Positions 1-64,000 of a stretch of 64,000 nucleotides of DNA are shown one piece after another (position 1 is the stretch's first letter; the number at the start of each line of letters is the position of its first letter). The position numbers were made by a program, and so were the translations under genes. Under the pieces are notes generated by a model, which saw nothing but the letters and a program-made list of their open reading frames with translations, did no database searches and was not told the origin of the DNA. The DNA comes from an uncultured Acetatifactor sp. (GTDB lineage: Bacteria; Bacillota; Clostridia; Lachnospirales; Lachnospiraceae). The stretch lies in contig CAKRTS010000001.1 of the NCBI GenBank assembly GCA_934402315.1, positions 186,001 to 250,000 on the forward strand. The letters are read 5' to 3'.

Positions 1-1667
1 TGCCCGGAGAGGCTGACAATCACCGGCGGCATCAGCGCCTGTGACACAACGCTTTTCTCGTGGAACTGCTTCATCAGCCGCTCATAATTCACCTTTTCGT
101 GTGCCGCGTGCTGATCGATCATCAGCAGCTTATTTTCAAACTCGATCAGCCAGTAGGTCTCAAACACCTGACCGATCATGCGGAAACGGCTCCGGTTGTC
201 CGCCGTCAGCAGCTTCTCCTCAAACAGATTCATCTGGGTCGGCTTTGCGGCAATTTCCGGCTCTGCCTCCACCGTTACCTTTGGCTGCTCCACCGTCTGC
301 GCCTGCGGCTCTCCGGGAAGCTCCGTCGTCTCCGTGAAGAAATTCTGGTCGGAATCCTGCTCCTGTACCGGCGGCTCGGTCTTCACCGTCTGTTCCAGTT
401 GCTTCGGCAGTTCCGGTGTTTTCTGCTGTTCTGACTGCTTTTCCTGCATTTTGGGCGCGGTATCCTCGCCCTTTACCCTCGTCCAGACAGGATTATGAAT
501 GAATTCCTGCATTTTAGGGCGTTCCGCCTCATACTTCATCTCCTCCATGACGCGGTAATTATCGCTCCGCCTCTGTTCAAAAGGCTCCGGTGTCTTCACC
601 TTTTCCCGCTGCAGCTGTTCTTCCTTCCTCGCCGCCTGCTGTTCTCTCTCTGTCGTCAGCAGTGCATCGGGAATCATCTCCTTTGTCATCAGTGCATACT
701 TGACCGCACCGCAGAGAAAGGCGCTGAAGCTCATGGCGTTTGTAAAGCGCACATCCATCTTCGTCGGATGCACATTGACATCCACCCGCTCCGTATCCAT
801 GGTGATATGCAGCACGCACAGCGGGAATTTGTGCTGCATCAGATACTCCTTGTAGCCCTCCTCGACCGCGCGCGCCACGATATTGCTCCGTATAAATCTT
901 CCGTTAATAAAATAAATTTCAAAGTTGCGGTTGGAGCGCACCTGTACAGGCTTCCCAAGGTATCCGTCGATCCGGATGCCGTCCTGCTCCGACTGGATCG
1001 GCACAAGCTCGTTTGCGACGTCCCTTCCGTAGATGCGGTAGATGACCTCCCTGAGATCGCCGTTGCCGGACGTATGGAACTTCATCTGGCTTCCGAGGAT
1101 CAGCTTAAAGGAAATATCCGGTCTGGAGAGTGCAAGATGCTCCATCAGATCCGCGATATAGCTTCCCTCCGTGGACGGCTGGCGCAGGAATTTCCGCCGC
1201 ACCGGCGTGTTGAAAAAGAGATTCCGCATAAGAAAGGTCGTTCCGTCCGGCGCACCCACCTCGTCAAAGGCAACCTCTCTGGCACCCTCAAGCTGTATCC
1301 TGCAGCCGGTAAGGCTGTCCGGCGTCTTCGTTATCACCTCAACCTTTGAGACCGCCGCGATACTCGACAGCGCTTCCCCGCGGAACCCAAGGCTGGAAAT
1401 CCTCATCAGATCCTCCGCACTCTCAATCTTGCTGGTCGCATGGCGCAGGAATGCCTTTCTGAGCTGTTCCTTCTCCATGCCGCAGCCGTTGTCCGTGACG
1501 CGGATGAACTCGATTCCTCCGTCCTTTGCCTCCACCGTGATGGCAGTGGCTCCGGCATCGATCGCATTCTCCACAAGCTCCTTCACAACGCTCGACGGGC
1601 GCTCTACAACCTCGCCCGCCGCAATCTTATCTATTGTCTCCGAATTCAGAATATGTATTTCTGCCAT
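1..1667 (-). CDS. mutL: DNA mismatch repair protein MutL (3' end outside window)
   Basis: MutL couples MutS mismatch recognition to the downstream repair steps and is a GHKL-type ATPase. The frame starts at ATG 1667 behind a clear GGAGG and runs off the window edge, so the C-terminus is missing. The N-terminal ATPase motifs are visible: an ENAIDAGA-type helix near residue 35, the DNGCGM loop, and TSKI and GFRGEAL further on. The MutL/transducer domain (NVHPTKMDVRF) follows, then a low-complexity Glu/Gln/Pro/Thr linker. The dimerisation domain begins close to the edge, with the DQHAAHEK motif of endonuclease-type MutL. It starts 23 bp after the mutS stop, so the two genes are probably cotranscribed. 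Confidence 0.97.
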   Translation of the reverse strand, partial: MAEIHILNSETIDKIAAGEVVERPSSVVKELVENAIDAGATAITVEAKDGGIEFIRVTDNGCGMEKEQLRKAFLRHATSKIESAEDLMRISSLGFRGEALSSIAAVSKVEVITKTPDSLTGCRIQLEGAREVAFDEVGAPDGTTFLMRNLFFNTPVRRKFLRQPSTEGSYIADLMEHLALSRPDISFKLILGSQMKFHTSGNGDLREVIYRIYGRDVANELVPIQSEQDGIRIDGYLGKPVQVRSNRNFEIYFINGRFIRSNIVARAVEEGYKEYLMQHKFPLCVLHITMDTERVDVNVHPTKMDVRFTNAMSFSAFLCGAVKYALMTKEMIPDALLTTEREQQAARKEEQLQREKVKTPEPFEQRRSDNYRVMEEMKYEAERPKMQEFIHNPVWTRVKGEDTAPKMQEKQSEQQKTPELPKQLEQTVKTEPPVQEQDSDQNFFTETTELPGEPQAQTVEQPKVTVEAEPEIAAKPTQMNLFEEKLLTADNRSRFRMIGQVFETYWLIEFENKLLMIDQHAAHEKVNYERLMKQFHEKSVVSQALMPPVIVSLSG

Positions 1668-1690
1668 TATTTCCTCCAGGGATCCCTTCC

Positions 1691-4372
1691 CTATTTCCCG
1701 CCCTGCCAACGGTTCTTGAGCTTGTTCTGCAGCCGGTACAGGGTGTTTAATGCATCCAGCGGTGACATGGAATTCACCTCGACCTCCATCAGCTCCTTCA
1801 GCACGTCCTCATCCGTCACGGTGTCAAAGAGAGACATCTGCGCCAGATCGACCTCATCCAGCTTCGGCTGCTTCTTCGCATGTCCGTCGCCCCTGACATC
1901 CACGGCGATGTTCTGGATTCTCTCTATGATGTCATTATCCGTCAGCTGTTCGACGATCTCCTTTGCGCGGTCGATAACCATATCCGGCACTCCCGCGAGC
2001 TTCGCCACCTGGATGCCGTAGCTCTTGTCCGCGCCGCCCTTGATGATCTTTCTCAGGAAGACAATATCGTCCCCGCACTCCTTCACGGCGATGCAGTAAT
2101 TGTTGACGTTGTTCATCTTTCCCTCAAGCTCGGTCAGTTCATGGTAATGCGTGGCAAAGAGGGTCTTTGCACCGAGGAGCTTGCGGTTGCTGATATGCTC
2201 GATCACCGCCCATGCGATGCTGAGTCCGTCAAAGGTTGACGTTCCCCGCCCGATCTCGTCGAGGATCAACAGGCTGTTGGCGGTCGCATTCCTCAGAATG
2301 TTTGCCACCTCGTTCATCTCGACCATAAAGGTAGACTGTCCGCTGGCGAGATCATCCGAAGCGCCGACTCTGGTAAATATCCTGTCCACAATGCCGATGT
2401 TCGCGCTCTTTGCCGGGACAAAGCAGCCGATCTGCGCCATGAGGACGATCAATGCCGTCTGTCTCATATAGGTCGATTTTCCCGCCATGTTCGGGCCCGT
2501 GATGATGCTGATGCAGTGATTGCCGTTGTCGAGGAAAGTGTCATTCGCAATGAACAGATCGTTGGAGATCATCTGCTCCACGACGGGATGCCTTCCGTCC
2601 TTGATGTCGATCACGCCCTTCTCATTCAGCTTCGGGCGGACATAACGGTTCCTCTCCGAGACAAGGGACAGGGACGCGTAGACATCCAGCTTTGCGATCG
2701 CCTTTGCCGTCCGCTGGATGCGCTCCAGCTCCATGGTAATCGACTCCCTGATCTTGCAGAACATATCGTACTCCAGCGCAGTCAGCTTGTCCTCAGCATT
2801 CAAAATAGTGTCCTCAAGCTCCTTTAACCGCGGCGTTGTATACCTCTCCGCATTGGCAAGTGTCTGCTTTCTGATATAATCCTCCGGCACCATGTCCTTA
2901 TAGGAATTTGTAACCTCAAAATAATAGCCGAAAACCTTGTTGTACTTGATTTTCAGGTTCTTGATGCCCGTGCGCTCCCGATCCTGTTCCTCCAGCTCCG
3001 CCAGCCACTGCTTGCCGTCATGCTTTGCCCTGCGCAGCATATCAATCGTCTCATCGAAGCCGTCCCTTATCATCCCGCCTTCCCGGATCGTGATCGGCGG
3101 TTCCTCCTCGATGGAATTCAGGATCAGCTGATAAATGTCCTCAAGCCCGTCAATATCCTTCTCAATCCCGGCAAGCTCCTCCTTCTCGAACCCCTTCAGA
3201 ACCTTCTTGATGGCGGGAAGCATCTCGAGGGAGTTGCGGAACGCTATGAAGTCCCTCGGGTTCGCCGTCTTATAGGTCACCTTGCTCAAAAGTCTTTCCA
3301 GATCGTAGATCGGATTCAGGTATTCCCTGATCTCATCGCGGGACACGCTGTCCCGGTTGAGCTCCTCGATCGCGTCGAGACGCTTTTCCATCTCCGCCCT
3401 GTCGATCAGCGGCTGCTCGATCAAGCTCCTGAGCAGTCTGCCGCCCATGGCAGTCTTCGTCTTGTCGAGCACCCAGAGCAGGGAGCCGCGCTTCTGCTTT
3501 TCGCGCAGCGTCTCCGCCAGCTCCAGATTCCGTCTGGTCGAGCTGTCAAGCAGCATGTATTTATTGGTAAGATACGGATAAATATGTGTAAAATGGGCAA
3601 GCTCCGTCTTCTGCGTCTCATAGAGGTACTGCAAAAGCGCTCCCGCCGCAATCATCCCGACCGGGAACTCCTCTATACCGAGTCCGATCAGGGAATTTAC
3701 CTTGAAATGCCTGAGAAGGACACGCTTACAGCCGTCATCGTCAAAGACATGCGCCTCAAGCGCATTGACAGAGACACGATAACGCCCTCTCAGATCGTCC
3801 ACGTCAAAGCCGCTGACAAGGAATGCCTCGTTGCAGATCACCTCGGACGGTTCGTATTTCATCAGTTCATCGTTCAGCTTCCGGAGATCCTCCACCTCCG
3901 TCAGATAATAGTCACCGGTCGTGACATCCGCCACGGAAATTCCGATCCTTGTCGGCGTGTAGGTAATGCACATCAGGAAATTATTTTTGGACTCCTCGAG
4001 CGACTGCACGTTCAGATTTGTGCCGGGTGTGACGATCCGGATGACATCGCGCTTCACAAGCCCCTTCGCCAGCTTCGGGTCCTCCACCTGTTCACAGATA
4101 GCCACCTTGTAGCCTCTGCTGACCAGTTTGGTCAAATACCCCTCGACTGCATGATAAGGGATTCCGCACATCGGTGCGCGCTCCTCGAGTCCGCATGCCT
4201 TTCCCGTCAGGGTGATCTCAAGCTCTTTGGATGCCGTCAGCGCATCGTCAAAAAACATTTCATAAAAATCTCCCAGCCGGTAAAAGAGGATACAGTCCTG
4301 ATATTGTTTCTTTGTCTCCATGTACTGCTGCATCATGGGAGTTAGGTCTTCTATTGCAATCTGCTCCGACAT
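1691..4372 (-). CDS. mutS: DNA mismatch repair protein MutS
   Basis: MutS binds base mismatches and small loops and recruits MutL. The 893-residue protein has the family's usual length. Near the N-terminus it has the mismatch-wedge motif GDFYEMF, then connector and lever domains, and the ATPase with Walker A GPNMAGKST, the LASGQSTFMVEM segment, Walker B LLILDEIGRGTS and the FATHYHEL switch. I place the start at ATG 4372, giving MSEQIAIEDL, because it follows a GGAG and matches family N-termini. An upstream in-frame ATG at 4453 would add 27 residues unlike the family. mutL follows 23 bp downstream. Confidence 0.97.
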   Translation of the reverse strand: MSEQIAIEDLTPMMQQYMETKKQYQDCILFYRLGDFYEMFFDDALTASKELEITLTGKACGLEERAPMCGIPYHAVEGYLTKLVSRGYKVAICEQVEDPKLAKGLVKRDVIRIVTPGTNLNVQSLEESKNNFLMCITYTPTRIGISVADVTTGDYYLTEVEDLRKLNDELMKYEPSEVICNEAFLVSGFDVDDLRGRYRVSVNALEAHVFDDDGCKRVLLRHFKVNSLIGLGIEEFPVGMIAAGALLQYLYETQKTELAHFTHIYPYLTNKYMLLDSSTRRNLELAETLREKQKRGSLLWVLDKTKTAMGGRLLRSLIEQPLIDRAEMEKRLDAIEELNRDSVSRDEIREYLNPIYDLERLLSKVTYKTANPRDFIAFRNSLEMLPAIKKVLKGFEKEELAGIEKDIDGLEDIYQLILNSIEEEPPITIREGGMIRDGFDETIDMLRRAKHDGKQWLAELEEQDRERTGIKNLKIKYNKVFGYYFEVTNSYKDMVPEDYIRKQTLANAERYTTPRLKELEDTILNAEDKLTALEYDMFCKIRESITMELERIQRTAKAIAKLDVYASLSLVSERNRYVRPKLNEKGVIDIKDGRHPVVEQMISNDLFIANDTFLDNGNHCISIITGPNMAGKSTYMRQTALIVLMAQIGCFVPAKSANIGIVDRIFTRVGASDDLASGQSTFMVEMNEVANILRNATANSLLILDEIGRGTSTFDGLSIAWAVIEHISNRKLLGAKTLFATHYHELTELEGKMNNVNNYCIAVKECGDDIVFLRKIIKGGADKSYGIQVAKLAGVPDMVIDRAKEIVEQLTDNDIIERIQNIAVDVRGDGHAKKQPKLDEVDLAQMSLFDTVTDEDVLKELMEVEVNSMSPLDALNTLYRLQNKLKNRWQGGK

Positions 4373-4531
4373 TCTATGTCTGTCTCCTGTTCCATTGCTT
4401 TTGTAAAACTGCTTTTTCCCGTGAAAAAAGCGAACACGCAATGAATTGCGCATTCGCTCATATTTTACTACAAAATATTGTGCTTGTAAATCTTCTAAAA
4501 GCTCATATTTTCGCAGTAACGGGCACTATGC

Positions 4532-4643
4532 TACTGTTCACTCCGTTCACAGCAACACGCTTCACGATGCACAGCGCCTGCAAGTCTCGCAAAATTGCAT
4601 TTCATGCAATTTTGACTTCGCGGAATATGGACTGTGAACAGTA
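4532..4643. repeat. Imperfect inverted-repeat element between mutS and sulP
   Basis: The 276-bp gap between mutS and the SulP gene holds no gene. It contains 10-bp outer inverted arms, TACTGTTCAC at 4532-4541 and GTGAACAGTA at 4634-4643. Inside them is a perfect 11-bp hairpin with a 3-nt loop: CAAAATTGCAT at 4590-4600 and its complement at 4604-4614. The layout suggests a small non-autonomous repeat or a folded RNA. There is no T-run typical of a strong terminator. Confidence 0.5.
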
Positions 4644-4649
4644 ACGGCT

Positions 4650-6296
4650 CTATGCTTCCTCTGCACGCTTCAGGGCATCATCGATATGTGCGCAGAAGTT
4701 TTCGCTTCCCACTCTCTCTACAAAGCCCGCCTTCTGCATGACATGCATAGGCTGCTCGTTGACATGGGAAAAGATCAGCCGGATATGCTTCTTCTCGCAT
4801 TCCGCCAGCATTCCCTCCAGATTATGCATCGCCGTCGCATCGATCGCGCTGACGCTCCTCATTCTAAGGATCAGGCAGTTCATCTTCTCGTCCAGCGTGA
4901 TCGCCAGAATCTTGTCAGCAGCGCCAAAGAACAGCGGCCCGCTGATTTCATAGACCATCGTGTTTTTCGGAACCGTCCGCAGGCTCAGACTGTCGGGATC
5001 ATCCTCGTCATCCACCATCTTCCAGCCGGCAACCTCCGTGACATCGCTCATCCGCTTCATAAAGAGAATTGCCGCCATCAGCACGCCGACCTCGATCGCT
5101 GCGACAAGGTCAAACACAACCGTCAGCACAAAGGTTACGACAAGGACAATAATGTCACTCTTCGGAGAGGTCTTGCACAGGTGCACAAACTTTCTCCAGC
5201 CGCACATATTATAGGCAACCATAAACAGGATCGCCGCGATGGCGGGCATCGGAATCAGGGCGGCATAAGGCATCAGGACAACCAGTATCAGCAACAGTAC
5301 AACAGAATGCACCATTCCCGCAACCGGTGTGCGCCCGCCATTCTTGACGTTCGCTGCCGTTCTCGCAATCGCTCCGGTCGCCGGAATGCCGCCGAACAGC
5401 GCAGAGACGATATTTCCGGCTCCCTGTGCGATCAGCTCCATATTGGAGCGGTGACGGCTGTTTACCATGCTGTCCGCAACAACACAGGAAAGCAGGGATT
5501 CTATGGCGGCAAGAATCGCTATGGTAAAGGCATCCGGCAGGACATTCCTGACGGTTTTCAGGCTGAATGCGGGAATGGAAATCGTCGGCAGCTTGTTGGA
5601 AATCTCATAGAGATCGCCGATGGTATTGACCTTCATATCCAGTCCCTTCACCATGGCAATGCTGACGAGCACCGCGATCAGTGAGGGTGGAATTTTCTTG
5701 CAGAAGCCCGGGAGATAACCCCAGCCGATCAGCACGGCCATACACACCACGCCGACAATGACCGCCTGCCAGTTGGCCGTATCGATAAAGCGGATCACGC
5801 CCTTGAGCTTGTCCATCGTCTCGATCAGCGGTTCTTCCGTGACAATCGTCAGCCCTAAGAAGTCCTTGATCTGACCGATCACGATTGTCACCGCGATCCC
5901 CGCCGTGAAGCCCGTCGTAATTGTATAAGGAATAAACTTAATCAGACTTCCCAGACGCAGGAAGCCCATGAGAATCAGTATCGCGCCCGCAAGAAGCGTC
6001 GCAATGACAAGCCCCTCAAATCCGTTCTTGGCGACAATGCCCGCAACAATCGTAGCAAATGCCGCCGTCGGTCCCGCGATCTGGACGCGGCTGCCGCCCA
6101 GAAAGGAAATGACAAAGCCGGCGGTGATCGCCGTGTAGATACCCTTTTCCGGTGTAACGCCGGACGCAAGAGCAAGCGCAATGGAGAGCGGCAGGGCAAT
6201 GATCGCCACAATGATGCCGGCGACCACGTCCTTCACAAACTGCTCCTTCGTATAAGTCTTCATGACAGAAAAAAGTTTCGGTTTCAATTTATCCAT
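4650..6296 (-). CDS. SulP family anion permease with STAS domain
   Basis: This is a 548-residue membrane transporter of the SulP/SLC26 family, which move sulfate, bicarbonate or other anions. The first roughly 400 residues form a series of hydrophobic segments, including the conserved GLIVAIIALPLSIALALA-like first helix near residues 27-45 and a PATGAIARTAANVKNGGRTP stretch near residue 300. A C-terminal STAS domain occupies about residues 440-545. The start at 6296 follows AGGAG. The substrate cannot be read from sequence. The gene stands alone, and no sulfur genes lie nearby. Confidence 0.9.
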   Translation of the reverse strand: MDKLKPKLFSVMKTYTKEQFVKDVVAGIIVAIIALPLSIALALASGVTPEKGIYTAITAGFVISFLGGSRVQIAGPTAAFATIVAGIVAKNGFEGLVIATLLAGAILILMGFLRLGSLIKFIPYTITTGFTAGIAVTIVIGQIKDFLGLTIVTEEPLIETMDKLKGVIRFIDTANWQAVIVGVVCMAVLIGWGYLPGFCKKIPPSLIAVLVSIAMVKGLDMKVNTIGDLYEISNKLPTISIPAFSLKTVRNVLPDAFTIAILAAIESLLSCVVADSMVNSRHRSNMELIAQGAGNIVSALFGGIPATGAIARTAANVKNGGRTPVAGMVHSVVLLLILVVLMPYAALIPMPAIAAILFMVAYNMCGWRKFVHLCKTSPKSDIIVLVVTFVLTVVFDLVAAIEVGVLMAAILFMKRMSDVTEVAGWKMVDDEDDPDSLSLRTVPKNTMVYEISGPLFFGAADKILAITLDEKMNCLILRMRSVSAIDATAMHNLEGMLAECEKKHIRLIFSHVNEQPMHVMQKAGFVERVGSENFCAHIDDALKRAEEA

Positions 6297-6433
6297 GACT
6301 GGAATCTCCTCGTTTGTTAGTTTCCCTTTCCCTGCGAAAAGAGCACGAACTTAATCTTATTCCTATCACGGATCGAATGCAATACACATTTTAACGTAAT
6401 TTTATACGGATTTTTGTTTTCTTTTAGGCAGAT

Positions 6434-8125
6434 TTATTCTTCCGTCAGATCCACATATACCGGTTCGTGACCGGTTGCGGGCAGAAAACGCTCCAGCAGA
6501 TCCGAGAGCTTCATCCTCATGCTCGAAGTGTTCATGCAGGGATGGCAGCCAAACCATTCCCCTCCCAGGATCTCCCTGTCAATCAACAGCTGCACCTTTC
6601 CCTCCCTGTCATTCATCAGCCCCATCACACTGACAGAGCCCGGTGTAATATGGAGGAAACGCTCCATGTAAACCGCCTCGGCAAAGGACAGTCTCGCACT
6701 GCCGATCTGCTTCGACAGCAGCTTCGTCTTAAATTTCTTTCCTCCCGGCAGCATCAGCAGATAAAACTGCGTCCTCTGCTGGTTACACAGAAAGAGGTTC
6801 TTGCAGATGACCGCATCGGTCAACGCTTCATCCACGGCTGCGCACGCCTCCATGGTATTCGTCTCACAGTGATCGATCCGCTGAAAGGGAATCCCCAGCC
6901 CGTCCAACAGGCGATAGGTCTCCAGCTCACGATTTCTTCTCCACGCGGCATCCGCCGGACTGCCATCCTCCAGCAGCAGCTTCACCGGCACCGGCTCAAC
7001 CGCCCCTTCATACAGGCCAAGCTTTCCGTTCCGCTTCACATAATAGCCGTTCTCTGTCTCGAAGACAATCGAAAGCTCATCCCCGGGCTCCACAGCAAGC
7101 CTGCAGTCGCAGTAATCGTCGCAGTGCAGATCGCCGTTCTGGTTCCAGTCATTTACCCACTTCCGGGGCACTTCAAATTCTTTTCCGGTGCTGATCTGGC
7201 GCACACGTGCCATGCCGCCGTTCTCCTCCAGCAGCTCAACCCTGCTGTCAAAATACCGGACATGCACCGTCGCAGGGACTGCACTCTGCCGCTCCTGCGC
7301 GATTGCCAGAGGGAAATCATCATAGCTCGTCCACTGAATCTCCTCCAGCTTCGCATGACAGTCCGGAATCAGGATGCCGTTGAGCTGTCCTGCCCTTTTC
7401 AGTCCGCAGCCGCCGTCGATGCAGAGGATGCCCCGCTCATAGTCAAACAGCGGACTGTTGTTCTCCTCATCCTCCCGGTACAGGCAAACCGGCCAGTGAC
7501 CCGTCACCACATGATATTTTTCAAAGCGGTAACCCTGATTCAGGAAGTTATCATTTTTCAGATACTGCAGGGCATCCGTCCCCTCTAAAAGAGACAGGTC
7601 GTCCGTCGGCACGCCTCCGTGCACAAAGAGATAATCCCCCGCTGTCAGAATCGTCGGTCTGCTCCGCAGAAAGTCCAGCTCCCTCTCAAACTGCGCACAC
7701 ATGCGCTCCTTATATTCCGCAGCATTCTGCTCGTTGAGATGGCTGACCGGAACACCCATGTCCGCGAGCATGTCTATAAACAGCCCGCCACCCCATGCGC
7801 CGTCCAGCCAGTGTATAAAGCCGGAAAACTTCTCCGGCCCCTCTTCCAGAACCAGAAGCCGTCCCATGTCCACGTTCCCCATGGAGACATAGACGGGATA
7901 GCGGCTGCAAAGCTCCATCACATACTGGACAACTCTGAGACTCTCCGGCCCCTTGTCGATCAGGTCGCCGACAATGACCAGAATGTCATTCTCCGTGTAT
8001 TTTACCTTCCGCAGCAGCTGGATCAGCCTGTCCAGAGATCCGTGAATGTCGCTGACGACAAGCAGCCTCTGTCCCGGCTTCGCTGAAATCGTCTGAATTG
8101 TGGTTGTCCGTGTCACCTTGTTCAT
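6434..8125 (-). CDS. Metallophosphoesterase fused to ProX/YbaK-type aminoacyl-tRNA deacylase
   Basis: A 563-residue two-enzyme fusion. The N-terminal part is a calcineurin-like phosphoesterase resembling ApaH/PrpA-type phosphatases: motif SDIHG, then GDLIDKGP, a GNVD motif and FVHGG. A middle segment (about residues 285-380) looks like an SH3-type beta linker. From about residue 390 it matches the prolyl-tRNA-synthetase-associated ProX/YbaK family, which hydrolyses mischarged tRNA such as Ala-tRNA(Pro), with TPGSVSVMGLMND and GCHPCMNTSS visible. The ATG at 8125 overlaps the upstream glucosidase stop as ATGA and has a GGAGG, so I prefer it to the ATG at 8149. Linkage of the two activities is inferred only from the fusion. 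Confidence 0.85.
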   Translation of the reverse strand: MNKVTRTTTIQTISAKPGQRLLVVSDIHGSLDRLIQLLRKVKYTENDILVIVGDLIDKGPESLRVVQYVMELCSRYPVYVSMGNVDMGRLLVLEEGPEKFSGFIHWLDGAWGGGLFIDMLADMGVPVSHLNEQNAAEYKERMCAQFERELDFLRSRPTILTAGDYLFVHGGVPTDDLSLLEGTDALQYLKNDNFLNQGYRFEKYHVVTGHWPVCLYREDEENNSPLFDYERGILCIDGGCGLKRAGQLNGILIPDCHAKLEEIQWTSYDDFPLAIAQERQSAVPATVHVRYFDSRVELLEENGGMARVRQISTGKEFEVPRKWVNDWNQNGDLHCDDYCDCRLAVEPGDELSIVFETENGYYVKRNGKLGLYEGAVEPVPVKLLLEDGSPADAAWRRNRELETYRLLDGLGIPFQRIDHCETNTMEACAAVDEALTDAVICKNLFLCNQQRTQFYLLMLPGGKKFKTKLLSKQIGSARLSFAEAVYMERFLHITPGSVSVMGLMNDREGKVQLLIDREILGGEWFGCHPCMNTSSMRMKLSDLLERFLPATGHEPVYVDLTEE

Positions 8126-9981
8126 GAATTTATCCGCCTCCAGATACATGCCTCATAGCCCGCCAGAACGGAAGTCTCCGCATCTGCCCGAGCGGCTGTA
8201 TCGTATATTTTTTCCCAGCTGCCCTGTCTCTTCTGTGCCCGGCAGGGCTTCTCTCCGAGATTGCAGTCAATCAGATAGCACTCGCCGTCCAGCGTCCGCT
8301 CATAGGCAAATCTGTCCTTTCTCCTGTTCACGGCCTTAAAATCGCCGTAGACCAGTGCGCGTGCTTTTTTTCTCAGTCCGATAAGACTCCGGTAAGCCGC
8401 CGTCACCTCCGCCTTCGGCTCCTGATGAAGTCCCGCATGACACGGCTGGACTGTCCGGTTCCACGGCAGGGGCACGCGTGTATGCTCCCTCGTCCCCGCA
8501 AGGATCGTCGCAAAGACCTTCTCCGCGCTCTCCGTCACGATGTGCTCCTCGTAATAACCCTTTGCCTCCACATCCGTAATCTGCTCCATGGATGTGAACG
8601 CATAATTTGCAAGCCCCATCTCATCCCCCTGGAAGACAAAGGGCGTACCGCGGAGGGTAAACTGCATGACGGCAAGAAGCTTTGCAAGCGGCACATGCTT
8701 CTCAGCATCCTGCGTGATCTTGCTAATCATCCTCGGGTTGTCATGATTATTATAGAAGAGAGACATCCAGCAGTTATTTCCGTAATGCTCCTGCCAGTCG
8801 ATCATATAGTCCCTGAGGTAATTCAGGTCATACTCGTATTCCTCCAGCCGGACATGCCCCGGTGTCTCGAGATGATCGAAAGAAAAGACCATGTCCAGCT
8901 CATGACGTTCTTCCCCCGTCACCAGCTGGCACATCTTCATGCCTAAGCCCGGTGTTTCTCCGACGGAGAATGCCCCGTGCGGTGCGAACGCCTTCTCCTG
9001 AATCTCGTGCAGGTACTGATGGAGCTTCGGGCCGTAATAATAGTGTTCAATTCCGGGATACCCCATCAGACTGCCGATCGTTTCATTCCCCTGCGGCAGT
9101 CCCTCCTCCTTGGAGATATAGTTGATGACATCCATGCGGAAGCCGTCAACGCCCTTGTCCAGCCACCAGTTAATCATCGAAATGACATCTTCCCTGACCT
9201 TTGGATTCTCCCAGTTCAAGTCCATCTGCTTCCTTGAGAAAAGATGCAACGACCAGCTGTGATCCTCCTCATTGTGGTTCCACGCAGAGCCGGAGAAGAA
9301 GGAAACCCAGTTGTTCGGCGGCTGTCCGCTGCCGTCCTCGTCGCGGAAAAAGTAATATTCCCTGTAGGGGGAATTCCGGTCAGCCAGCGCCTGCCGGTAC
9401 CATGTATGCTCGTCGGAGGTATGGTTTATAACAAGATCCATAATCAGATGCATTCCGCGCTTATGTACCTCCGCCAGCAGACGGTCAAAGTCCTCCATCG
9501 TTCCGAACTCCCGCATGATCGCCCGATAGTCGCGGATGTCATAGCCGTTATCGTCGTTCGGTGAATCATAGACAGGGGAAAGCCACAGGGCGTCGATCCC
9601 AAGCTCTTTCAGGTAGTCCAGCTTCTCCGTGATGCCGGGAAGATCCCCGATGCCGTCACCGTTGCTGTCATAGAAGCTCCTCGGATAGATCTGGTAAAAA
9701 ACAGCTTCCTTCCACCACTTTTCCGCGATCCTGCCGTCTCCCGCAGCCGGTTCATCCCGTTCACTGTTCACAAGCTTCAACAACGCCTCATAGAAGTCTG
9801 TTCCCAGCTTTTTCTTCGTCATTCCGGCAACTGTCTTCAGCTTCATCCCCGATACGACTGGGTTGGTAATCACCCTTTCCGGCAGCCCGATCTGTAACAG
9901 CACCTTCGCAAGCGCATCATGCCCGACAGGGCTGCGGTACAGCTCCCCGATCTTACTCTCAAGCGTCAGTTTTTTCCCCAT
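8122..9981 (-). CDS. malL: GH13 alpha-glucosidase (oligo-1,6-glucosidase type)
   Basis: A cytoplasmic 619-residue glycosidase without a signal peptide, likely splitting glucose from isomaltose or maltose-type oligosaccharides. GH13 regions are clear: WWKEAVFYQIYPRSF at the barrel start, GFRMDVI (catalytic Asp), FSVGETPG (acid/base Glu) and NNHDNPR. The QMDLN segment matches the oligo-1,6-glucosidase subgroup. An N-terminal extension of about 85 residues precedes the barrel and is not part of standard MalL. The start at 9981 follows a strong AGGAGG. It overlaps the phosphatase/ProX gene by 4 bp and lies downstream of a GPH sugar symporter, which suggests uptake and hydrolysis of an alpha-glucoside. 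Confidence 0.9.
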   Translation of the reverse strand: MGKKLTLESKIGELYRSPVGHDALAKVLLQIGLPERVITNPVVSGMKLKTVAGMTKKKLGTDFYEALLKLVNSERDEPAAGDGRIAEKWWKEAVFYQIYPRSFYDSNGDGIGDLPGITEKLDYLKELGIDALWLSPVYDSPNDDNGYDIRDYRAIMREFGTMEDFDRLLAEVHKRGMHLIMDLVINHTSDEHTWYRQALADRNSPYREYYFFRDEDGSGQPPNNWVSFFSGSAWNHNEEDHSWSLHLFSRKQMDLNWENPKVREDVISMINWWLDKGVDGFRMDVINYISKEEGLPQGNETIGSLMGYPGIEHYYYGPKLHQYLHEIQEKAFAPHGAFSVGETPGLGMKMCQLVTGEERHELDMVFSFDHLETPGHVRLEEYEYDLNYLRDYMIDWQEHYGNNCWMSLFYNNHDNPRMISKITQDAEKHVPLAKLLAVMQFTLRGTPFVFQGDEMGLANYAFTSMEQITDVEAKGYYEEHIVTESAEKVFATILAGTREHTRVPLPWNRTVQPCHAGLHQEPKAEVTAAYRSLIGLRKKARALVYGDFKAVNRRKDRFAYERTLDGECYLIDCNLGEKPCRAQKRQGSWEKIYDTAARADAETSVLAGYEACIWRRINS

Positions 9982-10008
9982 ATAACCTCCTTAAGTAACC
10001 ACAAAACT

Positions 10009-10028
10009 ACGTTATTGCGAAACGTTAT
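10009..10028. promoter_or_regulatory. Possible operator: direct repeat upstream of the alpha-glucosidase
   Basis: Two copies of ACGTTAT lie 6 bp apart, at 10009-10015 and 10022-10028, just upstream of the glucosidase ribosome site. The segment GCGAAACGTT resembles LacI/GalR-type half sites, which often control alpha-glucoside genes. No LacI-type regulator is present in the window, so the assignment is weak. Confidence 0.25.
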
Positions 10029-10042
10029 CTCCCCCAGTAACA

Positions 10043-10182
10043 GTTGTGCAAGCTACACCTGACCACAAGCAGCGCACTCTGGAGCCGCCGGTGCTTAGTC
10101 TCCGTACTTTGGAGACTTACGCACCGCTGCGTGCGGAAGGTAGCGAAAGCGTGCCTGCGGTGGTCTGTGTAGCTTGTGCAAC
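10043..10182. repeat. 140-bp long-range inverted-repeat element
   Basis: Perfect 16-bp inverted arms, GTTGTGCAAGCTACAC at 10043-10058 and its complement at 10167-10182, enclose a second, smaller hairpin. In the inner hairpin CGGTGC (10089-10094) pairs with GCACCG (10121-10126), and AGTCTCC (10097-10103) with GGAGACT (10111-10117). There is no ORF. It fits a MITE-like repeat or a structured untranslated RNA between the symporter and the glucosidase. Confidence 0.6.
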
Positions 10183-10208
10183 GTCACTCACAGAAATCCA
10201 AATCACTA

Positions 10209-11732
10209 TTACTTCCGCATTCCTTCCAGTTCCTTGCAGATGCGGTCATACTCCTCTTCGTCCAGCTTATACTTTTTGCGGTACAGGAAATAAGAAACCA
10301 ACAGCAGCGCACAGGGCAGCACCGTCATCACGATCAGCAGTCCCATGTTCTGCCCCGTGGAAACACCCGAATGCTCCCCGCCGGTCGCCCCGAAAATAAC
10401 AGCGGAAATCTTTGTCAGCTTCTCCTCCTCCGCGATCAGCCCCTGCGCACACTGCTGTTCCAGATCGGAAATCTGGTTCGTGTAATCCGTCACGCCGAAG
10501 ATCAGATAAGTAATCGATGTGATCGCAACAATCAGTGCGGAAGCCATCTTCGTGATAAACGGACGCAGGGATGTGATGATACCCTCATCTCTCGCACCGA
10601 ATTTATATTCATTGTACTCGACCGTGTTCATGATGGAGATCATCATGACAAGGTAGAAGCAATACTGTCCGAAATTAGAGAACATATAGCCGATCACCAG
10701 CACCCAGAAGCCGCCGTTCCCTGCCAACGGAAGGAAGCCCGCAACGAGCATCAGCGCATAGCCGACGGTTGCGAGAACCGCCATGATGCCAAGCAGCTTC
10801 TTTCTGGGGATCCGCCTCGAGATCGCCGGATAAAAGATCATCAGGAACGCCGTTGCGGACATGCCGACTGTCGTGAACAGAGAGTACAGCCCTCCGTCGT
10901 AGCCGAAATTAAAGTAGATGTAGGTAGAGCCGATGCCACCGATGACAAGACCGTTTCCGATCTGCTGGATCAGGAAAATCACAGCAACCCATACCAGCTG
11001 GTCGTTTCTCGCTATCGTCGCAAAAATCTGCCTGAGGGAAAATTTTTCACGCTTTTCCTCCTGCCCTTTTCCGGCAGAAAGATGATCCGTCTCCCTGTGC
11101 TCCCGGACTCCGAGCACCGTCACCATGAGGAACAGCGGCGCCAGAATAGCGATAACAAGCGCGATCCTGCCGTATGCCACGCTCGTGCTTCCTCCGATGG
11201 CATTACTGCCTGTGGTGAACATCGGAATCAGTATGGCGGCAAGCGTGCTGCCGATTCCGGCAAACAGCGTTGCCCTCGACGTAAACTGGTTTCTGGCATC
11301 CGCCTCCGAGCTCAGCGCCGGTATCATTCCCCAGTAGGAAATGTCATTCATTGTGTAGGTAATGCTGAAACAGAAATACATCAGTCCGAAAAACCAGACA
11401 AATGCCCAGCCCTCAAGCCGGACGTTGAACAGCAGATAGATCACGACAGAGGTTGACAACACCCCCGCCACCAGCCACGGCTTGAACTTTCCGAACTTCG
11501 TCCGCGTCCGCTCGATGATGTTGCCCATGATCGGATCATTCAATGCGTCAAACACCCTCGCGGCAATCATGATACCGGTGATCGCGGCGATCTGTGCCGC
11601 CGTCAATGAGTGGGTGAACAGCACAAAGGTGAGCAGGTAACTGTTGATCAGACAGTATACCGCATCGCGCCCAACCGTGCCGATCGGATAACAGATCAGA
11701 TTTTTCTTTGTCACTTTCTTGTCGTCATTCAT
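10209..11732 (-). CDS. GPH family sugar:cation symporter
   Basis: A 507-residue polytopic membrane protein of the glycoside-pentoside-hexuronide family within the MFS superfamily. The family signature at the start is visible: YPIGTVGRDAVYCLINSYLL, then ARVFDALNDPIMGNI and RTRTKFGKFKPWL. About twelve hydrophobic segments follow, and the C-terminal tail is charged. The family imports sugars with Na+ or H+. The downstream alpha-glucosidase suggests an alpha-glucoside substrate, but this is inference. The start at 11732 follows an AGAGGG. Confidence 0.88.
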   Translation of the reverse strand: MNDDKKVTKKNLICYPIGTVGRDAVYCLINSYLLTFVLFTHSLTAAQIAAITGIMIAARVFDALNDPIMGNIIERTRTKFGKFKPWLVAGVLSTSVVIYLLFNVRLEGWAFVWFFGLMYFCFSITYTMNDISYWGMIPALSSEADARNQFTSRATLFAGIGSTLAAILIPMFTTGSNAIGGSTSVAYGRIALVIAILAPLFLMVTVLGVREHRETDHLSAGKGQEEKREKFSLRQIFATIARNDQLVWVAVIFLIQQIGNGLVIGGIGSTYIYFNFGYDGGLYSLFTTVGMSATAFLMIFYPAISRRIPRKKLLGIMAVLATVGYALMLVAGFLPLAGNGGFWVLVIGYMFSNFGQYCFYLVMMISIMNTVEYNEYKFGARDEGIITSLRPFITKMASALIVAITSITYLIFGVTDYTNQISDLEQQCAQGLIAEEEKLTKISAVIFGATGGEHSGVSTGQNMGLLIVMTVLPCALLLVSYFLYRKKYKLDEEEYDRICKELEGMRK

Positions 11733-11765
11733 TTTGTAACCCTCTTTTCCTTATCGTATTCTCGT

Positions 11766-13238
11766 CTACCGCGCCGTTCCCACATCCGTCGCGCCGACGA
11801 TATGCCCCATATAATAAAAGCCCCTGCACTCATCCATGGATACGGGAACAATTTTCCCGATCAGCTCCGCGCCCCCCGGCACGTGAACGATCGTATTGTT
11901 TGAGAGACGTCCCGTCACCATGGAGCTGTCATCGCTGTTTACCTCCTCGATCAGCGCATCCATGACAAGCCCCTGGTACTTTGCGATCTGCTCCCTTGCG
12001 GTGTCCTGCACGGTCTTCAACAGCTTGTCAAAGCTTACCTTCACCTGCTCCGCCGGAACCTGATCCTCCATTGCCGCTGCGGGCGTTCCTGTGCGCTTTG
12101 AGTAGATAAAGGTAAACGCATTGTCAAACTTCACCCTGCGCACCACATCCAGTGTCTCCTCCACATCCTCCGGCGTCTCCCCCGGGAACCCGACAATGAT
12201 GTCCGTCGTGATCGCAATGTCCGGTATCTCCCTGCGGATCTTTTCCGCCAGCTCCAGATACTGCTCCTTCGTATAGCAGCGGTTCATCCGCTTTAATATC
12301 TTCGTCGAACCCGACTGCAGCGGCAGGTGCAGATGACGGCAGATCTTCTTCGACTCCTTCATGACACGGATCAGATCCTCCGAGAGATCCTTCGGGTGCG
12401 AGGTCATAAAGCGGATGCGCTCTAACCCCTCAATCTTCTCCACCTCCCGGAGAAGCTCCGCAAAGCTGACGGGCTCCTCCAGATTCTTTCCGTAGGAGTT
12501 CACGTTCTGCCCGAGCAGCATGATCTCCACGACGCCGTCCGCGACAAGCCCCCTGATCTCGCGGATAATGTCCTCCGGTCTGCGGCTGCGCTCCCTTCCC
12601 CTGACATAAGGCACAATACAGTAGCTGCAGAAGTTGTTGCAGCCAAACATGATGTTGATGCCGGACTTAAAGGAATATTTTCTGTCTGTCGGCAGATCCT
12701 CCACGATCTTGTCCGTATCCTTCCAGATGTCGATAATCATTCCCTCTGTCTCGAACGTCGCACAGAGCAGCTCCGCAAACTTATAGATATTGTGCGTTCC
12801 GAAGATCAGGTCGACAAAGGAATAGCTCTTCTTAAGCTTCTCAATCACAGACGGCTCCTGCATCATGCAGCCGCAGAGCGCGATCTTCATATCCGGGTTC
12901 CTGCGCTTATAGCCGTTCAGCTCTCCGAGTCTTCCGTAGACTCTCTGATTCGCGTTATCCCTGACCGTACAGGTGTTAAAGATCACAAAATCCGCCTTCT
13001 CGCTCTCGCTGATCTCATAGCCTGCCTGCTCCAGAATGCCGACGAGCTTTTCCGAGTCGCGCGCGTTCATCTGGCACCCGAACGTCGTGACACAGCAGGT
13101 CGACCTGCGCCCCAGCTTCTCCGTCAGTTCCCTGACATAGCTTCTGACCTTGCAGATAAAATAAAACTGCCGCTGAGGCTCCTCCTGCGGTGCGGGCTGT
13201 GTAAGGTCAATATTGTCCAAATTCATCAATTCTGTCAT
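11766..13238 (-). CDS. miaB: tRNA-2-methylthio-N6-dimethylallyladenosine synthase MiaB
   Basis: A 490-residue radical-SAM enzyme that methylthiolates i6A37 in tRNAs reading UNN codons. Domains in order: an N-terminal UPF0004 domain beginning TFGCQMNARDSE with its three cluster cysteines, the radical-SAM motif CNNFCSYCIVPYVRGRERSR near residue 200, and a C-terminal TRAM domain. I prefer ATG 13238 (MTELMNLDN) over ATG 13250 because a GAGG lies 6 nt before it and no spaced ribosome site precedes the earlier ATG. It starts 45 bp after pepT, probably in one transcript. Confidence 0.95.
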   Translation of the reverse strand: MTELMNLDNIDLTQPAPQEEPQRQFYFICKVRSYVRELTEKLGRRSTCCVTTFGCQMNARDSEKLVGILEQAGYEISESEKADFVIFNTCTVRDNANQRVYGRLGELNGYKRRNPDMKIALCGCMMQEPSVIEKLKKSYSFVDLIFGTHNIYKFAELLCATFETEGMIIDIWKDTDKIVEDLPTDRKYSFKSGINIMFGCNNFCSYCIVPYVRGRERSRRPEDIIREIRGLVADGVVEIMLLGQNVNSYGKNLEEPVSFAELLREVEKIEGLERIRFMTSHPKDLSEDLIRVMKESKKICRHLHLPLQSGSTKILKRMNRCYTKEQYLELAEKIRREIPDIAITTDIIVGFPGETPEDVEETLDVVRRVKFDNAFTFIYSKRTGTPAAAMEDQVPAEQVKVSFDKLLKTVQDTAREQIAKYQGLVMDALIEEVNSDDSSMVTGRLSNNTIVHVPGGAELIGKIVPVSMDECRGFYYMGHIVGATDVGTAR

Positions 13239-13283
13239 TCCGTTCCTCATTCCTGTGTATTTTCTGTCATTCCTTCCCCGTGA

Positions 13284-14531
13284 TTACTCTGCCTGCGGGC
13301 GAAAATCGGCATACCTCTGCGCCAGCCTTACGATCAGCTCCGTCACCGCCTCCATGGACTGTACGCAGGCATACTCATAGCGGCTGTGGTAATTCGCGCC
13401 GCCGGTGCAGAGATTCGGGCAGGGCAGTCCCATGTAGGAGAGTCTCGCACCGTCCGTGCCGCCTCTCACCGGAGAGATCACCGGCTCCACGCCGAGCTCC
13501 CGAAGAACCGCGGACGCATTCTCCATCAGATGCGCATGCGGTCTCAGCACTTCCTTCATGTTATAATAGGAATCCTTCACCTCTGCGCAGACGGTGTTTT
13601 CACCGTACTTGCGGTTCAGGAAGTCCGCACACTGCACGAACCAGTCCTTTTTCTGCTCAAAAAGTGTCCGGTCATGATCGCGTATGATATACTCGGCAAC
13701 TGTTTTTTCCACATTTCCCGAGATGCTGTCGAGATGGTAAAAGCCTTCGTACCCTTCGGTGTACATGGGATTCTGGAAGGTCGGAAGCAGGCTCTGGAAC
13801 TCCTGTGCGACCAGTATGGAATTCACCATCTTCCCCTTTGCGCTTCCCGGATGTACGCTCCGCCCGTTGACTGTCAGTTTTCCGGCAGCAGCGTTGAAGG
13901 TCTCGTCCTCCAGCTCGCCCAGCGCACCGCCGTCCACCGTATAGGCAAAGTCCGCGCCGAAGAGCTTTACGTCAAAGTGATCCGCCCCCGCGCCGATCTC
14001 CTCATCCGGGGTGAAGCCGATGCGGATCTTTCCGTGCCGGAGTTCGGGGTGCTGTAAAAGATACTTCGCCGCCGTCATGATCTCCGCGACACCCGCCTTG
14101 TCATCGGCTCCGAGCAGCGTCGTTCCGTCCGTTACGATCAGATCCTTGCCGGCCAGTTCAAGCACCTCCGGGAAATCCTCCACCCTGAATACGATGTTCT
14201 CCTTCTCGTTTAACACGATGTCCTTTCCGTCATAGTTTTCCACAATGCGGGGACGGACGTTGGTGTCCGTTACCGCCGGTGAGGTATCCATATGGGAGAT
14301 GAAGCCCAGAACCGCCGCATCCTCACAGCCCGCCGAAGCCGGCACGGACGCATAGACATAACAGTGCTCCTTGTCATAGGTGATCTCGCACGCTCCCATC
14401 TGCTCCAATTCCTGAACCAGCAGCTTTGCCAGATCATGCTGCTTTGCCGTGCTCGGTGTCGATGCCGAATTTTCATCGGACTGTGTATCGATTTTCACAT
14501 AACGCAAAAAATTCTCTATTGTCTCAGACAT
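13284..14531 (-). CDS. pepT: Peptidase T (tripeptide aminopeptidase)
   Basis: A 415-residue cytoplasmic M20-family zinc metallopeptidase that removes N-terminal residues from tripeptides. Metal-site motifs are present: SHMDTSP, GADDKAG, TPDEEIGAGADHFD, and near the end GGTDGARLSYMGLPCPNL. Length and N-terminus match PepT. The start at 14531 follows AGAGG. It is followed by miaB. Confidence 0.95.
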   Translation of the reverse strand: MSETIENFLRYVKIDTQSDENSASTPSTAKQHDLAKLLVQELEQMGACEITYDKEHCYVYASVPASAGCEDAAVLGFISHMDTSPAVTDTNVRPRIVENYDGKDIVLNEKENIVFRVEDFPEVLELAGKDLIVTDGTTLLGADDKAGVAEIMTAAKYLLQHPELRHGKIRIGFTPDEEIGAGADHFDVKLFGADFAYTVDGGALGELEDETFNAAAGKLTVNGRSVHPGSAKGKMVNSILVAQEFQSLLPTFQNPMYTEGYEGFYHLDSISGNVEKTVAEYIIRDHDRTLFEQKKDWFVQCADFLNRKYGENTVCAEVKDSYYNMKEVLRPHAHLMENASAVLRELGVEPVISPVRGGTDGARLSYMGLPCPNLCTGGANYHSRYEYACVQSMEAVTELIVRLAQRYADFRPQAE

Positions 14532-14559
14532 CTTTCATAACCTCTGCTTTCTGAAAAAG

Positions 14560-14586
14560 ATAGGTGCGGCAAAAAAGCTGCCACAC
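14560..14586 (-). terminator. Probable terminator of the alanine/glycine symporter gene
   Basis: GTGCGGCA at 14564-14571 pairs with TGCCACAC at 14579-14586 with one mismatch. On the minus strand the hairpin is followed by a T-rich CTATCTTTTTC. It lies between the symporter stop and pepT. Confidence 0.5.
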
Positions 14587-14617
14587 TTATTTATCATAGC
14601 ATATCCGGCAGGGTATC

Positions 14618-16048
14618 TCAATCTTTTTTCTCTCTGCGCCGCTTTGCCCGGAAGCTGCGGTTTTCTCCCCTCTCCGGGCAGTAGTCGGAAATCTCCCGGC
14701 AGACCGGCTTTGACAGGACAAGGAGACAGACCAGATTCGGCACCGCCATCAGCCCGTTGCAGATATCCGAAAAGTTCCACACTGCCTGCAAAGGGCAGAT
14801 GCACCCGATAAACGCGACAAGCCCATACAGGAAACGATAGACCACATTGTACCTTGTCTGCCCGCCCATCAAAAACTCAAAGGCTCTCTCCCCTTGATAC
14901 GCCCAGCCGATGATCGTCGCAAACGCGAAGAGGACGATGCACACCGCCATGAAGCGCTCGCCGAACTTCCCGAAGACCGTGTGAAAGGCGGCAAGTGTCA
15001 GCGCCGCTCCCGTCAGCGGCTGTCCATCCGCATCGACGCTCCCCAGCACACCGGACACCGCAAGCGCCAGCCCCGTCGCCGTGCAGATGACGACCGTGTC
15101 CAAAAACACACCCGTCATGCTGATATAGCCCTGCCTTATGTAGTCCTCCGTGTCTGCGGCCGCGGCGGAAATACCGGCAGCGCCCAGACCTGCCTCGTTT
15201 GAAAAAATACCCCTCGATACACCCCATCTGACCGCCTCAAATGCCGATACCGTCACCTGTCCGAACAGTCCGCCCGACACCGCTGCCGGGCAGACCGCCG
15301 CCTGCAATATCCCCGCCAGCGCTCCCGGAAGATTCCGCCAGTGCGCAAGAATGACAAGGATCGTCCCCGCCATATAGAATATCCCCATCAGTGGGACAAG
15401 CACCTGTGTCACCCGCCCGATCACGCCGATGCCGCCGAGCACAACCAGAATCGTCAGCACCGCGACAATCAGACCGCTCCTCGCCTTGGATACCGAAAAC
15501 GTCACCGCGACGGCGTCTGCGATGGAGTTCGACTGTGTCATATTCCCCATGCCGAAGGACGCGAAGACCGCAAAGACGGCGAAGCTGACCGCCAGCACAT
15601 GCCCCGCCCTCCGGATCGGAAACGCATTTTCCATGACATACATCGGGCCTCCCGCCGTCTGCCCTTTTTTATTTTTCCCCCTGTATTTCACCGCCAGTGT
15701 GCTCTCCACAAGCTTCGTCGCAAGTCCGATCACGCTCGCGGCAACCATCCAGAAAAGCGCTCCCGGTCCGCCGAGCACCATCGCCGTCGCGACGCCGATG
15801 ATATTTCCCGTTCCGATCGTCGCGGCAAGCTCTGTCGTCAGGGACGAGAAGGAGGAAACCGATCCCCGCCGCCCGCCGCCGTCATTTTTCTCCTTCTCCA
15901 GCCCCAGCGCACAGCGCAGCGCGAATTTCAATCTGCGCACCGGAAGCCCCTTAAGGCTTATCATCAGATAGACACCGGTTCCCAGCAACAGCCCGAGCAG
16001 CCCCGGTCCCCACACAAGCTCATCTGCTCTCTGAATCCATTCGGACAT
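14618..16048 (-). CDS. Alanine/glycine:cation symporter (AGCS family)
   Basis: A 476-residue polytopic membrane protein that imports alanine or glycine with Na+ or H+. The family signature ELAATIGTGNIIGVATA lies near residue 70, and GGPMYVMENAF and SNEAGLGAA segments follow. The length is normal. The start at 16048 follows AGGGAG. It stands as its own unit upstream of pepT with a terminator-like hairpin between. Confidence 0.92.
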   Translation of the reverse strand: MSEWIQRADELVWGPGLLGLLLGTGVYLMISLKGLPVRRLKFALRCALGLEKEKNDGGGRRGSVSSFSSLTTELAATIGTGNIIGVATAMVLGGPGALFWMVAASVIGLATKLVESTLAVKYRGKNKKGQTAGGPMYVMENAFPIRRAGHVLAVSFAVFAVFASFGMGNMTQSNSIADAVAVTFSVSKARSGLIVAVLTILVVLGGIGVIGRVTQVLVPLMGIFYMAGTILVILAHWRNLPGALAGILQAAVCPAAVSGGLFGQVTVSAFEAVRWGVSRGIFSNEAGLGAAGISAAAADTEDYIRQGYISMTGVFLDTVVICTATGLALAVSGVLGSVDADGQPLTGAALTLAAFHTVFGKFGERFMAVCIVLFAFATIIGWAYQGERAFEFLMGGQTRYNVVYRFLYGLVAFIGCICPLQAVWNFSDICNGLMAVPNLVCLLVLSKPVCREISDYCPERGENRSFRAKRRREKKD

Positions 16049-16102
16049 GAAAATCTCCCTGTACCCTTTGTAAAATATATCGGTACAGGGGAAAACATAT
16101 GC

Positions 16103-17101
16103 TTACTCCGTAAATTCCGGTATTCGTCCGTAAAGCTCGGGAAAGCCGATCAGCACCGTGCCGTTCTCTCCCTCTCTGTCGGTGAGACGCATTTCAAACT
16201 CCAGCGAGCAGCTTCCATATGGAAATGCGAAGCCGATGTCATTTCCGCCATCATTGATCCGCCACGTTGCCTCTGTCATCAGCTCCTGCAATTTCTCCGC
16301 TTCTTCCTCCGACAGTTCGGTATTCTGCCCGTCCGCATCAAGTATGGTATAATAACCTTCCGCATAGTCAACGGAAATCTTCTCCTGATACTGTCCGTAT
16401 ACATTTATATTGCCGGAATTCTCCGCCCCGCCGAACCAATAGGCAAAATTTACCGCCAACTCCGGCATATCCTCGTCCAGAATACCGAGACGTTCCTGCA
16501 GACTGGTATTCATATCCGTCTTCTTTTTCGCCGTGGCATACCATGGAAGAACCTTACTGTCCGCCGCAGCGGCATAGATTTCGCCGGTTCTTGCGTCGAC
16601 AAGCAGCTTCACGGACGGCTCCTCCCCATCCGTGCCAAGCTCAATATACCAGACGATGAAATTCACACCCTCTGCAAAATCCTCTCCGTAAATAACATAT
16701 TGCTTTGTCTCGAGAATGTCATAAACCTGCACGTCCACCGGCAGCAGCCCGCAGTCGATCAGAAGCCACAGTCCGTTAAAATACAGTGCCTCCCCGGGCA
16801 GCAGAAGCTGTCTCACCGCCTCCTGATCGATACCGCTCTGCGCCGCCACATAGAACTGCTTTCCATCTGCAAGCTCTGAGGCAAAACGGAAAAGACGGCT
16901 GTAAAGATCTGTCTCGTAGGCACTGTCAAAGGACGTCACATCCATCAGCTCCCATGCACCGGCCTTCACCTCGCCGCATCTTCTGGTATCCTGAACGGCA
17001 AATATCAGCTTCGGCGCCAGAAAGGCCATTACAATAAGCAGTATTAATCCGGCGGCAGAAATAAGATATCTGCCGGGTTTCACCTTTCTTTTCTGTCTCA
17101 T
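16103..17101 (-). CDS. Membrane-anchored protein of unknown function, third gene of the two-component operon
   Basis: A 332-residue protein with a basic N-terminus and one transmembrane segment at about residues 13-35, leaving the rest outside the cell. I do not recognise a family. Its ATG overlaps the stop of the histidine kinase gene as ATGA, so it is translationally coupled to the sensor. That suggests an accessory or output of the signalling system, such as an extracytoplasmic partner of the kinase. This role is inference. Confidence 0.75.
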   Translation of the reverse strand: MRQKRKVKPGRYLISAAGLILLIVMAFLAPKLIFAVQDTRRCGEVKAGAWELMDVTSFDSAYETDLYSRLFRFASELADGKQFYVAAQSGIDQEAVRQLLLPGEALYFNGLWLLIDCGLLPVDVQVYDILETKQYVIYGEDFAEGVNFIVWYIELGTDGEEPSVKLLVDARTGEIYAAAADSKVLPWYATAKKKTDMNTSLQERLGILDEDMPELAVNFAYWFGGAENSGNINVYGQYQEKISVDYAEGYYTILDADGQNTELSEEEAEKLQELMTEATWRINDGGNDIGFAFPYGSCSLEFEMRLTDREGENGTVLIGFPELYGRIPEFTE

Positions 17102-18516
17102 CCGTGAAACACCACCTTTATCACCGTGCCCTCCCCAAGTCTGCTGTCAATCTGCATGCTCGCACCGTGCAGCTGTATAATTCTCTGGCAGAGCGCCATG
17201 CCGATACCGGCTCCGCCTTCCTTCCTCGATCGGGATTTGTCTACCATATAGAACGCCTCTGTGATCCTTCCGATCTCTTCTTTCGGGATTCCTCTGCCGT
17301 TGTCAACGGTCTTGACCTCATAGCCGCCGTCCGGAAGCGCCGTGCCCTTCAACAGAATAAATCCTCTGTCTCCCTTATCCATCGCCTTTGCGGCATTGTC
17401 CAGAAGGTTGTAGAACAGCGAGAGCAAAAGCTCCTCGTCGCCGCGGATCACCCCCTTCTCCATCTCCACCTTTCCCCTGATCCCGCGCTTGTCCCAGATC
17501 GGACGCATGGTCTCACGAAGATTTTCTGCCAGACGCTTCGCCGGTATCTCCCTCAGCACAACAGGATTCTTGTCCATGCTGACAAGCTCCAGCAATTTAT
17601 GGGACAGGCTCTCCAGACGCTTTCCCTGACTGTAAATATAAAAGGAAGCCTCCGCGCGCTCCTCCTCGCTCATCTTCATTGTGTTCAGCATATCCGCGTA
17701 GCCGATGATGGAGGTCAGCGGTGTCTTTAATTCATGTGCAAACGCCGCGGTAAAGTCCTCCTTCTGCTTCGCCTCGAGTATCTTCTCCTCTATCTGCGCT
17801 ACCAGCTTATCCGCCATGCGGTTAAAGTCCCGCGCCAGCTGTCCGATCTCGTCACTGCTTCTATTGTCACTGCGGAGCGAGAATTCGCCGTCTGCGATCC
17901 TCTTCGCCGTTCTTCCAAGCCGCCCGATCGGTCTTGTAATGTAATGGGAAAGCAGATAGATGCCTGCCATTCCAAGGACAAGAAGCACGCTCAGCGCGAT
18001 CCGGTATTGGCGGAGCAGTGTCCGGCGGATACCGTAGATTTCGGTGAGCTCCCTGCACATGCCGAGGCGTATCGGATTTTCCGCCTCCATGCCTGTCAGC
18101 ACCAGCAGATAAAAGCCCTCGTCCGTCCGGCAGACCCTATAGACCGAGCCGGTATTCTCGTCGATCTTCGCCCGCAGCGCCTCCACCTCACCGGTAAGCG
18201 CCCGTCCCTCGATAAAGGCTTTTCCGTGGCTCCATTCCTCCCCGTTCAGCACAAAGCAGCGGCTTCCACCGCTCTCCACACTGTCGAGAATGCTGTCGAG
18301 GGTGCGGCTGATGGCATATTCCTCCCCGTATTCCTCCGTCGACTGATAGCCCATCTCAAAGAGGAAACGGAACATACGGCTCTCACTGCACCCACGCTCG
18401 ATCTCCCTGTCCAGCAGCCCGGAAAAGTTAGATGACAGCATCCAGATCCCGAACGCGGTAAAGATCAGGGTCAGCAGCGCTGTCATCGCAAGAAATAGCT
18501 TATCTGCAAATTTCAT
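17098..18516 (-). CDS. Sensor histidine kinase
   Basis: A 472-residue class I membrane kinase. A first membrane helix covers about residues 9-28, followed by an extracellular sensor of about 135 residues and a second helix. A HAMP linker (ITRPIGRLGRTAKRIADGEF) follows, then the H-box FAHELKTPLTSIIGY near residue 260 with the phosphorylated His. The ATPase motifs are NLLDNAAKA, DNGRGIPKE and GGAGIGMALC. It starts 15 bp after the response regulator gene and overlaps the next gene. The signal is unknown. Confidence 0.93.
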   Translation of the reverse strand: MKFADKLFLAMTALLTLIFTAFGIWMLSSNFSGLLDREIERGCSESRMFRFLFEMGYQSTEEYGEEYAISRTLDSILDSVESGGSRCFVLNGEEWSHGKAFIEGRALTGEVEALRAKIDENTGSVYRVCRTDEGFYLLVLTGMEAENPIRLGMCRELTEIYGIRRTLLRQYRIALSVLLVLGMAGIYLLSHYITRPIGRLGRTAKRIADGEFSLRSDNRSSDEIGQLARDFNRMADKLVAQIEEKILEAKQKEDFTAAFAHELKTPLTSIIGYADMLNTMKMSEEERAEASFYIYSQGKRLESLSHKLLELVSMDKNPVVLREIPAKRLAENLRETMRPIWDKRGIRGKVEMEKGVIRGDEELLLSLFYNLLDNAAKAMDKGDRGFILLKGTALPDGGYEVKTVDNGRGIPKEEIGRITEAFYMVDKSRSRKEGGAGIGMALCQRIIQLHGASMQIDSRLGEGTVIKVVFHG

Positions 18517-18531
18517 TTACTGTCATTTCCT

Positions 18532-19188
18532 CTATTCTTCCTCCAGCCGGTAGCCCACCTTGTAGACGGCTGTGATCTCTTTATCCCAGCCCAGCTTCTT
18601 TTTCAGGCGCTGGATGTGCAGATCCACCGTCCGGCTCTGTCCCATGTATTCGCCACCCCACACCGTCTCGTAGATCGTCTCCCTGTACAGGGCAATATTC
18701 CGGTTTCTCGCAAGCAGAAGCAGGAGGTCGAATTCCTTCATGGTAAGGGCTATCTCTTCACCGGCCCTGCTGACGCTGCGCGATGCCGTGTCGATCTCCA
18801 CATCAAAGGCCTTCAGCTTTGATTCGGTCTTGTTATAACGGCGCAGAACCGCCTCGACTCTCGCCAGAAGCTCCACGATCTCAAAGGGCTTCGGGAGATA
18901 GTCGTCCGCCCCCAGCCGGAGCCCCTTGACCTTATTTTCCGTGCTGCCCAGCGCCGTCAGAAAGATCACCGGAAGCTCCAGTGTTTTCGCATAGTCGAGC
19001 AGCTCATAGCCGTTGATGCCCGGCAGCATGATGTCCAGCAGCACCAGGTCAAAGTGCTGTCCCTCCATCAGATCCGCCGCCTTTTCACCGTCCGGTGCCC
19101 AGACGCACTCATACCCCGCCCTGCGCAGATTCATTTTGATAAGATTTGCGATCGGTTCCTCATCCTCCGCAATCAGAATTCTAAGCAT
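18532..19188 (-). CDS. OmpR/PhoB-type response regulator
   Basis: A 218-residue DNA-binding regulator. The receiver domain has the acidic pair E8/D9, phosphoacceptor D52 in LVLLDIMLPG, the conserved Thr in FLTALG and Lys in LPKPF. The C-terminal winged helix ends RTVDLHIQRLKKKLG...YKVGYRLEEE. It is first in a three-gene operon with its kinase. Direct repeats with an 11-bp period upstream may be its own binding site. Confidence 0.95.
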   Translation of the reverse strand: MLRILIAEDEEPIANLIKMNLRRAGYECVWAPDGEKAADLMEGQHFDLVLLDIMLPGINGYELLDYAKTLELPVIFLTALGSTENKVKGLRLGADDYLPKPFEIVELLARVEAVLRRYNKTESKLKAFDVEIDTASRSVSRAGEEIALTMKEFDLLLLLARNRNIALYRETIYETVWGGEYMGQSRTVDLHIQRLKKKLGWDKEITAVYKVGYRLEEE

Positions 19189-19245
19189 TTTTCAATCTTT
19201 TTCCCCTTGCATTTCATTTTTGTCTACATACATCCTGTAACAGAG

Positions 19246-19264
19246 TTGTATCGGAATTGTATCG
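19246..19264 (-). promoter_or_regulatory. Direct repeats upstream of the response regulator
   Basis: On the minus strand CGATACAA occurs twice with an exact 11-bp period (plus-strand TTGTATCG at 19246-19253 and 19257-19264). Tandem half sites spaced by 11 bp are typical of OmpR/PhoB-type regulators, so this may be an autoregulatory site. Binding is inferred. Confidence 0.4.
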
Positions 19265-19276
19265 CCGCGCCCTCCG

Positions 19277-21694
19277 TCACGTCTCCCCGCCAGATACTTC
19301 TTTTGCTTCCTCCATGAAATACATTCTGGAACCGAAATCCTGAAAATACCTGACCTCATTGCTGTAGCCGAGCGCAGCGAATGCCTGCTTTAATTTTATG
19401 CCGTGATACATCAGCTCATCGCCGTACACAAGACAGTCCTCCGTCTCCCCATCCATCTTGACAAACTTCGCAATCACACTCTGCGTCAGTGAATCCTGTT
19501 TAATGTGCACCGGTGAGACATAGTTGACCAGATCGCCAAAATTCCGCAGATCATATTTCAGGCTGCGGTTATAAAAGCGATAGCACACCTCCTCCGCAAG
19601 TCCTCTCGCCCGGTAACAGGTAAACGGCTGGTTCGGCGCAACAAGCTTCTGGAACAGCATGCCGACCGCGCGCTTCTTATCCGGCGACACGCAGGTCCAC
19701 TCCGTCAGATTCTCCGGGCTGATGCCGATTGCCGTATGATATCCCTTTCCGGCGTCCCCCGCAAAGCTCCGCCCACGGTAAAAGTCGCCGTACTGCAGCA
19801 CCTCCCGCCACTGCTTATAGAGGACGATCTGCGCCCTGACTGCCTCCATATCCTCCTTTTTCATATCGCAGAAATTGCATTCGTAGCCAAAGATGCCGAA
19901 TGCCGCCACATGGAACCGCGTCTCCAGCGGTGTCACCCGCAGGGTCTGATGGTTCGGACAGGAGGAGACATGCGCACTGACCGTCGACATGGGATAGCCG
20001 TAGCTGTAACCGTTCTGGATCTCTGCGCGGCAGAGCGCATCCGTGTTATCACTCGCCCAGATCTGGGGAAAATAGCAAAGGATTCCCAGGTCAAAGCGGT
20101 TGCCGCCCGAGCTGCACCCCTCGAACAGGATGCCCGGGAATGCCTTAGTCAGCTCACGCATACAGCGGTACAGACCGCAGACATATCTGTGAAACACCTC
20201 GCCCTGCCGCTCAGGGGGCAGCTTTTCGGAATAAACGTCCGAGAAGATGCGGTTCATATCCCATTTCACATAAGAAATATCCGCCGAGGAGAATACCCGC
20301 GTCATCGCCTCGATAATATAGTCCTGCACCGCCGGATTCGTCAGGTCGAGAATGCGCTGGTTACGCCCCTCCGAATGGCTCCTGCCGGGGATGCAGATCG
20401 TCCAGTCCGGATGCTCCCTGTATAGTCTGCTCTGTATATTTACCATCTCCGGCTCCACCCAGATGCCGAAATCCAGTCCCAGCGCCTTGATCTTATCGCA
20501 GAGTCCCTTCAGTCCTCCGGGCAGCTTCCTGCGGTTGACCTCCCAGTCGCCGAGCGACTGCGTGTCATCCGTCCGCTCGCCAAACCACCCGTCGTCCATG
20601 ACGAACAGCTCGACCCCGACCTCCTTCGCCTGCTTCGCAAGACCTAAGAGCTTTCTCTCATTAATGCTGAAATAGGCGGCCTCCCAGCTGTTTAACAGGA
20701 CAGGACGCGGCTTCCGCTTCCAGACACCGCGCACAATGTGCTCCCTCACAAAGCGGTGCATGTGTCCGCTCATCCCGTTAAAGCCCTGATGGGAAAAAGT
20801 CATCACCGCCTCCGGCGCCTCAAATGCCTGTCCGGGCGGAAGTATCCATGAAAAGGACTGCGGGTTGATCCCTGTGACGATTCTTGTCTTGCCGAAGCCG
20901 CTGACCTCCGCCGCCTCATAATGGTTTCCGCTGTAGATGAGGTTCAGCCCGTAACAGTCGCCCGCATCCTCCGTAGTGTGCTCCCTTGAGAGCATGACGA
21001 ACGGATTCGCCCGGCTGGAGCTGATTCCCGCGTAGGACGCATTGACATGCTTTCCCGCCTGCAGTCTCGTATCGGTCCGCTTCATCTCCCTCACCCAGCA
21101 GCCGTTAAAGGTAGTAAGAATAAAATCCTGCTCCGCAAAGTCCAGCTGCAGGCTCATCAGCCGCTTCAATGTCACCGCCTCATCGCTCCCGTTCACAAGC
21201 CTTGCGCTTCTCGTAATGACATCGCACTCGGGATAGACAAAATAATGCAGCTCCAGCAGGAGTCCATAGCCCTTATCGCGGAGTCTGACGCAGAGGTGCT
21301 CCACCCTGCCGTCCTCACTGTAGGAGCCGGGCAGCAAAAGCTCCGTCTCCTGCTCCTGTTTCGTCTCCGCAATCTCAAAGGAATCATAGAGAAAGTCCGA
21401 GGTGAAGCTGCCGTCCGCGTGTACCACCTCCAGAAAAGGCTCCCTGATGTCACCCTTCCCGTAAGCAGACATCTCCAGACAGACGTCCTCGAGTCCGAGA
21501 TTCTTATGGGCAGCATCATAGTAATTCGTATTGCCGCCCGCAAACGGATGCTTCTCGCGCAGCGCCGCCGTGTCCCGGAAACGGATTTTTCTCCCATAGT
21601 ACAGATGTTCCGGGTGTCCGGTTTTCATGATTTCAAACAGATAGGATGTGTTTTCTGTCTCCAGACAGAATGTGCCGTTTTTTTCGGTAATCAT
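19277..21694 (-). CDS. GH36 alpha-galactosidase
   Basis: A cytoplasmic 805-residue glycosidase hydrolysing alpha-1,6-galactosides such as melibiose and raffinose. It has the GH36 N-terminal beta domain, then MDDGWFG and GIWVEPEMVN on the barrel, YVKWDMNR with the nucleophile Asp, EGCSSGGNRFD, and WASDNTDALCR with the acid/base Asp. Length is near the tetrameric bacterial type (about 730), with a slightly longer C-terminus. No signal peptide is seen. The start at 21694 follows an AGGGGGG-type site. No dedicated transporter is adjacent. Confidence 0.95.
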   Translation of the reverse strand: MITEKNGTFCLETENTSYLFEIMKTGHPEHLYYGRKIRFRDTAALREKHPFAGGNTNYYDAAHKNLGLEDVCLEMSAYGKGDIREPFLEVVHADGSFTSDFLYDSFEIAETKQEQETELLLPGSYSEDGRVEHLCVRLRDKGYGLLLELHYFVYPECDVITRSARLVNGSDEAVTLKRLMSLQLDFAEQDFILTTFNGCWVREMKRTDTRLQAGKHVNASYAGISSSRANPFVMLSREHTTEDAGDCYGLNLIYSGNHYEAAEVSGFGKTRIVTGINPQSFSWILPPGQAFEAPEAVMTFSHQGFNGMSGHMHRFVREHIVRGVWKRKPRPVLLNSWEAAYFSINERKLLGLAKQAKEVGVELFVMDDGWFGERTDDTQSLGDWEVNRRKLPGGLKGLCDKIKALGLDFGIWVEPEMVNIQSRLYREHPDWTICIPGRSHSEGRNQRILDLTNPAVQDYIIEAMTRVFSSADISYVKWDMNRIFSDVYSEKLPPERQGEVFHRYVCGLYRCMRELTKAFPGILFEGCSSGGNRFDLGILCYFPQIWASDNTDALCRAEIQNGYSYGYPMSTVSAHVSSCPNHQTLRVTPLETRFHVAAFGIFGYECNFCDMKKEDMEAVRAQIVLYKQWREVLQYGDFYRGRSFAGDAGKGYHTAIGISPENLTEWTCVSPDKKRAVGMLFQKLVAPNQPFTCYRARGLAEEVCYRFYNRSLKYDLRNFGDLVNYVSPVHIKQDSLTQSVIAKFVKMDGETEDCLVYGDELMYHGIKLKQAFAALGYSNEVRYFQDFGSRMYFMEEAKEVSGGET

Positions 21695-21777
21695 AAGCGC
21701 CCCCCCTTTTCCTTAAAGTGTATACTATAATGCCCTCTATTGCAAATACAGGATGTGCTTTCAGACACCCCTGCTTA

Positions 21778-21813
21778 CAAAAGACTCATGCCACATAACA
21801 TGGCATGAGTCTT
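21778..21813 (-). terminator. Terminator after the surface-protein gene
   Basis: A perfect 13-bp hairpin, AAGACTCATGCCA at 21781-21793 and its complement at 21801-21813, has T-rich flanks on both sides. It sits directly downstream of the minus-strand surface-protein gene. Confidence 0.8.
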
Positions 21814-21850
21814 TCTTATATCCGTTCTAACCTTCAGGTCGCCGCGGAAG

Positions 21851-23974
21851 TTATTTTGTTAATTTGCTGTGCTTAACACTCTGGAGCCCAAGAACCCCTA
21901 TCGCCATAATAAGCACCCAGATGCCCATCGACCGTATGGTATCATCTCCTGTCTTCGGTGCCTTGACATTGGCATTCAAATTTTCCGCCGCCACATCAGC
22001 TGTCCCTTCACTTGTCTTAGGTTCAGTCGTCTGTGCCGGTGTACCGGGTTCTTCCTGTGAGGATGAATTAACCACATTAAATTCGGTATCCGCAGAGCCT
22101 GTCGTCGACACAATGCTTATGGTATGTGTTCCAGCGCTGAGTGTCTTTATAAACTCGCCGGAAAGTGTAACAATTGTACTGCCTTCGGTAAGTGTGTAGT
22201 TGTCTCCGGATATTTCCACTCCATCTATCAGTACCTTTATAAAATCCCCAAGTTCCGCACTTGATTTGAAGACAGCCGCTTTTCCCTGTTCAACGCTCTG
22301 ATTCGTTCCCTCAATCATCTCCGGTTTCGCAACAGGCGCTTTTTTAAGCACAAGCGTATTGATTGCATCTTGTACCGCCTTTACATAAGCGTCAACCTCT
22401 GCCTGTTCTGTAATATTTTTATTGCGGTCTATCGCATTGATCGCATTTGTGACAGCTGAGAAGTCTTCATAGTCATCCTGCTTCAGTCCTGATGCCTTTG
22501 CAACCACCTCATCTACAGCGCTGTAATCAGCCGGCTTATATTCCAGTGCCGCCACCGCTGCGTTGATCGCTGCCGCATAGCCGTCCACGATTGCCTGCTC
22601 ATCACGTTTCTTTGAACGGTCCACTGCATTGATGGCATCGCTTACCGCGGCATAATTCTTATAAAGATCCTTGTTCAGCGCTGACGCCGCCTGAATTGCG
22701 GCATCAACCGCTCCATAATCCGCATAATATGGTTTGAGCTTCTCTGCATCAAATGTAGTGCGGTTGCCTATAATATTCTGCTCGGGATGCAGCCTGTTAT
22801 CATACTCGCTATCCTGGAAGTAGTTAAGGTCACCCGTCGGCGCTGCCCTTCCTACAAATTTTCCCACCGTATTTTTATCGTCGTAGCTTTCAACCACTTC
22901 CCCGAGTGCCTTACAATCAGAAACCTCTGTAGCTGAATAAATTTCTCCGGCAAAGCCGCCTACTCTCGGCTCTCCGTCAAAGTTAATATTGCTTTTCACA
23001 ACTGCGGTCGTGCTGCAATTTTTTACCGTCAGCCCCTCGTCAAATTCCTCCATGTATCCCACAAAGCCGCCACAACGCCAGTCTGTTGCTGTGACTTCAC
23101 CCGATACCGTGCAGTTTTCAACCGTTCCGCCGCTTATTACACCGGCAAAACCGCCTGTGCTCCATGTGCCATTAACGGTTCCATCCTCTACACTGCTGTT
23201 TTTTATCTCGCACAAAAAGCCATAGCCGGCAAAGCCGCCTGTCCATCCGTTTCCCGTAACCTCTGTGCCGGAAACACTGCAGTCGCTGATCTGAGCATAG
23301 CTTACCTCTCCGAACAGGCCTCCCGCTTTCTTGATGCCATTCACAAGGCTGTCTGAAACTTTGCAGTTTTTAATCAATGGACAACCGTTGCTTCCGCCGC
23401 CAGCCGTGATATAAGCGGCCAGTACCCCCGCCGAATTGATGTAATTATCCAGCGAATCATCTTCCGATTCAAAGGCATATACCTTAGCGCCGCTGATCGT
23501 CAGATTCTGTACCGTATAATCCGTGTGATTCGCTACAATGGCTCCAAAGAGACCGGAAGGTGTAATCTCGCTTACCGCTCTGCCCCTCATGTCTACCGTC
23601 ATATTAGAAATCACTTTGCCATTACCGTCAAAATGTCCGTAGAAGGCAGCCATGCTGTTCCCTCCCATATGTGCCCCGATCGGTGTCCAAAGCTTTCCGG
23701 ACAAATCAATATCCGTTGTAAGTCTGAAATAATCCGTTCCATTCGGAACTCTTCCGGCTACTGCAGAATTGGTATCAGCCGCGAGCTTGGCAAGCTGCTC
23801 CGGTGTTGCTATCTGATACGGATCATCCGCTGTGCCGGTACCTCCGGCATAACTATCAGCCGCATAGGTTATCCAGTTTTCACTGGCTGCCGCATAGGTT
23901 CTCATCGGAATACATCCCATCAGCAACAGCAGTGCAAGAGCCTGTACTAATATCCTTGTCGAAATTTTCCTCAT
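21851..23974 (-). CDS. Sortase-anchored surface protein with GLUG and FIVAR-like repeats
   Basis: A 707-residue secreted protein. A signal peptide with a hydrophobic core covers about residues 1-29. Residues 50-400 hold GLUG-type repeats (GGFAG...V.NCTVSG pattern), common in clostridial surface proteins. Residues about 415-545 hold two alpha-helical FIVAR-like repeats with the pattern YSAVDEVVAKAS...AINA. A beta-sandwich X-type module follows. The C-terminus has APKTGDD, a hydrophobic helix and a basic tail, a variant of the LPXTG sorting signal. It is probably a wall-anchored adhesin-type or carbohydrate-associated protein. Ligand unknown. Confidence 0.82.
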   Translation of the reverse strand: MRKISTRILVQALALLLLMGCIPMRTYAAASENWITYAADSYAGGTGTADDPYQIATPEQLAKLAADTNSAVAGRVPNGTDYFRLTTDIDLSGKLWTPIGAHMGGNSMAAFYGHFDGNGKVISNMTVDMRGRAVSEITPSGLFGAIVANHTDYTVQNLTISGAKVYAFESEDDSLDNYINSAGVLAAYITAGGGSNGCPLIKNCKVSDSLVNGIKKAGGLFGEVSYAQISDCSVSGTEVTGNGWTGGFAGYGFLCEIKNSSVEDGTVNGTWSTGGFAGVISGGTVENCTVSGEVTATDWRCGGFVGYMEEFDEGLTVKNCSTTAVVKSNINFDGEPRVGGFAGEIYSATEVSDCKALGEVVESYDDKNTVGKFVGRAAPTGDLNYFQDSEYDNRLHPEQNIIGNRTTFDAEKLKPYYADYGAVDAAIQAASALNKDLYKNYAAVSDAINAVDRSKKRDEQAIVDGYAAAINAAVAALEYKPADYSAVDEVVAKASGLKQDDYEDFSAVTNAINAIDRNKNITEQAEVDAYVKAVQDAINTLVLKKAPVAKPEMIEGTNQSVEQGKAAVFKSSAELGDFIKVLIDGVEISGDNYTLTEGSTIVTLSGEFIKTLSAGTHTISIVSTTGSADTEFNVVNSSSQEEPGTPAQTTEPKTSEGTADVAAENLNANVKAPKTGDDTIRSMGIWVLIMAIGVLGLQSVKHSKLTK

Positions 23975-24094
23975 ACTGCTTTCATTCTCCCTTATTATAA
24001 TCTGCCCCTCTTCAATGAGCGCATTATTTTATATTATTGCATAATATACACCCAAACGCAAGCAAATTCTCCTCTTTACCGGAGTCCCCGAACT

Positions 24095-24123
24095 CACACC
24101 CCGAAACGGTGCGGCATATATTA
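24095..24123 (+). promoter_or_regulatory. Candidate mother-cell sigma promoter of the cotJ operon
   Basis: CATATATTA at 24115-24123 fits the SigK -10 pattern CATANNNTA and partly the SigE -10. A CACA at 24095-24098 lies 16 bp upstream, as in SigK -35 elements (mACm). It lies 36 bp before the cotJA start. In Bacillus subtilis the cotJ operon is transcribed in the mother cell under SigE, so the context fits, but SigE versus SigK cannot be decided by eye. Confidence 0.45.
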
Positions 24124-24159
24124 CTATCAAACAATGAGCAACGAAAGGACTGTAATCAA

Positions 24160-24330
24160 ATGCAGGACTATAAGTTTGAGAGTAATATTGACAGATTTCC
24201 CATCGCTATGTCCTATGTGCCCTGGCAGAAATTTGACAAGATGTATGACGATCTTGAAAAGGCCTACAACATCGGCACCGTTTTCCCGGAACTGAACAAA
24301 CCTTTCACCGGAAGGAGATGTGTATCATGA
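24160..24330 (+). CDS. cotJA: Spore coat-associated protein CotJA
   Basis: A 56-residue protein, MQDYKFESN..., matching the small CotJA family, which is part of the spore coat and depends on the cotJ operon. The conserved IAMSYVPWQ motif is present. The start at 24160 follows AAAGGA. An in-frame ATG at 24037 would add 41 residues not seen in the family. The stop overlaps the cotJB start. Confidence 0.92.
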   Translation: MQDYKFESNIDRFPIAMSYVPWQKFDKMYDDLEKAYNIGTVFPELNKPFTGRRCVS

Positions 24331-24581
24331 ACCAGAAAGAACAGCTTCTGAAGGATATCGGTATTGTCAGCTTTGTGGTGGTCGAGCTCGGGCTTTACCT
24401 CGACACGCATCCCAACGACCGCAATGCGCTGGAATACTTCAACCATTACAGCCGGATCAGGAACCAGATGACGCGGGAGTTTTCCATGAAATACTACCCT
24501 CTGACCATGGATATGGCGGAAGGCGGCAGAGACTGGAGATGGGGCGCTGCTCCCCTGCCCTGGGAAGGAGGATGTGAATAA
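24327..24581 (+). CDS. cotJB: Spore coat protein CotJB
   Basis: An 84-residue coat protein with the CotJB core FVVVELGLYLDTHPND and the C-terminal WRWGAAPLPWEG. ATG 24327 overlaps the cotJA stop (ATGA) and follows GGAGA. It is directly followed by cotJC, whose ATG begins one base after the TAA. CotJB is needed for assembly of the CotJ proteins in the inner coat of Bacillus. Confidence 0.93.
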   Translation: MNQKEQLLKDIGIVSFVVVELGLYLDTHPNDRNALEYFNHYSRIRNQMTREFSMKYYPLTMDMAEGGRDWRWGAAPLPWEGGCE

Positions 24582-24806
24582 ATGTGGAATTATGAAAAGA
24601 GATTACAGTTTCCCGTAAACATCAAGGAGCCCAACGCCAAGCTGGCGCAGGTCATCATGAGCCAGTACGGCGGCCCTGACGGCGAGATGGGTGCCAGCAT
24701 GCGCTACCTCTCCCAGCGGTACGCCACCCCCTACCGCGAGGTTGCGGGGCTGCTGACGGATATCGGTACAGAAGCCTCTGAAATGTTCCGCTCAGGAGCT
24801 TTTTAA
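24582..24806 (+). pseudogene. cotJC: cotJC, 5' part, split by an intervening element
   Basis: Residues 1-64 match the start of CotJC, a manganese-catalase-like spore coat protein (MWNYEKRLQFPVNIK...LLTDIGTE). The frame then leaves cotJC at the GGTACAGA core (24765-24772) and ends after ten foreign residues. The missing part resumes at 30623. Exact joining at the core gives ...LTDIG-TEELAHLEM..., a 218-residue protein. In the split form the metal-ligand Glu65 and His68 are absent, so this 74-residue product should be inactive. It is listed as pseudogene because it is broken in this DNA state. It may be reversibly interrupted rather than decayed. Confidence 0.93.
24765..24787. other. Left attachment site of the cotJC element
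   Basis: The core GGTACAGA at 24765-24772 is followed inside the element by AGCCTCTGAAATGTT (24773-24787). This 15-mer matches the inverse complement of the element's other end (30602-30616) at 12-13 of 15 positions. The left flank is cotJC codons 56-62. Confidence 0.82.
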
Positions 24807-25406
24807 TACGGCTTTGATCGCTCCCTGCGCATGAATGCGGACAATGCTGTTTGTATCATTCTCCGCCATATCATCCAATTTTTTCAAATATGGTAACACA
24901 AGCTCCGGCTTTCGTTTTCCGATTACTCTGAATATTTCCGGCGCCTCTATCCGAACCCTTTCATTCTCATCCTCAAGCAATTTTTCAAATACAGGCAGAC
25001 AATTCCTATATGCAGTCGGTGTATTGGTTGAAATATTTTCAGCTGCCCATATAAAGCTCAATCTCACGTCAGGGCTGTCATCATTGCCCAGAAAAAGTAA
25101 TTGTTCCATATAGGGCAGAACAAGTTCATAATCCGCCCTGCCGATCCGCCCCAACGCATTAGCGGCACGCTCTCTCAGCAAGTCATTTTCTGCTGTAAGA
25201 AATCTTGCAATGTCCTCTGTGTATGCTGCAATTTCCTGCGGATACAACAACCCCATTTCTCCAAGCAGCCACATTGCCTTGGCTGTTATTTTAGGGGATT
25301 GCCTTTTAAGCAGTGAGGCGACATACGGTATATTTTCTTTCCATTTTGTTTTATCTTTTGTAAGCTGGCCGAGTCCGCGATATAATTTATCATCCGCTTT
25401 ATTCAT
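24792..25406 (-). CDS. HEAT-repeat protein
   Basis: A 204-residue alpha-helical protein of about five HEAT-type repeats (patterns such as RERAANALGRIG and VRIEAPEIFRVIG), with no membrane segment. HEAT repeats bind proteins or nucleic acid. The partner is unknown. It is last of three genes transcribed away from padR, 1 bp after the DUF998-like gene, and its ribosome site is AGGGAG. Its 3' end overlaps the end of the truncated cotJC frame on the other strand. Confidence 0.8.
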   Translation of the reverse strand: MNKADDKLYRGLGQLTKDKTKWKENIPYVASLLKRQSPKITAKAMWLLGEMGLLYPQEIAAYTEDIARFLTAENDLLRERAANALGRIGRADYELVLPYMEQLLFLGNDDSPDVRLSFIWAAENISTNTPTAYRNCLPVFEKLLEDENERVRIEAPEIFRVIGKRKPELVLPYLKKLDDMAENDTNSIVRIHAQGAIKAVLKSS

Positions 25407-25407
25407 C

Positions 25408-26052
25408 CTATATCTCCCTAAATAATGATTTAACCGCCTTGTAAATAAAGGAGATATACATGCAGAATAAGGTCATTCGTTCCCATAATCCTTCATACTT
25501 TAAAATAGTACTTTGAAATTGATCCTTATCTCCCATAACAAAACAGGCGAAGAAAAAAAGCGCTAAAACATATGAGCTTATACTGACAATGCCCTCAACC
25601 GTGTCATTTTGCCGAAACGATACAATCCCATTTAGCAGCGGGAAAAGCAGTAACGCCATAAAACCGCTTGCAGCGCCTGCCCCATGTATCTTTGAGGCTG
25701 TCGTAACGATGTCTTTGCTCTCGTTTACGCTAAAAACCCCAGAAATCAATCCTGCTCCAACAGCAAAAATACCAATCGAAAGCAATATTAAAACAGATAA
25801 GACAGGAAACGCTGCTCTTGTTTTCACAAAGTATGCAACGGCTGTGAATGCCAAAAAGCCGCCAAGCCACACAAGCCATAAATTATAAACCAGTCGGACC
25901 GGACTTTGCGGACTGCCCAAAGCACTCATGGCCATTATCCTGCCATTATATTCAACATAAAATTGTTCCAATATCCACGGAAGGAGAAACTCACCTATAA
26001 TTGTGAATAACAAAATCATATTAAAGAACCGGTTGTCCGCTATGTTTCTCAT
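25408..26052 (-). CDS. DUF998-like integral membrane protein
   Basis: A 214-residue membrane protein with about six hydrophobic segments. The layout and the KIHGAGAASGF segment before the fourth helix resemble the DUF998 family, whose function is unknown. It is the middle gene of the element's three-gene cargo operon, followed after 1 bp by the HEAT gene, and probably PadR-controlled. Confidence 0.75.
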   Translation of the reverse strand: MRNIADNRFFNMILLFTIIGEFLLPWILEQFYVEYNGRIMAMSALGSPQSPVRLVYNLWLVWLGGFLAFTAVAYFVKTRAAFPVLSVLILLSIGIFAVGAGLISGVFSVNESKDIVTTASKIHGAGAASGFMALLLFPLLNGIVSFRQNDTVEGIVSISSYVLALFFFACFVMGDKDQFQSTILKYEGLWERMTLFCMYISFIYKAVKSLFREI

Positions 26053-26064
26053 TTCATTATGCTC

Positions 26065-26532
26065 CTAATATTTCTCTATACTTCCTTGAAAGTTATGGGC
26101 TTTTTCCAACAACGGTCCTTTTGCGCCCATCGTAAAGGCAATATCGCTGCTGCGAATAGATAGCAACTCCATTCCAGCTTGTAGTTCCAAGACCTCCAAA
26201 GTGCTGGGCGGCAATTTAATCACACCCTTTTTATCAATATAAAGCCATGCATATTTACGCCCTTTATATTGTATAAACTCACCCTCTGAAAGCAAACAAT
26301 CCCTTAATGCCGGACAATCCTCTAAAATATGCTTTAATTTTGAGTTCGACAGTAATGAATATGTAGTAACGCAAAACCCGCCTGTTATTTTGCTTCCTGT
26401 AAAGATAATAACCTTCCCATCTTGTGCTGCATCATACTCCGACAACGCCTGCGGCGGAATGCAGATGGTAAAATCCGGATGTATCACAGAAAACCCAAAT
26501 ACAAATTTTCCGCCCTTATTAAGCTGTGGCAT
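26065..26532 (-). CDS. Conserved protein of unknown function, first gene of PadR-linked operon
   Basis: A 155-residue soluble protein of unknown function. The segment GVIKLPPSTLEVLELQAGME resembles the swapped-hairpin part of AbrB/SpoVT-like proteins, but this is not secure. It starts the minus-strand cargo operon, divergent from padR, and lies 12 bp upstream of the membrane gene. It may sense or process whatever the operon handles. Confidence 0.65.
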   Translation of the reverse strand: MPQLNKGGKFVFGFSVIHPDFTICIPPQALSEYDAAQDGKVIIFTGSKITGGFCVTTYSLLSNSKLKHILEDCPALRDCLLSEGEFIQYKGRKYAWLYIDKKGVIKLPPSTLEVLELQAGMELLSIRSSDIAFTMGAKGPLLEKAHNFQGSIEKY

Positions 26533-26651
26533 AAAAACCTCCCCTTTGCAATTCCATTCTCAATTCAGCTATGATATAATAGTAATGTCCATAAGTACTA
26601 CTTTATATATACACTACTCTGAATATAAAGGAATGTCAAGGAGGAAGATAC
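26533..26651. promoter_or_regulatory. Divergent promoter region between the cargo operon and padR
   Basis: This 119-bp AT-rich gap drives padR to the right and the three-gene cargo to the left. A TATAAT at 26575-26580 is a likely plus-strand -10. Several short AGTA/TACT half sites around 26590-26625 could be PadR operators. The padR ribosome site AAGGAGG ends the region. Confidence 0.5.
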
Positions 26652-27176
26652 ATGTTATCAAAACCCGCTACTATGCTTTTAGGTCTTATTTCTGAAAAGC
26701 CACTGAATGCGTATGAGATAATAAAGCAGTTAAACTATATGAATGTAAAATGGTGGTTTAATATTTCTGATTCGACCGTTTATTCCACACTGAAAACCCT
26801 CGAAAAAAAGGGCTACCTATCAGGTACGGCCGAGAAAGTCGGAAATATGCCTGACCGTACCGTATATAGTCTTTCCGACAAAGGAAAGGACGAGTTTATT
26901 GCTACACTAAAGGCATCCATTTTACAGTTCAATTATGATACAAACATCTTTTCCATTGCCGCATTTTTCCTGAGTACCTTTACACCTGAAGAGCGTCAGA
27001 GGCTCTTACAGGAACGCCTTGCTGTCCTGCAAAAATATCATGCAGGAATCGCAAAGCAGGTCAATCCCTTATGGGAAAAGGAAGTTCCGGCTATTCATTC
27101 CGCAAATGTAAAGCGAATGATTGATTTGGTAGAGGCAGAAATAACCGGCACAAAACGCTTGCTTGCTCTGCCTTAG
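26652..27176 (+). CDS. PadR family transcriptional regulator
   Basis: A 174-residue regulator. The N-terminal winged helix has the PadR pattern LGLISEKPLNAYEIIKQL, then STVYSTLKTLEKKGYL and DRTVYSLSDKGKDEF. A C-terminal dimerisation helix follows, near the PadR-s2 length. PadR proteins usually repress adjacent genes and respond to small aromatics, drugs or stress. It is divergent from the DUF998/HEAT operon, which it probably controls. AAGGAGG precedes the start. Confidence 0.92.
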   Translation: MLSKPATMLLGLISEKPLNAYEIIKQLNYMNVKWWFNISDSTVYSTLKTLEKKGYLSGTAEKVGNMPDRTVYSLSDKGKDEFIATLKASILQFNYDTNIFSIAAFFLSTFTPEERQRLLQERLAVLQKYHAGIAKQVNPLWEKEVPAIHSANVKRMIDLVEAEITGTKRLLALP

Positions 27177-27191
27177 ACGGCAGAGCAAGCA

Positions 27192-27227
27192 AGCCCCTGA
27201 AACATTCCGTTCAGAGGCTTCTTTTTT
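27192..27227 (+). terminator. padR terminator overlapping the recombinase 3' end
   Basis: AGCCCCTGAA (27192-27201) pairs with TTCAGAGGCT (27210-27219), followed by TTCTTTTTTC. The hairpin covers the last codons of the convergent recombinase gene, whose stop is at 27211-27213. Confidence 0.75.
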
Positions 27228-28815
27228 CAGCCGTGTAGCTCCACCTTGCAGGAAGAAATTTCAAATATACATCAATGTTGTTCTTATCCATAACCACTAT
27301 TCTATCTAAAATGTGTTTATAGAACTCATCCTCGTACTCCACGCCGCTGACAATCTCTTTGATTGCTTCGTCAATCTCTTTTAGGAGCTGCTGTTGCCTG
27401 TGATCCATCGTCTGCTGCTTATCAATGCTGCCGATTACGGATTGCAGCTCCGCAATTTCAACGTCACATTTTAACCGTGCCGCCGAAAACTCCTCTTTTG
27501 TTATATTGCCGTCCATATAAATGTCAATCAGCTTCGCACGCTTATCCTCAACCGTTTCCATCCGGGCCTGCAGTTTTTTAACGTCTGTGCCCGTCATATC
27601 CATATCAAGAACGGACTGAGTAACGGAAATCAGATTGCCTGTAATTTTGTCTCTATTGTACTTAAGACCCTTTGTCACAAGAGACATAATGTAGACCAAA
27701 TCTTCATTGCGGATAGACAAGCCCGCACAACCGGCCTGTTTTCCCGCCTTGTCGATATGCAGGCTGCCATACCTTGCGGCTTCGTTGCAGCGCCACGCCT
27801 TATAGCAGCTTCCGTCCTTCCGGGTCTTGAACCTTGCCACATAGCTGGAGCCGCAACATCCGCATTTGATCTTACCGGAGAACAGATAGCGGTTAGAGTG
27901 CTTTGCCTTGCCCTCCTGCGAAAGCGACTTTGCATCTAAAATACGATTTGCTTCCTCAAACAATTCACGGGTTATAATCGGCTCGTGATGATCCCTGATG
28001 ATAACAAACTCCTCCTGACCCCGGTTGTATTTTTTTTCGTGGGATAGGAAATCCGGTGTATAGGTCTTTTTCTGCACTAAGTCACCGCAGTATTTCTCAT
28101 TTCGTATCACCCGCAGAATGACAGTATTGCTCCACTCTTTTACTCTCATGGGAATGATACCTTCCTCCCGAAGCTCTCTGGCGATAACGTGCGTCCCCTT
28201 TCCCTCATCGACAAACTTATGGAAGATACGGCGTACAACCTTTGCCCCCTCCTCATTGACCGTCATTTTCCCATCCTCAACGTCATAGCCCAACATACTT
28301 CTGCCGAACACAACGCCTTGTTCCATCCGGCGTTTCTGTCCCCACTTCACACGCTCAGAAGTCTTCCGGCTTTCTTCCTGTGCAATGGAGGACATAATCG
28401 CCAGACGCAGCTCGGCGTCACCGTCCAAGGTATTAATATTGTCATTCATAAAGATAACGCCGATACCGTACTTCCTGAGCTCACGGGTATAATAGATACT
28501 GTCAAGGGTGTTTCTCGCAAAACGGGAAATCTCCTTCGTAATAATCAGATCAAATTCGCCGTTCCTTGCACACGCGATCATGCGCTGAAACTCCTTGCGC
28601 TTCTTCGTGTTCGTGCCGGAAATGCCTTCATCGGCAAAAATCCCGTAAAGCTCCCAATCGGGATTGCGTTCAATGTATTGTCTGAAATACCGCTGTTGGC
28701 TCTCGAACGAATTCGCCTGGTCTTCATCATCCGTGGATACGCGGCAATAGGCAGCTACTTTTCTCTTTACAGCTATAGCTTTCTGCTCCTGATTTAAGCG
28801 CTCATATCGATTCAT
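27211..28815 (-). CDS. Large serine recombinase (site-specific integrase/excisionase)
   Basis: A 534-residue large serine recombinase, the likely mover of the cotJC element. The resolvase domain has AAYCRVSTDDEDQ with catalytic Ser27 and the arginine motif ISRFARNTLDS. The Recombinase domain follows (about 170-290), then a zinc ribbon with CGCCGSSY...C...C and a C-terminal coiled coil from about residue 400. The architecture matches SpoIVCA, TnpX and phiC31-type enzymes, which join attL and attR in a precise, orientation-fixed way. GGGAG precedes the start. A small ORF lies directly upstream. Confidence 0.95.
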   Translation of the reverse strand: MNRYERLNQEQKAIAVKRKVAAYCRVSTDDEDQANSFESQQRYFRQYIERNPDWELYGIFADEGISGTNTKKRKEFQRMIACARNGEFDLIITKEISRFARNTLDSIYYTRELRKYGIGVIFMNDNINTLDGDAELRLAIMSSIAQEESRKTSERVKWGQKRRMEQGVVFGRSMLGYDVEDGKMTVNEEGAKVVRRIFHKFVDEGKGTHVIARELREEGIIPMRVKEWSNTVILRVIRNEKYCGDLVQKKTYTPDFLSHEKKYNRGQEEFVIIRDHHEPIITRELFEEANRILDAKSLSQEGKAKHSNRYLFSGKIKCGCCGSSYVARFKTRKDGSCYKAWRCNEAARYGSLHIDKAGKQAGCAGLSIRNEDLVYIMSLVTKGLKYNRDKITGNLISVTQSVLDMDMTGTDVKKLQARMETVEDKRAKLIDIYMDGNITKEEFSAARLKCDVEIAELQSVIGSIDKQQTMDHRQQQLLKEIDEAIKEIVSGVEYEDEFYKHILDRIVVMDKNNIDVYLKFLPARWSYTAEKRSL

Positions 28816-28846
28816 GGCTATGCTCCCTTTTCCATAATGGCTATGT

Positions 28847-28876
28847 AAAAACGCCAGACGTTATGCCCGGCGTTCT
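28847..28876 (-). terminator. Possible attenuator hairpin before the recombinase gene
   Basis: On the minus strand AACGCC (plus 28869-28874) pairs with GGCGTT (plus 28850-28855), followed by TTTTAC. It lies between the small ORF and the recombinase start, so it could limit read-through into the recombinase. The 6-bp stem makes this weak. Confidence 0.35.
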
Positions 28877-29085
28877 CTTTTCTGATTGGAACTATATTGT
28901 TTTTCAAGCTCGGACAAACAGCGTTCACACTGGGAATGTGTCAGCAGCTTTCGCTGTTCTAAAGAAAGAAGGATCGACTTTTGAAGATTCACGAGGAAGT
29001 CTGTGTGTTCCTCTTCGTTTAATTCCGTGACATGGTCGCCAACATAAGCAAATTCTCTGTGCAACAGCCGCAACACCTCCCTCAT
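28861..29085 (-). CDS. Small protein upstream of the recombinase
   Basis: A soluble, charged, helical protein of up to 74 residues with a CERC motif. I do not recognise a named family. The start is uncertain: ATG 29085 lacks a spaced ribosome site, while GGGAGG just inside the frame would serve a TTG at 29064, giving a 67-residue protein. Its position directly before a large serine recombinase fits a recombination directionality factor, as used by the Clostridioides difficile skin element and SPbeta. This role is inferred only from position and size. Confidence 0.65.
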   Translation of the reverse strand: MREVLRLLHREFAYVGDHVTELNEEEHTDFLVNLQKSILLSLEQRKLLTHSQCERCLSELEKQYSSNQKRERRA

Positions 29086-29129
29086 TTTCAGGATATGAGC
29101 GATTGCTTGTACGGTAGACCTTATTCATT

Positions 29130-30425
29130 TCAGATGCAAAATGCTGCATAGAGCGGAACAATCTTTTTCTTATCCTCCCGTCCAAAATTTTTGGCAGAGA
29201 GCTTAATCGCATAGTCCGGCTTATAGGTGTCCATATAGACCTTTAGACTCTTGGCTCTGGTGTTGTCGGCGGATTTAACCTCAATCGGAATGAGCTGACC
29301 GTCACGCTGAATAATAAAATCGATTTCCGCTCCGCGCTCGGACTCCCAGTAGTAGGTATGGTAGCCATTAATAGACAGCTGCACATTGACATAGTTTTCA
29401 GCCATACCGCCCTTAAAGTCATTGATTTCTTCGACCATATAGAGTATATCGTTGGCGGCTAAGTCTTTCTTTGCACAAAGCAATCCTAAATCCGAAACAT
29501 ATATTTTGAACGCATCTATATGCCGGTAGTTCTCCAAAGGCTTTTTAATCTGCTCAACCTTATAAACCTGTGACACAATACCGGATAAGCAGAGCCACTC
29601 AATTGCATTTTCAAACTCAGAAGCCCGTCCCCCCTTCTTAATCAGCTTATATTGGAAACGGGTATTCTTCTTTGAAAGTTGAACGGTAATGTTATCATAG
29701 GCAAGCCTGGTCTTCTTGATTTCATTCAGATTATTGTACTTGCTCATATCGTTGAGATAGCTTGCAAGTATCGTATCCTGCGTATGACGGACAAGGATAT
29801 AATCTTTCGTCTGAGTGAACTGCATCACGCATTCGGGCATACCTCCAACAACAAGGTACTGACGGTAAAGCTGCATTGCTGCATCGTGCAGGGCGGACGG
29901 CATAGGTGTGTCTGTATTAAAACAGCTCTTTATCTGCTCTACTAAATCATCCTCGCCAAAAGCCAGCATAAATTCTTCCATATCCATAGGATACAGCGTT
30001 TTCATATCGACCTTCCCGACAGGAAAAGAGAATTTCGCCCTGTTGACAGCAACACCGAGCAGGCTGCCTGCAACAATGATGTGATAATCCGGAGCATCTT
30101 CACAAAAATATTTAAGCGAGGTCAATGCCCTCTCACAGAGCTGCACCTCATCAAATACTATCAGCGTTTTTTCCCGGACAATCGTTTGCCCTGCAATATG
30201 GGTCAAAATCGGTATCAGATAATCGGGGCTGATATTTTCCTCAAAGGTTTCATTCAGTTTTGGATTTGTTTCAAAATTAAAATATGCGACATTGTCATAA
30301 TGTGTGCGGCCGAACTCCAGAATGGAATAAGTCTTTCCAACCTGTCTTGCGCCCTGTAAAATCAACGGTTTACGGTGTTCGTTTTCTTTCCACGCTTCCA
30401 AAAAGCCCATGATTTTTCTATACAT
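29130..30425 (-). CDS. AAA ATPase with DUF4143 domain
   Basis: A 431-residue ATPase. The N-terminal AAA_14 domain has Walker A GARQVGKT near residue 25 and Walker B LIVFDEVQLCE, followed by the GSLLG sensor region. The C-terminal DUF4143 domain ends with a nuclease-like segment GAEIDFIIQRDGQLIPIEVKS, which resembles a PD-(D/E)XK core. Function in this family is poorly known. It is the first gene at the right end of the element, with its own promoter and GGGAGG ribosome site. Confidence 0.85.
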   Translation of the reverse strand: MYRKIMGFLEAWKENEHRKPLILQGARQVGKTYSILEFGRTHYDNVAYFNFETNPKLNETFEENISPDYLIPILTHIAGQTIVREKTLIVFDEVQLCERALTSLKYFCEDAPDYHIIVAGSLLGVAVNRAKFSFPVGKVDMKTLYPMDMEEFMLAFGEDDLVEQIKSCFNTDTPMPSALHDAAMQLYRQYLVVGGMPECVMQFTQTKDYILVRHTQDTILASYLNDMSKYNNLNEIKKTRLAYDNITVQLSKKNTRFQYKLIKKGGRASEFENAIEWLCLSGIVSQVYKVEQIKKPLENYRHIDAFKIYVSDLGLLCAKKDLAANDILYMVEEINDFKGGMAENYVNVQLSINGYHTYYWESERGAEIDFIIQRDGQLIPIEVKSADNTRAKSLKVYMDTYKPDYAIKLSAKNFGREDKKKIVPLYAAFCI

Positions 30426-30455
30426 ATGTGTGCCTCCCTACAAGGTACTAAACAT

Positions 30456-30484
30456 AGTATATTTGATATTCATGTAAAAATCAA
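30456..30484 (-). promoter_or_regulatory. SigA-type promoter of the DUF4143 ATPase gene
   Basis: On the minus strand TTGATT (plus 30479-30484) and TATACT (plus 30456-30461) are separated by 17 bp, close to a housekeeping promoter. It lies 31 bp upstream of the ATPase start, within the element's right end. Confidence 0.65.
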
Positions 30485-30601
30485 TGAATTTTATTAGATT
30501 TTTTACACAAATCAACACAATTATTTTATTAAAACTCTCACAACTCGACACGAAGTTTGCTTTTTTTTAAGTTCCTACCATTTTTTTAACTCAATCGCCG
30601 C

Positions 30602-30630
30602 AACATTTCCGATGCTTCTCTGGGTACAGA
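30602..30630. other. Right attachment site of the cotJC element
   Basis: AACATTTCCGATGCT (30602-30616) is the element-side arm and GGTACAGA (30623-30630) is the shared core, followed directly by cotJC codons EELAHLEM. Joined to the left end, the two arms form an imperfect 15-bp inverted repeat around a 14-bp centre that contains the core. Confidence 0.82.
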
Positions 30631-31096
30631 GGAACTGGCGCACCTTGAAATGGTAGCGGCTATTGTACACCAGCTGACCAGAAATCTTTCCATGGAAGAA
30701 ATTGAAAAGAGCGGCTTCGCGCCCTATTATACCGACCATACAATCGGCATCTGGCCGCAGGCGGCGGGAGGTGTACCCTTCAATGCCTGTGAATTCCAGT
30801 CAAAGGGTGACATCATTACCGATCTGCACGAAGATATGGCAGCAGAGCAAAAGGCGCGTTCCACTTATGACAACATCCTGCGCCTTATAAAAGATCCCGA
30901 TGTCTGCGCACCGATCAAGTTCCTGAGAGAACGTGAAATCGTCCATTTCCAGCGTTTCGGTGAAGCGCTGCGCATCACTCAGGATAAACTGGATTCCAAG
31001 AACTTCTACGCATTTAACCCTGGCTTTGACATGTGCCAGAACTGTGACGATGCGCCGCAGACCCGCGGTGGGAATTCCGGTTGCTGCAATAATTAA
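30623..31096 (+). pseudogene. cotJC: cotJC, 3' part, beyond the intervening element
   Basis: From the core onward the frame reads GTEELAHLEMVAAIVHQL, continuing CotJC to its stop at 31094-31096 (155 residues after T63). It contains the ferritin-like metal site: Glu65 and His68 by comparison with manganese catalases, the AAEQKAR glutamate, and REIVHFQRF. A Cys-rich tail (CQNCDD...CCNN) ends the protein. There is no start codon or ribosome site at its head, so it can be expressed only after excision. Reconstructed length is 218 residues. Confidence 0.93.
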
Positions 31097-31125
31097 ACCT
31101 TAACTCAAAAATAACTCGTCACATG

Positions 31126-31161
31126 AATAACGCTCACCTTAGACAGTGAGCGTTATTTTTT
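31126..31161 (+). terminator. Terminator of the cotJ operon
   Basis: A perfect 12-bp hairpin, AATAACGCTCAC (31126-31137) with GTGAGCGTTATT (31146-31157), is followed by TTTT. It lies 30 bp after the cotJC stop and separates it from the convergent regulator gene. Confidence 0.88.
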
Positions 31162-31178
31162 AGTCCGTTTCTGTTTTC

Positions 31179-31913
31179 CTACAAATTCAGTTCCATGTCC
31201 TCCAGAACTCCCAAAAGGTTACGAATGGATTTCCCGTCCTCCAGCAATCTCTTTAATTCCTGCTTAACCTGCAGGTATGATATTCTGGATGGAATAATAT
31301 CCTCCACAACTCCGGGGTATGTTTCCGCCAGATTATCTATCATTATTTTCACAAGATTTTTATTCAGAATTGTTGCATAATGCTTATCGCAGGTTTCCGC
31401 AACCTCATCGATTATCTTGTTGTATGGCGCTTCTTCTCCGTCAATTACAGATGCAAATAGTACATTATCAAAGGACAGGATTCTATAAGCATTCTCATCC
31501 AGTTCTATATTGTCCCTAATCCGCAAAATCGGCATGAGCTTTCCCGTTTTTTTAGCAAGAAATGCTCTTTTCTTATTCACATAATCTGTTTCAAGTCCCG
31601 CCACAATATAGGGTAACAATCCGGCACCAAATTCCAGCACTAACGGTTCTGCGATCAAATTATTTTTAATTTCACGCTCCGCTGCAACATTTCCGTTCTC
31701 AACTACTTTTTCTTCGACACCTATGAGGGTGTTTGCAGAAATCCCTAAAACTTTGCAGATTCCGGACAATAAGGATACATCCGGAAGACCGTTCCCTCTC
31801 TCCCATTTACTGACTGCCTGTGCCGTTACACCAATTCTTGACGCAAATTCTTCTTGTGACAGTTTACGCAGCTGCCGGTACTGACAAATTGTTTCCCCCA
31901 TCGTATTTTGCAT
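31179..31913 (-). CDS. XRE-type HTH regulator fused to a FlhA-like (FHIPEP) domain
   Basis: A 244-residue fusion. Residues about 8-60 are an XRE helix-turn-helix (QEEFASRIGVTAQAVSKWERG). From about residue 88 the protein resembles the cytoplasmic domain of FlhA/FHIPEP export proteins: PLVLEFGAGLLPYI, LRIRDNIELDENAYRI, then a tail like FlhA domain 3/4 (LVKIMIDNLAETYPGVVED, LKRLLEDGKSIRNLLGVLE). No membrane region of FlhA is present and there are no flagellar genes here, so the domain is probably a repurposed ligand or partner binder. The target is unknown. It is convergent with cotJC. Confidence 0.8.
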   Translation of the reverse strand: MQNTMGETICQYRQLRKLSQEEFASRIGVTAQAVSKWERGNGLPDVSLLSGICKVLGISANTLIGVEEKVVENGNVAAEREIKNNLIAEPLVLEFGAGLLPYIVAGLETDYVNKKRAFLAKKTGKLMPILRIRDNIELDENAYRILSFDNVLFASVIDGEEAPYNKIIDEVAETCDKHYATILNKNLVKIMIDNLAETYPGVVEDIIPSRISYLQVKQELKRLLEDGKSIRNLLGVLEDMELNL

Positions 31914-31994
31914 ATCGCACCTCCTAAATATTTATCATATTTAGATTATAACGCGCCACACTTTGTAAGTAAAACAACGCCATGTTGACCTCAG

Positions 31995-32564
31995 CTAAAC
32001 CTCAGTAAGTCCGTCTCTGCCAACCTTCTCCCACCTCGGGAAGAGAACCTTTTTCGCCAGCATAACCATCGCCAGACCGATGATTACCCCCATGACCGCC
32101 GCCGTCAATACATCGGACGGGAAATGCACATAGAGGTAGAGTCTGGAAAAAGCAATCAGCGCCGCCAGCGGGATTGCAAACCAGCCGAATTTCCGATTGG
32201 CGGCAGTCAGCACAACCGCACCGATCACGGAGGACAGGGTATGCCCGGACGGGAAAGAATAATCCTTGGGATTCCGGATCAGCAGGCTGACATTCTCGAT
32301 CCAGCAGGGACGCGCCCTCGCCACCAGAGGTTTTAAACAGACATTTCCGATCAATGCCCCGACCGCCAGTGCGCTAATCATCACAAAACCATACCTGCGG
32401 TATTTACGTGAAATCATGAGACAGACCGACAAAGTGATCCAGATGGCTCCCCCGTTTCCCAGAGTCGTAATCTTCGGCAATATAAAATCCATAAAGCCGC
32501 ATCTCAATGAATCCTGAATTCCGTTCAGAATGGCCCAGTCTGTCTGCTGAATAAAGTCAAGCAT
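31995..32564 (-). CDS. PAP2-family membrane phosphatase
   Basis: A 189-residue membrane protein with about five helices. The acid-phosphatase triad motifs are present: KPLVARARP, PSGHTLS, and SRLYLYVHFPSD. The family removes phosphate from lipids such as undecaprenyl pyrophosphate or phosphatidate. ATG 32564 follows GGAGGAG and is preferred over a longer frame from 32663 that lacks a ribosome site. Confidence 0.9.
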   Translation of the reverse strand: MLDFIQQTDWAILNGIQDSLRCGFMDFILPKITTLGNGGAIWITLSVCLMISRKYRRYGFVMISALAVGALIGNVCLKPLVARARPCWIENVSLLIRNPKDYSFPSGHTLSSVIGAVVLTAANRKFGWFAIPLAALIAFSRLYLYVHFPSDVLTAAVMGVIIGLAMVMLAKKVLFPRWEKVGRDGLTEV

Positions 32565-32663
32565 GCCTTTCTCCTCCTTCACATGAGGTTTTCCCCTGTA
32601 AGTTATGCATTTCTCCCGGATAAAATTATACCATGTCATGCGATAAAATCCAAACAAAAACAC

Positions 32664-32692
32664 AAAAAAATGACGGGATTTCTCCCGTCATT
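32664..32692 (-). terminator. Terminator of the DegV gene
   Basis: TGACGGGA (32671-32678) pairs with TCCCGTCA (32683-32690). On the minus strand it is followed by a run of seven T. It lies between the DegV stop and the PAP2 gene. Confidence 0.88.
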
Positions 32693-32720
32693 CCCAAACA
32701 GACTCTTTCAATTTTCCGGC

Positions 32721-33590
32721 TTATCTCTCTTCACCCATGAAGAACAATGCGATTGTACCCGGACCGGAATGTGCGCCAATCGTAGGTCCTACATAATTGA
32801 TCATAAAGTGCTCCATGCCAAAGCGCTCCTTAATCTGATCTCTCACGAACTCCGCATCCTCCAGTGTGTCTCCGTGGCTGATAAAGATATAATCGTCCTT
32901 ATTCTCCTGCAGCCATGAGCCCATCTTCTCTTCCATGTAATCAACCAGTGAAATCAGAGACTTCTTTCTTCCTCTGGCCTTGCCGATCAGCGTCAGATGT
33001 CCCTCATTGTCCACATGCATTTTAGGCTTGATCGCCGCAAGCGTTCCGAGCAGCGCCGCCGTCTTGCTGACACGTCCGCCCCGATGCAGATGGAACAGAT
33101 CATCCACCGTAAATGCATGAACGACATTCTTCTTGTGCTGCTCCAGCCACTCGGCAGTTTCGTCAAGGCTCTTTCCCTCATCGCGCAGTCTGACCGCCTT
33201 ATGTACGAGAAGCCCTTCTCCCATGGACGCACAGAGACTGTCCACAACGACAATTCTGACATCGGGATGCTCCTCCATGATCTCTTCCGCCGCGATTCTA
33301 CCGCTGTTGTAGGTTCCGCTCAGACCGGAAGAAAACGCAATATACAGAATCTCCTTGTTCTCAATAATGCTCTTCTCAAAGAACTCCTTCGCCTCATCAG
33401 GATTGATCTGGGAAGTCGTCGGCATCTTGCCGCTGCGCATCAGTCCATAAAACTCCTTACAATCCAGCTCCTTATCCTTTCCATAGACGACACCGTCAAG
33501 GATATAGCTGAGTGACATCACGCCGACATTGTGCTCCTGCAGATATTCCAAAGGAAGATCTGCGGTATTGTCTGTTACAAGCATAAACAT
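32721..33590 (-). CDS. DegV family fatty-acid-binding protein
   Basis: A 289-residue protein of the DegV/FakB fold, which bind a fatty acid and present it to the FakA kinase for phosphorylation. Visible motifs are VTDNTADLP at the start, TTSQINP, SSGLSGTYNS and HRGGRVSKTAALLG, with GPTIGAHSGPGTIALFF at the end. GGAGG precedes the start. No FakA is in the window. Confidence 0.92.
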   Translation of the reverse strand: MFMLVTDNTADLPLEYLQEHNVGVMSLSYILDGVVYGKDKELDCKEFYGLMRSGKMPTTSQINPDEAKEFFEKSIIENKEILYIAFSSGLSGTYNSGRIAAEEIMEEHPDVRIVVVDSLCASMGEGLLVHKAVRLRDEGKSLDETAEWLEQHKKNVVHAFTVDDLFHLHRGGRVSKTAALLGTLAAIKPKMHVDNEGHLTLIGKARGRKKSLISLVDYMEEKMGSWLQENKDDYIFISHGDTLEDAEFVRDQIKERFGMEHFMINYVGPTIGAHSGPGTIALFFMGEER

Positions 33591-33774
33591 GATTCAGCAC
33601 CTCCATTATTCCTATATTTAGAATCCAGAAGCTGTCCGACAGGGCAGAAACACATGCTTTCTGCTCACTGCCGCTTCTGATTCGTGGTTTTCCAAACCAC
33701 ATTATATCATCCAACAAACCATTTTACAAACCTTATTTCAAATAATACAAAATGTCACACTTATTTCTTCAACC

Positions 33775-35196
33775 TTATTTCTTCAACGCCCCCGGAAGCC
33801 GCCTGCGTATCACGCGGTTTTTCAGGTTTTTCCAGTCGAACGGGATAAGCGGATAAATGTAGCTTCCGCCGGCAACCGTCCGGTTCGTGCACAGCGCCAG
33901 AACCGCGACAACCACACCGCCAATATACCCCCACAGTCCGAACCATTCCGTGAACAAAAGATTCAGGATACGCAGAAATTTCAGTGCATAGCCAAGCTCA
34001 TAGTTCGCCTGTGTGTAATTCGCTATTGCCACAAACGCCATATAGAGCATGACCTCCGCGTTGAACCAGCCGCTGTTCACCGAGAATTCTCCCAGCACCA
34101 GCGCCGCCAGAACACTGAGCGGTGTGCTCAGCATATTCGGTGTATTCACCGCCGCAAGCTTCAGTCCGTCGATCGCCACCTCGAGGATCAGAAATTGCCA
34201 GATCAACGGAATGTTCGGCTCCTCCCGCAGAAGCACAAAGGAAAAGCTCTCCGGCACCCAGTCCACATGATTCATCATCAGCAGGAAGGTCGGCGTCATA
34301 AAATAAGTAAATAGTGTAATCAGCAGTCTTGTCAGCCGCAGATAGGTTCCCGTGATCGGTGGAAAATAATAGTCGTCTGCCTCCTCTATGACATCAAAGA
34401 TTGAGGTCGGCAGAATCATCGCAGACGGTGAATTATCGACCAGAATGACGATGTTGCCCTCCAGCACCTGTGCCGCCGCCGTGTCCGGGCGCTCCGTGTA
34501 TTTAAACTTCGGAAAAGGATTATACCATTTTTTCTGGTAGAGACACTCCGCAAGGGATTCCTGATTCATCGTGAGGGAGTCCACATTGATCTCCCGGATC
34601 TTGCGCCGGATCTCCTTAAGAAATCTGTCATCCACGCGATCCTTCATATAGCAGAGTACAATATCCGTCTTGGAACTTTTTCCCGCACGCATCATCTCCA
34701 TGTGGAGATCCACGCTGCGGATTCTGCGGCGGATCAGCGCCGTATTGAAGACCACCGTCTCGACAAAGCCATCCTTGGAGCCTCTCAGCACCTTATCCTT
34801 TTCCGGCTCCTCGACACCTCTCGCCGGATAGGTTCTCGAATCGATGAGCAAAGCCTCCCGGTAACCGTCTATCAGCAGGATAAACATGCCGGAAAGCAGT
34901 GCATCGGCCAGCTTCCCCATATCCTCCTCGACCTCGACCTCAACGTACGGCGTAAACTGTCTGGATATCCCATCCATCTCCTCCGGCATATCCTCCGGCT
35001 TTCGGTCCATGAGATACTGCAGCAGCTTCTGCAGGAGCTCATCCTTACAGAATCCGTCTACAAGGTACATACACGCCTCTTTGCCGCCAATGTCAATGAC
35101 TCTGTGGATCAAATCAAAATTATTGTCAACATCCAGCAGCCGATCCAGATACTGCATATCCTGCTGTAATTTTCCAGAAACACATTCTCTCTTCAA
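33775..35196 (-). CDS. spoVAF: GerA-family spore germination protein, SpoVAF-like
   Basis: A 473-residue membrane protein of the GerA A-subunit family, which form or help nutrient-gated channels in the spore inner membrane. A large N-terminal cytoplasmic domain is followed from about residue 280 by five or so membrane helices and a basic tail. The single-gene context and the PFDWKNLKNRVIRR tail favour SpoVAF over GerAA. I prefer TTG 35196, which has GGAAGGGG nine bases before it. The longer GTG 35226 frame has no properly spaced site. A 14-bp tandem duplication covers the stop codon. Confidence 0.78.
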   Translation of the reverse strand: MKRECVSGKLQQDMQYLDRLLDVDNNFDLIHRVIDIGGKEACMYLVDGFCKDELLQKLLQYLMDRKPEDMPEEMDGISRQFTPYVEVEVEEDMGKLADALLSGMFILLIDGYREALLIDSRTYPARGVEEPEKDKVLRGSKDGFVETVVFNTALIRRRIRSVDLHMEMMRAGKSSKTDIVLCYMKDRVDDRFLKEIRRKIREINVDSLTMNQESLAECLYQKKWYNPFPKFKYTERPDTAAAQVLEGNIVILVDNSPSAMILPTSIFDVIEEADDYYFPPITGTYLRLTRLLITLFTYFMTPTFLLMMNHVDWVPESFSFVLLREEPNIPLIWQFLILEVAIDGLKLAAVNTPNMLSTPLSVLAALVLGEFSVNSGWFNAEVMLYMAFVAIANYTQANYELGYALKFLRILNLLFTEWFGLWGYIGGVVVAVLALCTNRTVAGGSYIYPLIPFDWKNLKNRVIRRRLPGALKK

Positions 35197-35268
35197 AATA
35201 AAATTCCCCTTCCGGCATTCTGTCACAGCCTTTATAAGCTGTAATAGTATTGCCGGAAGAGGAACCGC

Positions 35269-35784
35269 TTATACCTTTGTCGTGCTTCCGAAACCACCGT
35301 TACGGATGCCGTCCGCATCATCATCCACCGTGATTCCGTATTCCAGAAAGATTCCCTGCGCAAAGCCCGTTCCCTGCGGAACATCCACGGTCTTTCCCTC
35401 GTTGGAAGCGTTCGTCATCTTGATAAAAATATGTCCTTCGTTGTCCGAATAAAAATAGTCACTGTCGATGATACCGACAGTGTTGTTCATCTGGAGACGG
35501 TACTTGAAACCAAGACCGCTTCTCGGATAAATCTTCAACACCCAGTCCTCCTCCATTTTCACCCGGATTCCTGTCGGAATCTTGATCGTCGCCGCAGGCG
35601 GCAGTGAAAACGAAAACGGCGCGTGGAAATCATATCCGGCACTGCCGCGTGTCGCACGCCTCGGCAGCACAAGCGACTCGTACATATCCCGAATGTCTTC
35701 TTCTGTATACTGCGGAAATTCTTCCCGCATCGCATTCATAAAGTTTTCAGGGCTGACCTTGAAAAACTGTGCTATCTTCTTCAT
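35269..35784 (-). CDS. dut: dUTPase (deoxyuridine 5'-triphosphate nucleotidohydrolase)
   Basis: A 171-residue trimeric-type dUTPase that hydrolyses dUTP to dUMP and keeps uracil out of DNA. Motifs 1 (RGSAGYDFHA), 2 (PRSGLGFK), 3 (NNTVGIIDSDYF), 4 (AQGIFLEY) and 5 (GGFGSTT) are all recognisable. An N-terminal helical extension of about 40 residues precedes motif 1. It lies next to nrdG-nrdD, a nucleotide-metabolism cluster. Confidence 0.87.
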   Translation of the reverse strand: MKKIAQFFKVSPENFMNAMREEFPQYTEEDIRDMYESLVLPRRATRGSAGYDFHAPFSFSLPPAATIKIPTGIRVKMEEDWVLKIYPRSGLGFKYRLQMNNTVGIIDSDYFYSDNEGHIFIKMTNASNEGKTVDVPQGTGFAQGIFLEYGITVDDDADGIRNGGFGSTTKV

Positions 35785-35822
35785 ATTCTCATTTACTCCT
35801 GTTCTTCGGGCCTGAGTAATTC

Positions 35823-36383
35823 TCAGTCGCAGCAGCCGCAGATGTTCTCCGGCTTCTTTGTCATCTCATAGGAATCGGCATAATCCCCGCAGTGCAGCAC
35901 GGGAATGGTCGGGTCCGGCTGTGCAAGTGTCCTCTGTACATCGATCACCCGCTGGTTCGCACTGCCCTTCCAGAGCAGCTTTACGTCCTTCTCCTGCTCA
36001 TGAAACTCGCCGTCCACAAGGACATCCACATATTTCATCATCGGGTAATATAAAATATCCTCCCACGAATCCCCGGTGTACAGCCAGATTGTTTTATTCG
36101 GGTATTTACCCTTGATCTCCTCCATCAGCTCCCGCACGCCCAGCCGGTTCGCCGGGTGCAGGGGATCGCCGCCCGAGAAGGTAATTCCTGAAATATAGCT
36201 CTTATCCAGCTGTTCAAAAATTTCTGTCTTTGCATCCTCGTCAAACGCAAGTCCGCCGTCCGGATCCCATGTGATGGGATTCTGGCAGTTCTTACAACAG
36301 TGATTGCAGCCGGCGACCCATAGCACAACCCGCAGTCCGTCACCGTTCCGCATATCATCCTTTGTTATATTATGGTATCTCAT
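35823..36383 (-). CDS. nrdG: Anaerobic ribonucleotide reductase activating protein NrdG
   Basis: A 186-residue radical-SAM activase that puts the glycyl radical on NrdD. The CX3CX2C cluster motif is read in GCNHCCKNCQNP near residue 26, with an extra Cys inside, and TFSGGDPL follows. A C-terminal CGCC tail is present. It starts 3 bp after nrdD and is surely cotranscribed. Confidence 0.95.
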   Translation of the reverse strand: MRYHNITKDDMRNGDGLRVVLWVAGCNHCCKNCQNPITWDPDGGLAFDEDAKTEIFEQLDKSYISGITFSGGDPLHPANRLGVRELMEEIKGKYPNKTIWLYTGDSWEDILYYPMMKYVDVLVDGEFHEQEKDVKLLWKGSANQRVIDVQRTLAQPDPTIPVLHCGDYADSYEMTKKPENICGCCD

Positions 36384-36386
36384 GAT

Positions 36387-38585
36387 TTACATACTTTTCC
36401 TTTCCGCAATCTCCGCCATCTTGGCGTCATTCAGTCTGGTATCCCCATGCACGCGGGAATAGGACAGATAACCGTTCATCCGGTCGATCTTTGTCAGATT
36501 GCGGCTGCCGCACTTCGGGCAGACATCCATCTCGAGCTCCTGATGCCCGCAGTCATCACAGTATGCCAGTGAAAGATTCACTCCCTCATAGAAGCCCATA
36601 TCCATCGCCCGGTGGATCAGCGTCTTAATCGCCTCCATATTATAGTCGATCGGATATTTCACATACTGGATTTTGCCGCCGTTGCAGAGATTCCAGAAAC
36701 GGTCCTCCTTGTCCTGCTTCTCGATCGGCGTAATATCCTCGGCGACATGGCAGTGGAAGCTGTTGCTGACATACTCTCTGTCGGACACGCCCTCCACGAT
36801 ACCATATTTCTTGCGGAACTGCTTTACCTGTACACCGCAGAGATTCTCCGCAGGTGTTCCGTAAATAGCATAAAGATTGCCGTCCGCCTCCTTAAACTCG
36901 TTGACTCTGGTATTGATGTATTCCATGACATCCAGTGCAAACTGTCCGTCCTCCACCAGCGATTTTCCGTTGTAAAGCTCCTGCAGCTCATTCAGGGCAG
37001 TGATGCCGAAGCTGGCTGTAGCTGACTTCAGCAGCGGCTTGATCTTGTCATGCAGCTGCAAATGTCCGCCGAGGAAGCCGCCCTCGCAGTAAGCCAGAGG
37101 GTTTGTCGATGCCCGCATCTCCCCAAGGTAGGCGTAAGTGCGGATATGGAGCTGACGGATCAGATTCAGATAATAGTCCAGTACCTCGTAAAAATCCCTG
37201 CTCTCCTTGCGCGCCTTCGCAAGGATCATCGGCAGATGGAGCGAAACCGCTCCGATGTTAAAGCGACCGACAAATACCGGCATATCCTTGTCATCCGCCG
37301 GATGCATGCCGCCCCTCTCATACCACGGCGACAGGAACGCACGGCAGCCCATGGGCGAAACGATCCTGCCATACTGCTTGTACATGCTCGCAACATAGCC
37401 CTTTCCCGTGAGACTCAGCCAGTCGGGATACATGGTCTTCGCAGAGCATTCCACGCCGGCTTCAAACACATCCTCAAGCGGCTTTCCGGGTCCGTGAAGG
37501 TTCTCGTCATACAGGAAAACAATCTTCGGGAACAGAACCGGCTTCTTGCAGTCCTTCTTTCCCTGACCTCTTCTTCTCACATTCAGCATCGTGATTGTCG
37601 CAAGCTTTGCAAACCGTCCGGTTCCCGTACCCGCCGTCACTGTAATGAACGGATAGTCACCGCGGCTGCTTCCCACAGTGTTAAACTTGTACTCCCAACC
37701 TTGGAAGCCCTGCTCATATTCGCGCACGACATCCGCGTAAGCCTCTGCCTCCGCTGTATCCTTATCGATTCCCAGACGAAGGTATTTCTCGATGTATTTG
37801 TGATAAGACTTCTCCGCATAAGGCTCCAGAATCAGATCCACGCTCGGCACCGTGAAGCCGCCGTACTGCTGGCTTGCCGCGCTTAAAACGATGTCGCCGA
37901 TGACATCGAAGGCAACATCCAGTGACTTCGGCTCGTTGTACCAGACATTTCCCATCTCAAAGCCGCCGCTCAGGACATTCTGGACATCGAACAGACAGCA
38001 GTTCATCGTATCTCTTCGCGCAGACATATCATGTACATAGATATAGCCGTCACGACATGCCTGAATCTCCTCCGTCGTCATAAAGAACTTCTGGTAAAGC
38101 TCTTTGTTCAGCTGGTTAAAGATCAGACTTCTCTTCGTCGCAACAAGAGCTGAATCGGTGTTGGCATTCTCCTTGTCCCCGATGTACATGATCGACTGGC
38201 TCTTCTTGTAGACATCATCCAGCATGCGGACAAAGTCCTGCTTATAGTTTCTGTAATCCCGGTAGCTCTTCGCCACGACGGGCTTCACCTGCTCCAACGC
38301 ACTCTCCACAATATTGTGCATAATGGGAATCGGTATCTCGTCAGACTCCAGCTCGTTCACCTTGTCGATCACATACTGGCAGATGTGTTCCTCCTCTTCC
38401 TTGGTGAACTTTGTCAGCGCCCTGTATGCACTCTTGCCGACCGCATTGATGACCTTCTGGACATTGAAGGCTTCCTTGCTGCCGTCCTTCTTAATCACAT
38501 ATACACATTTTACCGGCTTAAACTCCTGACCGTAATCGGTGTTGTCTGTGGTTGCCTGATCGAAATTACTGCTCATAGAATCCAT
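36387..38585 (-). CDS. nrdD: Anaerobic ribonucleoside-triphosphate reductase NrdD
   Basis: A 732-residue class III reductase reducing ribonucleotides without oxygen. Residues about 25-115 form the ATP-cone, and the catalytic barrel follows. The C-terminal zinc site reads CDDCG...CPKCGSRN, then the glycyl-radical loop RMNGYLSYSR. Two Met codons, 38585 and 38576, are both possible starts behind GGAGGGG. Two NrdR boxes lie upstream, so copper- or ATP-like nucleotide sensing by NrdR is the likely control. Confidence 0.96.
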   Translation of the reverse strand: MDSMSSNFDQATTDNTDYGQEFKPVKCVYVIKKDGSKEAFNVQKVINAVGKSAYRALTKFTKEEEEHICQYVIDKVNELESDEIPIPIMHNIVESALEQVKPVVAKSYRDYRNYKQDFVRMLDDVYKKSQSIMYIGDKENANTDSALVATKRSLIFNQLNKELYQKFFMTTEEIQACRDGYIYVHDMSARRDTMNCCLFDVQNVLSGGFEMGNVWYNEPKSLDVAFDVIGDIVLSAASQQYGGFTVPSVDLILEPYAEKSYHKYIEKYLRLGIDKDTAEAEAYADVVREYEQGFQGWEYKFNTVGSSRGDYPFITVTAGTGTGRFAKLATITMLNVRRRGQGKKDCKKPVLFPKIVFLYDENLHGPGKPLEDVFEAGVECSAKTMYPDWLSLTGKGYVASMYKQYGRIVSPMGCRAFLSPWYERGGMHPADDKDMPVFVGRFNIGAVSLHLPMILAKARKESRDFYEVLDYYLNLIRQLHIRTYAYLGEMRASTNPLAYCEGGFLGGHLQLHDKIKPLLKSATASFGITALNELQELYNGKSLVEDGQFALDVMEYINTRVNEFKEADGNLYAIYGTPAENLCGVQVKQFRKKYGIVEGVSDREYVSNSFHCHVAEDITPIEKQDKEDRFWNLCNGGKIQYVKYPIDYNMEAIKTLIHRAMDMGFYEGVNLSLAYCDDCGHQELEMDVCPKCGSRNLTKIDRMNGYLSYSRVHGDTRLNDAKMAEIAERKSM

Positions 38586-38633
38586 TCCCCTCCGTATCCT
38601 CTGTTGCTTTACAGTGTTTGTTAAAGCAAGCTC

Positions 38634-38682
38634 TTAACTAAATATAGGCGGTATCTCTTTTCTAATCCCTATATATTGTACC
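38634..38682 (-). promoter_or_regulatory. Tandem NrdR boxes upstream of nrdD
   Basis: CTATATATTG (38669-38678) matches the NrdR core CwATATATwG exactly. CTAAATATAG (38638-38647) matches at 9 of 10 positions. Their starts are 31 bp apart, the three-helical-turn spacing known for NrdR operators. They lie 53-93 bp before the nrdD start. Confidence 0.82.
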
Positions 38683-38746
38683 CATCATATAACAGTATAA
38701 GAAAGAATCCACTGCTTGTCAACGAACACAGCCCTAAAAAATTACA

Positions 38747-38787
38747 CAAAAAAAGGAGCCTTGATTTAGAATAAATTCAGCTCCTCT
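38747..38787 (-). terminator. Terminator of the WYL regulator gene
   Basis: On the minus strand AGGAGC and GCTCCT frame a long hairpin, strengthened by an inner AATTTA/TAAAT pairing, followed by seven T. It begins directly after the stop codon of the WYL gene. Confidence 0.82.
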
Positions 38788-39795
38788 TTATCCGGGAAGC
38801 CCGTCCGTCAGCTGCATCGTTTTCACAATATCAGTCAACCAGCCCTGATACTGCTCCTTCACGGCAGCCGGGCTGACAATCACAGCCTCTCTGCCTATAC
38901 CGGCAAGCCAGCCGAAAAACTGCCCGCTGACAGCAACCCTCACACGGATGCGGAACACGCGATCCGTCATCGGCCGGATGTCCGCCTCCCTGCCAAAGCG
39001 GTCGAGAACGACACCAATCAGCCGGTTCGGGAACTGCAGCGTCACCGTCTCCTCATCGCCGCTGAACATGCCGAAGGTCAGGTTCGTATAGACTGCAGGA
39101 TCCACCATTTCAAACTGCTCCAGCCCCTCCCGCTCGTCCTTCAGGACATCGACATGTCCCATCTTATCCACGCGGTAATGCTTCATAATGCCGTCCACGC
39201 TGTCATAGGCGGCAAGATAATAGTTTTCCTCGCGCCAGATCAATGCCCACGGGCTGACCTTCCTCTTCCCGCCCACGCGGGGCACAAGCTCCTTATTCAG
39301 ATTCCAGTCAAGGTACTGAAAGCTGATCTGACGGTTCTCCTGAATCGCCCTGTGAATATTATCAATATTATAATAGATGCTCTCGTTCTCTGTCTTGATT
39401 CGCCCGGCGACATAGACCTGTCTCTGCAGCTTTCCGGCATCCTGTTTTCCCGCCAGCAGTTCCAGCTTCTTGATCAGGCTTCTCGACTTCCGCGACGTGA
39501 TAAAGCGCGAGGACTGCACCGCATCCACGAGCAGCTTCAGCTCTGCAAGCTCAAACTCACGGCTCGCCATATAATAGCCTCCGCCGAGCCGGCTACGCAC
39601 CTGTACAATATCGTAGCCGAAGTCACAGAGCTTCTCTATATCATCATAAATGCTCTTCCGCTCGGAATGTATACCGTTGGCATCCAGATAGGCAATGATG
39701 TCCGTCGTACTCGCCGGATGATTTTCGTCCGTGTTTTCCGTCAGAAGCTTTATGATATACAGCAATTTCAGTTTCTGTCCCGCCGACTTTGCCAT
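38788..39795 (-). CDS. WYL-domain transcriptional regulator
   Basis: A 335-residue regulator with an N-terminal winged helix (about 8-75, ERKSIYDDIEKLCDFGYDI), a WYL domain from about residue 145 (SFQYLDWNLNK, SPWALIWREENYYLAAYD) and a C-terminal WCX-like domain. WYL proteins bind nucleic acid or nucleotide ligands and often control stress, DNA-repair or defence genes. It is followed by no obvious partner. The divergent or downstream target is unknown. Confidence 0.9.
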   Translation of the reverse strand: MAKSAGQKLKLLYIIKLLTENTDENHPASTTDIIAYLDANGIHSERKSIYDDIEKLCDFGYDIVQVRSRLGGGYYMASREFELAELKLLVDAVQSSRFITSRKSRSLIKKLELLAGKQDAGKLQRQVYVAGRIKTENESIYYNIDNIHRAIQENRQISFQYLDWNLNKELVPRVGGKRKVSPWALIWREENYYLAAYDSVDGIMKHYRVDKMGHVDVLKDEREGLEQFEMVDPAVYTNLTFGMFSGDEETVTLQFPNRLIGVVLDRFGREADIRPMTDRVFRIRVRVAVSGQFFGWLAGIGREAVIVSPAAVKEQYQGWLTDIVKTMQLTDGLPG

Positions 39796-39829
39796 ATCCG
39801 CCCTCCGATTCCGCTGTCCCTACACCTTC

Positions 39830-39991
39830 CTACGCTTCCTTGTGGTCGGTTGTCTCCAGCTCTTTCTTTGCGTTCTTTTTCTTCGCCAGTGTAATCCCGA
39901 TGAAACAGGCAACCGCACAGACAGCAACAATAATCAGCAGCAGCACCCCATATGACAGAAACATTCTTCCAAATTCCACAAAATTATTCAT
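39830..39991 (-). CDS. 53-residue single-pass membrane peptide
   Basis: This short frame has ATG 39991 behind AGGAGAG and a TAG stop at 39830-39832. The product has a short N-terminus, one membrane helix at about residues 13-36 and a strongly charged Lys/Glu tail. I see no named family. The good ribosome site and the transmembrane-plus-charged-tail layout support a real gene. It lies between the WYL gene and the MutS paralogue. Confidence 0.65.
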   Translation of the reverse strand: MNNFVEFGRMFLSYGVLLLIIVAVCAVACFIGITLAKKKNAKKELETTDHKEA

Positions 39992-40091
39992 CGCTTATAT
40001 CTCTCCTGTTTTTCAATAAATTTGCGTTACCTCAAGTATACCAACCCCGCCGTTTCCAGTCAAGCAGCAGACTCCACCTTCCGGTCTGTCG

Positions 40092-41795
40092 TCAGACATC
40101 CGCCGGCAGGCTCCACTTTCCGGTCTCCAGAAAGGCTTCCGCCTGTCCCGATGCCTGTTCGATGATGCTCCGGTCATAGCCCATCAGCTCCAGCAGCTTT
40201 ATCGCGTTGCGCGTCGTTGCCTTCCCCTGCTGTAACCTGTAATTAAAGCTGATGTCCCCATCCCTGACATCTTCTTCAAAGTGATAGTTGTCATAATATA
40301 TCCGAAGCAGATCCGTAAGTTCAATGTCATGCGTGGCGGCAAAGCAGAAAATTCCGGCTCCCCCAAGGGATTTCAGTATCTGCGTGGAAGCTGCAATCCT
40401 CTCCACCGTATTCGTTCCCCGAAGCACCTCATCGACAAAGCAGAGCACAGGCTTTTTCCCGGAAGCCGCCGCGTCGAGAATGCGCTTCAACGCCTTGATC
40501 TCAACGATATAATAACTCTCCCCGCTGCCGATGTCGTCCCGCAGCGCCATGGAGGAATAGACATAAAAGAACGGAGCGCGGTACTCGTCCGCCGTACCGG
40601 TATGAATCGTCTGGGCAAGAATCGCGTTGATTGCCACCGTCTTCAGGAAGGTGGACTTACCGGAGGCATTCGAGCCGGTGAGAAGAACCCCTCTTTCCGA
40701 GATAATGGTATTCTTGACAGGCTTCTCCAACAACGGATGGTATGCATCTCTCAGGCCGACCCTCTCCTCCCCGATAAATTTCGGGAGACACCAGCCGTTT
40801 TCGAGGGACTGTCGGAATATCCATACGGACACCGCTGTCTCCAGATATCCAACGGTTGAAATCAGGGCATCCACATCCTCTATGTGTCCGCGCAGCACGC
40901 TCAGCATACGATTAAACTTAATCAGATCCGCATGAAAAACCATTCTGATATAGTCCATAAACACGCCGATAATATCGCCGGATGCCGCTCCCGCCCGGCT
41001 GTTCCCCGCGCTCATGACCCAGAAGGAATTTCTTCTCAGCGCCTGCATGTTCCGCTTGTGGAGCCGGATGCTCTCCAGCTCCTCCTCACAGCCCGCAAGC
41101 TTCAGCTTCTCCACCTCATCACAGACCGATAACAGCCGTATAATATAGGCAAAGCTGGTAATGTAGGGATCAATCTCGTTCTTTTCCTTGAAATAGGTGA
41201 TAATGTTGTAGATCATCAGCACGACAAGCCCTACGATACCGATCTGGAACTTAACCCAGAGCATTGCAATCAGCGGCAGGAAAAGCAGATCACAGATATA
41301 ATTTTTCAGGTTGCTTCTCTCCCCGAGGTAATCCAGATTATCTATATAGTCATAAAGAGAATATTTTCCCGTGTATCCCAATTTATTCATCCGGAACTGA
41401 AAGCGTACGCGCTCGTCCCGATGCGTGCCGAAGGCATTGACTACCTTTTCAAAGTGTTCCAGTTCTTCGTTCCTCTGATACAAGGTCCGCAGCTTGTAAT
41501 ACAGATATTCCTCTCCCGATGCGGACAAGGTATAGTTCATCCTCTTAAAGATCTCATCCATTCCGAGATCATTCCATGTAATATCGTCGATCTGCCCATC
41601 CTTTTCATGGCGCAGATAATAGCTTTTTATCTTTTCATAGCGTTCCAGCGCATATTTCTTATCCGCGAGCTCCAGATACCCCTCCCGCAGTTTGTCGACA
41701 AATTCCTTTTCCGCCTTTTTTGCCCTGCCACCCTCCAACGCAAAGATCATAATTGCGAAAGCGACAAGCGCAGCGACCATAATCAAATATTCCAT
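40092..41795 (-). CDS. Membrane-anchored MutS-family ATPase
   Basis: A 567-residue MutS paralogue. It has one N-terminal membrane helix and a second hydrophobic pair at about residues 180-215, no mismatch-binding domain, and a C-terminal ATPase with Walker A TGSNASGKST, VDEVLRGTNT and the FAATHD switch. This resembles the MutS2-related membrane group in clostridia, whose role is unknown. A DNA mismatch function is unlikely. No strong ribosome site precedes the start, and a hairpin lies 11 bp upstream. Confidence 0.82.
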   Translation of the reverse strand: MEYLIMVAALVAFAIMIFALEGGRAKKAEKEFVDKLREGYLELADKKYALERYEKIKSYYLRHEKDGQIDDITWNDLGMDEIFKRMNYTLSASGEEYLYYKLRTLYQRNEELEHFEKVVNAFGTHRDERVRFQFRMNKLGYTGKYSLYDYIDNLDYLGERSNLKNYICDLLFLPLIAMLWVKFQIGIVGLVVLMIYNIITYFKEKNEIDPYITSFAYIIRLLSVCDEVEKLKLAGCEEELESIRLHKRNMQALRRNSFWVMSAGNSRAGAASGDIIGVFMDYIRMVFHADLIKFNRMLSVLRGHIEDVDALISTVGYLETAVSVWIFRQSLENGWCLPKFIGEERVGLRDAYHPLLEKPVKNTIISERGVLLTGSNASGKSTFLKTVAINAILAQTIHTGTADEYRAPFFYVYSSMALRDDIGSGESYYIVEIKALKRILDAAASGKKPVLCFVDEVLRGTNTVERIAASTQILKSLGGAGIFCFAATHDIELTDLLRIYYDNYHFEEDVRDGDISFNYRLQQGKATTRNAIKLLELMGYDRSIIEQASGQAEAFLETGKWSLPADV

Positions 41796-41806
41796 CTATA
41801 AATTTC

Positions 41807-41834
41807 GGTGGGCTGCTCTGTCAAACAGCCCACC
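41807..41834 (-). terminator. Hairpin between the purine permease and the MutS paralogue
   Basis: GGTGGGCTG (41807-41815) pairs perfectly with CAGCCCACC (41826-41834). On the minus strand it is followed by GAAATTTATAG, so the T-run is weak. It may act as a partial terminator after the permease or as a leader hairpin before the MutS-like gene. Confidence 0.55.
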
Positions 41835-41899
41835 ACTCCATTCTGCTTTTCTCTTATTCCGCATACCCGGCTCTGATGCCGGTCTGCTGTCAGATACTT

Positions 41900-43327
41900 T
41901 TATGCCACAAGGAAAAACTTCACAAGGAAGATCAGGGAAAGGACATAGGTCAGCACGGAAACATCCTTTGCCTTTCCGGTGAACAGCTTGATGACAGTGT
42001 AAACAATCAGTCCGATACCGATGGCATGTCCGATGGAACCGGAGATCGGCATGGCGATCAGCATGAGTGCAACCGGTGCGGACTGGGTAATGTCACTGAA
42101 ATCGACATTCTTCAGACCGGTAAGCATCAGGATACCAACATAGATCAGTGCGGATGAGGTTGCCGCTGCCGGAATGATTGCTGCAACCGGTGCAAGGAAA
42201 ATACATGCAAGGAACGCGATACCTGTGGTAAACGCTGTCAGACCGGTACGTCCGCCTGCCTCCACGCCGGAAGCAGACTCTACGAAGGTAGTTACGGTAG
42301 AGGTTCCGGTTGCTGCGCCGGCAATGGTGCCGACTGCATCTGCGAGCAGCGCCTCCTTCATCTGCGGCATCTTTCCGTCCTTGTCCAGCATACCCGCACG
42401 GCTTGCTGTGCCGACAAGGGTTCCGATCGTGTCAAACATATCAATGATACAGAAGGTGACGATCAATGTGGTCACGGTAAACCAGCCAATCTTGGCAAAA
42501 CCGGCGAAATTAAACTTGAAAAGGGTCGTTGCCGCCATATCTCCAAAAGGCGGAATAAAGGATGCCGTCGCCAGAGACGCAAACGGATTTGTGCCAAGGA
42601 AGATCGCCTGTCCTGCCCAGTTGATGATGCTTGCCACGAGCATTCCGAGAAGCACCGCCGCCTTCACGCCCTTCTGTGCAAGGATGATGATGACAAACAG
42701 TCCGATAAACATTGTGACAACGCCCAATACCATAGCGGTATAGCCGCTTCCCATATTTTCTTTCGCAAGACTGGGTGTCAGTGCGCCGAAGAAATCTCTC
42801 ATCACAAAGAACGGCCCGCCGTTTTCAGAATAGACTCCCGCGTTAGAGCCAAGTCCGATGTTCAGAAGCATCAGTCCGATTGCAGGCGCAATGCCGTGGC
42901 GGACGCCGAGCGGAATCGCATCCACGATCTTCTCACGCACATTCAGCACGGAAAGGATCAGGAAAATGATACCCTCGATCAGTATGATGCAGAGTGCCGC
43001 CTGAAAGGACTCAAGATAGGTCATGCCCGTCAGTCCGACGATGTTTGCGACAACGATGGCAAAGAAGCTGTTCAGTCCCATGCCGGGCGCCATTGCAAAG
43101 GGCTTGTTGGCAACGAATGCCATCACGAAAATACCGATTGCGGATGCAATACAGGTTGCAAGGAAAACACCGTTCCAGAGCTCCTTCCCCTCTGCGCCGA
43201 AGCCCGTCAGCAGGTTCGGGTTCAGGGCAATGATGTACGCCATTGTCATGAACGTGGTCAGACCGGCAATCACTTCAGTCTTTGCCGTCGTCTTGTTCTC
43301 CTTAAGTTTGAATAATTTCTCTAACAT
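41900..43327 (-). CDS. Guanine/hypoxanthine permease (NCS2, AzgA type)
   Basis: A 475-residue, roughly 12-14-helix transporter of the AzgA/PbuG branch of nucleobase permeases. Family motifs include FMTMAYIIALNP in helix 1, MAPGMGLNSFF and a VESASGVEAGGRTGLTA segment. It imports guanine, hypoxanthine or adenine. It ends the nucleoside-salvage cluster, 63 bp after the deaminase gene, and GGAGGGAG precedes the start. No purine riboswitch was seen upstream. Confidence 0.93.
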   Translation of the reverse strand: MLEKLFKLKENKTTAKTEVIAGLTTFMTMAYIIALNPNLLTGFGAEGKELWNGVFLATCIASAIGIFVMAFVANKPFAMAPGMGLNSFFAIVVANIVGLTGMTYLESFQAALCIILIEGIIFLILSVLNVREKIVDAIPLGVRHGIAPAIGLMLLNIGLGSNAGVYSENGGPFFVMRDFFGALTPSLAKENMGSGYTAMVLGVVTMFIGLFVIIILAQKGVKAAVLLGMLVASIINWAGQAIFLGTNPFASLATASFIPPFGDMAATTLFKFNFAGFAKIGWFTVTTLIVTFCIIDMFDTIGTLVGTASRAGMLDKDGKMPQMKEALLADAVGTIAGAATGTSTVTTFVESASGVEAGGRTGLTAFTTGIAFLACIFLAPVAAIIPAAATSSALIYVGILMLTGLKNVDFSDITQSAPVALMLIAMPISGSIGHAIGIGLIVYTVIKLFTGKAKDVSVLTYVLSLIFLVKFFLVA

Positions 43328-43390
43328 GTTTTTGTATCTCCCTCCTATGTATTTTAAAATGATTAGAGAAGTTTCGCTTTCGCGAATATG

Positions 43391-44692
43391 TTAAGCGTTA
43401 AGGATACGCTTCACAATCTTATTACATCTTTCATAGATTTCATCGACACTCTCGCCGACGTTGAACTCTCCCTCCCGATAGAGGATCTTTCCGTTGATCA
43501 TGGTCATGAGTACGTTCGACTTGCTTCCGCTATAGACCAGATTTTTCGGGATATTATGGATCGGCTGCATGTTTGGCTGGTGCAGATCGATCAGTATCAG
43601 GTCAGCGAGCCTGCCCTTTGCCAGCACATCCGCCTTCGGCAGGCGCATTGCCTTTGCGCCGTTCACCGTAGCCATCTGCAGCACCTTCAGCGCATCCATG
43701 CTCGCGGAATCCTCCTCGCGCAGCTTGCTCAGCCCCGTCACGAGGAACATCTCCCGGAACATATCCAGACAGTTATTGCTTGCCGGGCCGTCCGTGCCGA
43801 TTGCAACCGGGATCTTCCTTCTGTCAAATTCCGCAACCGGCGCAATGCCGCTCGCCAGCTTCATGTTGGATGCCGGGTTTGTAATCACGGAGAGCCTGCG
43901 TCTGCGGAACACCTCCATATCTCCGTCCGTCATATGAACACAGTGGTATCCGCCTCCGCCGAACTCAAAAATTCCCATCATGTCGAGGAACATCGCCGGA
44001 GTCATGCCGTATCTCTCCCTGCATGCCTCCACCTCCTGCTTTGTCTCGGCAAGATGTGTGTACACCGGCGCCCGGTACTTATGTGCAAGCTGGGAAAGCC
44101 GGTAAATCAGATCCTTGGAACAGGTGTATTCCGCGTGAAATCCGAGCTGGTAGCTGATTAGCGGGTCCTTCTTGTTCCATCTTAAATACTGCTCCTCCAC
44201 CTGCTCGATCGAGGAGGTAAAATTATTGAGTCCACTTGTCAGGACACAGCGCATCCCCATGTCGATACAGGCCTCTGCGATCGTGTCCGGTGTCAGATAC
44301 ATCTCGAAAATGGATGTGATGCCGGAGGTCAGGTATTCTAAGATCGCCAGCTTTGTCAGCTCGTAAATATCTTCTCCGGTGAGCTTCGCCTCCATCGGAA
44401 ATACCTTTTCCTGCAGCCATTTCTGCAGCGGTACATCATCCGCATAGGAGCGCAGAAATGTCATGGCGGAATGGGTATGCGCATCCTTGAAGCCGGGCAT
44501 CAGAAGATTTCCCTTGCAGTCCAGCTCCACATCCCACTTAATCTTTGGGAAGCCACTGCTCCACTCGCTCTGTAATTCTCCCTGTTCCGCGACGCAGACG
44601 ATCTTTTCATTCTTGATCCAGATCTCTCCGTCGAAAACCTGTCGGTTCTTCTCCATCGTCAGAATCTTTGCATGATAGAGCCTGATATTCAT
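43391..44692 (-). CDS. Amidohydrolase, MTA/SAH-deaminase type
   Basis: A 433-residue metal-dependent amidohydrolase of the cytosine-deaminase-like group. Metal ligands are visible: DAHTHSAMTF, FHAEYTCS, THLAE and IGTDGPASNN. The last motif is typical of 5'-methylthioadenosine/S-adenosylhomocysteine deaminases, though other nucleoside or guanine deaminases share parts. Its ATG overlaps the cytidine deaminase stop (ATGA), so it belongs to the salvage operon. Confidence 0.87.
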   Translation of the reverse strand: MNIRLYHAKILTMEKNRQVFDGEIWIKNEKIVCVAEQGELQSEWSSGFPKIKWDVELDCKGNLLMPGFKDAHTHSAMTFLRSYADDVPLQKWLQEKVFPMEAKLTGEDIYELTKLAILEYLTSGITSIFEMYLTPDTIAEACIDMGMRCVLTSGLNNFTSSIEQVEEQYLRWNKKDPLISYQLGFHAEYTCSKDLIYRLSQLAHKYRAPVYTHLAETKQEVEACRERYGMTPAMFLDMMGIFEFGGGGYHCVHMTDGDMEVFRRRRLSVITNPASNMKLASGIAPVAEFDRRKIPVAIGTDGPASNNCLDMFREMFLVTGLSKLREEDSASMDALKVLQMATVNGAKAMRLPKADVLAKGRLADLILIDLHQPNMQPIHNIPKNLVYSGSKSNVLMTMINGKILYREGEFNVGESVDEIYERCNKIVKRILNA

Positions 44693-45111
44693 CTGATCGA
44701 TTCACCTCCAAATCCATGCGGCAGAAGCTCTTGCAGACGATATTCCTCATATTCCGTCCCGCTCTTTGCCACAATAATGTAAAAGTCCTCCGCACAGAAT
44801 TCCTTTATGACCTGCCTGCAGATACCGCAGGGATAGGCATAATCCGTCGGCTCTGCGCCCTCCATGCCGCCCGTGATGGCAAGGGCGGAAAACTTTCTCT
44901 TTCCCCTGCTCACCGCGTTGAAAAATGCTGTCCGCTCCGCGCAGTTCGTCGCTCCATAGGTCGCATTCTCAATATTGCAGCCCCGGATGATCTCACCGTC
45001 CTCACAGAGCAGCGCCGCTCCGACTGTATAATGGGAATACGGCACATAAGCATTCCTCCGCGCCTCCAGCGCCTCGCTGATCAGCATGCTCCAATCCTTC
45101 TTCTCCGTCAT
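44689..45111 (-). CDS. cdd: Cytidine deaminase
   Basis: A 140-residue zinc enzyme converting cytidine and deoxycytidine to uridine forms. Motifs: PYSHYTVGAAL, NIENATYGATNCAERTAFF with the zinc Cys and catalytic Glu, and PCGICRQV with the two further Cys ligands. Both ends overlap neighbouring genes by ATGA, which supports translational coupling. Confidence 0.96.
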   Translation of the reverse strand: MTEKKDWSMLISEALEARRNAYVPYSHYTVGAALLCEDGEIIRGCNIENATYGATNCAERTAFFNAVSRGKRKFSALAITGGMEGAEPTDYAYPCGICRQVIKEFCAEDFYIIVAKSGTEYEEYRLQELLPHGFGGESIR

Positions 45112-45938
45112 GACCGCCGCATTCCCTTCACAGACTCTGTCACCAGCTTCTTAAAGTTCGGCGCCGCCTTGTCCGCCGCCTCCTGTACCTCTTCATGGTT
45201 TAACGGATTTGCCGTCATGCCCGCCGCAAGATTGCAGATGCAGGATATTCCGCAGATCTTCATTCCCATATGATTCGCCGCAATCGCCTCGACAACCGTG
45301 CTCATGCCGACCGCATCACAGCCGAGTGTGCGCAGCATACGGATCTCCGCCGGAGACTCGAACGAAGGCCCCGTGAGCTGCGTATACACGCCCTCCTGCA
45401 GAAAAATACCGTTGTCCTTCGCCGCACGCCGTATCACCTGCTGCAGCTCCTCGTCGTACACATGGCTCATATCCGGAAACCGGACACCAAGCTCCTCTAT
45501 ATTCTCCCCGATCAGCGGATTCGGTGCAAACACCGAAATCTGATCCTTTATCAGCATCAGGTCTCCCGCATGGAAGGATGTGTTGACGCCTCCCGCCGCG
45601 TTCGTCAGGAACAAAATCTTAGCCCCCATCAGCTTCATCAGCCGCACCGGAAGCACCACATCACTGATCGGATAACCCTCGTAATAATGTACTCTGCCCT
45701 TCATGCACACCACCGGAATATCCTCCAGATAGCCGAAGATGAATTTCCCCGCATGTCCGGGTACGGTAGATACCGGAAAGCCTTCTATCTCGCTGTAGGG
45801 CAGCTCGCTCTCGACGCGGATGCTCTCCGCATAATCTCCGAGCCCCGACCCCAGCACAATGGCAACCTCAGGTACAAAATCCGTCTTTTCCCTGACACAT
45901 TCGTAACACTTTAAAAGTTTGTCATACACTTTACTCAT
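45108..45938 (-). CDS. punA: Purine nucleoside phosphorylase (trimeric, PNP-I)
   Basis: A 276-residue phosphorylase splitting guanosine or inosine to base and ribose-1-phosphate. Motifs: VLGSGLGDYAE phosphate loop, GRVHYYEGY, TNAAGGVN, and VGMSTVVEAIAANHMG. ATG 45938 (MSKVYDKL) follows AAAGGAG and is chosen over the ATG at 45965, which has no spaced site. It is the first gene of the salvage operon. Confidence 0.95.
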   Translation of the reverse strand: MSKVYDKLLKCYECVREKTDFVPEVAIVLGSGLGDYAESIRVESELPYSEIEGFPVSTVPGHAGKFIFGYLEDIPVVCMKGRVHYYEGYPISDVVLPVRLMKLMGAKILFLTNAAGGVNTSFHAGDLMLIKDQISVFAPNPLIGENIEELGVRFPDMSHVYDEELQQVIRRAAKDNGIFLQEGVYTQLTGPSFESPAEIRMLRTLGCDAVGMSTVVEAIAANHMGMKICGISCICNLAAGMTANPLNHEEVQEAADKAAPNFKKLVTESVKGMRRS

Positions 45939-45988
45939 CCGCCGCACTCCTTTCGCACAGAACACCCTTCATTATACAGAACAGGCAG

Positions 45989-46023
45989 AAAAAAAGCAAC
46001 GATTCCATAACGAAATCGTTGCT
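45989..46023 (-). terminator. Terminator after the first solute-binding lipoprotein gene
   Basis: AGCAACGATT (45995-46004) pairs perfectly with AATCGTTGCT (46014-46023). On the minus strand it is followed by seven T. It ends the minus-strand gene at 46037 before the salvage operon. Confidence 0.88.
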
Positions 46024-46036
46024 TTGCATTCCATCT

Positions 46037-48310
46037 CTATTTGCGCTCATCCAGATAGAGCTGGACGCGGTTCTGTATCGTCTTCACTGTCTCATCCAAT
46101 GATTTATCCGAGGAAAAATAGCTGTCCGCCTCCTCCATCACCATCTCAAACAGGCTGTCGGATTCCGTCGGTCGTGGCACAGCGCTTTCTATAAATGCAA
46201 GGTATTCGTCAAGATAGGTACTTTTGTCGTAGCGATCCGGCAGCTCCTGTCTCGTCTCATCGGGGTATGCAAGATAATAATGCTTCCGGTATTCATCATA
46301 CGCCAGCAGCCTTTCAGGAACATCCTTTCTCACGCTGACAGCGTCCTTGATGAGGAGCTGCGTGTCAAGCTCGAACAGATAATTAATCAGCTCGGCAACG
46401 CCCGCTTTATTTGCCGCATTTTTATTGACGACAAGCACCCCGTTTGTCATCAGATAGTTTCCTTTTCCCTGTTCCGACGGATAGCCGACAATACAGGTAT
46501 TCCCGCCGATTTTTTCAAGCACCCTGCCATAGTCATGCATACCGAATACGGCACAGCTTATACCAAGAAGTTTTCCGTCGTTCAACTTCTCCGCCATATC
46601 GGAAAAGGAGTTGCCGGTCTCAACATTTCCTGTTTTTTCTTTTACCGCCGTAAGTGTCTTCCGAAACTCCTCACAGTCAAAATCTGCCTCCCCATCTGTC
46701 AGGTAACACGAATCTAGCAGATTCATTCCAACGAGATAATACAGATTATAAAAATAATCATCTACACCGAAGGGATCGACAAAGAGTCCGTCGATTTCTT
46801 CATGCTCCCCGGACAGTCTTACTACATCGCTTTCCGTCCATGTATTTTCCGTCCAATACTGCCGACTGGTAACCAGCGTACTTACATACACCGAAAACGG
46901 CAGATAATATAATTCACCGTTCCTGCTTCCCATCTCCATGGCTCCCGGAAGCAAAACCTCTCTGTTCTGCGCAGAAAGAATCGTATCCAGACACGCAGCC
47001 GCCCCATTCTCTATCAGACTGCCCGCATCCTCGCGCGTCATGTAGAGCACGTCCGGCCCGGCTCCGTTGACCATCTCCATCAGAACTCTGTTTCTGTCCT
47101 CCTCCGTCTGATACGACTCCTGATAATCGATCTGATACAGTGGCTCCTCCTTTGAGAAATGAATGACTCTTCCCTTCAAAAAGGAATCCTCGCCCCCGAT
47201 ATTCACAAAGAAAAGATTCGCAGAAGTCTCCGGTTCCTGCTCCGACAGGCTGAGAACATACCTCTTTTTCTGATTGGTCACAAGGAGCTTCATCTCCGCC
47301 GTCCCGGCACCAAGAAGAGCCGTCGCCGCCGGATCTCCGATCTCATATTCTCGAAACCGGAACAGGGTCTGACGGTTGCCATCCGCAATATTCCACCCGA
47401 CCAATTCCTCATTCGTCGCATAGAAAACGGTATTTCCCCATAACCCATACCATTTCTGTATATAGGTTTTGTCCGGAATCGGAAACTCTTTCGACTGCCC
47501 GTTTTCCGCCGACAGCAGGACAAATTTCTTCTCTCCGTCCTGTTCCAGCACCCACAGAAGTTCTCCCGTGTCACAGCGCATGAAGGAGGGCTCTCTGTCG
47601 CTCACCGGATAATGATATTGTCCGACACATTCCCCACTGCTGTTAATCGTGAAAATCGTCTGAATTTCCGCATCCCGCAGATATATATTACCGTCTCCGT
47701 CACAGGCTGTCTCCGTGCCCCCATATTTAGGCGTGCTGTTTTCCCAGATACCGTTCGTCCTTAAGACATCGGTCAGCTCCTTCACCTTCAACAGCTGGCA
47801 CTGTTCATCCGTGAAAACCGCGAAATAGCGTCCCGCCTCCCACTGTCCCTGTTCGTTTTCGCCGTACTCGCTGCCCACAAAGAACACAAGCTCTCCGGCA
47901 CCGGCATGATCCAGTTTAAGGACAGAACCGTTTTCGATTCCCCATATTCCGGTATCAAGCGCCAGCTCCATCTCCAGACTTCCATCCCACGCAATTTTAC
48001 CGAAATGGCTGACCGTTTCCACGCTTGTGTAGAAGTTGTCCATCGTGTAAAAGGCCTGATCGTCGGAGATCATGCACATACTTTTTCCAAGCAATTCCTT
48101 CGGCTCCTGATATTCCGTCTCCGTATAATCCGTCACAAACCGCAGAGAATCTGTCTGCTGTTCCGTAAAGGCAAAGCCTCTTTCTCTCCAGTCATAAGCT
48201 GGAGCAGCGGTCTCGCTGCCCGTCTCCGAGGCATTCCCTTTTCCGCATGCCGTCAGCGCTACGGCTGCCAGAATCGTTGCTACCCCAAATAGATGTGTGT
48301 GTTTCTTCAT
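46037..48310 (-). CDS. Solute-binding lipoprotein with N-terminal propeller-like region (paralogue 1)
   Basis: A 757-residue secreted lipoprotein with lipobox LTAC near residue 21. Residues about 70-390 have repeated WYGLWG/NVFYATNE-type beta strands suggesting a propeller-like sensor. The C-terminal half resembles ABC sugar-binding proteins (DVLYMTREDAGSLIE, CIVGYPSEQGKGNYLMTNG) and the end is QLYLDERK. It shares this architecture and its very end with the 50070 gene, so the two are paralogues. No permease or ATPase is adjacent, so a signalling or orphan-binding role is possible. Confidence 0.72.
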   Translation of the reverse strand: MKKHTHLFGVATILAAVALTACGKGNASETGSETAAPAYDWRERGFAFTEQQTDSLRFVTDYTETEYQEPKELLGKSMCMISDDQAFYTMDNFYTSVETVSHFGKIAWDGSLEMELALDTGIWGIENGSVLKLDHAGAGELVFFVGSEYGENEQGQWEAGRYFAVFTDEQCQLLKVKELTDVLRTNGIWENSTPKYGGTETACDGDGNIYLRDAEIQTIFTINSSGECVGQYHYPVSDREPSFMRCDTGELLWVLEQDGEKKFVLLSAENGQSKEFPIPDKTYIQKWYGLWGNTVFYATNEELVGWNIADGNRQTLFRFREYEIGDPAATALLGAGTAEMKLLVTNQKKRYVLSLSEQEPETSANLFFVNIGGEDSFLKGRVIHFSKEEPLYQIDYQESYQTEEDRNRVLMEMVNGAGPDVLYMTREDAGSLIENGAAACLDTILSAQNREVLLPGAMEMGSRNGELYYLPFSVYVSTLVTSRQYWTENTWTESDVVRLSGEHEEIDGLFVDPFGVDDYFYNLYYLVGMNLLDSCYLTDGEADFDCEEFRKTLTAVKEKTGNVETGNSFSDMAEKLNDGKLLGISCAVFGMHDYGRVLEKIGGNTCIVGYPSEQGKGNYLMTNGVLVVNKNAANKAGVAELINYLFELDTQLLIKDAVSVRKDVPERLLAYDEYRKHYYLAYPDETRQELPDRYDKSTYLDEYLAFIESAVPRPTESDSLFEMVMEEADSYFSSDKSLDETVKTIQNRVQLYLDERK

Positions 48311-48462
48311 TTGTTCCCCTCATTTTACATGATTTATAGTTGTTCATCTTCACCGTATAGATGTATTATAAATCATTTTTGACTTTTCTCAAATATGCTT
48401 TATTGCTATTTTGTATGTACCTGTTGCTCATGTTTATTTCTAAAGCTACACATCAACACGCC

Positions 48463-48500
48463 AAAAGGGCCCCGCCTGCCGAAGCAGACAAAGCCCTTTG
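48463..48500 (-). terminator. Strong terminator of spoIVA
   Basis: On the minus strand AAAGGGC...GTCTGC pairs with GCAGGC...GGCCCTTT around a TTCG tetraloop and is followed by TTTT. It lies 18 bp after the spoIVA stop. Confidence 0.85.
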
Positions 48501-48518
48501 TATATAAATATTATCCGT

Positions 48519-50000
48519 TCAGATGATGATGCAGACCATGCCGCCGTTGCTGTCGTTGACGATCTTCTGCATGGTATCCTGGAGTTTCATCTGACTCTCC
48601 TCACCGATGACCGCAACCTTTGCTGTGATTCCGTCGTTCACAAGCTGTTCGACCGTCTTTCCGAAAATGTTAGTGTCCCACATACCGCTCTGCGCATCCG
48701 TCTGGTTAATGTAGGTAATCAGATCCTCCGCCTGCTCCTGTGTTCCGACAATCGGCGCAATCTCCGTCTCAATGTTTGCCCGGATCATATGAATGGACGG
48801 ACTGGACGCCTTGATCTTCACCCCGAACTTGTTGCCGTGCTTGATCAGCTCGGGTCTCTCCAACACGATTTCATCCTTATCCGGCATTACCACCCCATAG
48901 CCCTTGATCCTTACCATGTTCACAGCATCGAGAACCTTGGCATACTCATGCTTCATCGCCGCAAAACTCTTAAGCTTACTGATGAGCTGGTATTCATCCG
49001 CTATACTTTCCCCGACCATCTCCGTCAGCATCTCATAATAATAGGAATCCTCCACATCGAGTGTGATCCTGATACAGCCGTCAGACATCGAAACCGTATC
49101 CGTCTTGCAGCGCCTTATGTATTCACTCTCAAGCTCCACCGGTTTCTCGAGTACATTCCGGATCGTGTTATAATCCTTCATCAGCGCCCTCACCTTGTCG
49201 ATCAGCTCCTGCTTCATCCGGTTGTCTTCCGGTAGCATCTCCACCCATTTCGGCATATAAAATTCCATCGAAGAAATCGGGAACTCATAGAGGACATTTT
49301 CCAGAATTTTATTGATGTCATCCTTCTTTAACTGTTCGCAGTTCACCGCCATGGCGGACACCGCATACTTATCGCCGATCTCAGACACTGTGTTCTTCGC
49401 ATCCTCCGAGTATGGCTTCTGGCTGTTCACAAGAACGAGGAACGGCTTCTTTAATTTTTTCAGCGCGAGGATCGTCTTCTCCTCCGCCTCTAAATAATTT
49501 TCCCTCGGGATCTCCCCAAAGCTGCCGTCTGTCGTGACAACAAGTCCGATGGTGGAATGGTCGTTCATTACCTTATCCGTTCCGATCTCCGCCGCCTGCG
49601 TGAACGGAATCTCGTAGTCGAACCACGGAGTTTTCACCATCCTCTCCGCATCCTCCTCCATGTGCCCTGCTGCGCCCTCCACCATATATCCCACACAGTC
49701 AATGAGCCTGACTGAAACGGCGATGTCGCCGCTTAAGGAAACCTCTGCCGCCTCATTCGGAATAAATTTCGGTTCTGTCGTCGTGATCGTCTTTCCACCG
49801 GCGCTCTGCGGCAGTTCATCCTGCGCCCTCGTTCTGGCATGTTCATCCTCCATGTAAGGCAGAACCATCTCCTGCATGAACTGCTTGATAAAGGTTGACT
49901 TTCCGGTGCGGACAGGCCCCAGCACCCCTATGTAGATTTCTCCTCCGGTACGTTGCTGTATATCATGATACAAGTCGTATGTAGTCGCTACATGTTCCAT
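48519..50000 (-). CDS. spoIVA: Stage IV sporulation protein A (spore coat base layer ATPase)
   Basis: A 493-residue coat morphogenetic protein that polymerises on the forespore surface using ATP and is made only in the mother cell. The N-terminus holds Walker A GPVRTGKST (residues 28-36), a DCVGYMVEG Walker B, and the TDGSFGEIPRENY segment typical of SpoIVA. The C-terminus ends GGMVCIII. AGGAGG precedes the start. It follows the second lipoprotein gene, with a hairpin between that overlaps the ribosome site. A relic of a second spoIVA copy lies at 54541-54640. Confidence 0.97.
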   Translation of the reverse strand: MEHVATTYDLYHDIQQRTGGEIYIGVLGPVRTGKSTFIKQFMQEMVLPYMEDEHARTRAQDELPQSAGGKTITTTEPKFIPNEAAEVSLSGDIAVSVRLIDCVGYMVEGAAGHMEEDAERMVKTPWFDYEIPFTQAAEIGTDKVMNDHSTIGLVVTTDGSFGEIPRENYLEAEEKTILALKKLKKPFLVLVNSQKPYSEDAKNTVSEIGDKYAVSAMAVNCEQLKKDDINKILENVLYEFPISSMEFYMPKWVEMLPEDNRMKQELIDKVRALMKDYNTIRNVLEKPVELESEYIRRCKTDTVSMSDGCIRITLDVEDSYYYEMLTEMVGESIADEYQLISKLKSFAAMKHEYAKVLDAVNMVRIKGYGVVMPDKDEIVLERPELIKHGNKFGVKIKASSPSIHMIRANIETEIAPIVGTQEQAEDLITYINQTDAQSGMWDTNIFGKTVEQLVNDGITAKVAVIGEESQMKLQDTMQKIVNDSNGGMVCIII

Positions 50001-50010
50001 AGAAAAAGCC

Positions 50011-50044
50011 TCCTGTCATATCCTATAGTAAAGATATGACAGGA
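50011..50044 (-). promoter_or_regulatory. Hairpin overlapping the spoIVA ribosome-binding site
   Basis: A perfect 12-bp inverted repeat, TCCTGTCATATC (50011-50022) and GATATGACAGGA (50033-50044), lies directly before spoIVA. On the minus strand its second arm ends in the AGGA of the AGGAGG ribosome site and is followed by GGCTTTTTCT. It can act as a terminator of the upstream lipoprotein gene or block spoIVA translation. A CATATCTT within it resembles a SigE -10. Confidence 0.65.
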
Positions 50045-50069
50045 GACCGGATTTGATGCCGACAGATAT

Positions 50070-52271
50070 CTATTTTCTCTCATCCAGATAGATCTGTACA
50101 CGGCTCTGCATGACCTTCACGACATCATCCAGCGATTTCTGCCCCTGAAAATACGGCTTTGCTTCCTCACAGACCTCGGTATAGATTGTCTGTGTCGCTT
50201 CATCAATCATAAATCCGGTGTCAATGGCACCCCGGATCTTCTGAATTTGTTCTTCCGTTATGGCAAAATAAGGAATCCCGTCAAAGGTAGAATAAATTTC
50301 CACCTTTTTCCCATTCTCATCCAGCACATAGTTTCCTTCTTCATCCGTCTGCCAGACCGGCTTCGCCTCCGCATACAGATACTCCTCCAGCAAATCCTTT
50401 CTGACGCTGAATTCTGTCATTTTTTCAACAGCCGGCTGCTGCGTCAGCAGATACTTCATAAACTGCCATGCGCCTTCCTTCTGACCGGAATTACTATTAA
50501 TCGCCAGTCTTTTCGAGACCATCAGAATATTCCCTCCATCTGCTCCGGGATAACCGATCAGCGTCACTTCCTCACCGTTCTTCCACTCAAGCTGCTGCAA
50601 ATCCCTCGGCTTTGAAAGCGATACAGACCAGACAACCGGCTCTCCCTCCGAAGGAGACATCCTATCGCTGATCTTCAGGCCCTGAATTCTCTCCAGAAGC
50701 GTCCGAAATTCCACGCTGTCAAGTGCTGCCGTTCCTGTTGTAAAATCAATAAACTCCGTCAGACCGCCTTGCAAAGCAAGCTGCAATATGCTTGTCTTAT
50801 TCTCCGCAGCGCTGATTCCGGACAAAGTACAGGCATCCGGATATTTCTCCAGAAAATCCAGAAATTCTCCGATGCTCCAGCTCGTCTTTCCTTCCAGCAG
50901 TGAGGACGAAACCGCAAGACACTGCAGTGTAAATCCTGTAGGAATCGTATAAAGTCCCCCGTCAACCGTCTGCTGCTCCAGAACGGCTTCTACGAAATCC
51001 GCCTGTTGCAAATCGCCGTCTGCATTCAGAAAGGGTGTCAGCTCCTCAAGATACCCGTTCCGGATATAGCTGTGATAGGCAGTATTCACACTGCCACCCG
51101 TCAGTTCAATCAGATCCGGTGCATCCTTTGCCGTCATGGATGCACCGAGCTGTATATCATACTGTGAAAAATCTTCATATCGTTTCACGTTCATATGATA
51201 AGTACGGCTCGCTTTGTTAAAAAGGGTAATATCACCGCTGTACATCTGATAATTCAGCACGGCAAGCAAAAGCTGCTCCTTCTCCTCGTCCGGAATCATT
51301 TCTTCCGAAGAGGCCTCCGCCATCTGCTCCTGTCCGTCCTCTGCGCTCTGTTCCGGAAGTTCCGTACGCTCCCATGTCATTCCTTCCGTTGTCAGGAAAA
51401 TCAGCTCCGTATCTGCAAGCCCCGCCAGAAGAACATAACCGTTTTTCACGGAATGGACGGCAGACAGGGCATACGCATCCAACTGATACTTCGTCAGATC
51501 GAACAGCGTTTCTGCCGTCTCCTGCCCCTGCCTTACGACGTTTTCTCCTTTTTTCAGATACAGTCCCTGCTCACAGGCCGGAAGATATTGCGCCCTTTCC
51601 ACCGTTTTTCTTTCGATTTCCTGCAATGTTTCATCCAGTATGACAAGCTCCGTTTTATCCTGCGTGGAACACAGAACCAGAAGCTTTCCGTCTGCAAGTC
51701 CTGCACCGTCTGTCAGGTCACAGTTTAATTCTGCCTGATGCAGCAGCTTTCCCTCCTCATCCAATATGGAAACGGTACTCTGCCCGAGCGCATAAATGGT
51801 GTCTCCTTCAAGAAGCAGCTGCTTTAAAAACACTTCATCCAATCCCGGAATTTCCTTTTCCCACAGCAGCTTTCCATCCGCATCATACTTCCGCAGGAAA
51901 TGGGAAACAGCCGCTTCCCCATCCGCCGGCTTTCCTGTGATGGTACAGTAAAATAAGCCCTCCTCTGTCCTCTGAAAGGTTTCCGGCATCTCCCCATCCG
52001 TGAACACGATCACTGTCTTGCCCGTGGCTTCCGGACTATCTGCAAGTTCTCCAAAGGTACGCTTTACGATGCATCTGTACCCGTCATTTTCCTCAAGATG
52101 ATAAACAGCATCCTGCGTCAGAATGACCTCTCCCTGTATCAGCTCCCCTAAGCTGACGGGAAGAGACGTCACTTCATAACTGACCGCCGGTGTCTGTTCC
52201 TCCCGCTTCCCACAGCCCGCTGCAAGAGCAGTCAGAAAAAAAGCCAGCAGCAACGTCAAACACTTCTTCAT
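50070..52271 (-). CDS. Solute-binding lipoprotein with N-terminal propeller-like region (paralogue 2)
   Basis: A 733-residue secreted lipoprotein, lipobox LAAGC at about residue 20. Residues 40-320 have propeller-like repeats (DAVYHLEENDGY, TVSILDEEGKLL), followed by an ABC-type solute-binding half with TNFNKASRTYH-like, LPTGFTLQCLAV and LIGYPGADGGNILM segments. It ends QIYLDERK like its paralogue at 46037. Together they flank spoIVA. Transport partners are absent here. Substrate unknown. Confidence 0.72.
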   Translation of the reverse strand: MKKCLTLLLAFFLTALAAGCGKREEQTPAVSYEVTSLPVSLGELIQGEVILTQDAVYHLEENDGYRCIVKRTFGELADSPEATGKTVIVFTDGEMPETFQRTEEGLFYCTITGKPADGEAAVSHFLRKYDADGKLLWEKEIPGLDEVFLKQLLLEGDTIYALGQSTVSILDEEGKLLHQAELNCDLTDGAGLADGKLLVLCSTQDKTELVILDETLQEIERKTVERAQYLPACEQGLYLKKGENVVRQGQETAETLFDLTKYQLDAYALSAVHSVKNGYVLLAGLADTELIFLTTEGMTWERTELPEQSAEDGQEQMAEASSEEMIPDEEKEQLLLAVLNYQMYSGDITLFNKASRTYHMNVKRYEDFSQYDIQLGASMTAKDAPDLIELTGGSVNTAYHSYIRNGYLEELTPFLNADGDLQQADFVEAVLEQQTVDGGLYTIPTGFTLQCLAVSSSLLEGKTSWSIGEFLDFLEKYPDACTLSGISAAENKTSILQLALQGGLTEFIDFTTGTAALDSVEFRTLLERIQGLKISDRMSPSEGEPVVWSVSLSKPRDLQQLEWKNGEEVTLIGYPGADGGNILMVSKRLAINSNSGQKEGAWQFMKYLLTQQPAVEKMTEFSVRKDLLEEYLYAEAKPVWQTDEEGNYVLDENGKKVEIYSTFDGIPYFAITEEQIQKIRGAIDTGFMIDEATQTIYTEVCEEAKPYFQGQKSLDDVVKVMQSRVQIYLDERK

Positions 52272-52345
52272 AAATTATCCTGCCTTTCCGTCGTTACATT
52301 ACACCATAACACTAATTCATTAAAAATGCGGTGAAAGCATAGTTA

Positions 52346-52627
52346 TTAATGATGTGTCATAGAATGATGATCATCCACTTCACTCTTAGTAAAGGTATCC
52401 CTACATTTATTGCATCTATATGTGGAACTGTAATGCGTTCTAGTAACCGTACATCCCGCAGTAACACAGGCAAGCTGCTCTTCATAAACTACTGTTCGGC
52501 TCTGCAAAACATATGTATGGGCACAGATCGCCTGCGGCGCACACTCGTTTTCCATCGCCATCGTCGTTATGCTTGATGCTAAAAATAACATAATTACCGT
52601 ACAAAAAAGCGCAACTTTCTTTTTCAT
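52346..52627 (-). CDS. Small Cys/His-rich secreted protein
   Basis: A 93-residue protein with a clear signal peptide (residues 1-24, cleavage after TTMA). The mature part of about 69 residues has CAPQAIC, a further CVTAGC, CNKC and a His-rich HHSMTHH tail, which could bind zinc or copper or form disulfides. No family recognised. It stands alone downstream of the lipoprotein pair. Confidence 0.7.
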   Translation of the reverse strand: MKKKVALFCTVIMLFLASSITTMAMENECAPQAICAHTYVLQSRTVVYEEQLACVTAGCTVTRTHYSSTYRCNKCRDTFTKSEVDDHHSMTHH

Positions 52628-53051
52628 GCATTTCCTCCTTTTAAGAAAAACACTTTCACCGCATATTTATATTATACATTATTTTTGGCATATTTCAAGA
52701 CTTTTGATTTATATTATCAATCTTTTTAGTGATTATAAAATGCATCTTTTTTTATTTAACACTTTCAGAATTTGCAATAAACGATACTTATCCTGTTTTT
52801 CATCATAATTTGTGATTTTCCCATTCTGTTTCCTTTTATAGAAAAAGAAGACTGTCTCTTCGCAAAAGACAGTCTTCTCATTTTTGAACTTTTTGTTGTT
52901 TAAAGTTGAAAATTGCTATTTATAAAGGATTTCATACCTTCAAGTCTGAAACTGTTTACTTTTTTCAGACTGTCCTTTTACGATCATGTTAGCAAGCATA
53001 TCCTCTTGCTATTTATCCTTTTTTGAGGATATTCCCTAAAAATGGGCGCAA
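52628..53051. other. Gene-free stretch with one terminator-like hairpin
   Basis: This 424-bp AT-rich stretch shows no coding frame I can support. It has one perfect 11-bp hairpin, AGAAGACTGTC at 52846-52856 and its complement at 52868-52878, with T-rich flanks on both strands. It may be part of the adjacent insertion-sequence relic. I found no convincing terminal inverted repeat. Confidence 0.6.
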
Positions 53052-53793
53052 TTATACTATACACCCTATAAAGTCTTTTGTTCTGCCAGCCCTGCTACAC
53101 ATGATAAGATTTGCACTGGCAAACAACATATGGAATCGATGCATGTTTTTTGCGATTCCACGATATACAACTTTTGAGTATCCCATCTGCTTCTTTACAA
53201 TGAGAAATGGGTGCTATTGTATGAACATACCCACTGCCTGCATCAACACCGGCATGTACCTTCATTCCGAAGTACCATTCATTGCCCTTCTTTGTCTGAT
53301 GCATTTCAGGATCACGTTTGCCCTCCTGATTCTTAGTGGATTTTGGTGCTGCTATAAGGCTTGCATCAACAATAGTGCCACCATGCATCATAAGACCGGC
53401 TTTATCGAGGCGGCTGTTGACATCAGCAAAAAGTTTCTCGCCAAGCTTGTTTGTTTCAAGCATATGTCTGAACTTAAGCAGGGTAGTCGCATCCGGTACT
53501 TGTTGTTCATGGAAATCTATATGCATAAAGGAACGCATAGCGTAACTGTCGTAGATAGAATCCTCGATTCCTTCATCGGACAGATTAAACCATATCTGCA
53601 TGAGATACATGCGAAGCATGGTTTCAATACCAATCGGTTTGCGACCACGCTTGTTAGCGAAATAATACGGCCGGATCATTTCTACCCAGTATGACCATGG
53701 GATGATTTCTTCCATGGCATCAAGGAATTCTTCACGTTTGGTTTTTTTCTTGCGATTGGAGTATTCCATATCAGAAAATGTAAGTTGATTCAT
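53052..53793 (-). pseudogene. IS5-family transposase, internal deletion and frameshift
   Basis: The first 200 residues match an IS5-type DDE transposase (MNQLTFSDMEY..., GGTIVDASLI with the first catalytic Asp, and YFGMKVHAGVD). At about 53230 the frame jumps to the far C-terminus of the family, which reads KKQMGYSKVVYRGIAKNM in another frame. The middle of the gene, including the second and third acidic residues, is missing. It is an inactive relic. Confidence 0.85.
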
Positions 53794-53821
53794 AGATATA
53801 CAACCTTTCAGTTGATATCTG

Positions 53822-54467
53822 TATTATACACTGTGGTGCTGCGGGACATCCAGCAGCGCGACAGTGGAACTGACCAGACAACGCTCCAAAAGATCATGCT
53901 GTTTCTGTGCTCCAGCATCGGCAGCATCACTTCTCCGAACAGCATCGGAAATGTGCTCTCCAAGGAAGGAGATATTCAAACCGGAAAGCAGAAAACATCG
54001 CAGGAAAAACAGTGGCCAAATACATTTCCATGCTCCGCAATGCGTTTGTATTCTTTTCTGTCAGTCGGTACGATGTAAAAGGAAAACAGCTTCTAAAAAC
54101 GCTGGGTAAGAACTATATCATCGACATAGGCTTCCGCAATATGCTGCTGGGCTACCGGGATGCAGACCGTGGACACATTATTGAGAATATCGTGTTTTTG
54201 GAACTGCTCCGCCGTGACTACAGGGTGTACATCGGGAAGATCGGAGAAACCGAAGTCGACTTCGTTGCAGAATAGCCAAACGATAAAGTATATATCCAAG
54301 TGACGGAAAGTATGCAATCGCCGGAAACCCGCGAAAGGGAGCTTCGCCCGCTGCGCATGATTTCGGACAACTACGAAAAGATCGTGCTGTCTATGGATCT
54401 CAGCTTCATCAATTCCTACGACGGCATCAAGTCTCTGAATCTGATCAACTGGCTGCTGGATGAATAA
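53822..54467 (+). pseudogene. DUF4143-type AAA ATPase, 5'-truncated, frameshifted and with internal stop
   Basis: Three frame pieces together give the C-terminal half of a DUF4143 ATPase: first TVVLRDIQQRDSG, then after a frameshift near 53980 AGKTVAKYISMLRNAF...VDFVAE, a TAG near 54273, and then KVYIQVTES to a TAA at 54465. The 5' half with the Walker motifs is absent, apparently lost where the transposase relic lies. It differs from the intact DUF4143 ATPase at 29130. Confidence 0.87.
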
Positions 54468-54483
54468 GATGTGCCATAAAAGC

Positions 54484-54522
54484 TTACCCCCTGCAGATTC
54501 GCTGCGGGGGGTAAATTTTTTT
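54484..54522 (+). terminator. Terminator after the ATPase relic
   Basis: TTACCCCCTGCAG (54484-54496) pairs with CTGCGGGGGGTAA (54502-54514), followed by a run of T. This plus-strand terminator still sits in place behind the broken ATPase gene. Confidence 0.88.
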
Positions 54523-54540
54523 ACAATATAGAATAACTTT

Positions 54541-54640
54541 TCAGAAACCAAAACAGATCATACCGCCGATACTGTCGTTGGCAATCTTCCGCATGAACTG
54601 CTTGATAAAGGTTGACTTTCCAGTGCGGGTAAATGCCAGC
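54541..54640 (-). pseudogene. spoIVA: Relic of a second spoIVA with a huge internal deletion
   Basis: In one open frame ending TGA at 54541-54543 it reads FTRTGKSTFIKQFM, like SpoIVA residues 30-42, joined directly to RKIANDSIGGMIC, like residues 478-490. Both parent joints in spoIVA read ATGCAG, so a short direct repeat could have driven the deletion. It is too short to be functional. Confidence 0.78.
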
Positions 54641-54643
54641 ACA

Positions 54644-57600
54644 CTAGTTTGCATTTGTAAAAACAGCCATGGTCTGTTCCGCAGATTCCTTATAATCCAT
54701 CAGGAAGGCATCATTCATCAGATTGTATGCCATGATTTCATTTTCAAAAAAGCTCACCCAGTCAGAGCCTGCATGGATATAGATCGGATTGCCCTCCATG
54801 TCATAATAGCATCTCACACCGGCACCCTCGCCATAGATACTTTCGCCTGTCCGCAGACGGATAATCACCGTTATCTGATCCCCATTACGATACGAATGAC
54901 ATTCTCCCAGACCATTGTATGTATTTACATCAGCGCCATACCGAAACCCCGGTGTCTGCCCGAGAGCAGCACCTCTGACCTGTATATAGTCTACAGCATC
55001 TATGTACAGCTTCATAAGCTCGTTATAGCGCTCATCTCTCTCTTCCTTGGTGTAACCGGCAAGCATATTGACGTCATAGCTGTCAATACAAGCCTTTATC
55101 GCCTCTTTCTCAGCCTTCAGATTGTCCAGAAACATTCTCTGTTCCTCCGTAAGCACACATGCATAGAACTGATACGCATAGGACAGATCCACATAATACC
55201 GCTCCAATGCAGCAATATATGCCTGCTTTGCCGCCTCATATTCTAAAGCATAAGTACCATCCTGCGTATATGCCCTGACAAGATATGCGGCAGTTTCGTC
55301 AGCAGTCGAAAGCAGCTTCAGGGTTTCTGCATTCAGATCATACAACGCTTTTGCGCTTGCAACCTTGGCAAAGCTTTCCTCCATATAGTCCGTCAGTTTA
55401 TTATAAAGCTCACTTCTTTTTTCCTGTACCCAGTTTTCTACGGTCTGCATATCCTCTGATGCCATGGAGCCAAATAAGCTGCCCAGCACCTGATCTGCAA
55501 TCACACCTGACTGCGAAGTGCTTTTCTGCGCCTCCACAAAGCTCCTGACATCATAGTTGACAGCAATATCTCCGACCTCCAGCTCCGCAAGCGCCGAATC
55601 ACCACTGATCACTGCACCGATCTCCTGCTGTAACCCCTGTACCGTCTTTAACTCATCGGACGACAGTCCGGCAGCCACTACCTCCGTCTGACATGCGTCA
55701 TAGATCTCTATCTGCGCCTCGACATCGGCATAGCGCGCTGCAAGCTCACGCAGCTGGACATAGTCGTCATCGCTGTCCTCCGCAGTTTTCCCCTGTATTG
55801 CGCTGATCTCATCCTCTCTGACATGCATGCAATAGACGAGCTGCGCGACCTTGAGAATATCTGCGGCATTCATCTGCTCCTGCTGGAGAAAGGTGACAAG
55901 TCTTGCGACATCTTCCTGCTGGTCGTCAACAATATTCTGCAGCAAAACTCTCGGGGTGCTGTCTGCATTATTCCACGCATTTATGAAGTCAGCCGCAGAA
56001 AAAACATCCACTCCGATCACATCTGTTATCGCTCCCTGAATCTCTCCCGTGAGATAATCTTCCACTCCTCCTGCAGCGCCGACCAGAGTTTCATCTAAGA
56101 TTTCAGCGATTCCCTTCTGATCGGAAACGGCATTTAACAAAGCCTTCGTTCCGCCGGATAAAATGGGATTTCCGGTCACCTCATCGATCAGCACCTCCTT
56201 GATATCAAACTTTTCAAGTGCATCGACCTTTACGAAGGAGGTAGCGTTCATTCTCTCGGCAACCAGTGTACGGACTGCTTCCTGTATTACCAGCTTTTCA
56301 AGATATCGCGCTTTTACATCAGCCTCCGTGCCGACAGTCAGTTTATTGCTGAATGCATATTGCTCCCCTGCAGCCGCATCCGTGGTCTGGGCAGAAGCTG
56401 TCTTCCCATCGGACTTGATGCTTACCCATATTGCGGGGCGTACTCCTGCCGGCAATGCCGCGGTGCTGCCATAGCTGCCAATTCCCCCGTCCTGACCTAC
56501 CGTCAATGCGCTTGTTTCAAATCCGCCCGGAGTGCGAAGCCACCATGTAACCGGCGGATCTGCCTCAACCTTTTCGGCTTCCTTCTGTGCCTCGCAGCTT
56601 TGTGTGAACGTGCTTACAAGATAATCCTTGTTATCCCCGATATAAGAGGTAACTTCGTCATAGCTTAAACAGAATACCAGATCCTCCGTATCGTTACCGC
56701 CGTCAATGCCTTTTTTCGGGTTGTCGGCATTCTTAAGTGTCGTCTGTATCAAAGCTGTTTTTTCCGTGGCAGAAAAAGCATTCTCAGCAAATGTATTGTT
56801 CAGCCAGTCTCTCAGGGAACTTTTCTCCCATGTAATTGCGCCTTCCATATCATTATATTTTGCATAATACAGAATATATTTGCTGAGCAGCAGCGCTTTT
56901 CCATCCTGCTTGTCCAGCACAATCCATTCAATAGCCTCCTTGCCATTGCCCTTATTGTTGTCCTGCTCATACTTGCCGAAGGATACAATGCTGCCCACAT
57001 CCCCGGTCTCAAGCACCTCGCTCTCAGGCTGGGATGCAGTACTTTCTGTAGTGCTGCCGGAAGGAGTCTCGACATCCGTTTCTTCGGAAAGCTCCTTTAC
57101 CTCCACCGCATTGAGATCAATGCTGAGGGCAGGACGGATTCCTATCATCTCATAATTATGTTTTCCCTCTTTTTTTACACCGTTATGGTAATACATCGTG
57201 TAAAGGAGACCGTCATCCCCTTCCGCATGTGTGCGCAGCCACCATGCATAGGACGAATTTACTGCATAAAATCTGCCATCCTTTGCCTCCGTCGGCAGAT
57301 CACTCATATAATTCTTGTATTCCTCATTGCTCAGACAGAAGACATTGTCATAAGTATAATTGTGCGGGTCATCATCTCCGGACGTAAAACGGTAATTATC
57401 CACCTGCGTTGTGATAATCGCCGCTTTCTCCTCTTCGCTGAATGCCGCATCGTAAAAATCCTTATTCAGCCATGTCCTAAGCGTACAGCGCTCCCATGTA
57501 CTCCCCGTTTTTAAATCAACGACATCATTAAAAGGTCTTCCCTCCGGCAGGATATATCTGCTGATTACAAGAATTTTATCGTCTGACTTTTCAAGGATAA

Positions 57601-57874
57601 TCCATTCCATATCTTCATTTCCCGGCACATCATCCAGCTGGTATTTTCCAAATACACAGATATTTCCGCGTTCACATGTCCCATCCTCCACATAGAGCGG
57701 CAGCTTATCCATCTCCGCCGACTCCGCAGGTGTGGTGGTCTCTTCAATGGTCTCTGCCCCAATGGTTTCTGTTGAATCAGTGATATCCGTCTCCATGCCG
57801 GTATTTTTCGAGCCGCAGGCTGATAAGAGCAAAGTGATTGCTGCAAATAAGAAAACAAGTTTCCTCTTCTTCAT
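54644..57874 (-). CDS. Large lipoprotein with two DUF6273 domains
   Basis: A 1,076-residue lipoprotein with lipobox LSAC near residue 20. Two DUF6273 domains are visible at about 60-255 and 295-490, each with a GKYQLDD/GKYEQDN start, WERCTLRTWLN or WEKSSLRDWLN and an WWLRT...RPALSIDL or RPAIWVSI end. This domain is common in clostridial surface proteins. The remaining C-terminal half is long, helical and unrecognised. GAGAGGAAA precedes the start. It is followed on the minus strand by the spoIVA relic. Confidence 0.8.
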   Translation of the reverse strand: MKKRKLVFLFAAITLLLSACGSKNTGMETDITDSTETIGAETIEETTTPAESAEMDKLPLYVEDGTCERGNICVFGKYQLDDVPGNEDMEWIILEKSDDKILVISRYILPEGRPFNDVVDLKTGSTWERCTLRTWLNKDFYDAAFSEEEKAAIITTQVDNYRFTSGDDDPHNYTYDNVFCLSNEEYKNYMSDLPTEAKDGRFYAVNSSYAWWLRTHAEGDDGLLYTMYYHNGVKKEGKHNYEMIGIRPALSIDLNAVEVKELSEETDVETPSGSTTESTASQPESEVLETGDVGSIVSFGKYEQDNNKGNGKEAIEWIVLDKQDGKALLLSKYILYYAKYNDMEGAITWEKSSLRDWLNNTFAENAFSATEKTALIQTTLKNADNPKKGIDGGNDTEDLVFCLSYDEVTSYIGDNKDYLVSTFTQSCEAQKEAEKVEADPPVTWWLRTPGGFETSALTVGQDGGIGSYGSTAALPAGVRPAIWVSIKSDGKTASAQTTDAAAGEQYAFSNKLTVGTEADVKARYLEKLVIQEAVRTLVAERMNATSFVKVDALEKFDIKEVLIDEVTGNPILSGGTKALLNAVSDQKGIAEILDETLVGAAGGVEDYLTGEIQGAITDVIGVDVFSAADFINAWNNADSTPRVLLQNIVDDQQEDVARLVTFLQQEQMNAADILKVAQLVYCMHVREDEISAIQGKTAEDSDDDYVQLRELAARYADVEAQIEIYDACQTEVVAAGLSSDELKTVQGLQQEIGAVISGDSALAELEVGDIAVNYDVRSFVEAQKSTSQSGVIADQVLGSLFGSMASEDMQTVENWVQEKRSELYNKLTDYMEESFAKVASAKALYDLNAETLKLLSTADETAAYLVRAYTQDGTYALEYEAAKQAYIAALERYYVDLSYAYQFYACVLTEEQRMFLDNLKAEKEAIKACIDSYDVNMLAGYTKEERDERYNELMKLYIDAVDYIQVRGAALGQTPGFRYGADVNTYNGLGECHSYRNGDQITVIIRLRTGESIYGEGAGVRCYYDMEGNPIYIHAGSDWVSFFENEIMAYNLMNDAFLMDYKESAEQTMAVFTNAN

Positions 57875-57894
57875 TTTATTTCCTCTCTCGTTCG

Positions 57895-60090
57895 TTAATC
57901 TATCTCTCCCACGAAGCGGTAAGTGTAGTCATAATACAGGGTCCTATAGCTCGTGGTTTCTGCGCTGACATCGCCAAACTCATTATATTGGTATTCTGCT
58001 TCCGGAGCAGACCGGACCTGCTTATAGCTTCCTGAAACCGTATAATATGGTTCATAATCCATAAAGTCCTTTAAATAGTCCTCCACCTGATCTGAGGCGG
58101 ATAGGATTCTGTCCGGGTCATCCTCATCGCAGCTTACATATTCGTATGTGGAAGTTGTTTCCTTGGTTTCGGTAGTAAAGGTTGGCTTATACCAGCTGTG
58201 ACCGTTTGTCAGGAAATGAATCGTTCCATCATCATACTTTGCACTGCCGGTATCAACATAGGTACAGGTTTCTGTCGTTGTGGAATCCTGCATGCCAATC
58301 AGCAGGTTCATCGAATCATAGGAGAACGTAGTATCCTTTTTCCTGTTCCTCGTCGGTCCGTTCATACGGACAAAACCCTCCTCGCAATAGTTATACATCG
58401 AATGCCACTCATCAAAATCTGTCGTATAGTAGATATTGACGAGCCTGTGATTTTCGTCATAGGAAAATGTCGTTGTGTCGTTGTTATAGTGCCAACCATA
58501 TCTGGCAACGATTTCACCAGCCTCGTTATATTCAAATCTTCCGGAATCATCCAGCAGAAATCCAGCCTCATTGTATCTCTTTTCCTCATGTTTATTATCC
58601 TCGAAATCATCAATAACGATACTGGAACGGATACCGGTATCATAATAGGTGTAAACTTCTGTATAGCATACTCCTGATGCATTATTTATGCTGATTTTTG
58701 CTATCCGTCCGTTTTCAGCATATTCATATTCCGTGGATTCAAGTCCCGCTGCCGCATAGACTCCCCCCAGGGCTCTTCCATCAACCTTGATATCTCTACC
58801 CGAGTTCTTTATAATTCTTCCGAGGCTATCGTAAATCAGATATTGTGTTTCCTGCATATCCGTTCCGTCTCCCCGGTAATGATGTTCCTCATGCAGTGTA
58901 CCATCGTCATAATAGCTATAAACCGTCTGTACATCATTTGTCCTTTTTCCGTCAAATCCTGTATGCCCCATGATTTCCTCGGTGAGACGGTTTTTATCGT
59001 CATAATGATATTCCTTCCAATCCGTCCGTTCCTCCTCATCACGGCCCGGATAATCCTCCCTTATGACATTACCATTGCTGTCGTAAGTATATACCGTAGA
59101 GGCTATCAAATCCCCATTGTCTGAATCAATTCTCTTTTCGGTTGTCACCTGACCTTCTGTGTTGTATTCCCATATGTAGGTAGGGAAAGCATCTTTCTCA
59201 CCGTTCCGGGACTGATATTCCGCTTTGGTTGCAACGACGGAATTGTCTATGATGTATTGCCTTCTGTCCGTCAGTGCACTGCCCGCACACTGTGTGCTTC
59301 CCGTTTTCAGCACATCAATCGCCGCAAAAACATCCTCCTGATAAAGATAGACATTAGATGCACCCATGTATGCCTCTTCCCTCTTCGGGTCGAGCTGCCG
59401 GACATGGTCATATTTTTCCAACGCGGCATCATAGTTCTGCTCCCCTGTCAGCTGTCCGGCAAGCATAAGCTCACATTGAATCACTCCATCCGTCGCCCTG
59501 CTTTTTAAGTCAGCAGCATAGTCCGCAGCTTTTGCTGATTCCGCATACGTTAAAATCTCATCATACTGTGCAAGCGCAGCTTCATATTGATGGTCAGCAT
59601 AATTTTTATCTGCCCATCCAATGACAAAATACTTTTCTGTCTTTTTCTTGTCTGTAATCCATGTATATCCGGAATCTTCATTAAGACTGTCGAGGACAGC
59701 ATCTGTTTCTCCGGCGTCGGACAATACGGCATCTCTGCTCTGGAAAATGGCAGTCATCTCAGCCTCGGTATCGTCATCATATACATTTCCCTGCATAAGC
59801 TCTATGAGCTGCGCATCATACAGCGTCATCAGCTTTGCTATGAGAGCGCTGTCACTATCTATGCCATATGCTTTTTCAAACTGCATACGGACATTTTCAT
59901 AATCCTTCTCCTCCGCAGCCTGCAGCATACCGGAAACAGCTGTCCTGTACTTATATTGCGGTGAGTTGAAAAAAATAACTGCACCAATTGCCACTACGAG
60001 AACGCCTCCTGCGGCTATAAATAAGCCTGTCCTTTTCTTCGAGGACGTCTTTGCGGCTTTTTCCTCCGTTTCACGTTCCTTACCAATCAT
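57895..60090 (-). CDS. Membrane-anchored protein with TPR-like and RHS/YD-type repeats
   Basis: A 731-residue protein. A charged Lys/Glu N-terminus is followed by one membrane helix (about 22-43), a helical TPR-like region (about 45-290, e.g. ALEKYDHVRQLDPKREEAYMG), then YD-type strands (TYDSNGNVIREDYPG, YDSLGRIIKNS) to the end. ATG 60090 follows AGGAGG. It begins 20 bp before the DUF6273 lipoprotein gene, so the two probably form a unit. No export or toxin domain is visible, so this is not a typical RHS toxin. Confidence 0.75.
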   Translation of the reverse strand: MIGKERETEEKAAKTSSKKRTGLFIAAGGVLVVAIGAVIFFNSPQYKYRTAVSGMLQAAEEKDYENVRMQFEKAYGIDSDSALIAKLMTLYDAQLIELMQGNVYDDDTEAEMTAIFQSRDAVLSDAGETDAVLDSLNEDSGYTWITDKKKTEKYFVIGWADKNYADHQYEAALAQYDEILTYAESAKAADYAADLKSRATDGVIQCELMLAGQLTGEQNYDAALEKYDHVRQLDPKREEAYMGASNVYLYQEDVFAAIDVLKTGSTQCAGSALTDRRQYIIDNSVVATKAEYQSRNGEKDAFPTYIWEYNTEGQVTTEKRIDSDNGDLIASTVYTYDSNGNVIREDYPGRDEEERTDWKEYHYDDKNRLTEEIMGHTGFDGKRTNDVQTVYSYYDDGTLHEEHHYRGDGTDMQETQYLIYDSLGRIIKNSGRDIKVDGRALGGVYAAAGLESTEYEYAENGRIAKISINNASGVCYTEVYTYYDTGIRSSIVIDDFEDNKHEEKRYNEAGFLLDDSGRFEYNEAGEIVARYGWHYNNDTTTFSYDENHRLVNIYYTTDFDEWHSMYNYCEEGFVRMNGPTRNRKKDTTFSYDSMNLLIGMQDSTTTETCTYVDTGSAKYDDGTIHFLTNGHSWYKPTFTTETKETTSTYEYVSCDEDDPDRILSASDQVEDYLKDFMDYEPYYTVSGSYKQVRSAPEAEYQYNEFGDVSAETTSYRTLYYDYTYRFVGEID

Positions 60091-60153
60091 AATTCTTCCT
60101 CCTCTGTTCACTTTACTTTCCGCTTTTCCTGTAATCTGACACAGAGATACTCT

Positions 60154-60178
60154 TTCGCAGATTACTGCAATCTGCGAA
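60154..60178. repeat. Palindrome 1 flanking the integrase gene
   Basis: TTCGCAGATT and AATCTGCGAA flank a 5-nt centre ACTGC. The matching site at 61510-61534 has the same arms with the centre reversed (GCAGT). The arm-centre-arm layout suits a tyrosine-recombinase crossover site. Confidence 0.7.
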
Positions 60179-60208
60179 GAAAAGCGATATATTTATGATC
60201 TGAGGATT

Positions 60209-61342
60209 TTAAACTGCCGCCTGATCCGCGGATTGACCCACAATAGAAAAATAGATAACTGCCAGAGTGTTCATATGATTTCTCTTTGTCTCCATGGTTG
60301 GATGCACATACCGGTTTAACGTAATCTTTACATCCGCATGACCCAAAATTTCACTGAGGCTTTTCACATCCATGCCGCTGTCAATGCAATTTGTGGCAAA
60401 GGTGTGACGCAGGATATGAAAATGGGATTTCGGAAGCTCCGCATCCCTGATATACCTTGCGAACTTGTTCTGATAGGTGCGGGGCTCCATAGGCCTTGTA
60501 CCTTTGAACAGATAGCCTTCTGGTTTTCTGTATGGATATAAGAATTTTATGATTTCATCGGCAATGGGGATTTCTCTTTTGGAAAAGCTGCTCTTGGGTT
60601 CACTCTCAAGCAGGGCTGTTCTGGTCTTTCTGCCCATTACTGCTATTCTCTGCACCGTCCGGCTGACATACAGCAGCTTATTCTCAAAATCAATATCTGA
60701 CCATTTGAGAGCGCAGATTTCACCGATGCGAAGTCCTGTGGACATACAGAGCAAAACACCCGTCTTGTAAATATCCGGTTCCTTGCACAAGCATTTCACA
60801 AGTTTGGTCTGCTCTGTCTTCGTCAGTGTTTCAACCGGTCTGGATGCCTGCTTTGAGACCAGGCAGACAAAGGTATATGCCGGAATGCCATATTTCACGG
60901 ATGCAAATCTTAAAATCTGGTTTGTCACGTTTTTTACACTTTTGTGAATGCTGGAAGAAGCTTCGTCTACTGCGGCCGCCAGCTCATTCACATCCTTCTG
61001 CGTCAAAGCTGTCAGCGCAATGACGCCGAGCGTTTCCCTGATATAGCAGGAGTAGATCGTCCGATATTTTATATAGGTGGAATGCTTCCTCTGTTTTCCC
61101 ACTGTTTCCAGCCATTCCTCTGCCGCCTCGTGAAAAGTGTTCTTCTTATTTCCCGTCTCTGCAGCATCATTGGTGATAGGCACGCTCTTCTTAGCGGATA
61201 CCAGCTTTTCCCTAACCTCTTCATAGGTTCTTGCATACACCGAGTGGGATCGTTTGCGTCCCGTTAAATTATCCGGCGCAGAATAGCGCCCTTCCCATCT
61301 GCCATCCTTTCGTTTTCTGATGTTTTCTCCATGTCTTGCCAT
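60209..61342 (-). CDS. Phage-type tyrosine recombinase (integrase)
   Basis: A 377-residue integrase: an AP2-like arm-binding N-terminus, a SAM-like core-binding domain (about 60-165) and a catalytic domain with R in TGLRIGEICALKW, HILRHTFAT and the active Tyr in LNRYVHP. This belongs to the Tn916/phage integrase group. There is no excisionase or other phage gene nearby. It is bracketed by two equal-arm palindromes. GGAGAAC precedes the start. Confidence 0.92.
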   Translation of the reverse strand: MARHGENIRKRKDGRWEGRYSAPDNLTGRKRSHSVYARTYEEVREKLVSAKKSVPITNDAAETGNKKNTFHEAAEEWLETVGKQRKHSTYIKYRTIYSCYIRETLGVIALTALTQKDVNELAAAVDEASSSIHKSVKNVTNQILRFASVKYGIPAYTFVCLVSKQASRPVETLTKTEQTKLVKCLCKEPDIYKTGVLLCMSTGLRIGEICALKWSDIDFENKLLYVSRTVQRIAVMGRKTRTALLESEPKSSFSKREIPIADEIIKFLYPYRKPEGYLFKGTRPMEPRTYQNKFARYIRDAELPKSHFHILRHTFATNCIDSGMDVKSLSEILGHADVKITLNRYVHPTMETKRNHMNTLAVIYFSIVGQSADQAAV

Positions 61343-61458
61343 TTACGTTCTCCTTTTCTGACCATTTTTTTGACCCAGATATTCACAATAGCTTTTTGCC
61401 TTTGGGGTTGCAAGACAGGATTCACAAATGGTTGACAAAATCCGGCAGGACGCTTAAG

Positions 61459-61488
61459 ATTATACGTTGTATAAACATATTTTCCGAA
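61459..61488 (-). promoter_or_regulatory. Promoter of the integrase gene
   Basis: On the minus strand TTCGGA (61483-61488) and TATAAT (61459-61464) are 18 bp apart. TATAC-GTT-GTATA, a short palindrome, overlaps the -10 and could be an operator. Confidence 0.55.
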
Positions 61489-61509
61489 GCATTTGTAATA
61501 ATGACCTGA

Positions 61510-61534
61510 TTCGCAGATTGCAGTAATCTGCGAA
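61510..61534. repeat. Palindrome 2 flanking the integrase gene
   Basis: The same 10-bp arms as at 60154-60178, with the 5-bp centre GCAGT, the reverse complement of the first centre. Its flanking GAAAAA sequence is in direct orientation with the first copy, so the centre alone is flipped. Confidence 0.7.
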
Positions 61535-61535
61535 G

Positions 61536-61573
61536 AAAAAAGCCCCTGCTTGATATATTTCAGGCAGGGGCTT
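61536..61573 (-). terminator. Terminator of tyrS
   Basis: AGCCCCTGC (61541-61549) pairs with GCAGGGGCT (61564-61572), followed on the minus strand by TTTTTTC. It lies 17 bp after the tyrS stop. Confidence 0.87.
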
Positions 61574-61589
61574 TCGTATACTTCCTGTT

Positions 61590-62816
61590 TTATTTCATAA
61601 TAATCTTCTTATAATTCTTCTTTCCTCTTCTGACAACAATGCCATCGCCGCCAAGCTGCTCCGGCGCATATGCGGTCTTGATGTCCGTCACCTTCTCATT
61701 GTCCACGGTGACACCGCCCTGCTCCACTGCGCGTCTCGCCTCGGAACGGGATGCGGTAAGCCCGGACTTTACAAGGATGCTGAGGATGTCAATGGTGCCC
61801 TCCGTAAAGTCGCTCTCTGTCAGCTCACAGGTCGGCATATTCGCTGCATCTCCGCCGCCGGCAAACAGCGCCCTTGCGCTCTCCTGTGCCTTCTCTGCCT
61901 CCTCGGTTCCGTGAACAAGCTGTGTCAGCTCGTAGGCAAGGATTTCCTTTGCGCGGTTGAGCTGGCTGCCCTCCCACTTATCCATCTCCTCGATCTGCTC
62001 AAGCGGCAGGAATGTCAGCATACGGATACATTTCAATACGTCCGCATCCGCAATGTTTCTCCAGTACTGATAGAATTCAAACGGGGACGTCTTTGCAGGA
62101 TCAAGCCATACAGCGCCCTTCTGCGTCTTACCCATCTTCTTGCCCTCGGAGTTCAGGAGCAGCGTGATCGTCATGGCATAGGCATCCTTGCCGAGCTTAC
62201 GGCGGATCAGCTCTGTTCCGCCAAGCATATTGCTCCACTGGTCATCTCCGCCGAACTGCATGTTGCAGCCGTATTTCTCATACAGGCAGAGGAAGTCATA
62301 GCTCTGCATAATCATGTAGTTGAACTCAAGGAAGCTTAAGCCCTTCTCCATACGCTGCTTATAGCATTCTGCCGTCAGCATACGGTTGACGGAGAAATGC
62401 GCTCCGACATCGCGGATAAACTCGATATAGTTCAGGTCACGCAGCCAGTCGGCATTGTTGACCATCATTGCCTTGCCCTCGCCGAATTCGATAAAACGGC
62501 TCATCTGCTTCTTAAAGCACTCACAGTTATGATCGATCATCTCCGTCGTCATCATGGTTCTCATATCAGTACGTCCCGAAGGATCTCCGATCATGCCGGT
62601 TCCACCGCCGATCAGTGCAATCGGTTTATTTCCCGCCATCTGAAGTCTCTTCATCAGGCAGAGTGCCATGAAATGTCCCACATGAAGGCTGTCTGCGGTG
62701 GGGTCGAAGCCGATATAGAATACAGCCTTTCCGTTATTGATCAGCTCCTTGATCTCCTCCTCGTCTGTCAGCTGTGCGAGAAGTCCTCTCGCCTTCAACT
62801 CGTCAAATACTGTCAT
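61590..62816 (-). CDS. tyrS: Tyrosyl-tRNA synthetase
   Basis: A 408-residue class I synthetase charging tRNA(Tyr). It has [11 protein letters not shown] (HIGH-type) near residue 40, the KMGKTQKGA (KMSKS-type) loop near 230 and a C-terminal S4 RNA-binding domain. AGGAG precedes the start. No T-box leader is visible in the 22-bp gap to the upstream gene. Confidence 0.96.
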
Positions 62817-62838
62817 CGTTCTTAACTCCTTTATCCTT

Positions 62839-64000
62839 TTACTTTTTATTTGCCATTAATTTTATCATCGCCTGATTTAAACCGTCCACAGTCAGCTTGT
62901 ACATCGGGAACAGCTCCTTTACCGCTGTCTCCGCCTCCCGCCACGGCGCCCGTCCCGGCGCCATTTTCGGATTCAGCCAGACGACCTTCTTATATTTCTT
63001 TTTTACCAGCTTCAGCCATTCATAACCGGACAGACCACCGTTCGGCCCCCTGTAATTGCCGGAATCGGAATACAGCTCCTCCGGTGCCATTGCGGCATCC
63101 CCGACAATAATTACCTTGTAATCGCTGTCAAGATTGCGGAACATCCATTCCGTGTCGATCCAGTCACCGTTCTCGCATTCCGGGGTCTTATACAGCTTGC
63201 TGTAGATACAATTATGAAAATAGTAGGTCTTGACGTCCTTATAATGGTTCGACTTGTGTACCGCCTGAAACAGATCATTCAGAAGGCTGCTGAACGGAAT
63301 CATGGTTCCGCCGCTGTCCATGAGCAGGAGCAGCTTCACGGCATTCTTTCTCGGCTTCTGCATCACAATCTGCAGGCAGCCGCCGTTATTGCAGGTCTTG
63401 TCTACCGTGCCGTTGATGTCCAGCTCCGTCTCGGGAATGTCAAGTCTCGAGGAAAACTGTCTCAGTCTGCGGAAGGCAAGCTGGAACTGTCTGTTATCCA
63501 GCACCCTGTCATCCCGGAAATCGCGGTACTTTCTCGCCCCGACAACAGAAAATGCCGACTGATAGCCGGTCTGACCGCCGACTCTGACACCGCCGACGTT
63601 TCCGCCCATATTGCCGAACGAGGTCTTACCCATGGTGCCGATCCAGAAGCTGCCGCCGTTATGCTCCTCATTCTGGTCGCGCAGACGCTGCTTGAAGGTC
63701 TCCTCGACCTGCTCCTTATCTACCTGAATATCCTCCATCTGGTTCAGGTGCGAACGGGCTTCCTCATGGGCAAGCTCCAGCATCTCCGACTTGTCCAGCC
63801 AGCGGAGCATCTCCTTGCCGACCTCCGTCTCCTTCTGCGCCGGCTTGAAGCATTCCTCAAACGCCATATCAAATTTATCAAAATCTGTCTCACTCTTCAC
63901 AAGGATCATCCGGGCGACATAGTAAAACTGTGTCAGGGAGCTGCCGCACAGCCCCTTGTCCAGCGCCTCCTGCAATGTCAGCCACTCTCCGAGCGTTACC
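62839..64000 (-). CDS. VWA-domain protein, CoxE-like (5' end outside window)
   Basis: The frame enters from the right window edge, with no start inside, and ends at 62839. Residues after about 210 hold the VWA domain with a degenerate MIDAS ([21 protein letters not shown]). The N-terminal part is helical with a Gly-rich segment. This matches the CoxE/VWA group often paired with a MoxR AAA ATPase. The last 22 bp before tyrS are a short spacer. Confidence 0.85.

Follow-up and report, generated by a model that had tools for sequence, protein, structure and literature searches.

A cotJC gene split by a serine-recombinase element in an uncultured Acetatifactor, a candidate case of developmental DNA splicing

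Why should a spore-coat gene be cut in two by an element, and does that element leave again when the cell sporulates? The question arises in an uncultured Acetatifactor sp., a member of the Lachnospiraceae and probably a gut bacterium, in which a 5,858-bp element with its own serine recombinase lies within cotJC. CotJC is a spore-coat protein in Bacillus subtilis, according to the accessible part of PMC11222575. The window analyzed here is a stretch of 64,000 nucleotides of contig CAKRTS010000001.1. From this sequence, an original prediction held that cotJC is under the same kind of developmental switch as sigK, which is split by skin, and spsM, which is split by SPβ.

The split and its repair in silico are as first described. 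The cotJ operon begins with what is presumably cotJA (24160..24330, + strand; the ATG lies within an ORF at 24037-24330), a name that we assign from its position. It is followed by cotJB (24318..24581, +; PF12652, E 4.2e-27), which is directly upstream of cotJC. The cotJC 5′ part (24582..24772, +) covers codons 1 to 62-64 and matches the Pfam Mn_catalase family (PF05067, E 9.4e-18), as does the 3′ part (30623..31096, +; E 4.1e-17), which holds four of the five metal ligands aligned to PDB Mn catalases. With cotJB beside the two cotJC halves, the interrupted gene is one used in sporulation. The same 8-bp sequence, GGTACAGA, is present at both element edges, at 24765 and 30623, 5858 bp apart. 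The cut had been placed at codon 64; it falls at codons 62-64, but the core itself begins at codon 62. Joining the flanks at GGTACAGA in silico produces a stop-free CotJC of 218 residues with all five aligned ligands (E35, E65, H68, E136, and H169; alignment to Alr3090, 6j42/4r42), which we take to be the ligand residues of Mn catalases. Unjoined, the 5′ ORF (24582-24806) reads on into the element and encodes 74 aa with one of the five ligands. Precise removal between the short direct repeats thus restores the frame. The same would hold for any gene entered by site-specific insertion, and frame restoration by itself is therefore silent on developmental control.

The element ends resemble the attachment sites of large serine integrases. 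attL (24740..24795) consists of a cotJC half-site, the core (24765-24772), and an element arm that reads AGCCTCTGAAATGTTCC from the core on, and a similar arm is found in many joined relatives. attR (30590..30660) consists of the element arm AACATTTCCGATGCTTCTCTG, the core (30623-30630), and the second cotJC half-site. The core repeat is identical at 8 of 8 positions, and the element arms are similar across the relatives whose joined loci were compared. Rejoining the element ends gives a 44-bp dyad with 17 of 22 positions paired; of 5000 joins made at random within window DNA, 2 do as well. The attP of a large serine integrase spans about 50 bp and has inverted repeats flanking the crossover, and the dyad is what such a site should be expected to show.

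Seven ORFs lie between the two sites. The large serine recombinase (27211..28815, −; 534 aa) has all three Pfam domains (PF00239, PF07508, and PF13408) and is predicted to integrate and excise the element. The cargo comprises a HEAT-repeat protein (24792..25406, −; PF13646, E 2e-14), a DUF998 protein (25408..26052, −; PF06197, E 2.5e-9), a protein of 155 aa without a Pfam or NCBIfam match at E 0.01 (26065..26532, −), a PadR-type regulator (26652..27176, +; PF03551, E 2.6e-13), and an ATPase of 431 aa with AAA_14 and DUF4143 domains (29130..30425, −; PF13173, PF13635). In Pfam, the seven ORFs match neither phage genes nor the relaxase or transfer families of an autonomous element.

The remaining ORF encodes a small protein of 74 aa (28861..29085, −), full length in the window, which is a candidate recombination directionality factor. 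Its relatives neighbor the recombinase, on the same strand and within 3 kb, in 66 of 80 related loci. A helical hairpin is predicted for it; family searches gave no match, including to known directionality factors, and a fold search against the PDB returned nothing usable (best E 1.1). The directionality factor of Clostridioides difficile skin, CD1234, is similarly small (72 aa) and depends on sigma-E and SpoIIID, as described in the available text of PMC5025042. In gene arrangement, the window element differs from skin in that the small protein directly precedes the recombinase.

The relatives set consists of 80 loci fetched with the window recombinase (60-83% identical). In 70 of them, a cotJC 5′ half ends at about codon 64, so other insertions at this position are common, as anticipated. 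The recombinase is convergent with the cut gene and within 350 bp of it in 64 of those 70 loci. The window differs from these 64 of the 80 relatives in that 2.4 kb of other genes separate its cotJC 5′ half from the recombinase. The uninterrupted form sought among relatives is found in L081, at a near-syntenic locus with 90% identity. None of the cotJC 3′ halves examined in relatives has a premature stop. Median dN/dS is 0.168 among 249 pairs of 5′ halves, 0.167 among only 4 pairs of 3′ halves, and 0.093 among 419 pairs of recombinases.

Inheritance within this family is not mainly vertical. Recombinases that are identical or 0.2% different occur in hosts whose CotJB and CotJC differ by 30-46%, which indicates recent horizontal moves and rejects vertical descent as the main story. 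The intact cotJC halves may therefore be partly a sign of young insertions. The recombinase is damaged or shortened in L023, L053, L054, L057, L070, L072, and L078, and the elements of L070 and L072 are only 3.8 kb. L004 and L067 retain a full recombinase in elements that measure about 3 kb. In L043, the recombinase is present while the genome has an intact cotJC. Four larger related elements carry variable cargo, including efflux, ABC, and AbiEii genes (62 of 80 ORFs scanned), and one relaxase is among the matches listed for these 62 ORFs (25 of 71 families). Mobile elements for which the conserved, ligand-coding DNA of cotJC serves as an attachment site are the likely ancestors.

Possible mother-cell control was examined in the DNA upstream of the small gene. 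Best promoter scores were compared with those of shuffled sequences in 55 upstream regions, using a sigma-E consensus. The block upstream of the small gene shows a sigma-E excess of 1.47 over shuffles (at least 2 in 24 of the 55 regions), with a sigma-A excess of 0.03 and a sigma-K excess of 0.72. spoIVA is a sigma-E target (PMC5025042, accessible part), and its upstream regions in 20 related genomes give comparable values (sigma-E 1.26, sigma-A −0.15), and 13 of the 20 best matches contain a CATAYA-type −10. The exact −35 and spacing of the family are not found before spoIVA, where their excess is just 0.22. Signals upstream of cotJ are weak (sigma-E 0.41, sigma-K 0.86). SpoIIID boxes reach the 95th percentile of shuffles in 6 of 24 upstream rows with a B. 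subtilis consensus and in 22 of 24 with the C. difficile consensus given in the available text of PMC5025042. The block in the window (29086..29143, −) is degenerate; its left part is lost, and its best sigma-E score is 9 of 14. A sigma-A-like match, TTGATT-17-TATACT, precedes the ATPase gene, but such matches occur at chance frequency (5 found, 4.4 expected).

Taken from sequence, the reading that we favor, and consider probable, is that the element leaves cotJC in the mother cell during sporulation and rejoins the gene in frame. The recombinase would join attL to attR, with the 74-aa protein acting as its required directionality factor. Across the family, this protein would be made from a sigma-E-type promoter, so that excision would fall in the mother cell. 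The mother-cell chromosome is lost anyway, and the spore would keep the element. Before excision, the cell could make only the 74-aa CotJC fragment with its single metal ligand. The proposed switch of the skin and SPβ kind thus stands in part: the anatomy matches, and relatives conserve a small gene with a sigma-E-like block, but the block in the window is degenerate and some members of the family have spread horizontally.

That spread and the degenerate block leave room for the strongest competitor, an ordinary mobile or formerly mobile element whose attB lies in cotJC by chance. Its excision would be rare and blind to sporulation, and would be tolerated because CotJC is dispensable. The (near-)identical recombinases across divergent hosts, the variable cargo, and the listed relaxase fit such an element, as does the report that mutation of cotCB or cotD in C. 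difficile lowers catalase activity and causes no significant coat defect (PMC11222575, as far as its accessible text goes). Several observations are harder to accommodate. The full recombinase is kept in the 3-kb elements of L004 and L067, though not in L070 and L072; its dN/dS is low; no cotJC 3′ half among those examined is decayed; the sigma-E-like block before the small gene is on par with that of spoIVA in related genomes; and splits of cotJC are in strong excess over those of spoIVA and recA. On balance, we regard an ordinary mobile element as unlikely, although it is the alternative that deserves the most weight.

Less likely again is that the conserved block is a leader hairpin hiding the ribosome-binding site, with control exerted in translation and not by a promoter. 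In many rows, single-sequence folding pairs CCTCGTT with AACGAGG across the ribosome-binding site, and standard pairs make up 84% of the 7-pair helix, more than in the six slid registers. However, RNAalifold finds no consensus structure, the invariant columns are mostly in the would-be loop, and covariation is within the range of shuffles (120 of 500 as high). Rfam returned only sub-threshold microRNA matches for this leader. Finally, it is improbable that the window element is stuck and its cotJC dead through a mistimed small protein or an inactive recombinase: the degenerate block and the ATPase gene that ends just upstream of the small gene, in the same direction, would fit, but the recombinase domains, the small ORF, the core repeat, and the dyad are all intact, and the cotJC 3′ half of the window is open to its end.

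Excision as favored here would leave an element circle. Among 397 genomes, 8 matched an attP-like pattern, as did 2 viral contigs; none of these matches was recognized as a circle. In L114, L116, L117, and L119, the match is an attR arm that adjoins a cotJC 3′ part or what is left of one. The only exact match, L113, lies in a contig whose genes look chromosomal, ATP-synthase-like ones among them, and L115, L118, L120, and the two viral contigs have no cotJC or recombinase in the stretch examined.

The interruption of cotJC extends beyond codon 64. Other recombinase lineages interrupt the gene in related genomes near codons 31, 136, and 173 (the codon-173 joins were made without L084), and in one genome it is in four pieces. 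In a sample of 90 genomes of the bacterial family, 20 of the 53 that bear cotJC have a split copy, four of which also have an intact one. The comparison genes are uncut in the same sample (spoIVA, 0 of 57; recA, 0 of 89). The split count leaves out G236, whose pieces stop where contigs end; G062, which has a frameshift; G237, whose match is weak; and G080, in which only a 3′ piece is present. In a recombinase tree of 59 rows, four changes of site label, the minimum, are needed, with support of 51/40 for the codon-64 group and a warning of long branches. A single recombinase clade per site is only partly right, since the codon-64 rows were preselected by a search with the window recombinase, and the codon-64 splits of G036 and G083 have recombinases only 24-26% alike to the reference ones matched. 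Tentatively, and with the case close to evenly balanced, cotJC could be a developmental DNA-splicing hub of Clostridia. It would have at least four sites, each a few codons from a metal-ligand codon, and more than four recombinase lineages; genomes with three or four pieces would need two or three sigma-E-timed excisions per mother cell before a catalase coat could form. No report of a cotJC-intervening element appears in the literature searched, which was mostly open-access. Developmental splicing of this gene may be widespread and overlooked.

Among known systems, the element is closest to those that split sporulation genes. Like skin in sigK of B. subtilis and C. difficile, it has a large serine recombinase; unlike skin, its target is a coat catalase and not a sigma factor. 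SPβ, as described in the available part of PMC4191935, leaves spsM precisely during sporulation and so restores a spore envelope maturation gene. Unlike this prophage, the window element lacks phage genes among its Pfam matches, and its relatives, going by their record titles, span several families of Clostridia. Non-phage elements that split sporulation genes are represented by gin in gerE of Bacillus cereus (PMC5595907, in part). The accessible text of PMC10747680 adds vfbin in spoVFB and yin in yabG, which, as here, has a small candidate directionality factor. There, yin is called unique, whereas interruptions of cotJC occur in many genomes, fall at four places, and involve more than four recombinase lineages. 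A CotJC homologue, CDR20291_1465, adjoins the phi027 prophage of C. difficile R20291; unlike cotJC here, it is given as a 678-bp ORF downstream of attR, not split (PMC11222575, same portion). The attP dyad, short core, and horizontal spread are shared with mobile elements that use large serine integrases, from which the window element differs in that its seven ORFs match no relaxase or transfer family in Pfam.

Sporulation gene rearrangements known so far are a handful of single cases. If the favored reading is true, then among the sampled genomes of one bacterial family, more than one third of those with cotJC would have a split copy, with several unrelated recombinases and repeated positions. 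The loci would offer naturally occurring combinations of recombinase, small protein, and att sites in which to study the evolution of terminal-cell excision and the working of directionality factors. With them, one could test whether mobile DNA favors mother-cell genes for the reason that the excising cell is a dead end. Programmed DNA excision would then be a common layer of spore-coat control in anaerobes.

On the + strand, the window carries a cotJ operon: a likely cotJA, cotJB (24318-24581), and, starting at 24582, the 5' part of cotJC. The octamer GGTACAGA starts at 24765 and recurs at 30623, a spacing of 5858 bp. The original prediction held that an element splits cotJC and that its removal restores the frame, and this is confirmed: joining the flanks at the 8-bp repeat yields a stop-free reading of 218 residues. 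Each of the two halves matches Pfam Mn_catalase. We take the metal ligands of CotJC to be E35, E65, H68, E136, and H169, as placed by alignment to the Mn catalase Alr3090; in that alignment, the unjoined gene's 74-aa product retains E35 alone. The analysis establishes that cotJC is split, that the split is exact, and that it recurs.

From left to right, the element encodes a HEAT-repeat protein, a DUF998 protein, an unknown protein, a PadR regulator, a 534-aa recombinase, a 74-aa protein that is a candidate recombination directionality factor, and an ATPase. In the PDB, the recombinase matches serine recombinases, integrases, and resolvases by sequence, and no phage, relaxase, or transfer families were found among the seven ORFs. 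The two element ends, joined to each other, read AACATTTCCGATGCTTCTCTGG followed by GTACAGAAGCCTCTGAAATGTT and form a dyad of 17 of 22 pairs; among 5000 random joins of window DNA, two do as well. The dyad has the appearance of a serine-integrase attP and tests the boundaries independently of the reading frame. With the arm cut to 18, the window join has 13 pairs and the other codon-64 joins have 8 to 14. The cotJC halves are joinable in 20 distinct loci, counting the window (L028 and L082 are one locus), and the core starts at codons 60-63 in 17 of them; the best join is poor or off in the remaining three (L060, L065, and L066). Because the joining script took only in-frame, stop-free joins, these results locate the core and do not test the frame.

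A one-genome-per-species scan returned 124 relatives of the window recombinase, and the best 80 were kept. Other insertions at codon 64, proposed as a check on the original prediction, are common: in 70 of these 80 loci, a 5' half of cotJC stops around codon 64. The recombinase is convergent with this half and within 350 bp of it in 64 loci, and the 3' half falls inside the fetched flank in 22. Six loci have no cotJC piece (L023, L024, L029, L030, L043, and L080). The genomes of L023 and L024 hold a 5' piece elsewhere, and L043 is a possible exception, its genome having an intact cotJC. All 34 recombinase-bearing genomes searched contain cotJC matches. In four loci (L065, L068, L076, and L077), the element is flipped, with the recombinase adjoining the 3' half instead of the 5' half. 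The uninterrupted gene, also sought in relatives, is present in L081 (genome G050), 90% identical over 204 residues. Its neighbors are a gene we presume to be of GerA type and relatives of the window genes at 35269-35784 and 35823-36383. In the window, these three genes are found 3 to 5 kb away from cotJC, oriented opposite to it and separated from it by three more genes. Among 120 relatives listed for a DegV protein encoded in the flank, seven carry names, and five of these are Lachnospiraceae or belong to its genus Acetatifactor.

The frequency of split copies was surveyed in 90 genomes from the family of Lachnospiraceae bacterium A2 (G001). CotJC matches occur in 54, of which 53 are real and one (G237) is weak and distant. 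By manual classification, 20 of the 53 carry a split copy, cut at codon 64 in eight, 31 in nine, 136 in three, and 173 in one, with two cuts in G082. Genomes with a 3' piece only (G080), pieces ending at contig ends (G236), or a frameshift (G062) were left out of this count. Four of the 20 also have an intact copy (G056, G059, G070, and G072). Stretches were fetched for 18 of the 20 (all except G045 and G071), and in 13 of these a cut has a recombinase nearby; none is present in the fetched stretches of G054, G059, G061, G101, and G235. In G235, codons 69-111 are missing because the 3' piece begins at the first base of its contig. As controls, the 90 genomes were also searched for spoIVA and recA. 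Of the 57 with spoIVA, 56 have it whole and one in part, and none has complementary pieces; recA passed the cut-off in 89, one of which spans two contigs, its second piece beginning at the first bases of a contig. In a class-wide set, 98 of 148 genomes have a CotJC match, some only to distant paralogues, and at least 21, including G001, have complementary pieces, some with gaps, as judged by hand. A separate search of 200 family genomes gave CotJC matches in 125. In G070 (C1:2098502-2185836), the codon-31 split parts lie about 87 kb apart, with a codon-31-type recombinase beside the 5' part; very large intervening stretches may thus occur.

Several loci carry additional cuts near codon 31, near 136, and at 173. 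In G019 (L028, L082, and L083), four cotJC pieces (1-69, 61-136, 133-178, and 167-202) lie in order on one strand of one 34-kb contig, with one recombinase in each of the three gaps; the three recombinases belong to three lineages, and the whole arrangement covers L082:3647-12629 and L083:7223-12644. Among the joins made, the core starts at most seven codons from a ligand codon at each cut site. In a tree of 59 recombinases, site labels change four times, which is the minimum (shuffles, 24.1); the codon-64 set in this tree came from one query, and its group is weakly supported (51/40) with long-branch warnings. Two genomes of an independent sample, G036 and G083, also carry a codon-64 cut, and the adjoining recombinases are only 24-26% like matched references, so that there are more lineages than sites.

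No premature stops occur inside cotJC 3' halves in 32 sequences, including intact copies and codon-31-cut genes; every stop seen is either terminal or, in L070, part of element sequence. Among recombinases, an internal stop was seen in one of 77 near-complete sequences, a set that excludes shortened ones. The 5' halves have a median dN/dS of 0.168 (249 pairs, some of them from genes with cuts at other sites) and the 3' halves one of 0.167 (only four pairs); for the recombinase, the median is 0.093 (419 pairs), and for the small gene encoding the 74-aa protein, 0.207 (891 pairs). Intactness of the halves is weak evidence by itself, because some insertions are recent. In L126, an intact cotJC (1039-1638) is followed 16 kb on by a short 3'-half remnant (18065-18160) beside an attR arm that is still preserved, which would fit decay of the split copy after an intact one is present. 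Recombinase distance correlates with that of CotJB plus the CotJC 5' half (Pearson 0.52, 62 loci; 0 of 2000 permutations as high). Several recombinases are identical or 0.2% apart in hosts 30-46% apart, which indicates that the family moves. Four larger elements (about 10 to 33 kb) contain genes for efflux, ABC, and AbiEii proteins and for regulators; one relaxase was found among 62 of their 80 ORFs, with 25 of 71 families listed. The recombinase gene itself seems interrupted or cut near its own codon 60 in L054, L057, L078, L080, L102, and L104. In all of these except L054, two other serine recombinases adjoin the cut gene, as elements nested in an element. In Eubacterium sp. 14-2 and Hespellia stercorisuis DSM 15480, such nesting may keep cotJC from being restored.

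Relatives of the 74-aa protein are encoded near the recombinase, on the same strand, in 66 of the 80 loci. They share a conserved core, and a helical hairpin is predicted (pLDDT 83.5); searches gave no useful family, sequence, or fold match. In codon-136 and codon-173 elements, the recombinase is preceded by different small ORFs that are conserved among some of the few loci examined; for codon-31 elements, none was found. In L091, L092, L028, and L048, the proteins before the codon-136 recombinase are alike, at about 47-52 aa; this protein is a second candidate directionality factor, apparently unrelated to the first.

A block, TTATATG-N15-CATACATT, lies upstream of the small gene in many relatives. 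In L041, L046, and L079, the conserved leader block contains a short hairpin, AGAAAG...CTTTCT. Relative to mononucleotide shuffles, 55 distinct upstream regions show a sigma-E excess of 1.47 with a B. subtilis consensus, and 24 score at least 2 above shuffles; the excess is 0.72 for sigma-K, 0.03 for sigma-A, and 0.17 for sigma-G. Regions upstream of cotJ give weak signals (sigma-E 0.41, sigma-K 0.86). The positive control was spoIVA from 20 related genomes, a sigma-E target in C. difficile according to an excerpt of PMC5025042. Its upstream regions show excesses of 1.26 for sigma-E, 0.64 for sigma-K, and -0.15 for sigma-A. A CATAYA-type -10 (such as CATATATT, CATACATT, or CATATACT) occurs in 13 of the 20 best spoIVA matches, but the exact block of the element family scores barely above shuffles there (0.22) when its -35 and its spacing of 15 nt are included. 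Thus, the -10 agrees, whereas the -35 and spacing differ. By eye, several spoIVA upstream regions (L147-L166) have a C-rich stretch beside the sigma-E-like -10, seemingly complementary to the ribosome-binding site, which resembles the arrangement before the element's small gene. Alternatively, the small-gene block can be read as a hairpin over the ribosome-binding site. The window copy of the block is degenerate: its left part is lost, and against sigma-E it scores 9 of 14 at best. The window small gene could be expressed from the region before the ATPase instead, where the promoter match is at chance level. This degenerate block is the main weakness of the case for excision in the window copy.

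In C. difficile, according to an excerpt of PMC5025042, sigma-E and SpoIIID control the directionality factor of skin, a protein of 72 aa; an excerpt of PMC10747680 states a different size. No report of an element intervening in cotJC was found in the literature searched, the nearest mention, in an excerpt of PMC11222575, being prophage phi027 beside a CotJC homologue. By analogy with skin, SPbeta, gin, and yin, and together with the family's sigma-E-like block, the anatomy suggests, with moderate confidence, that its likeliest use would be removal of the element in the mother cell.
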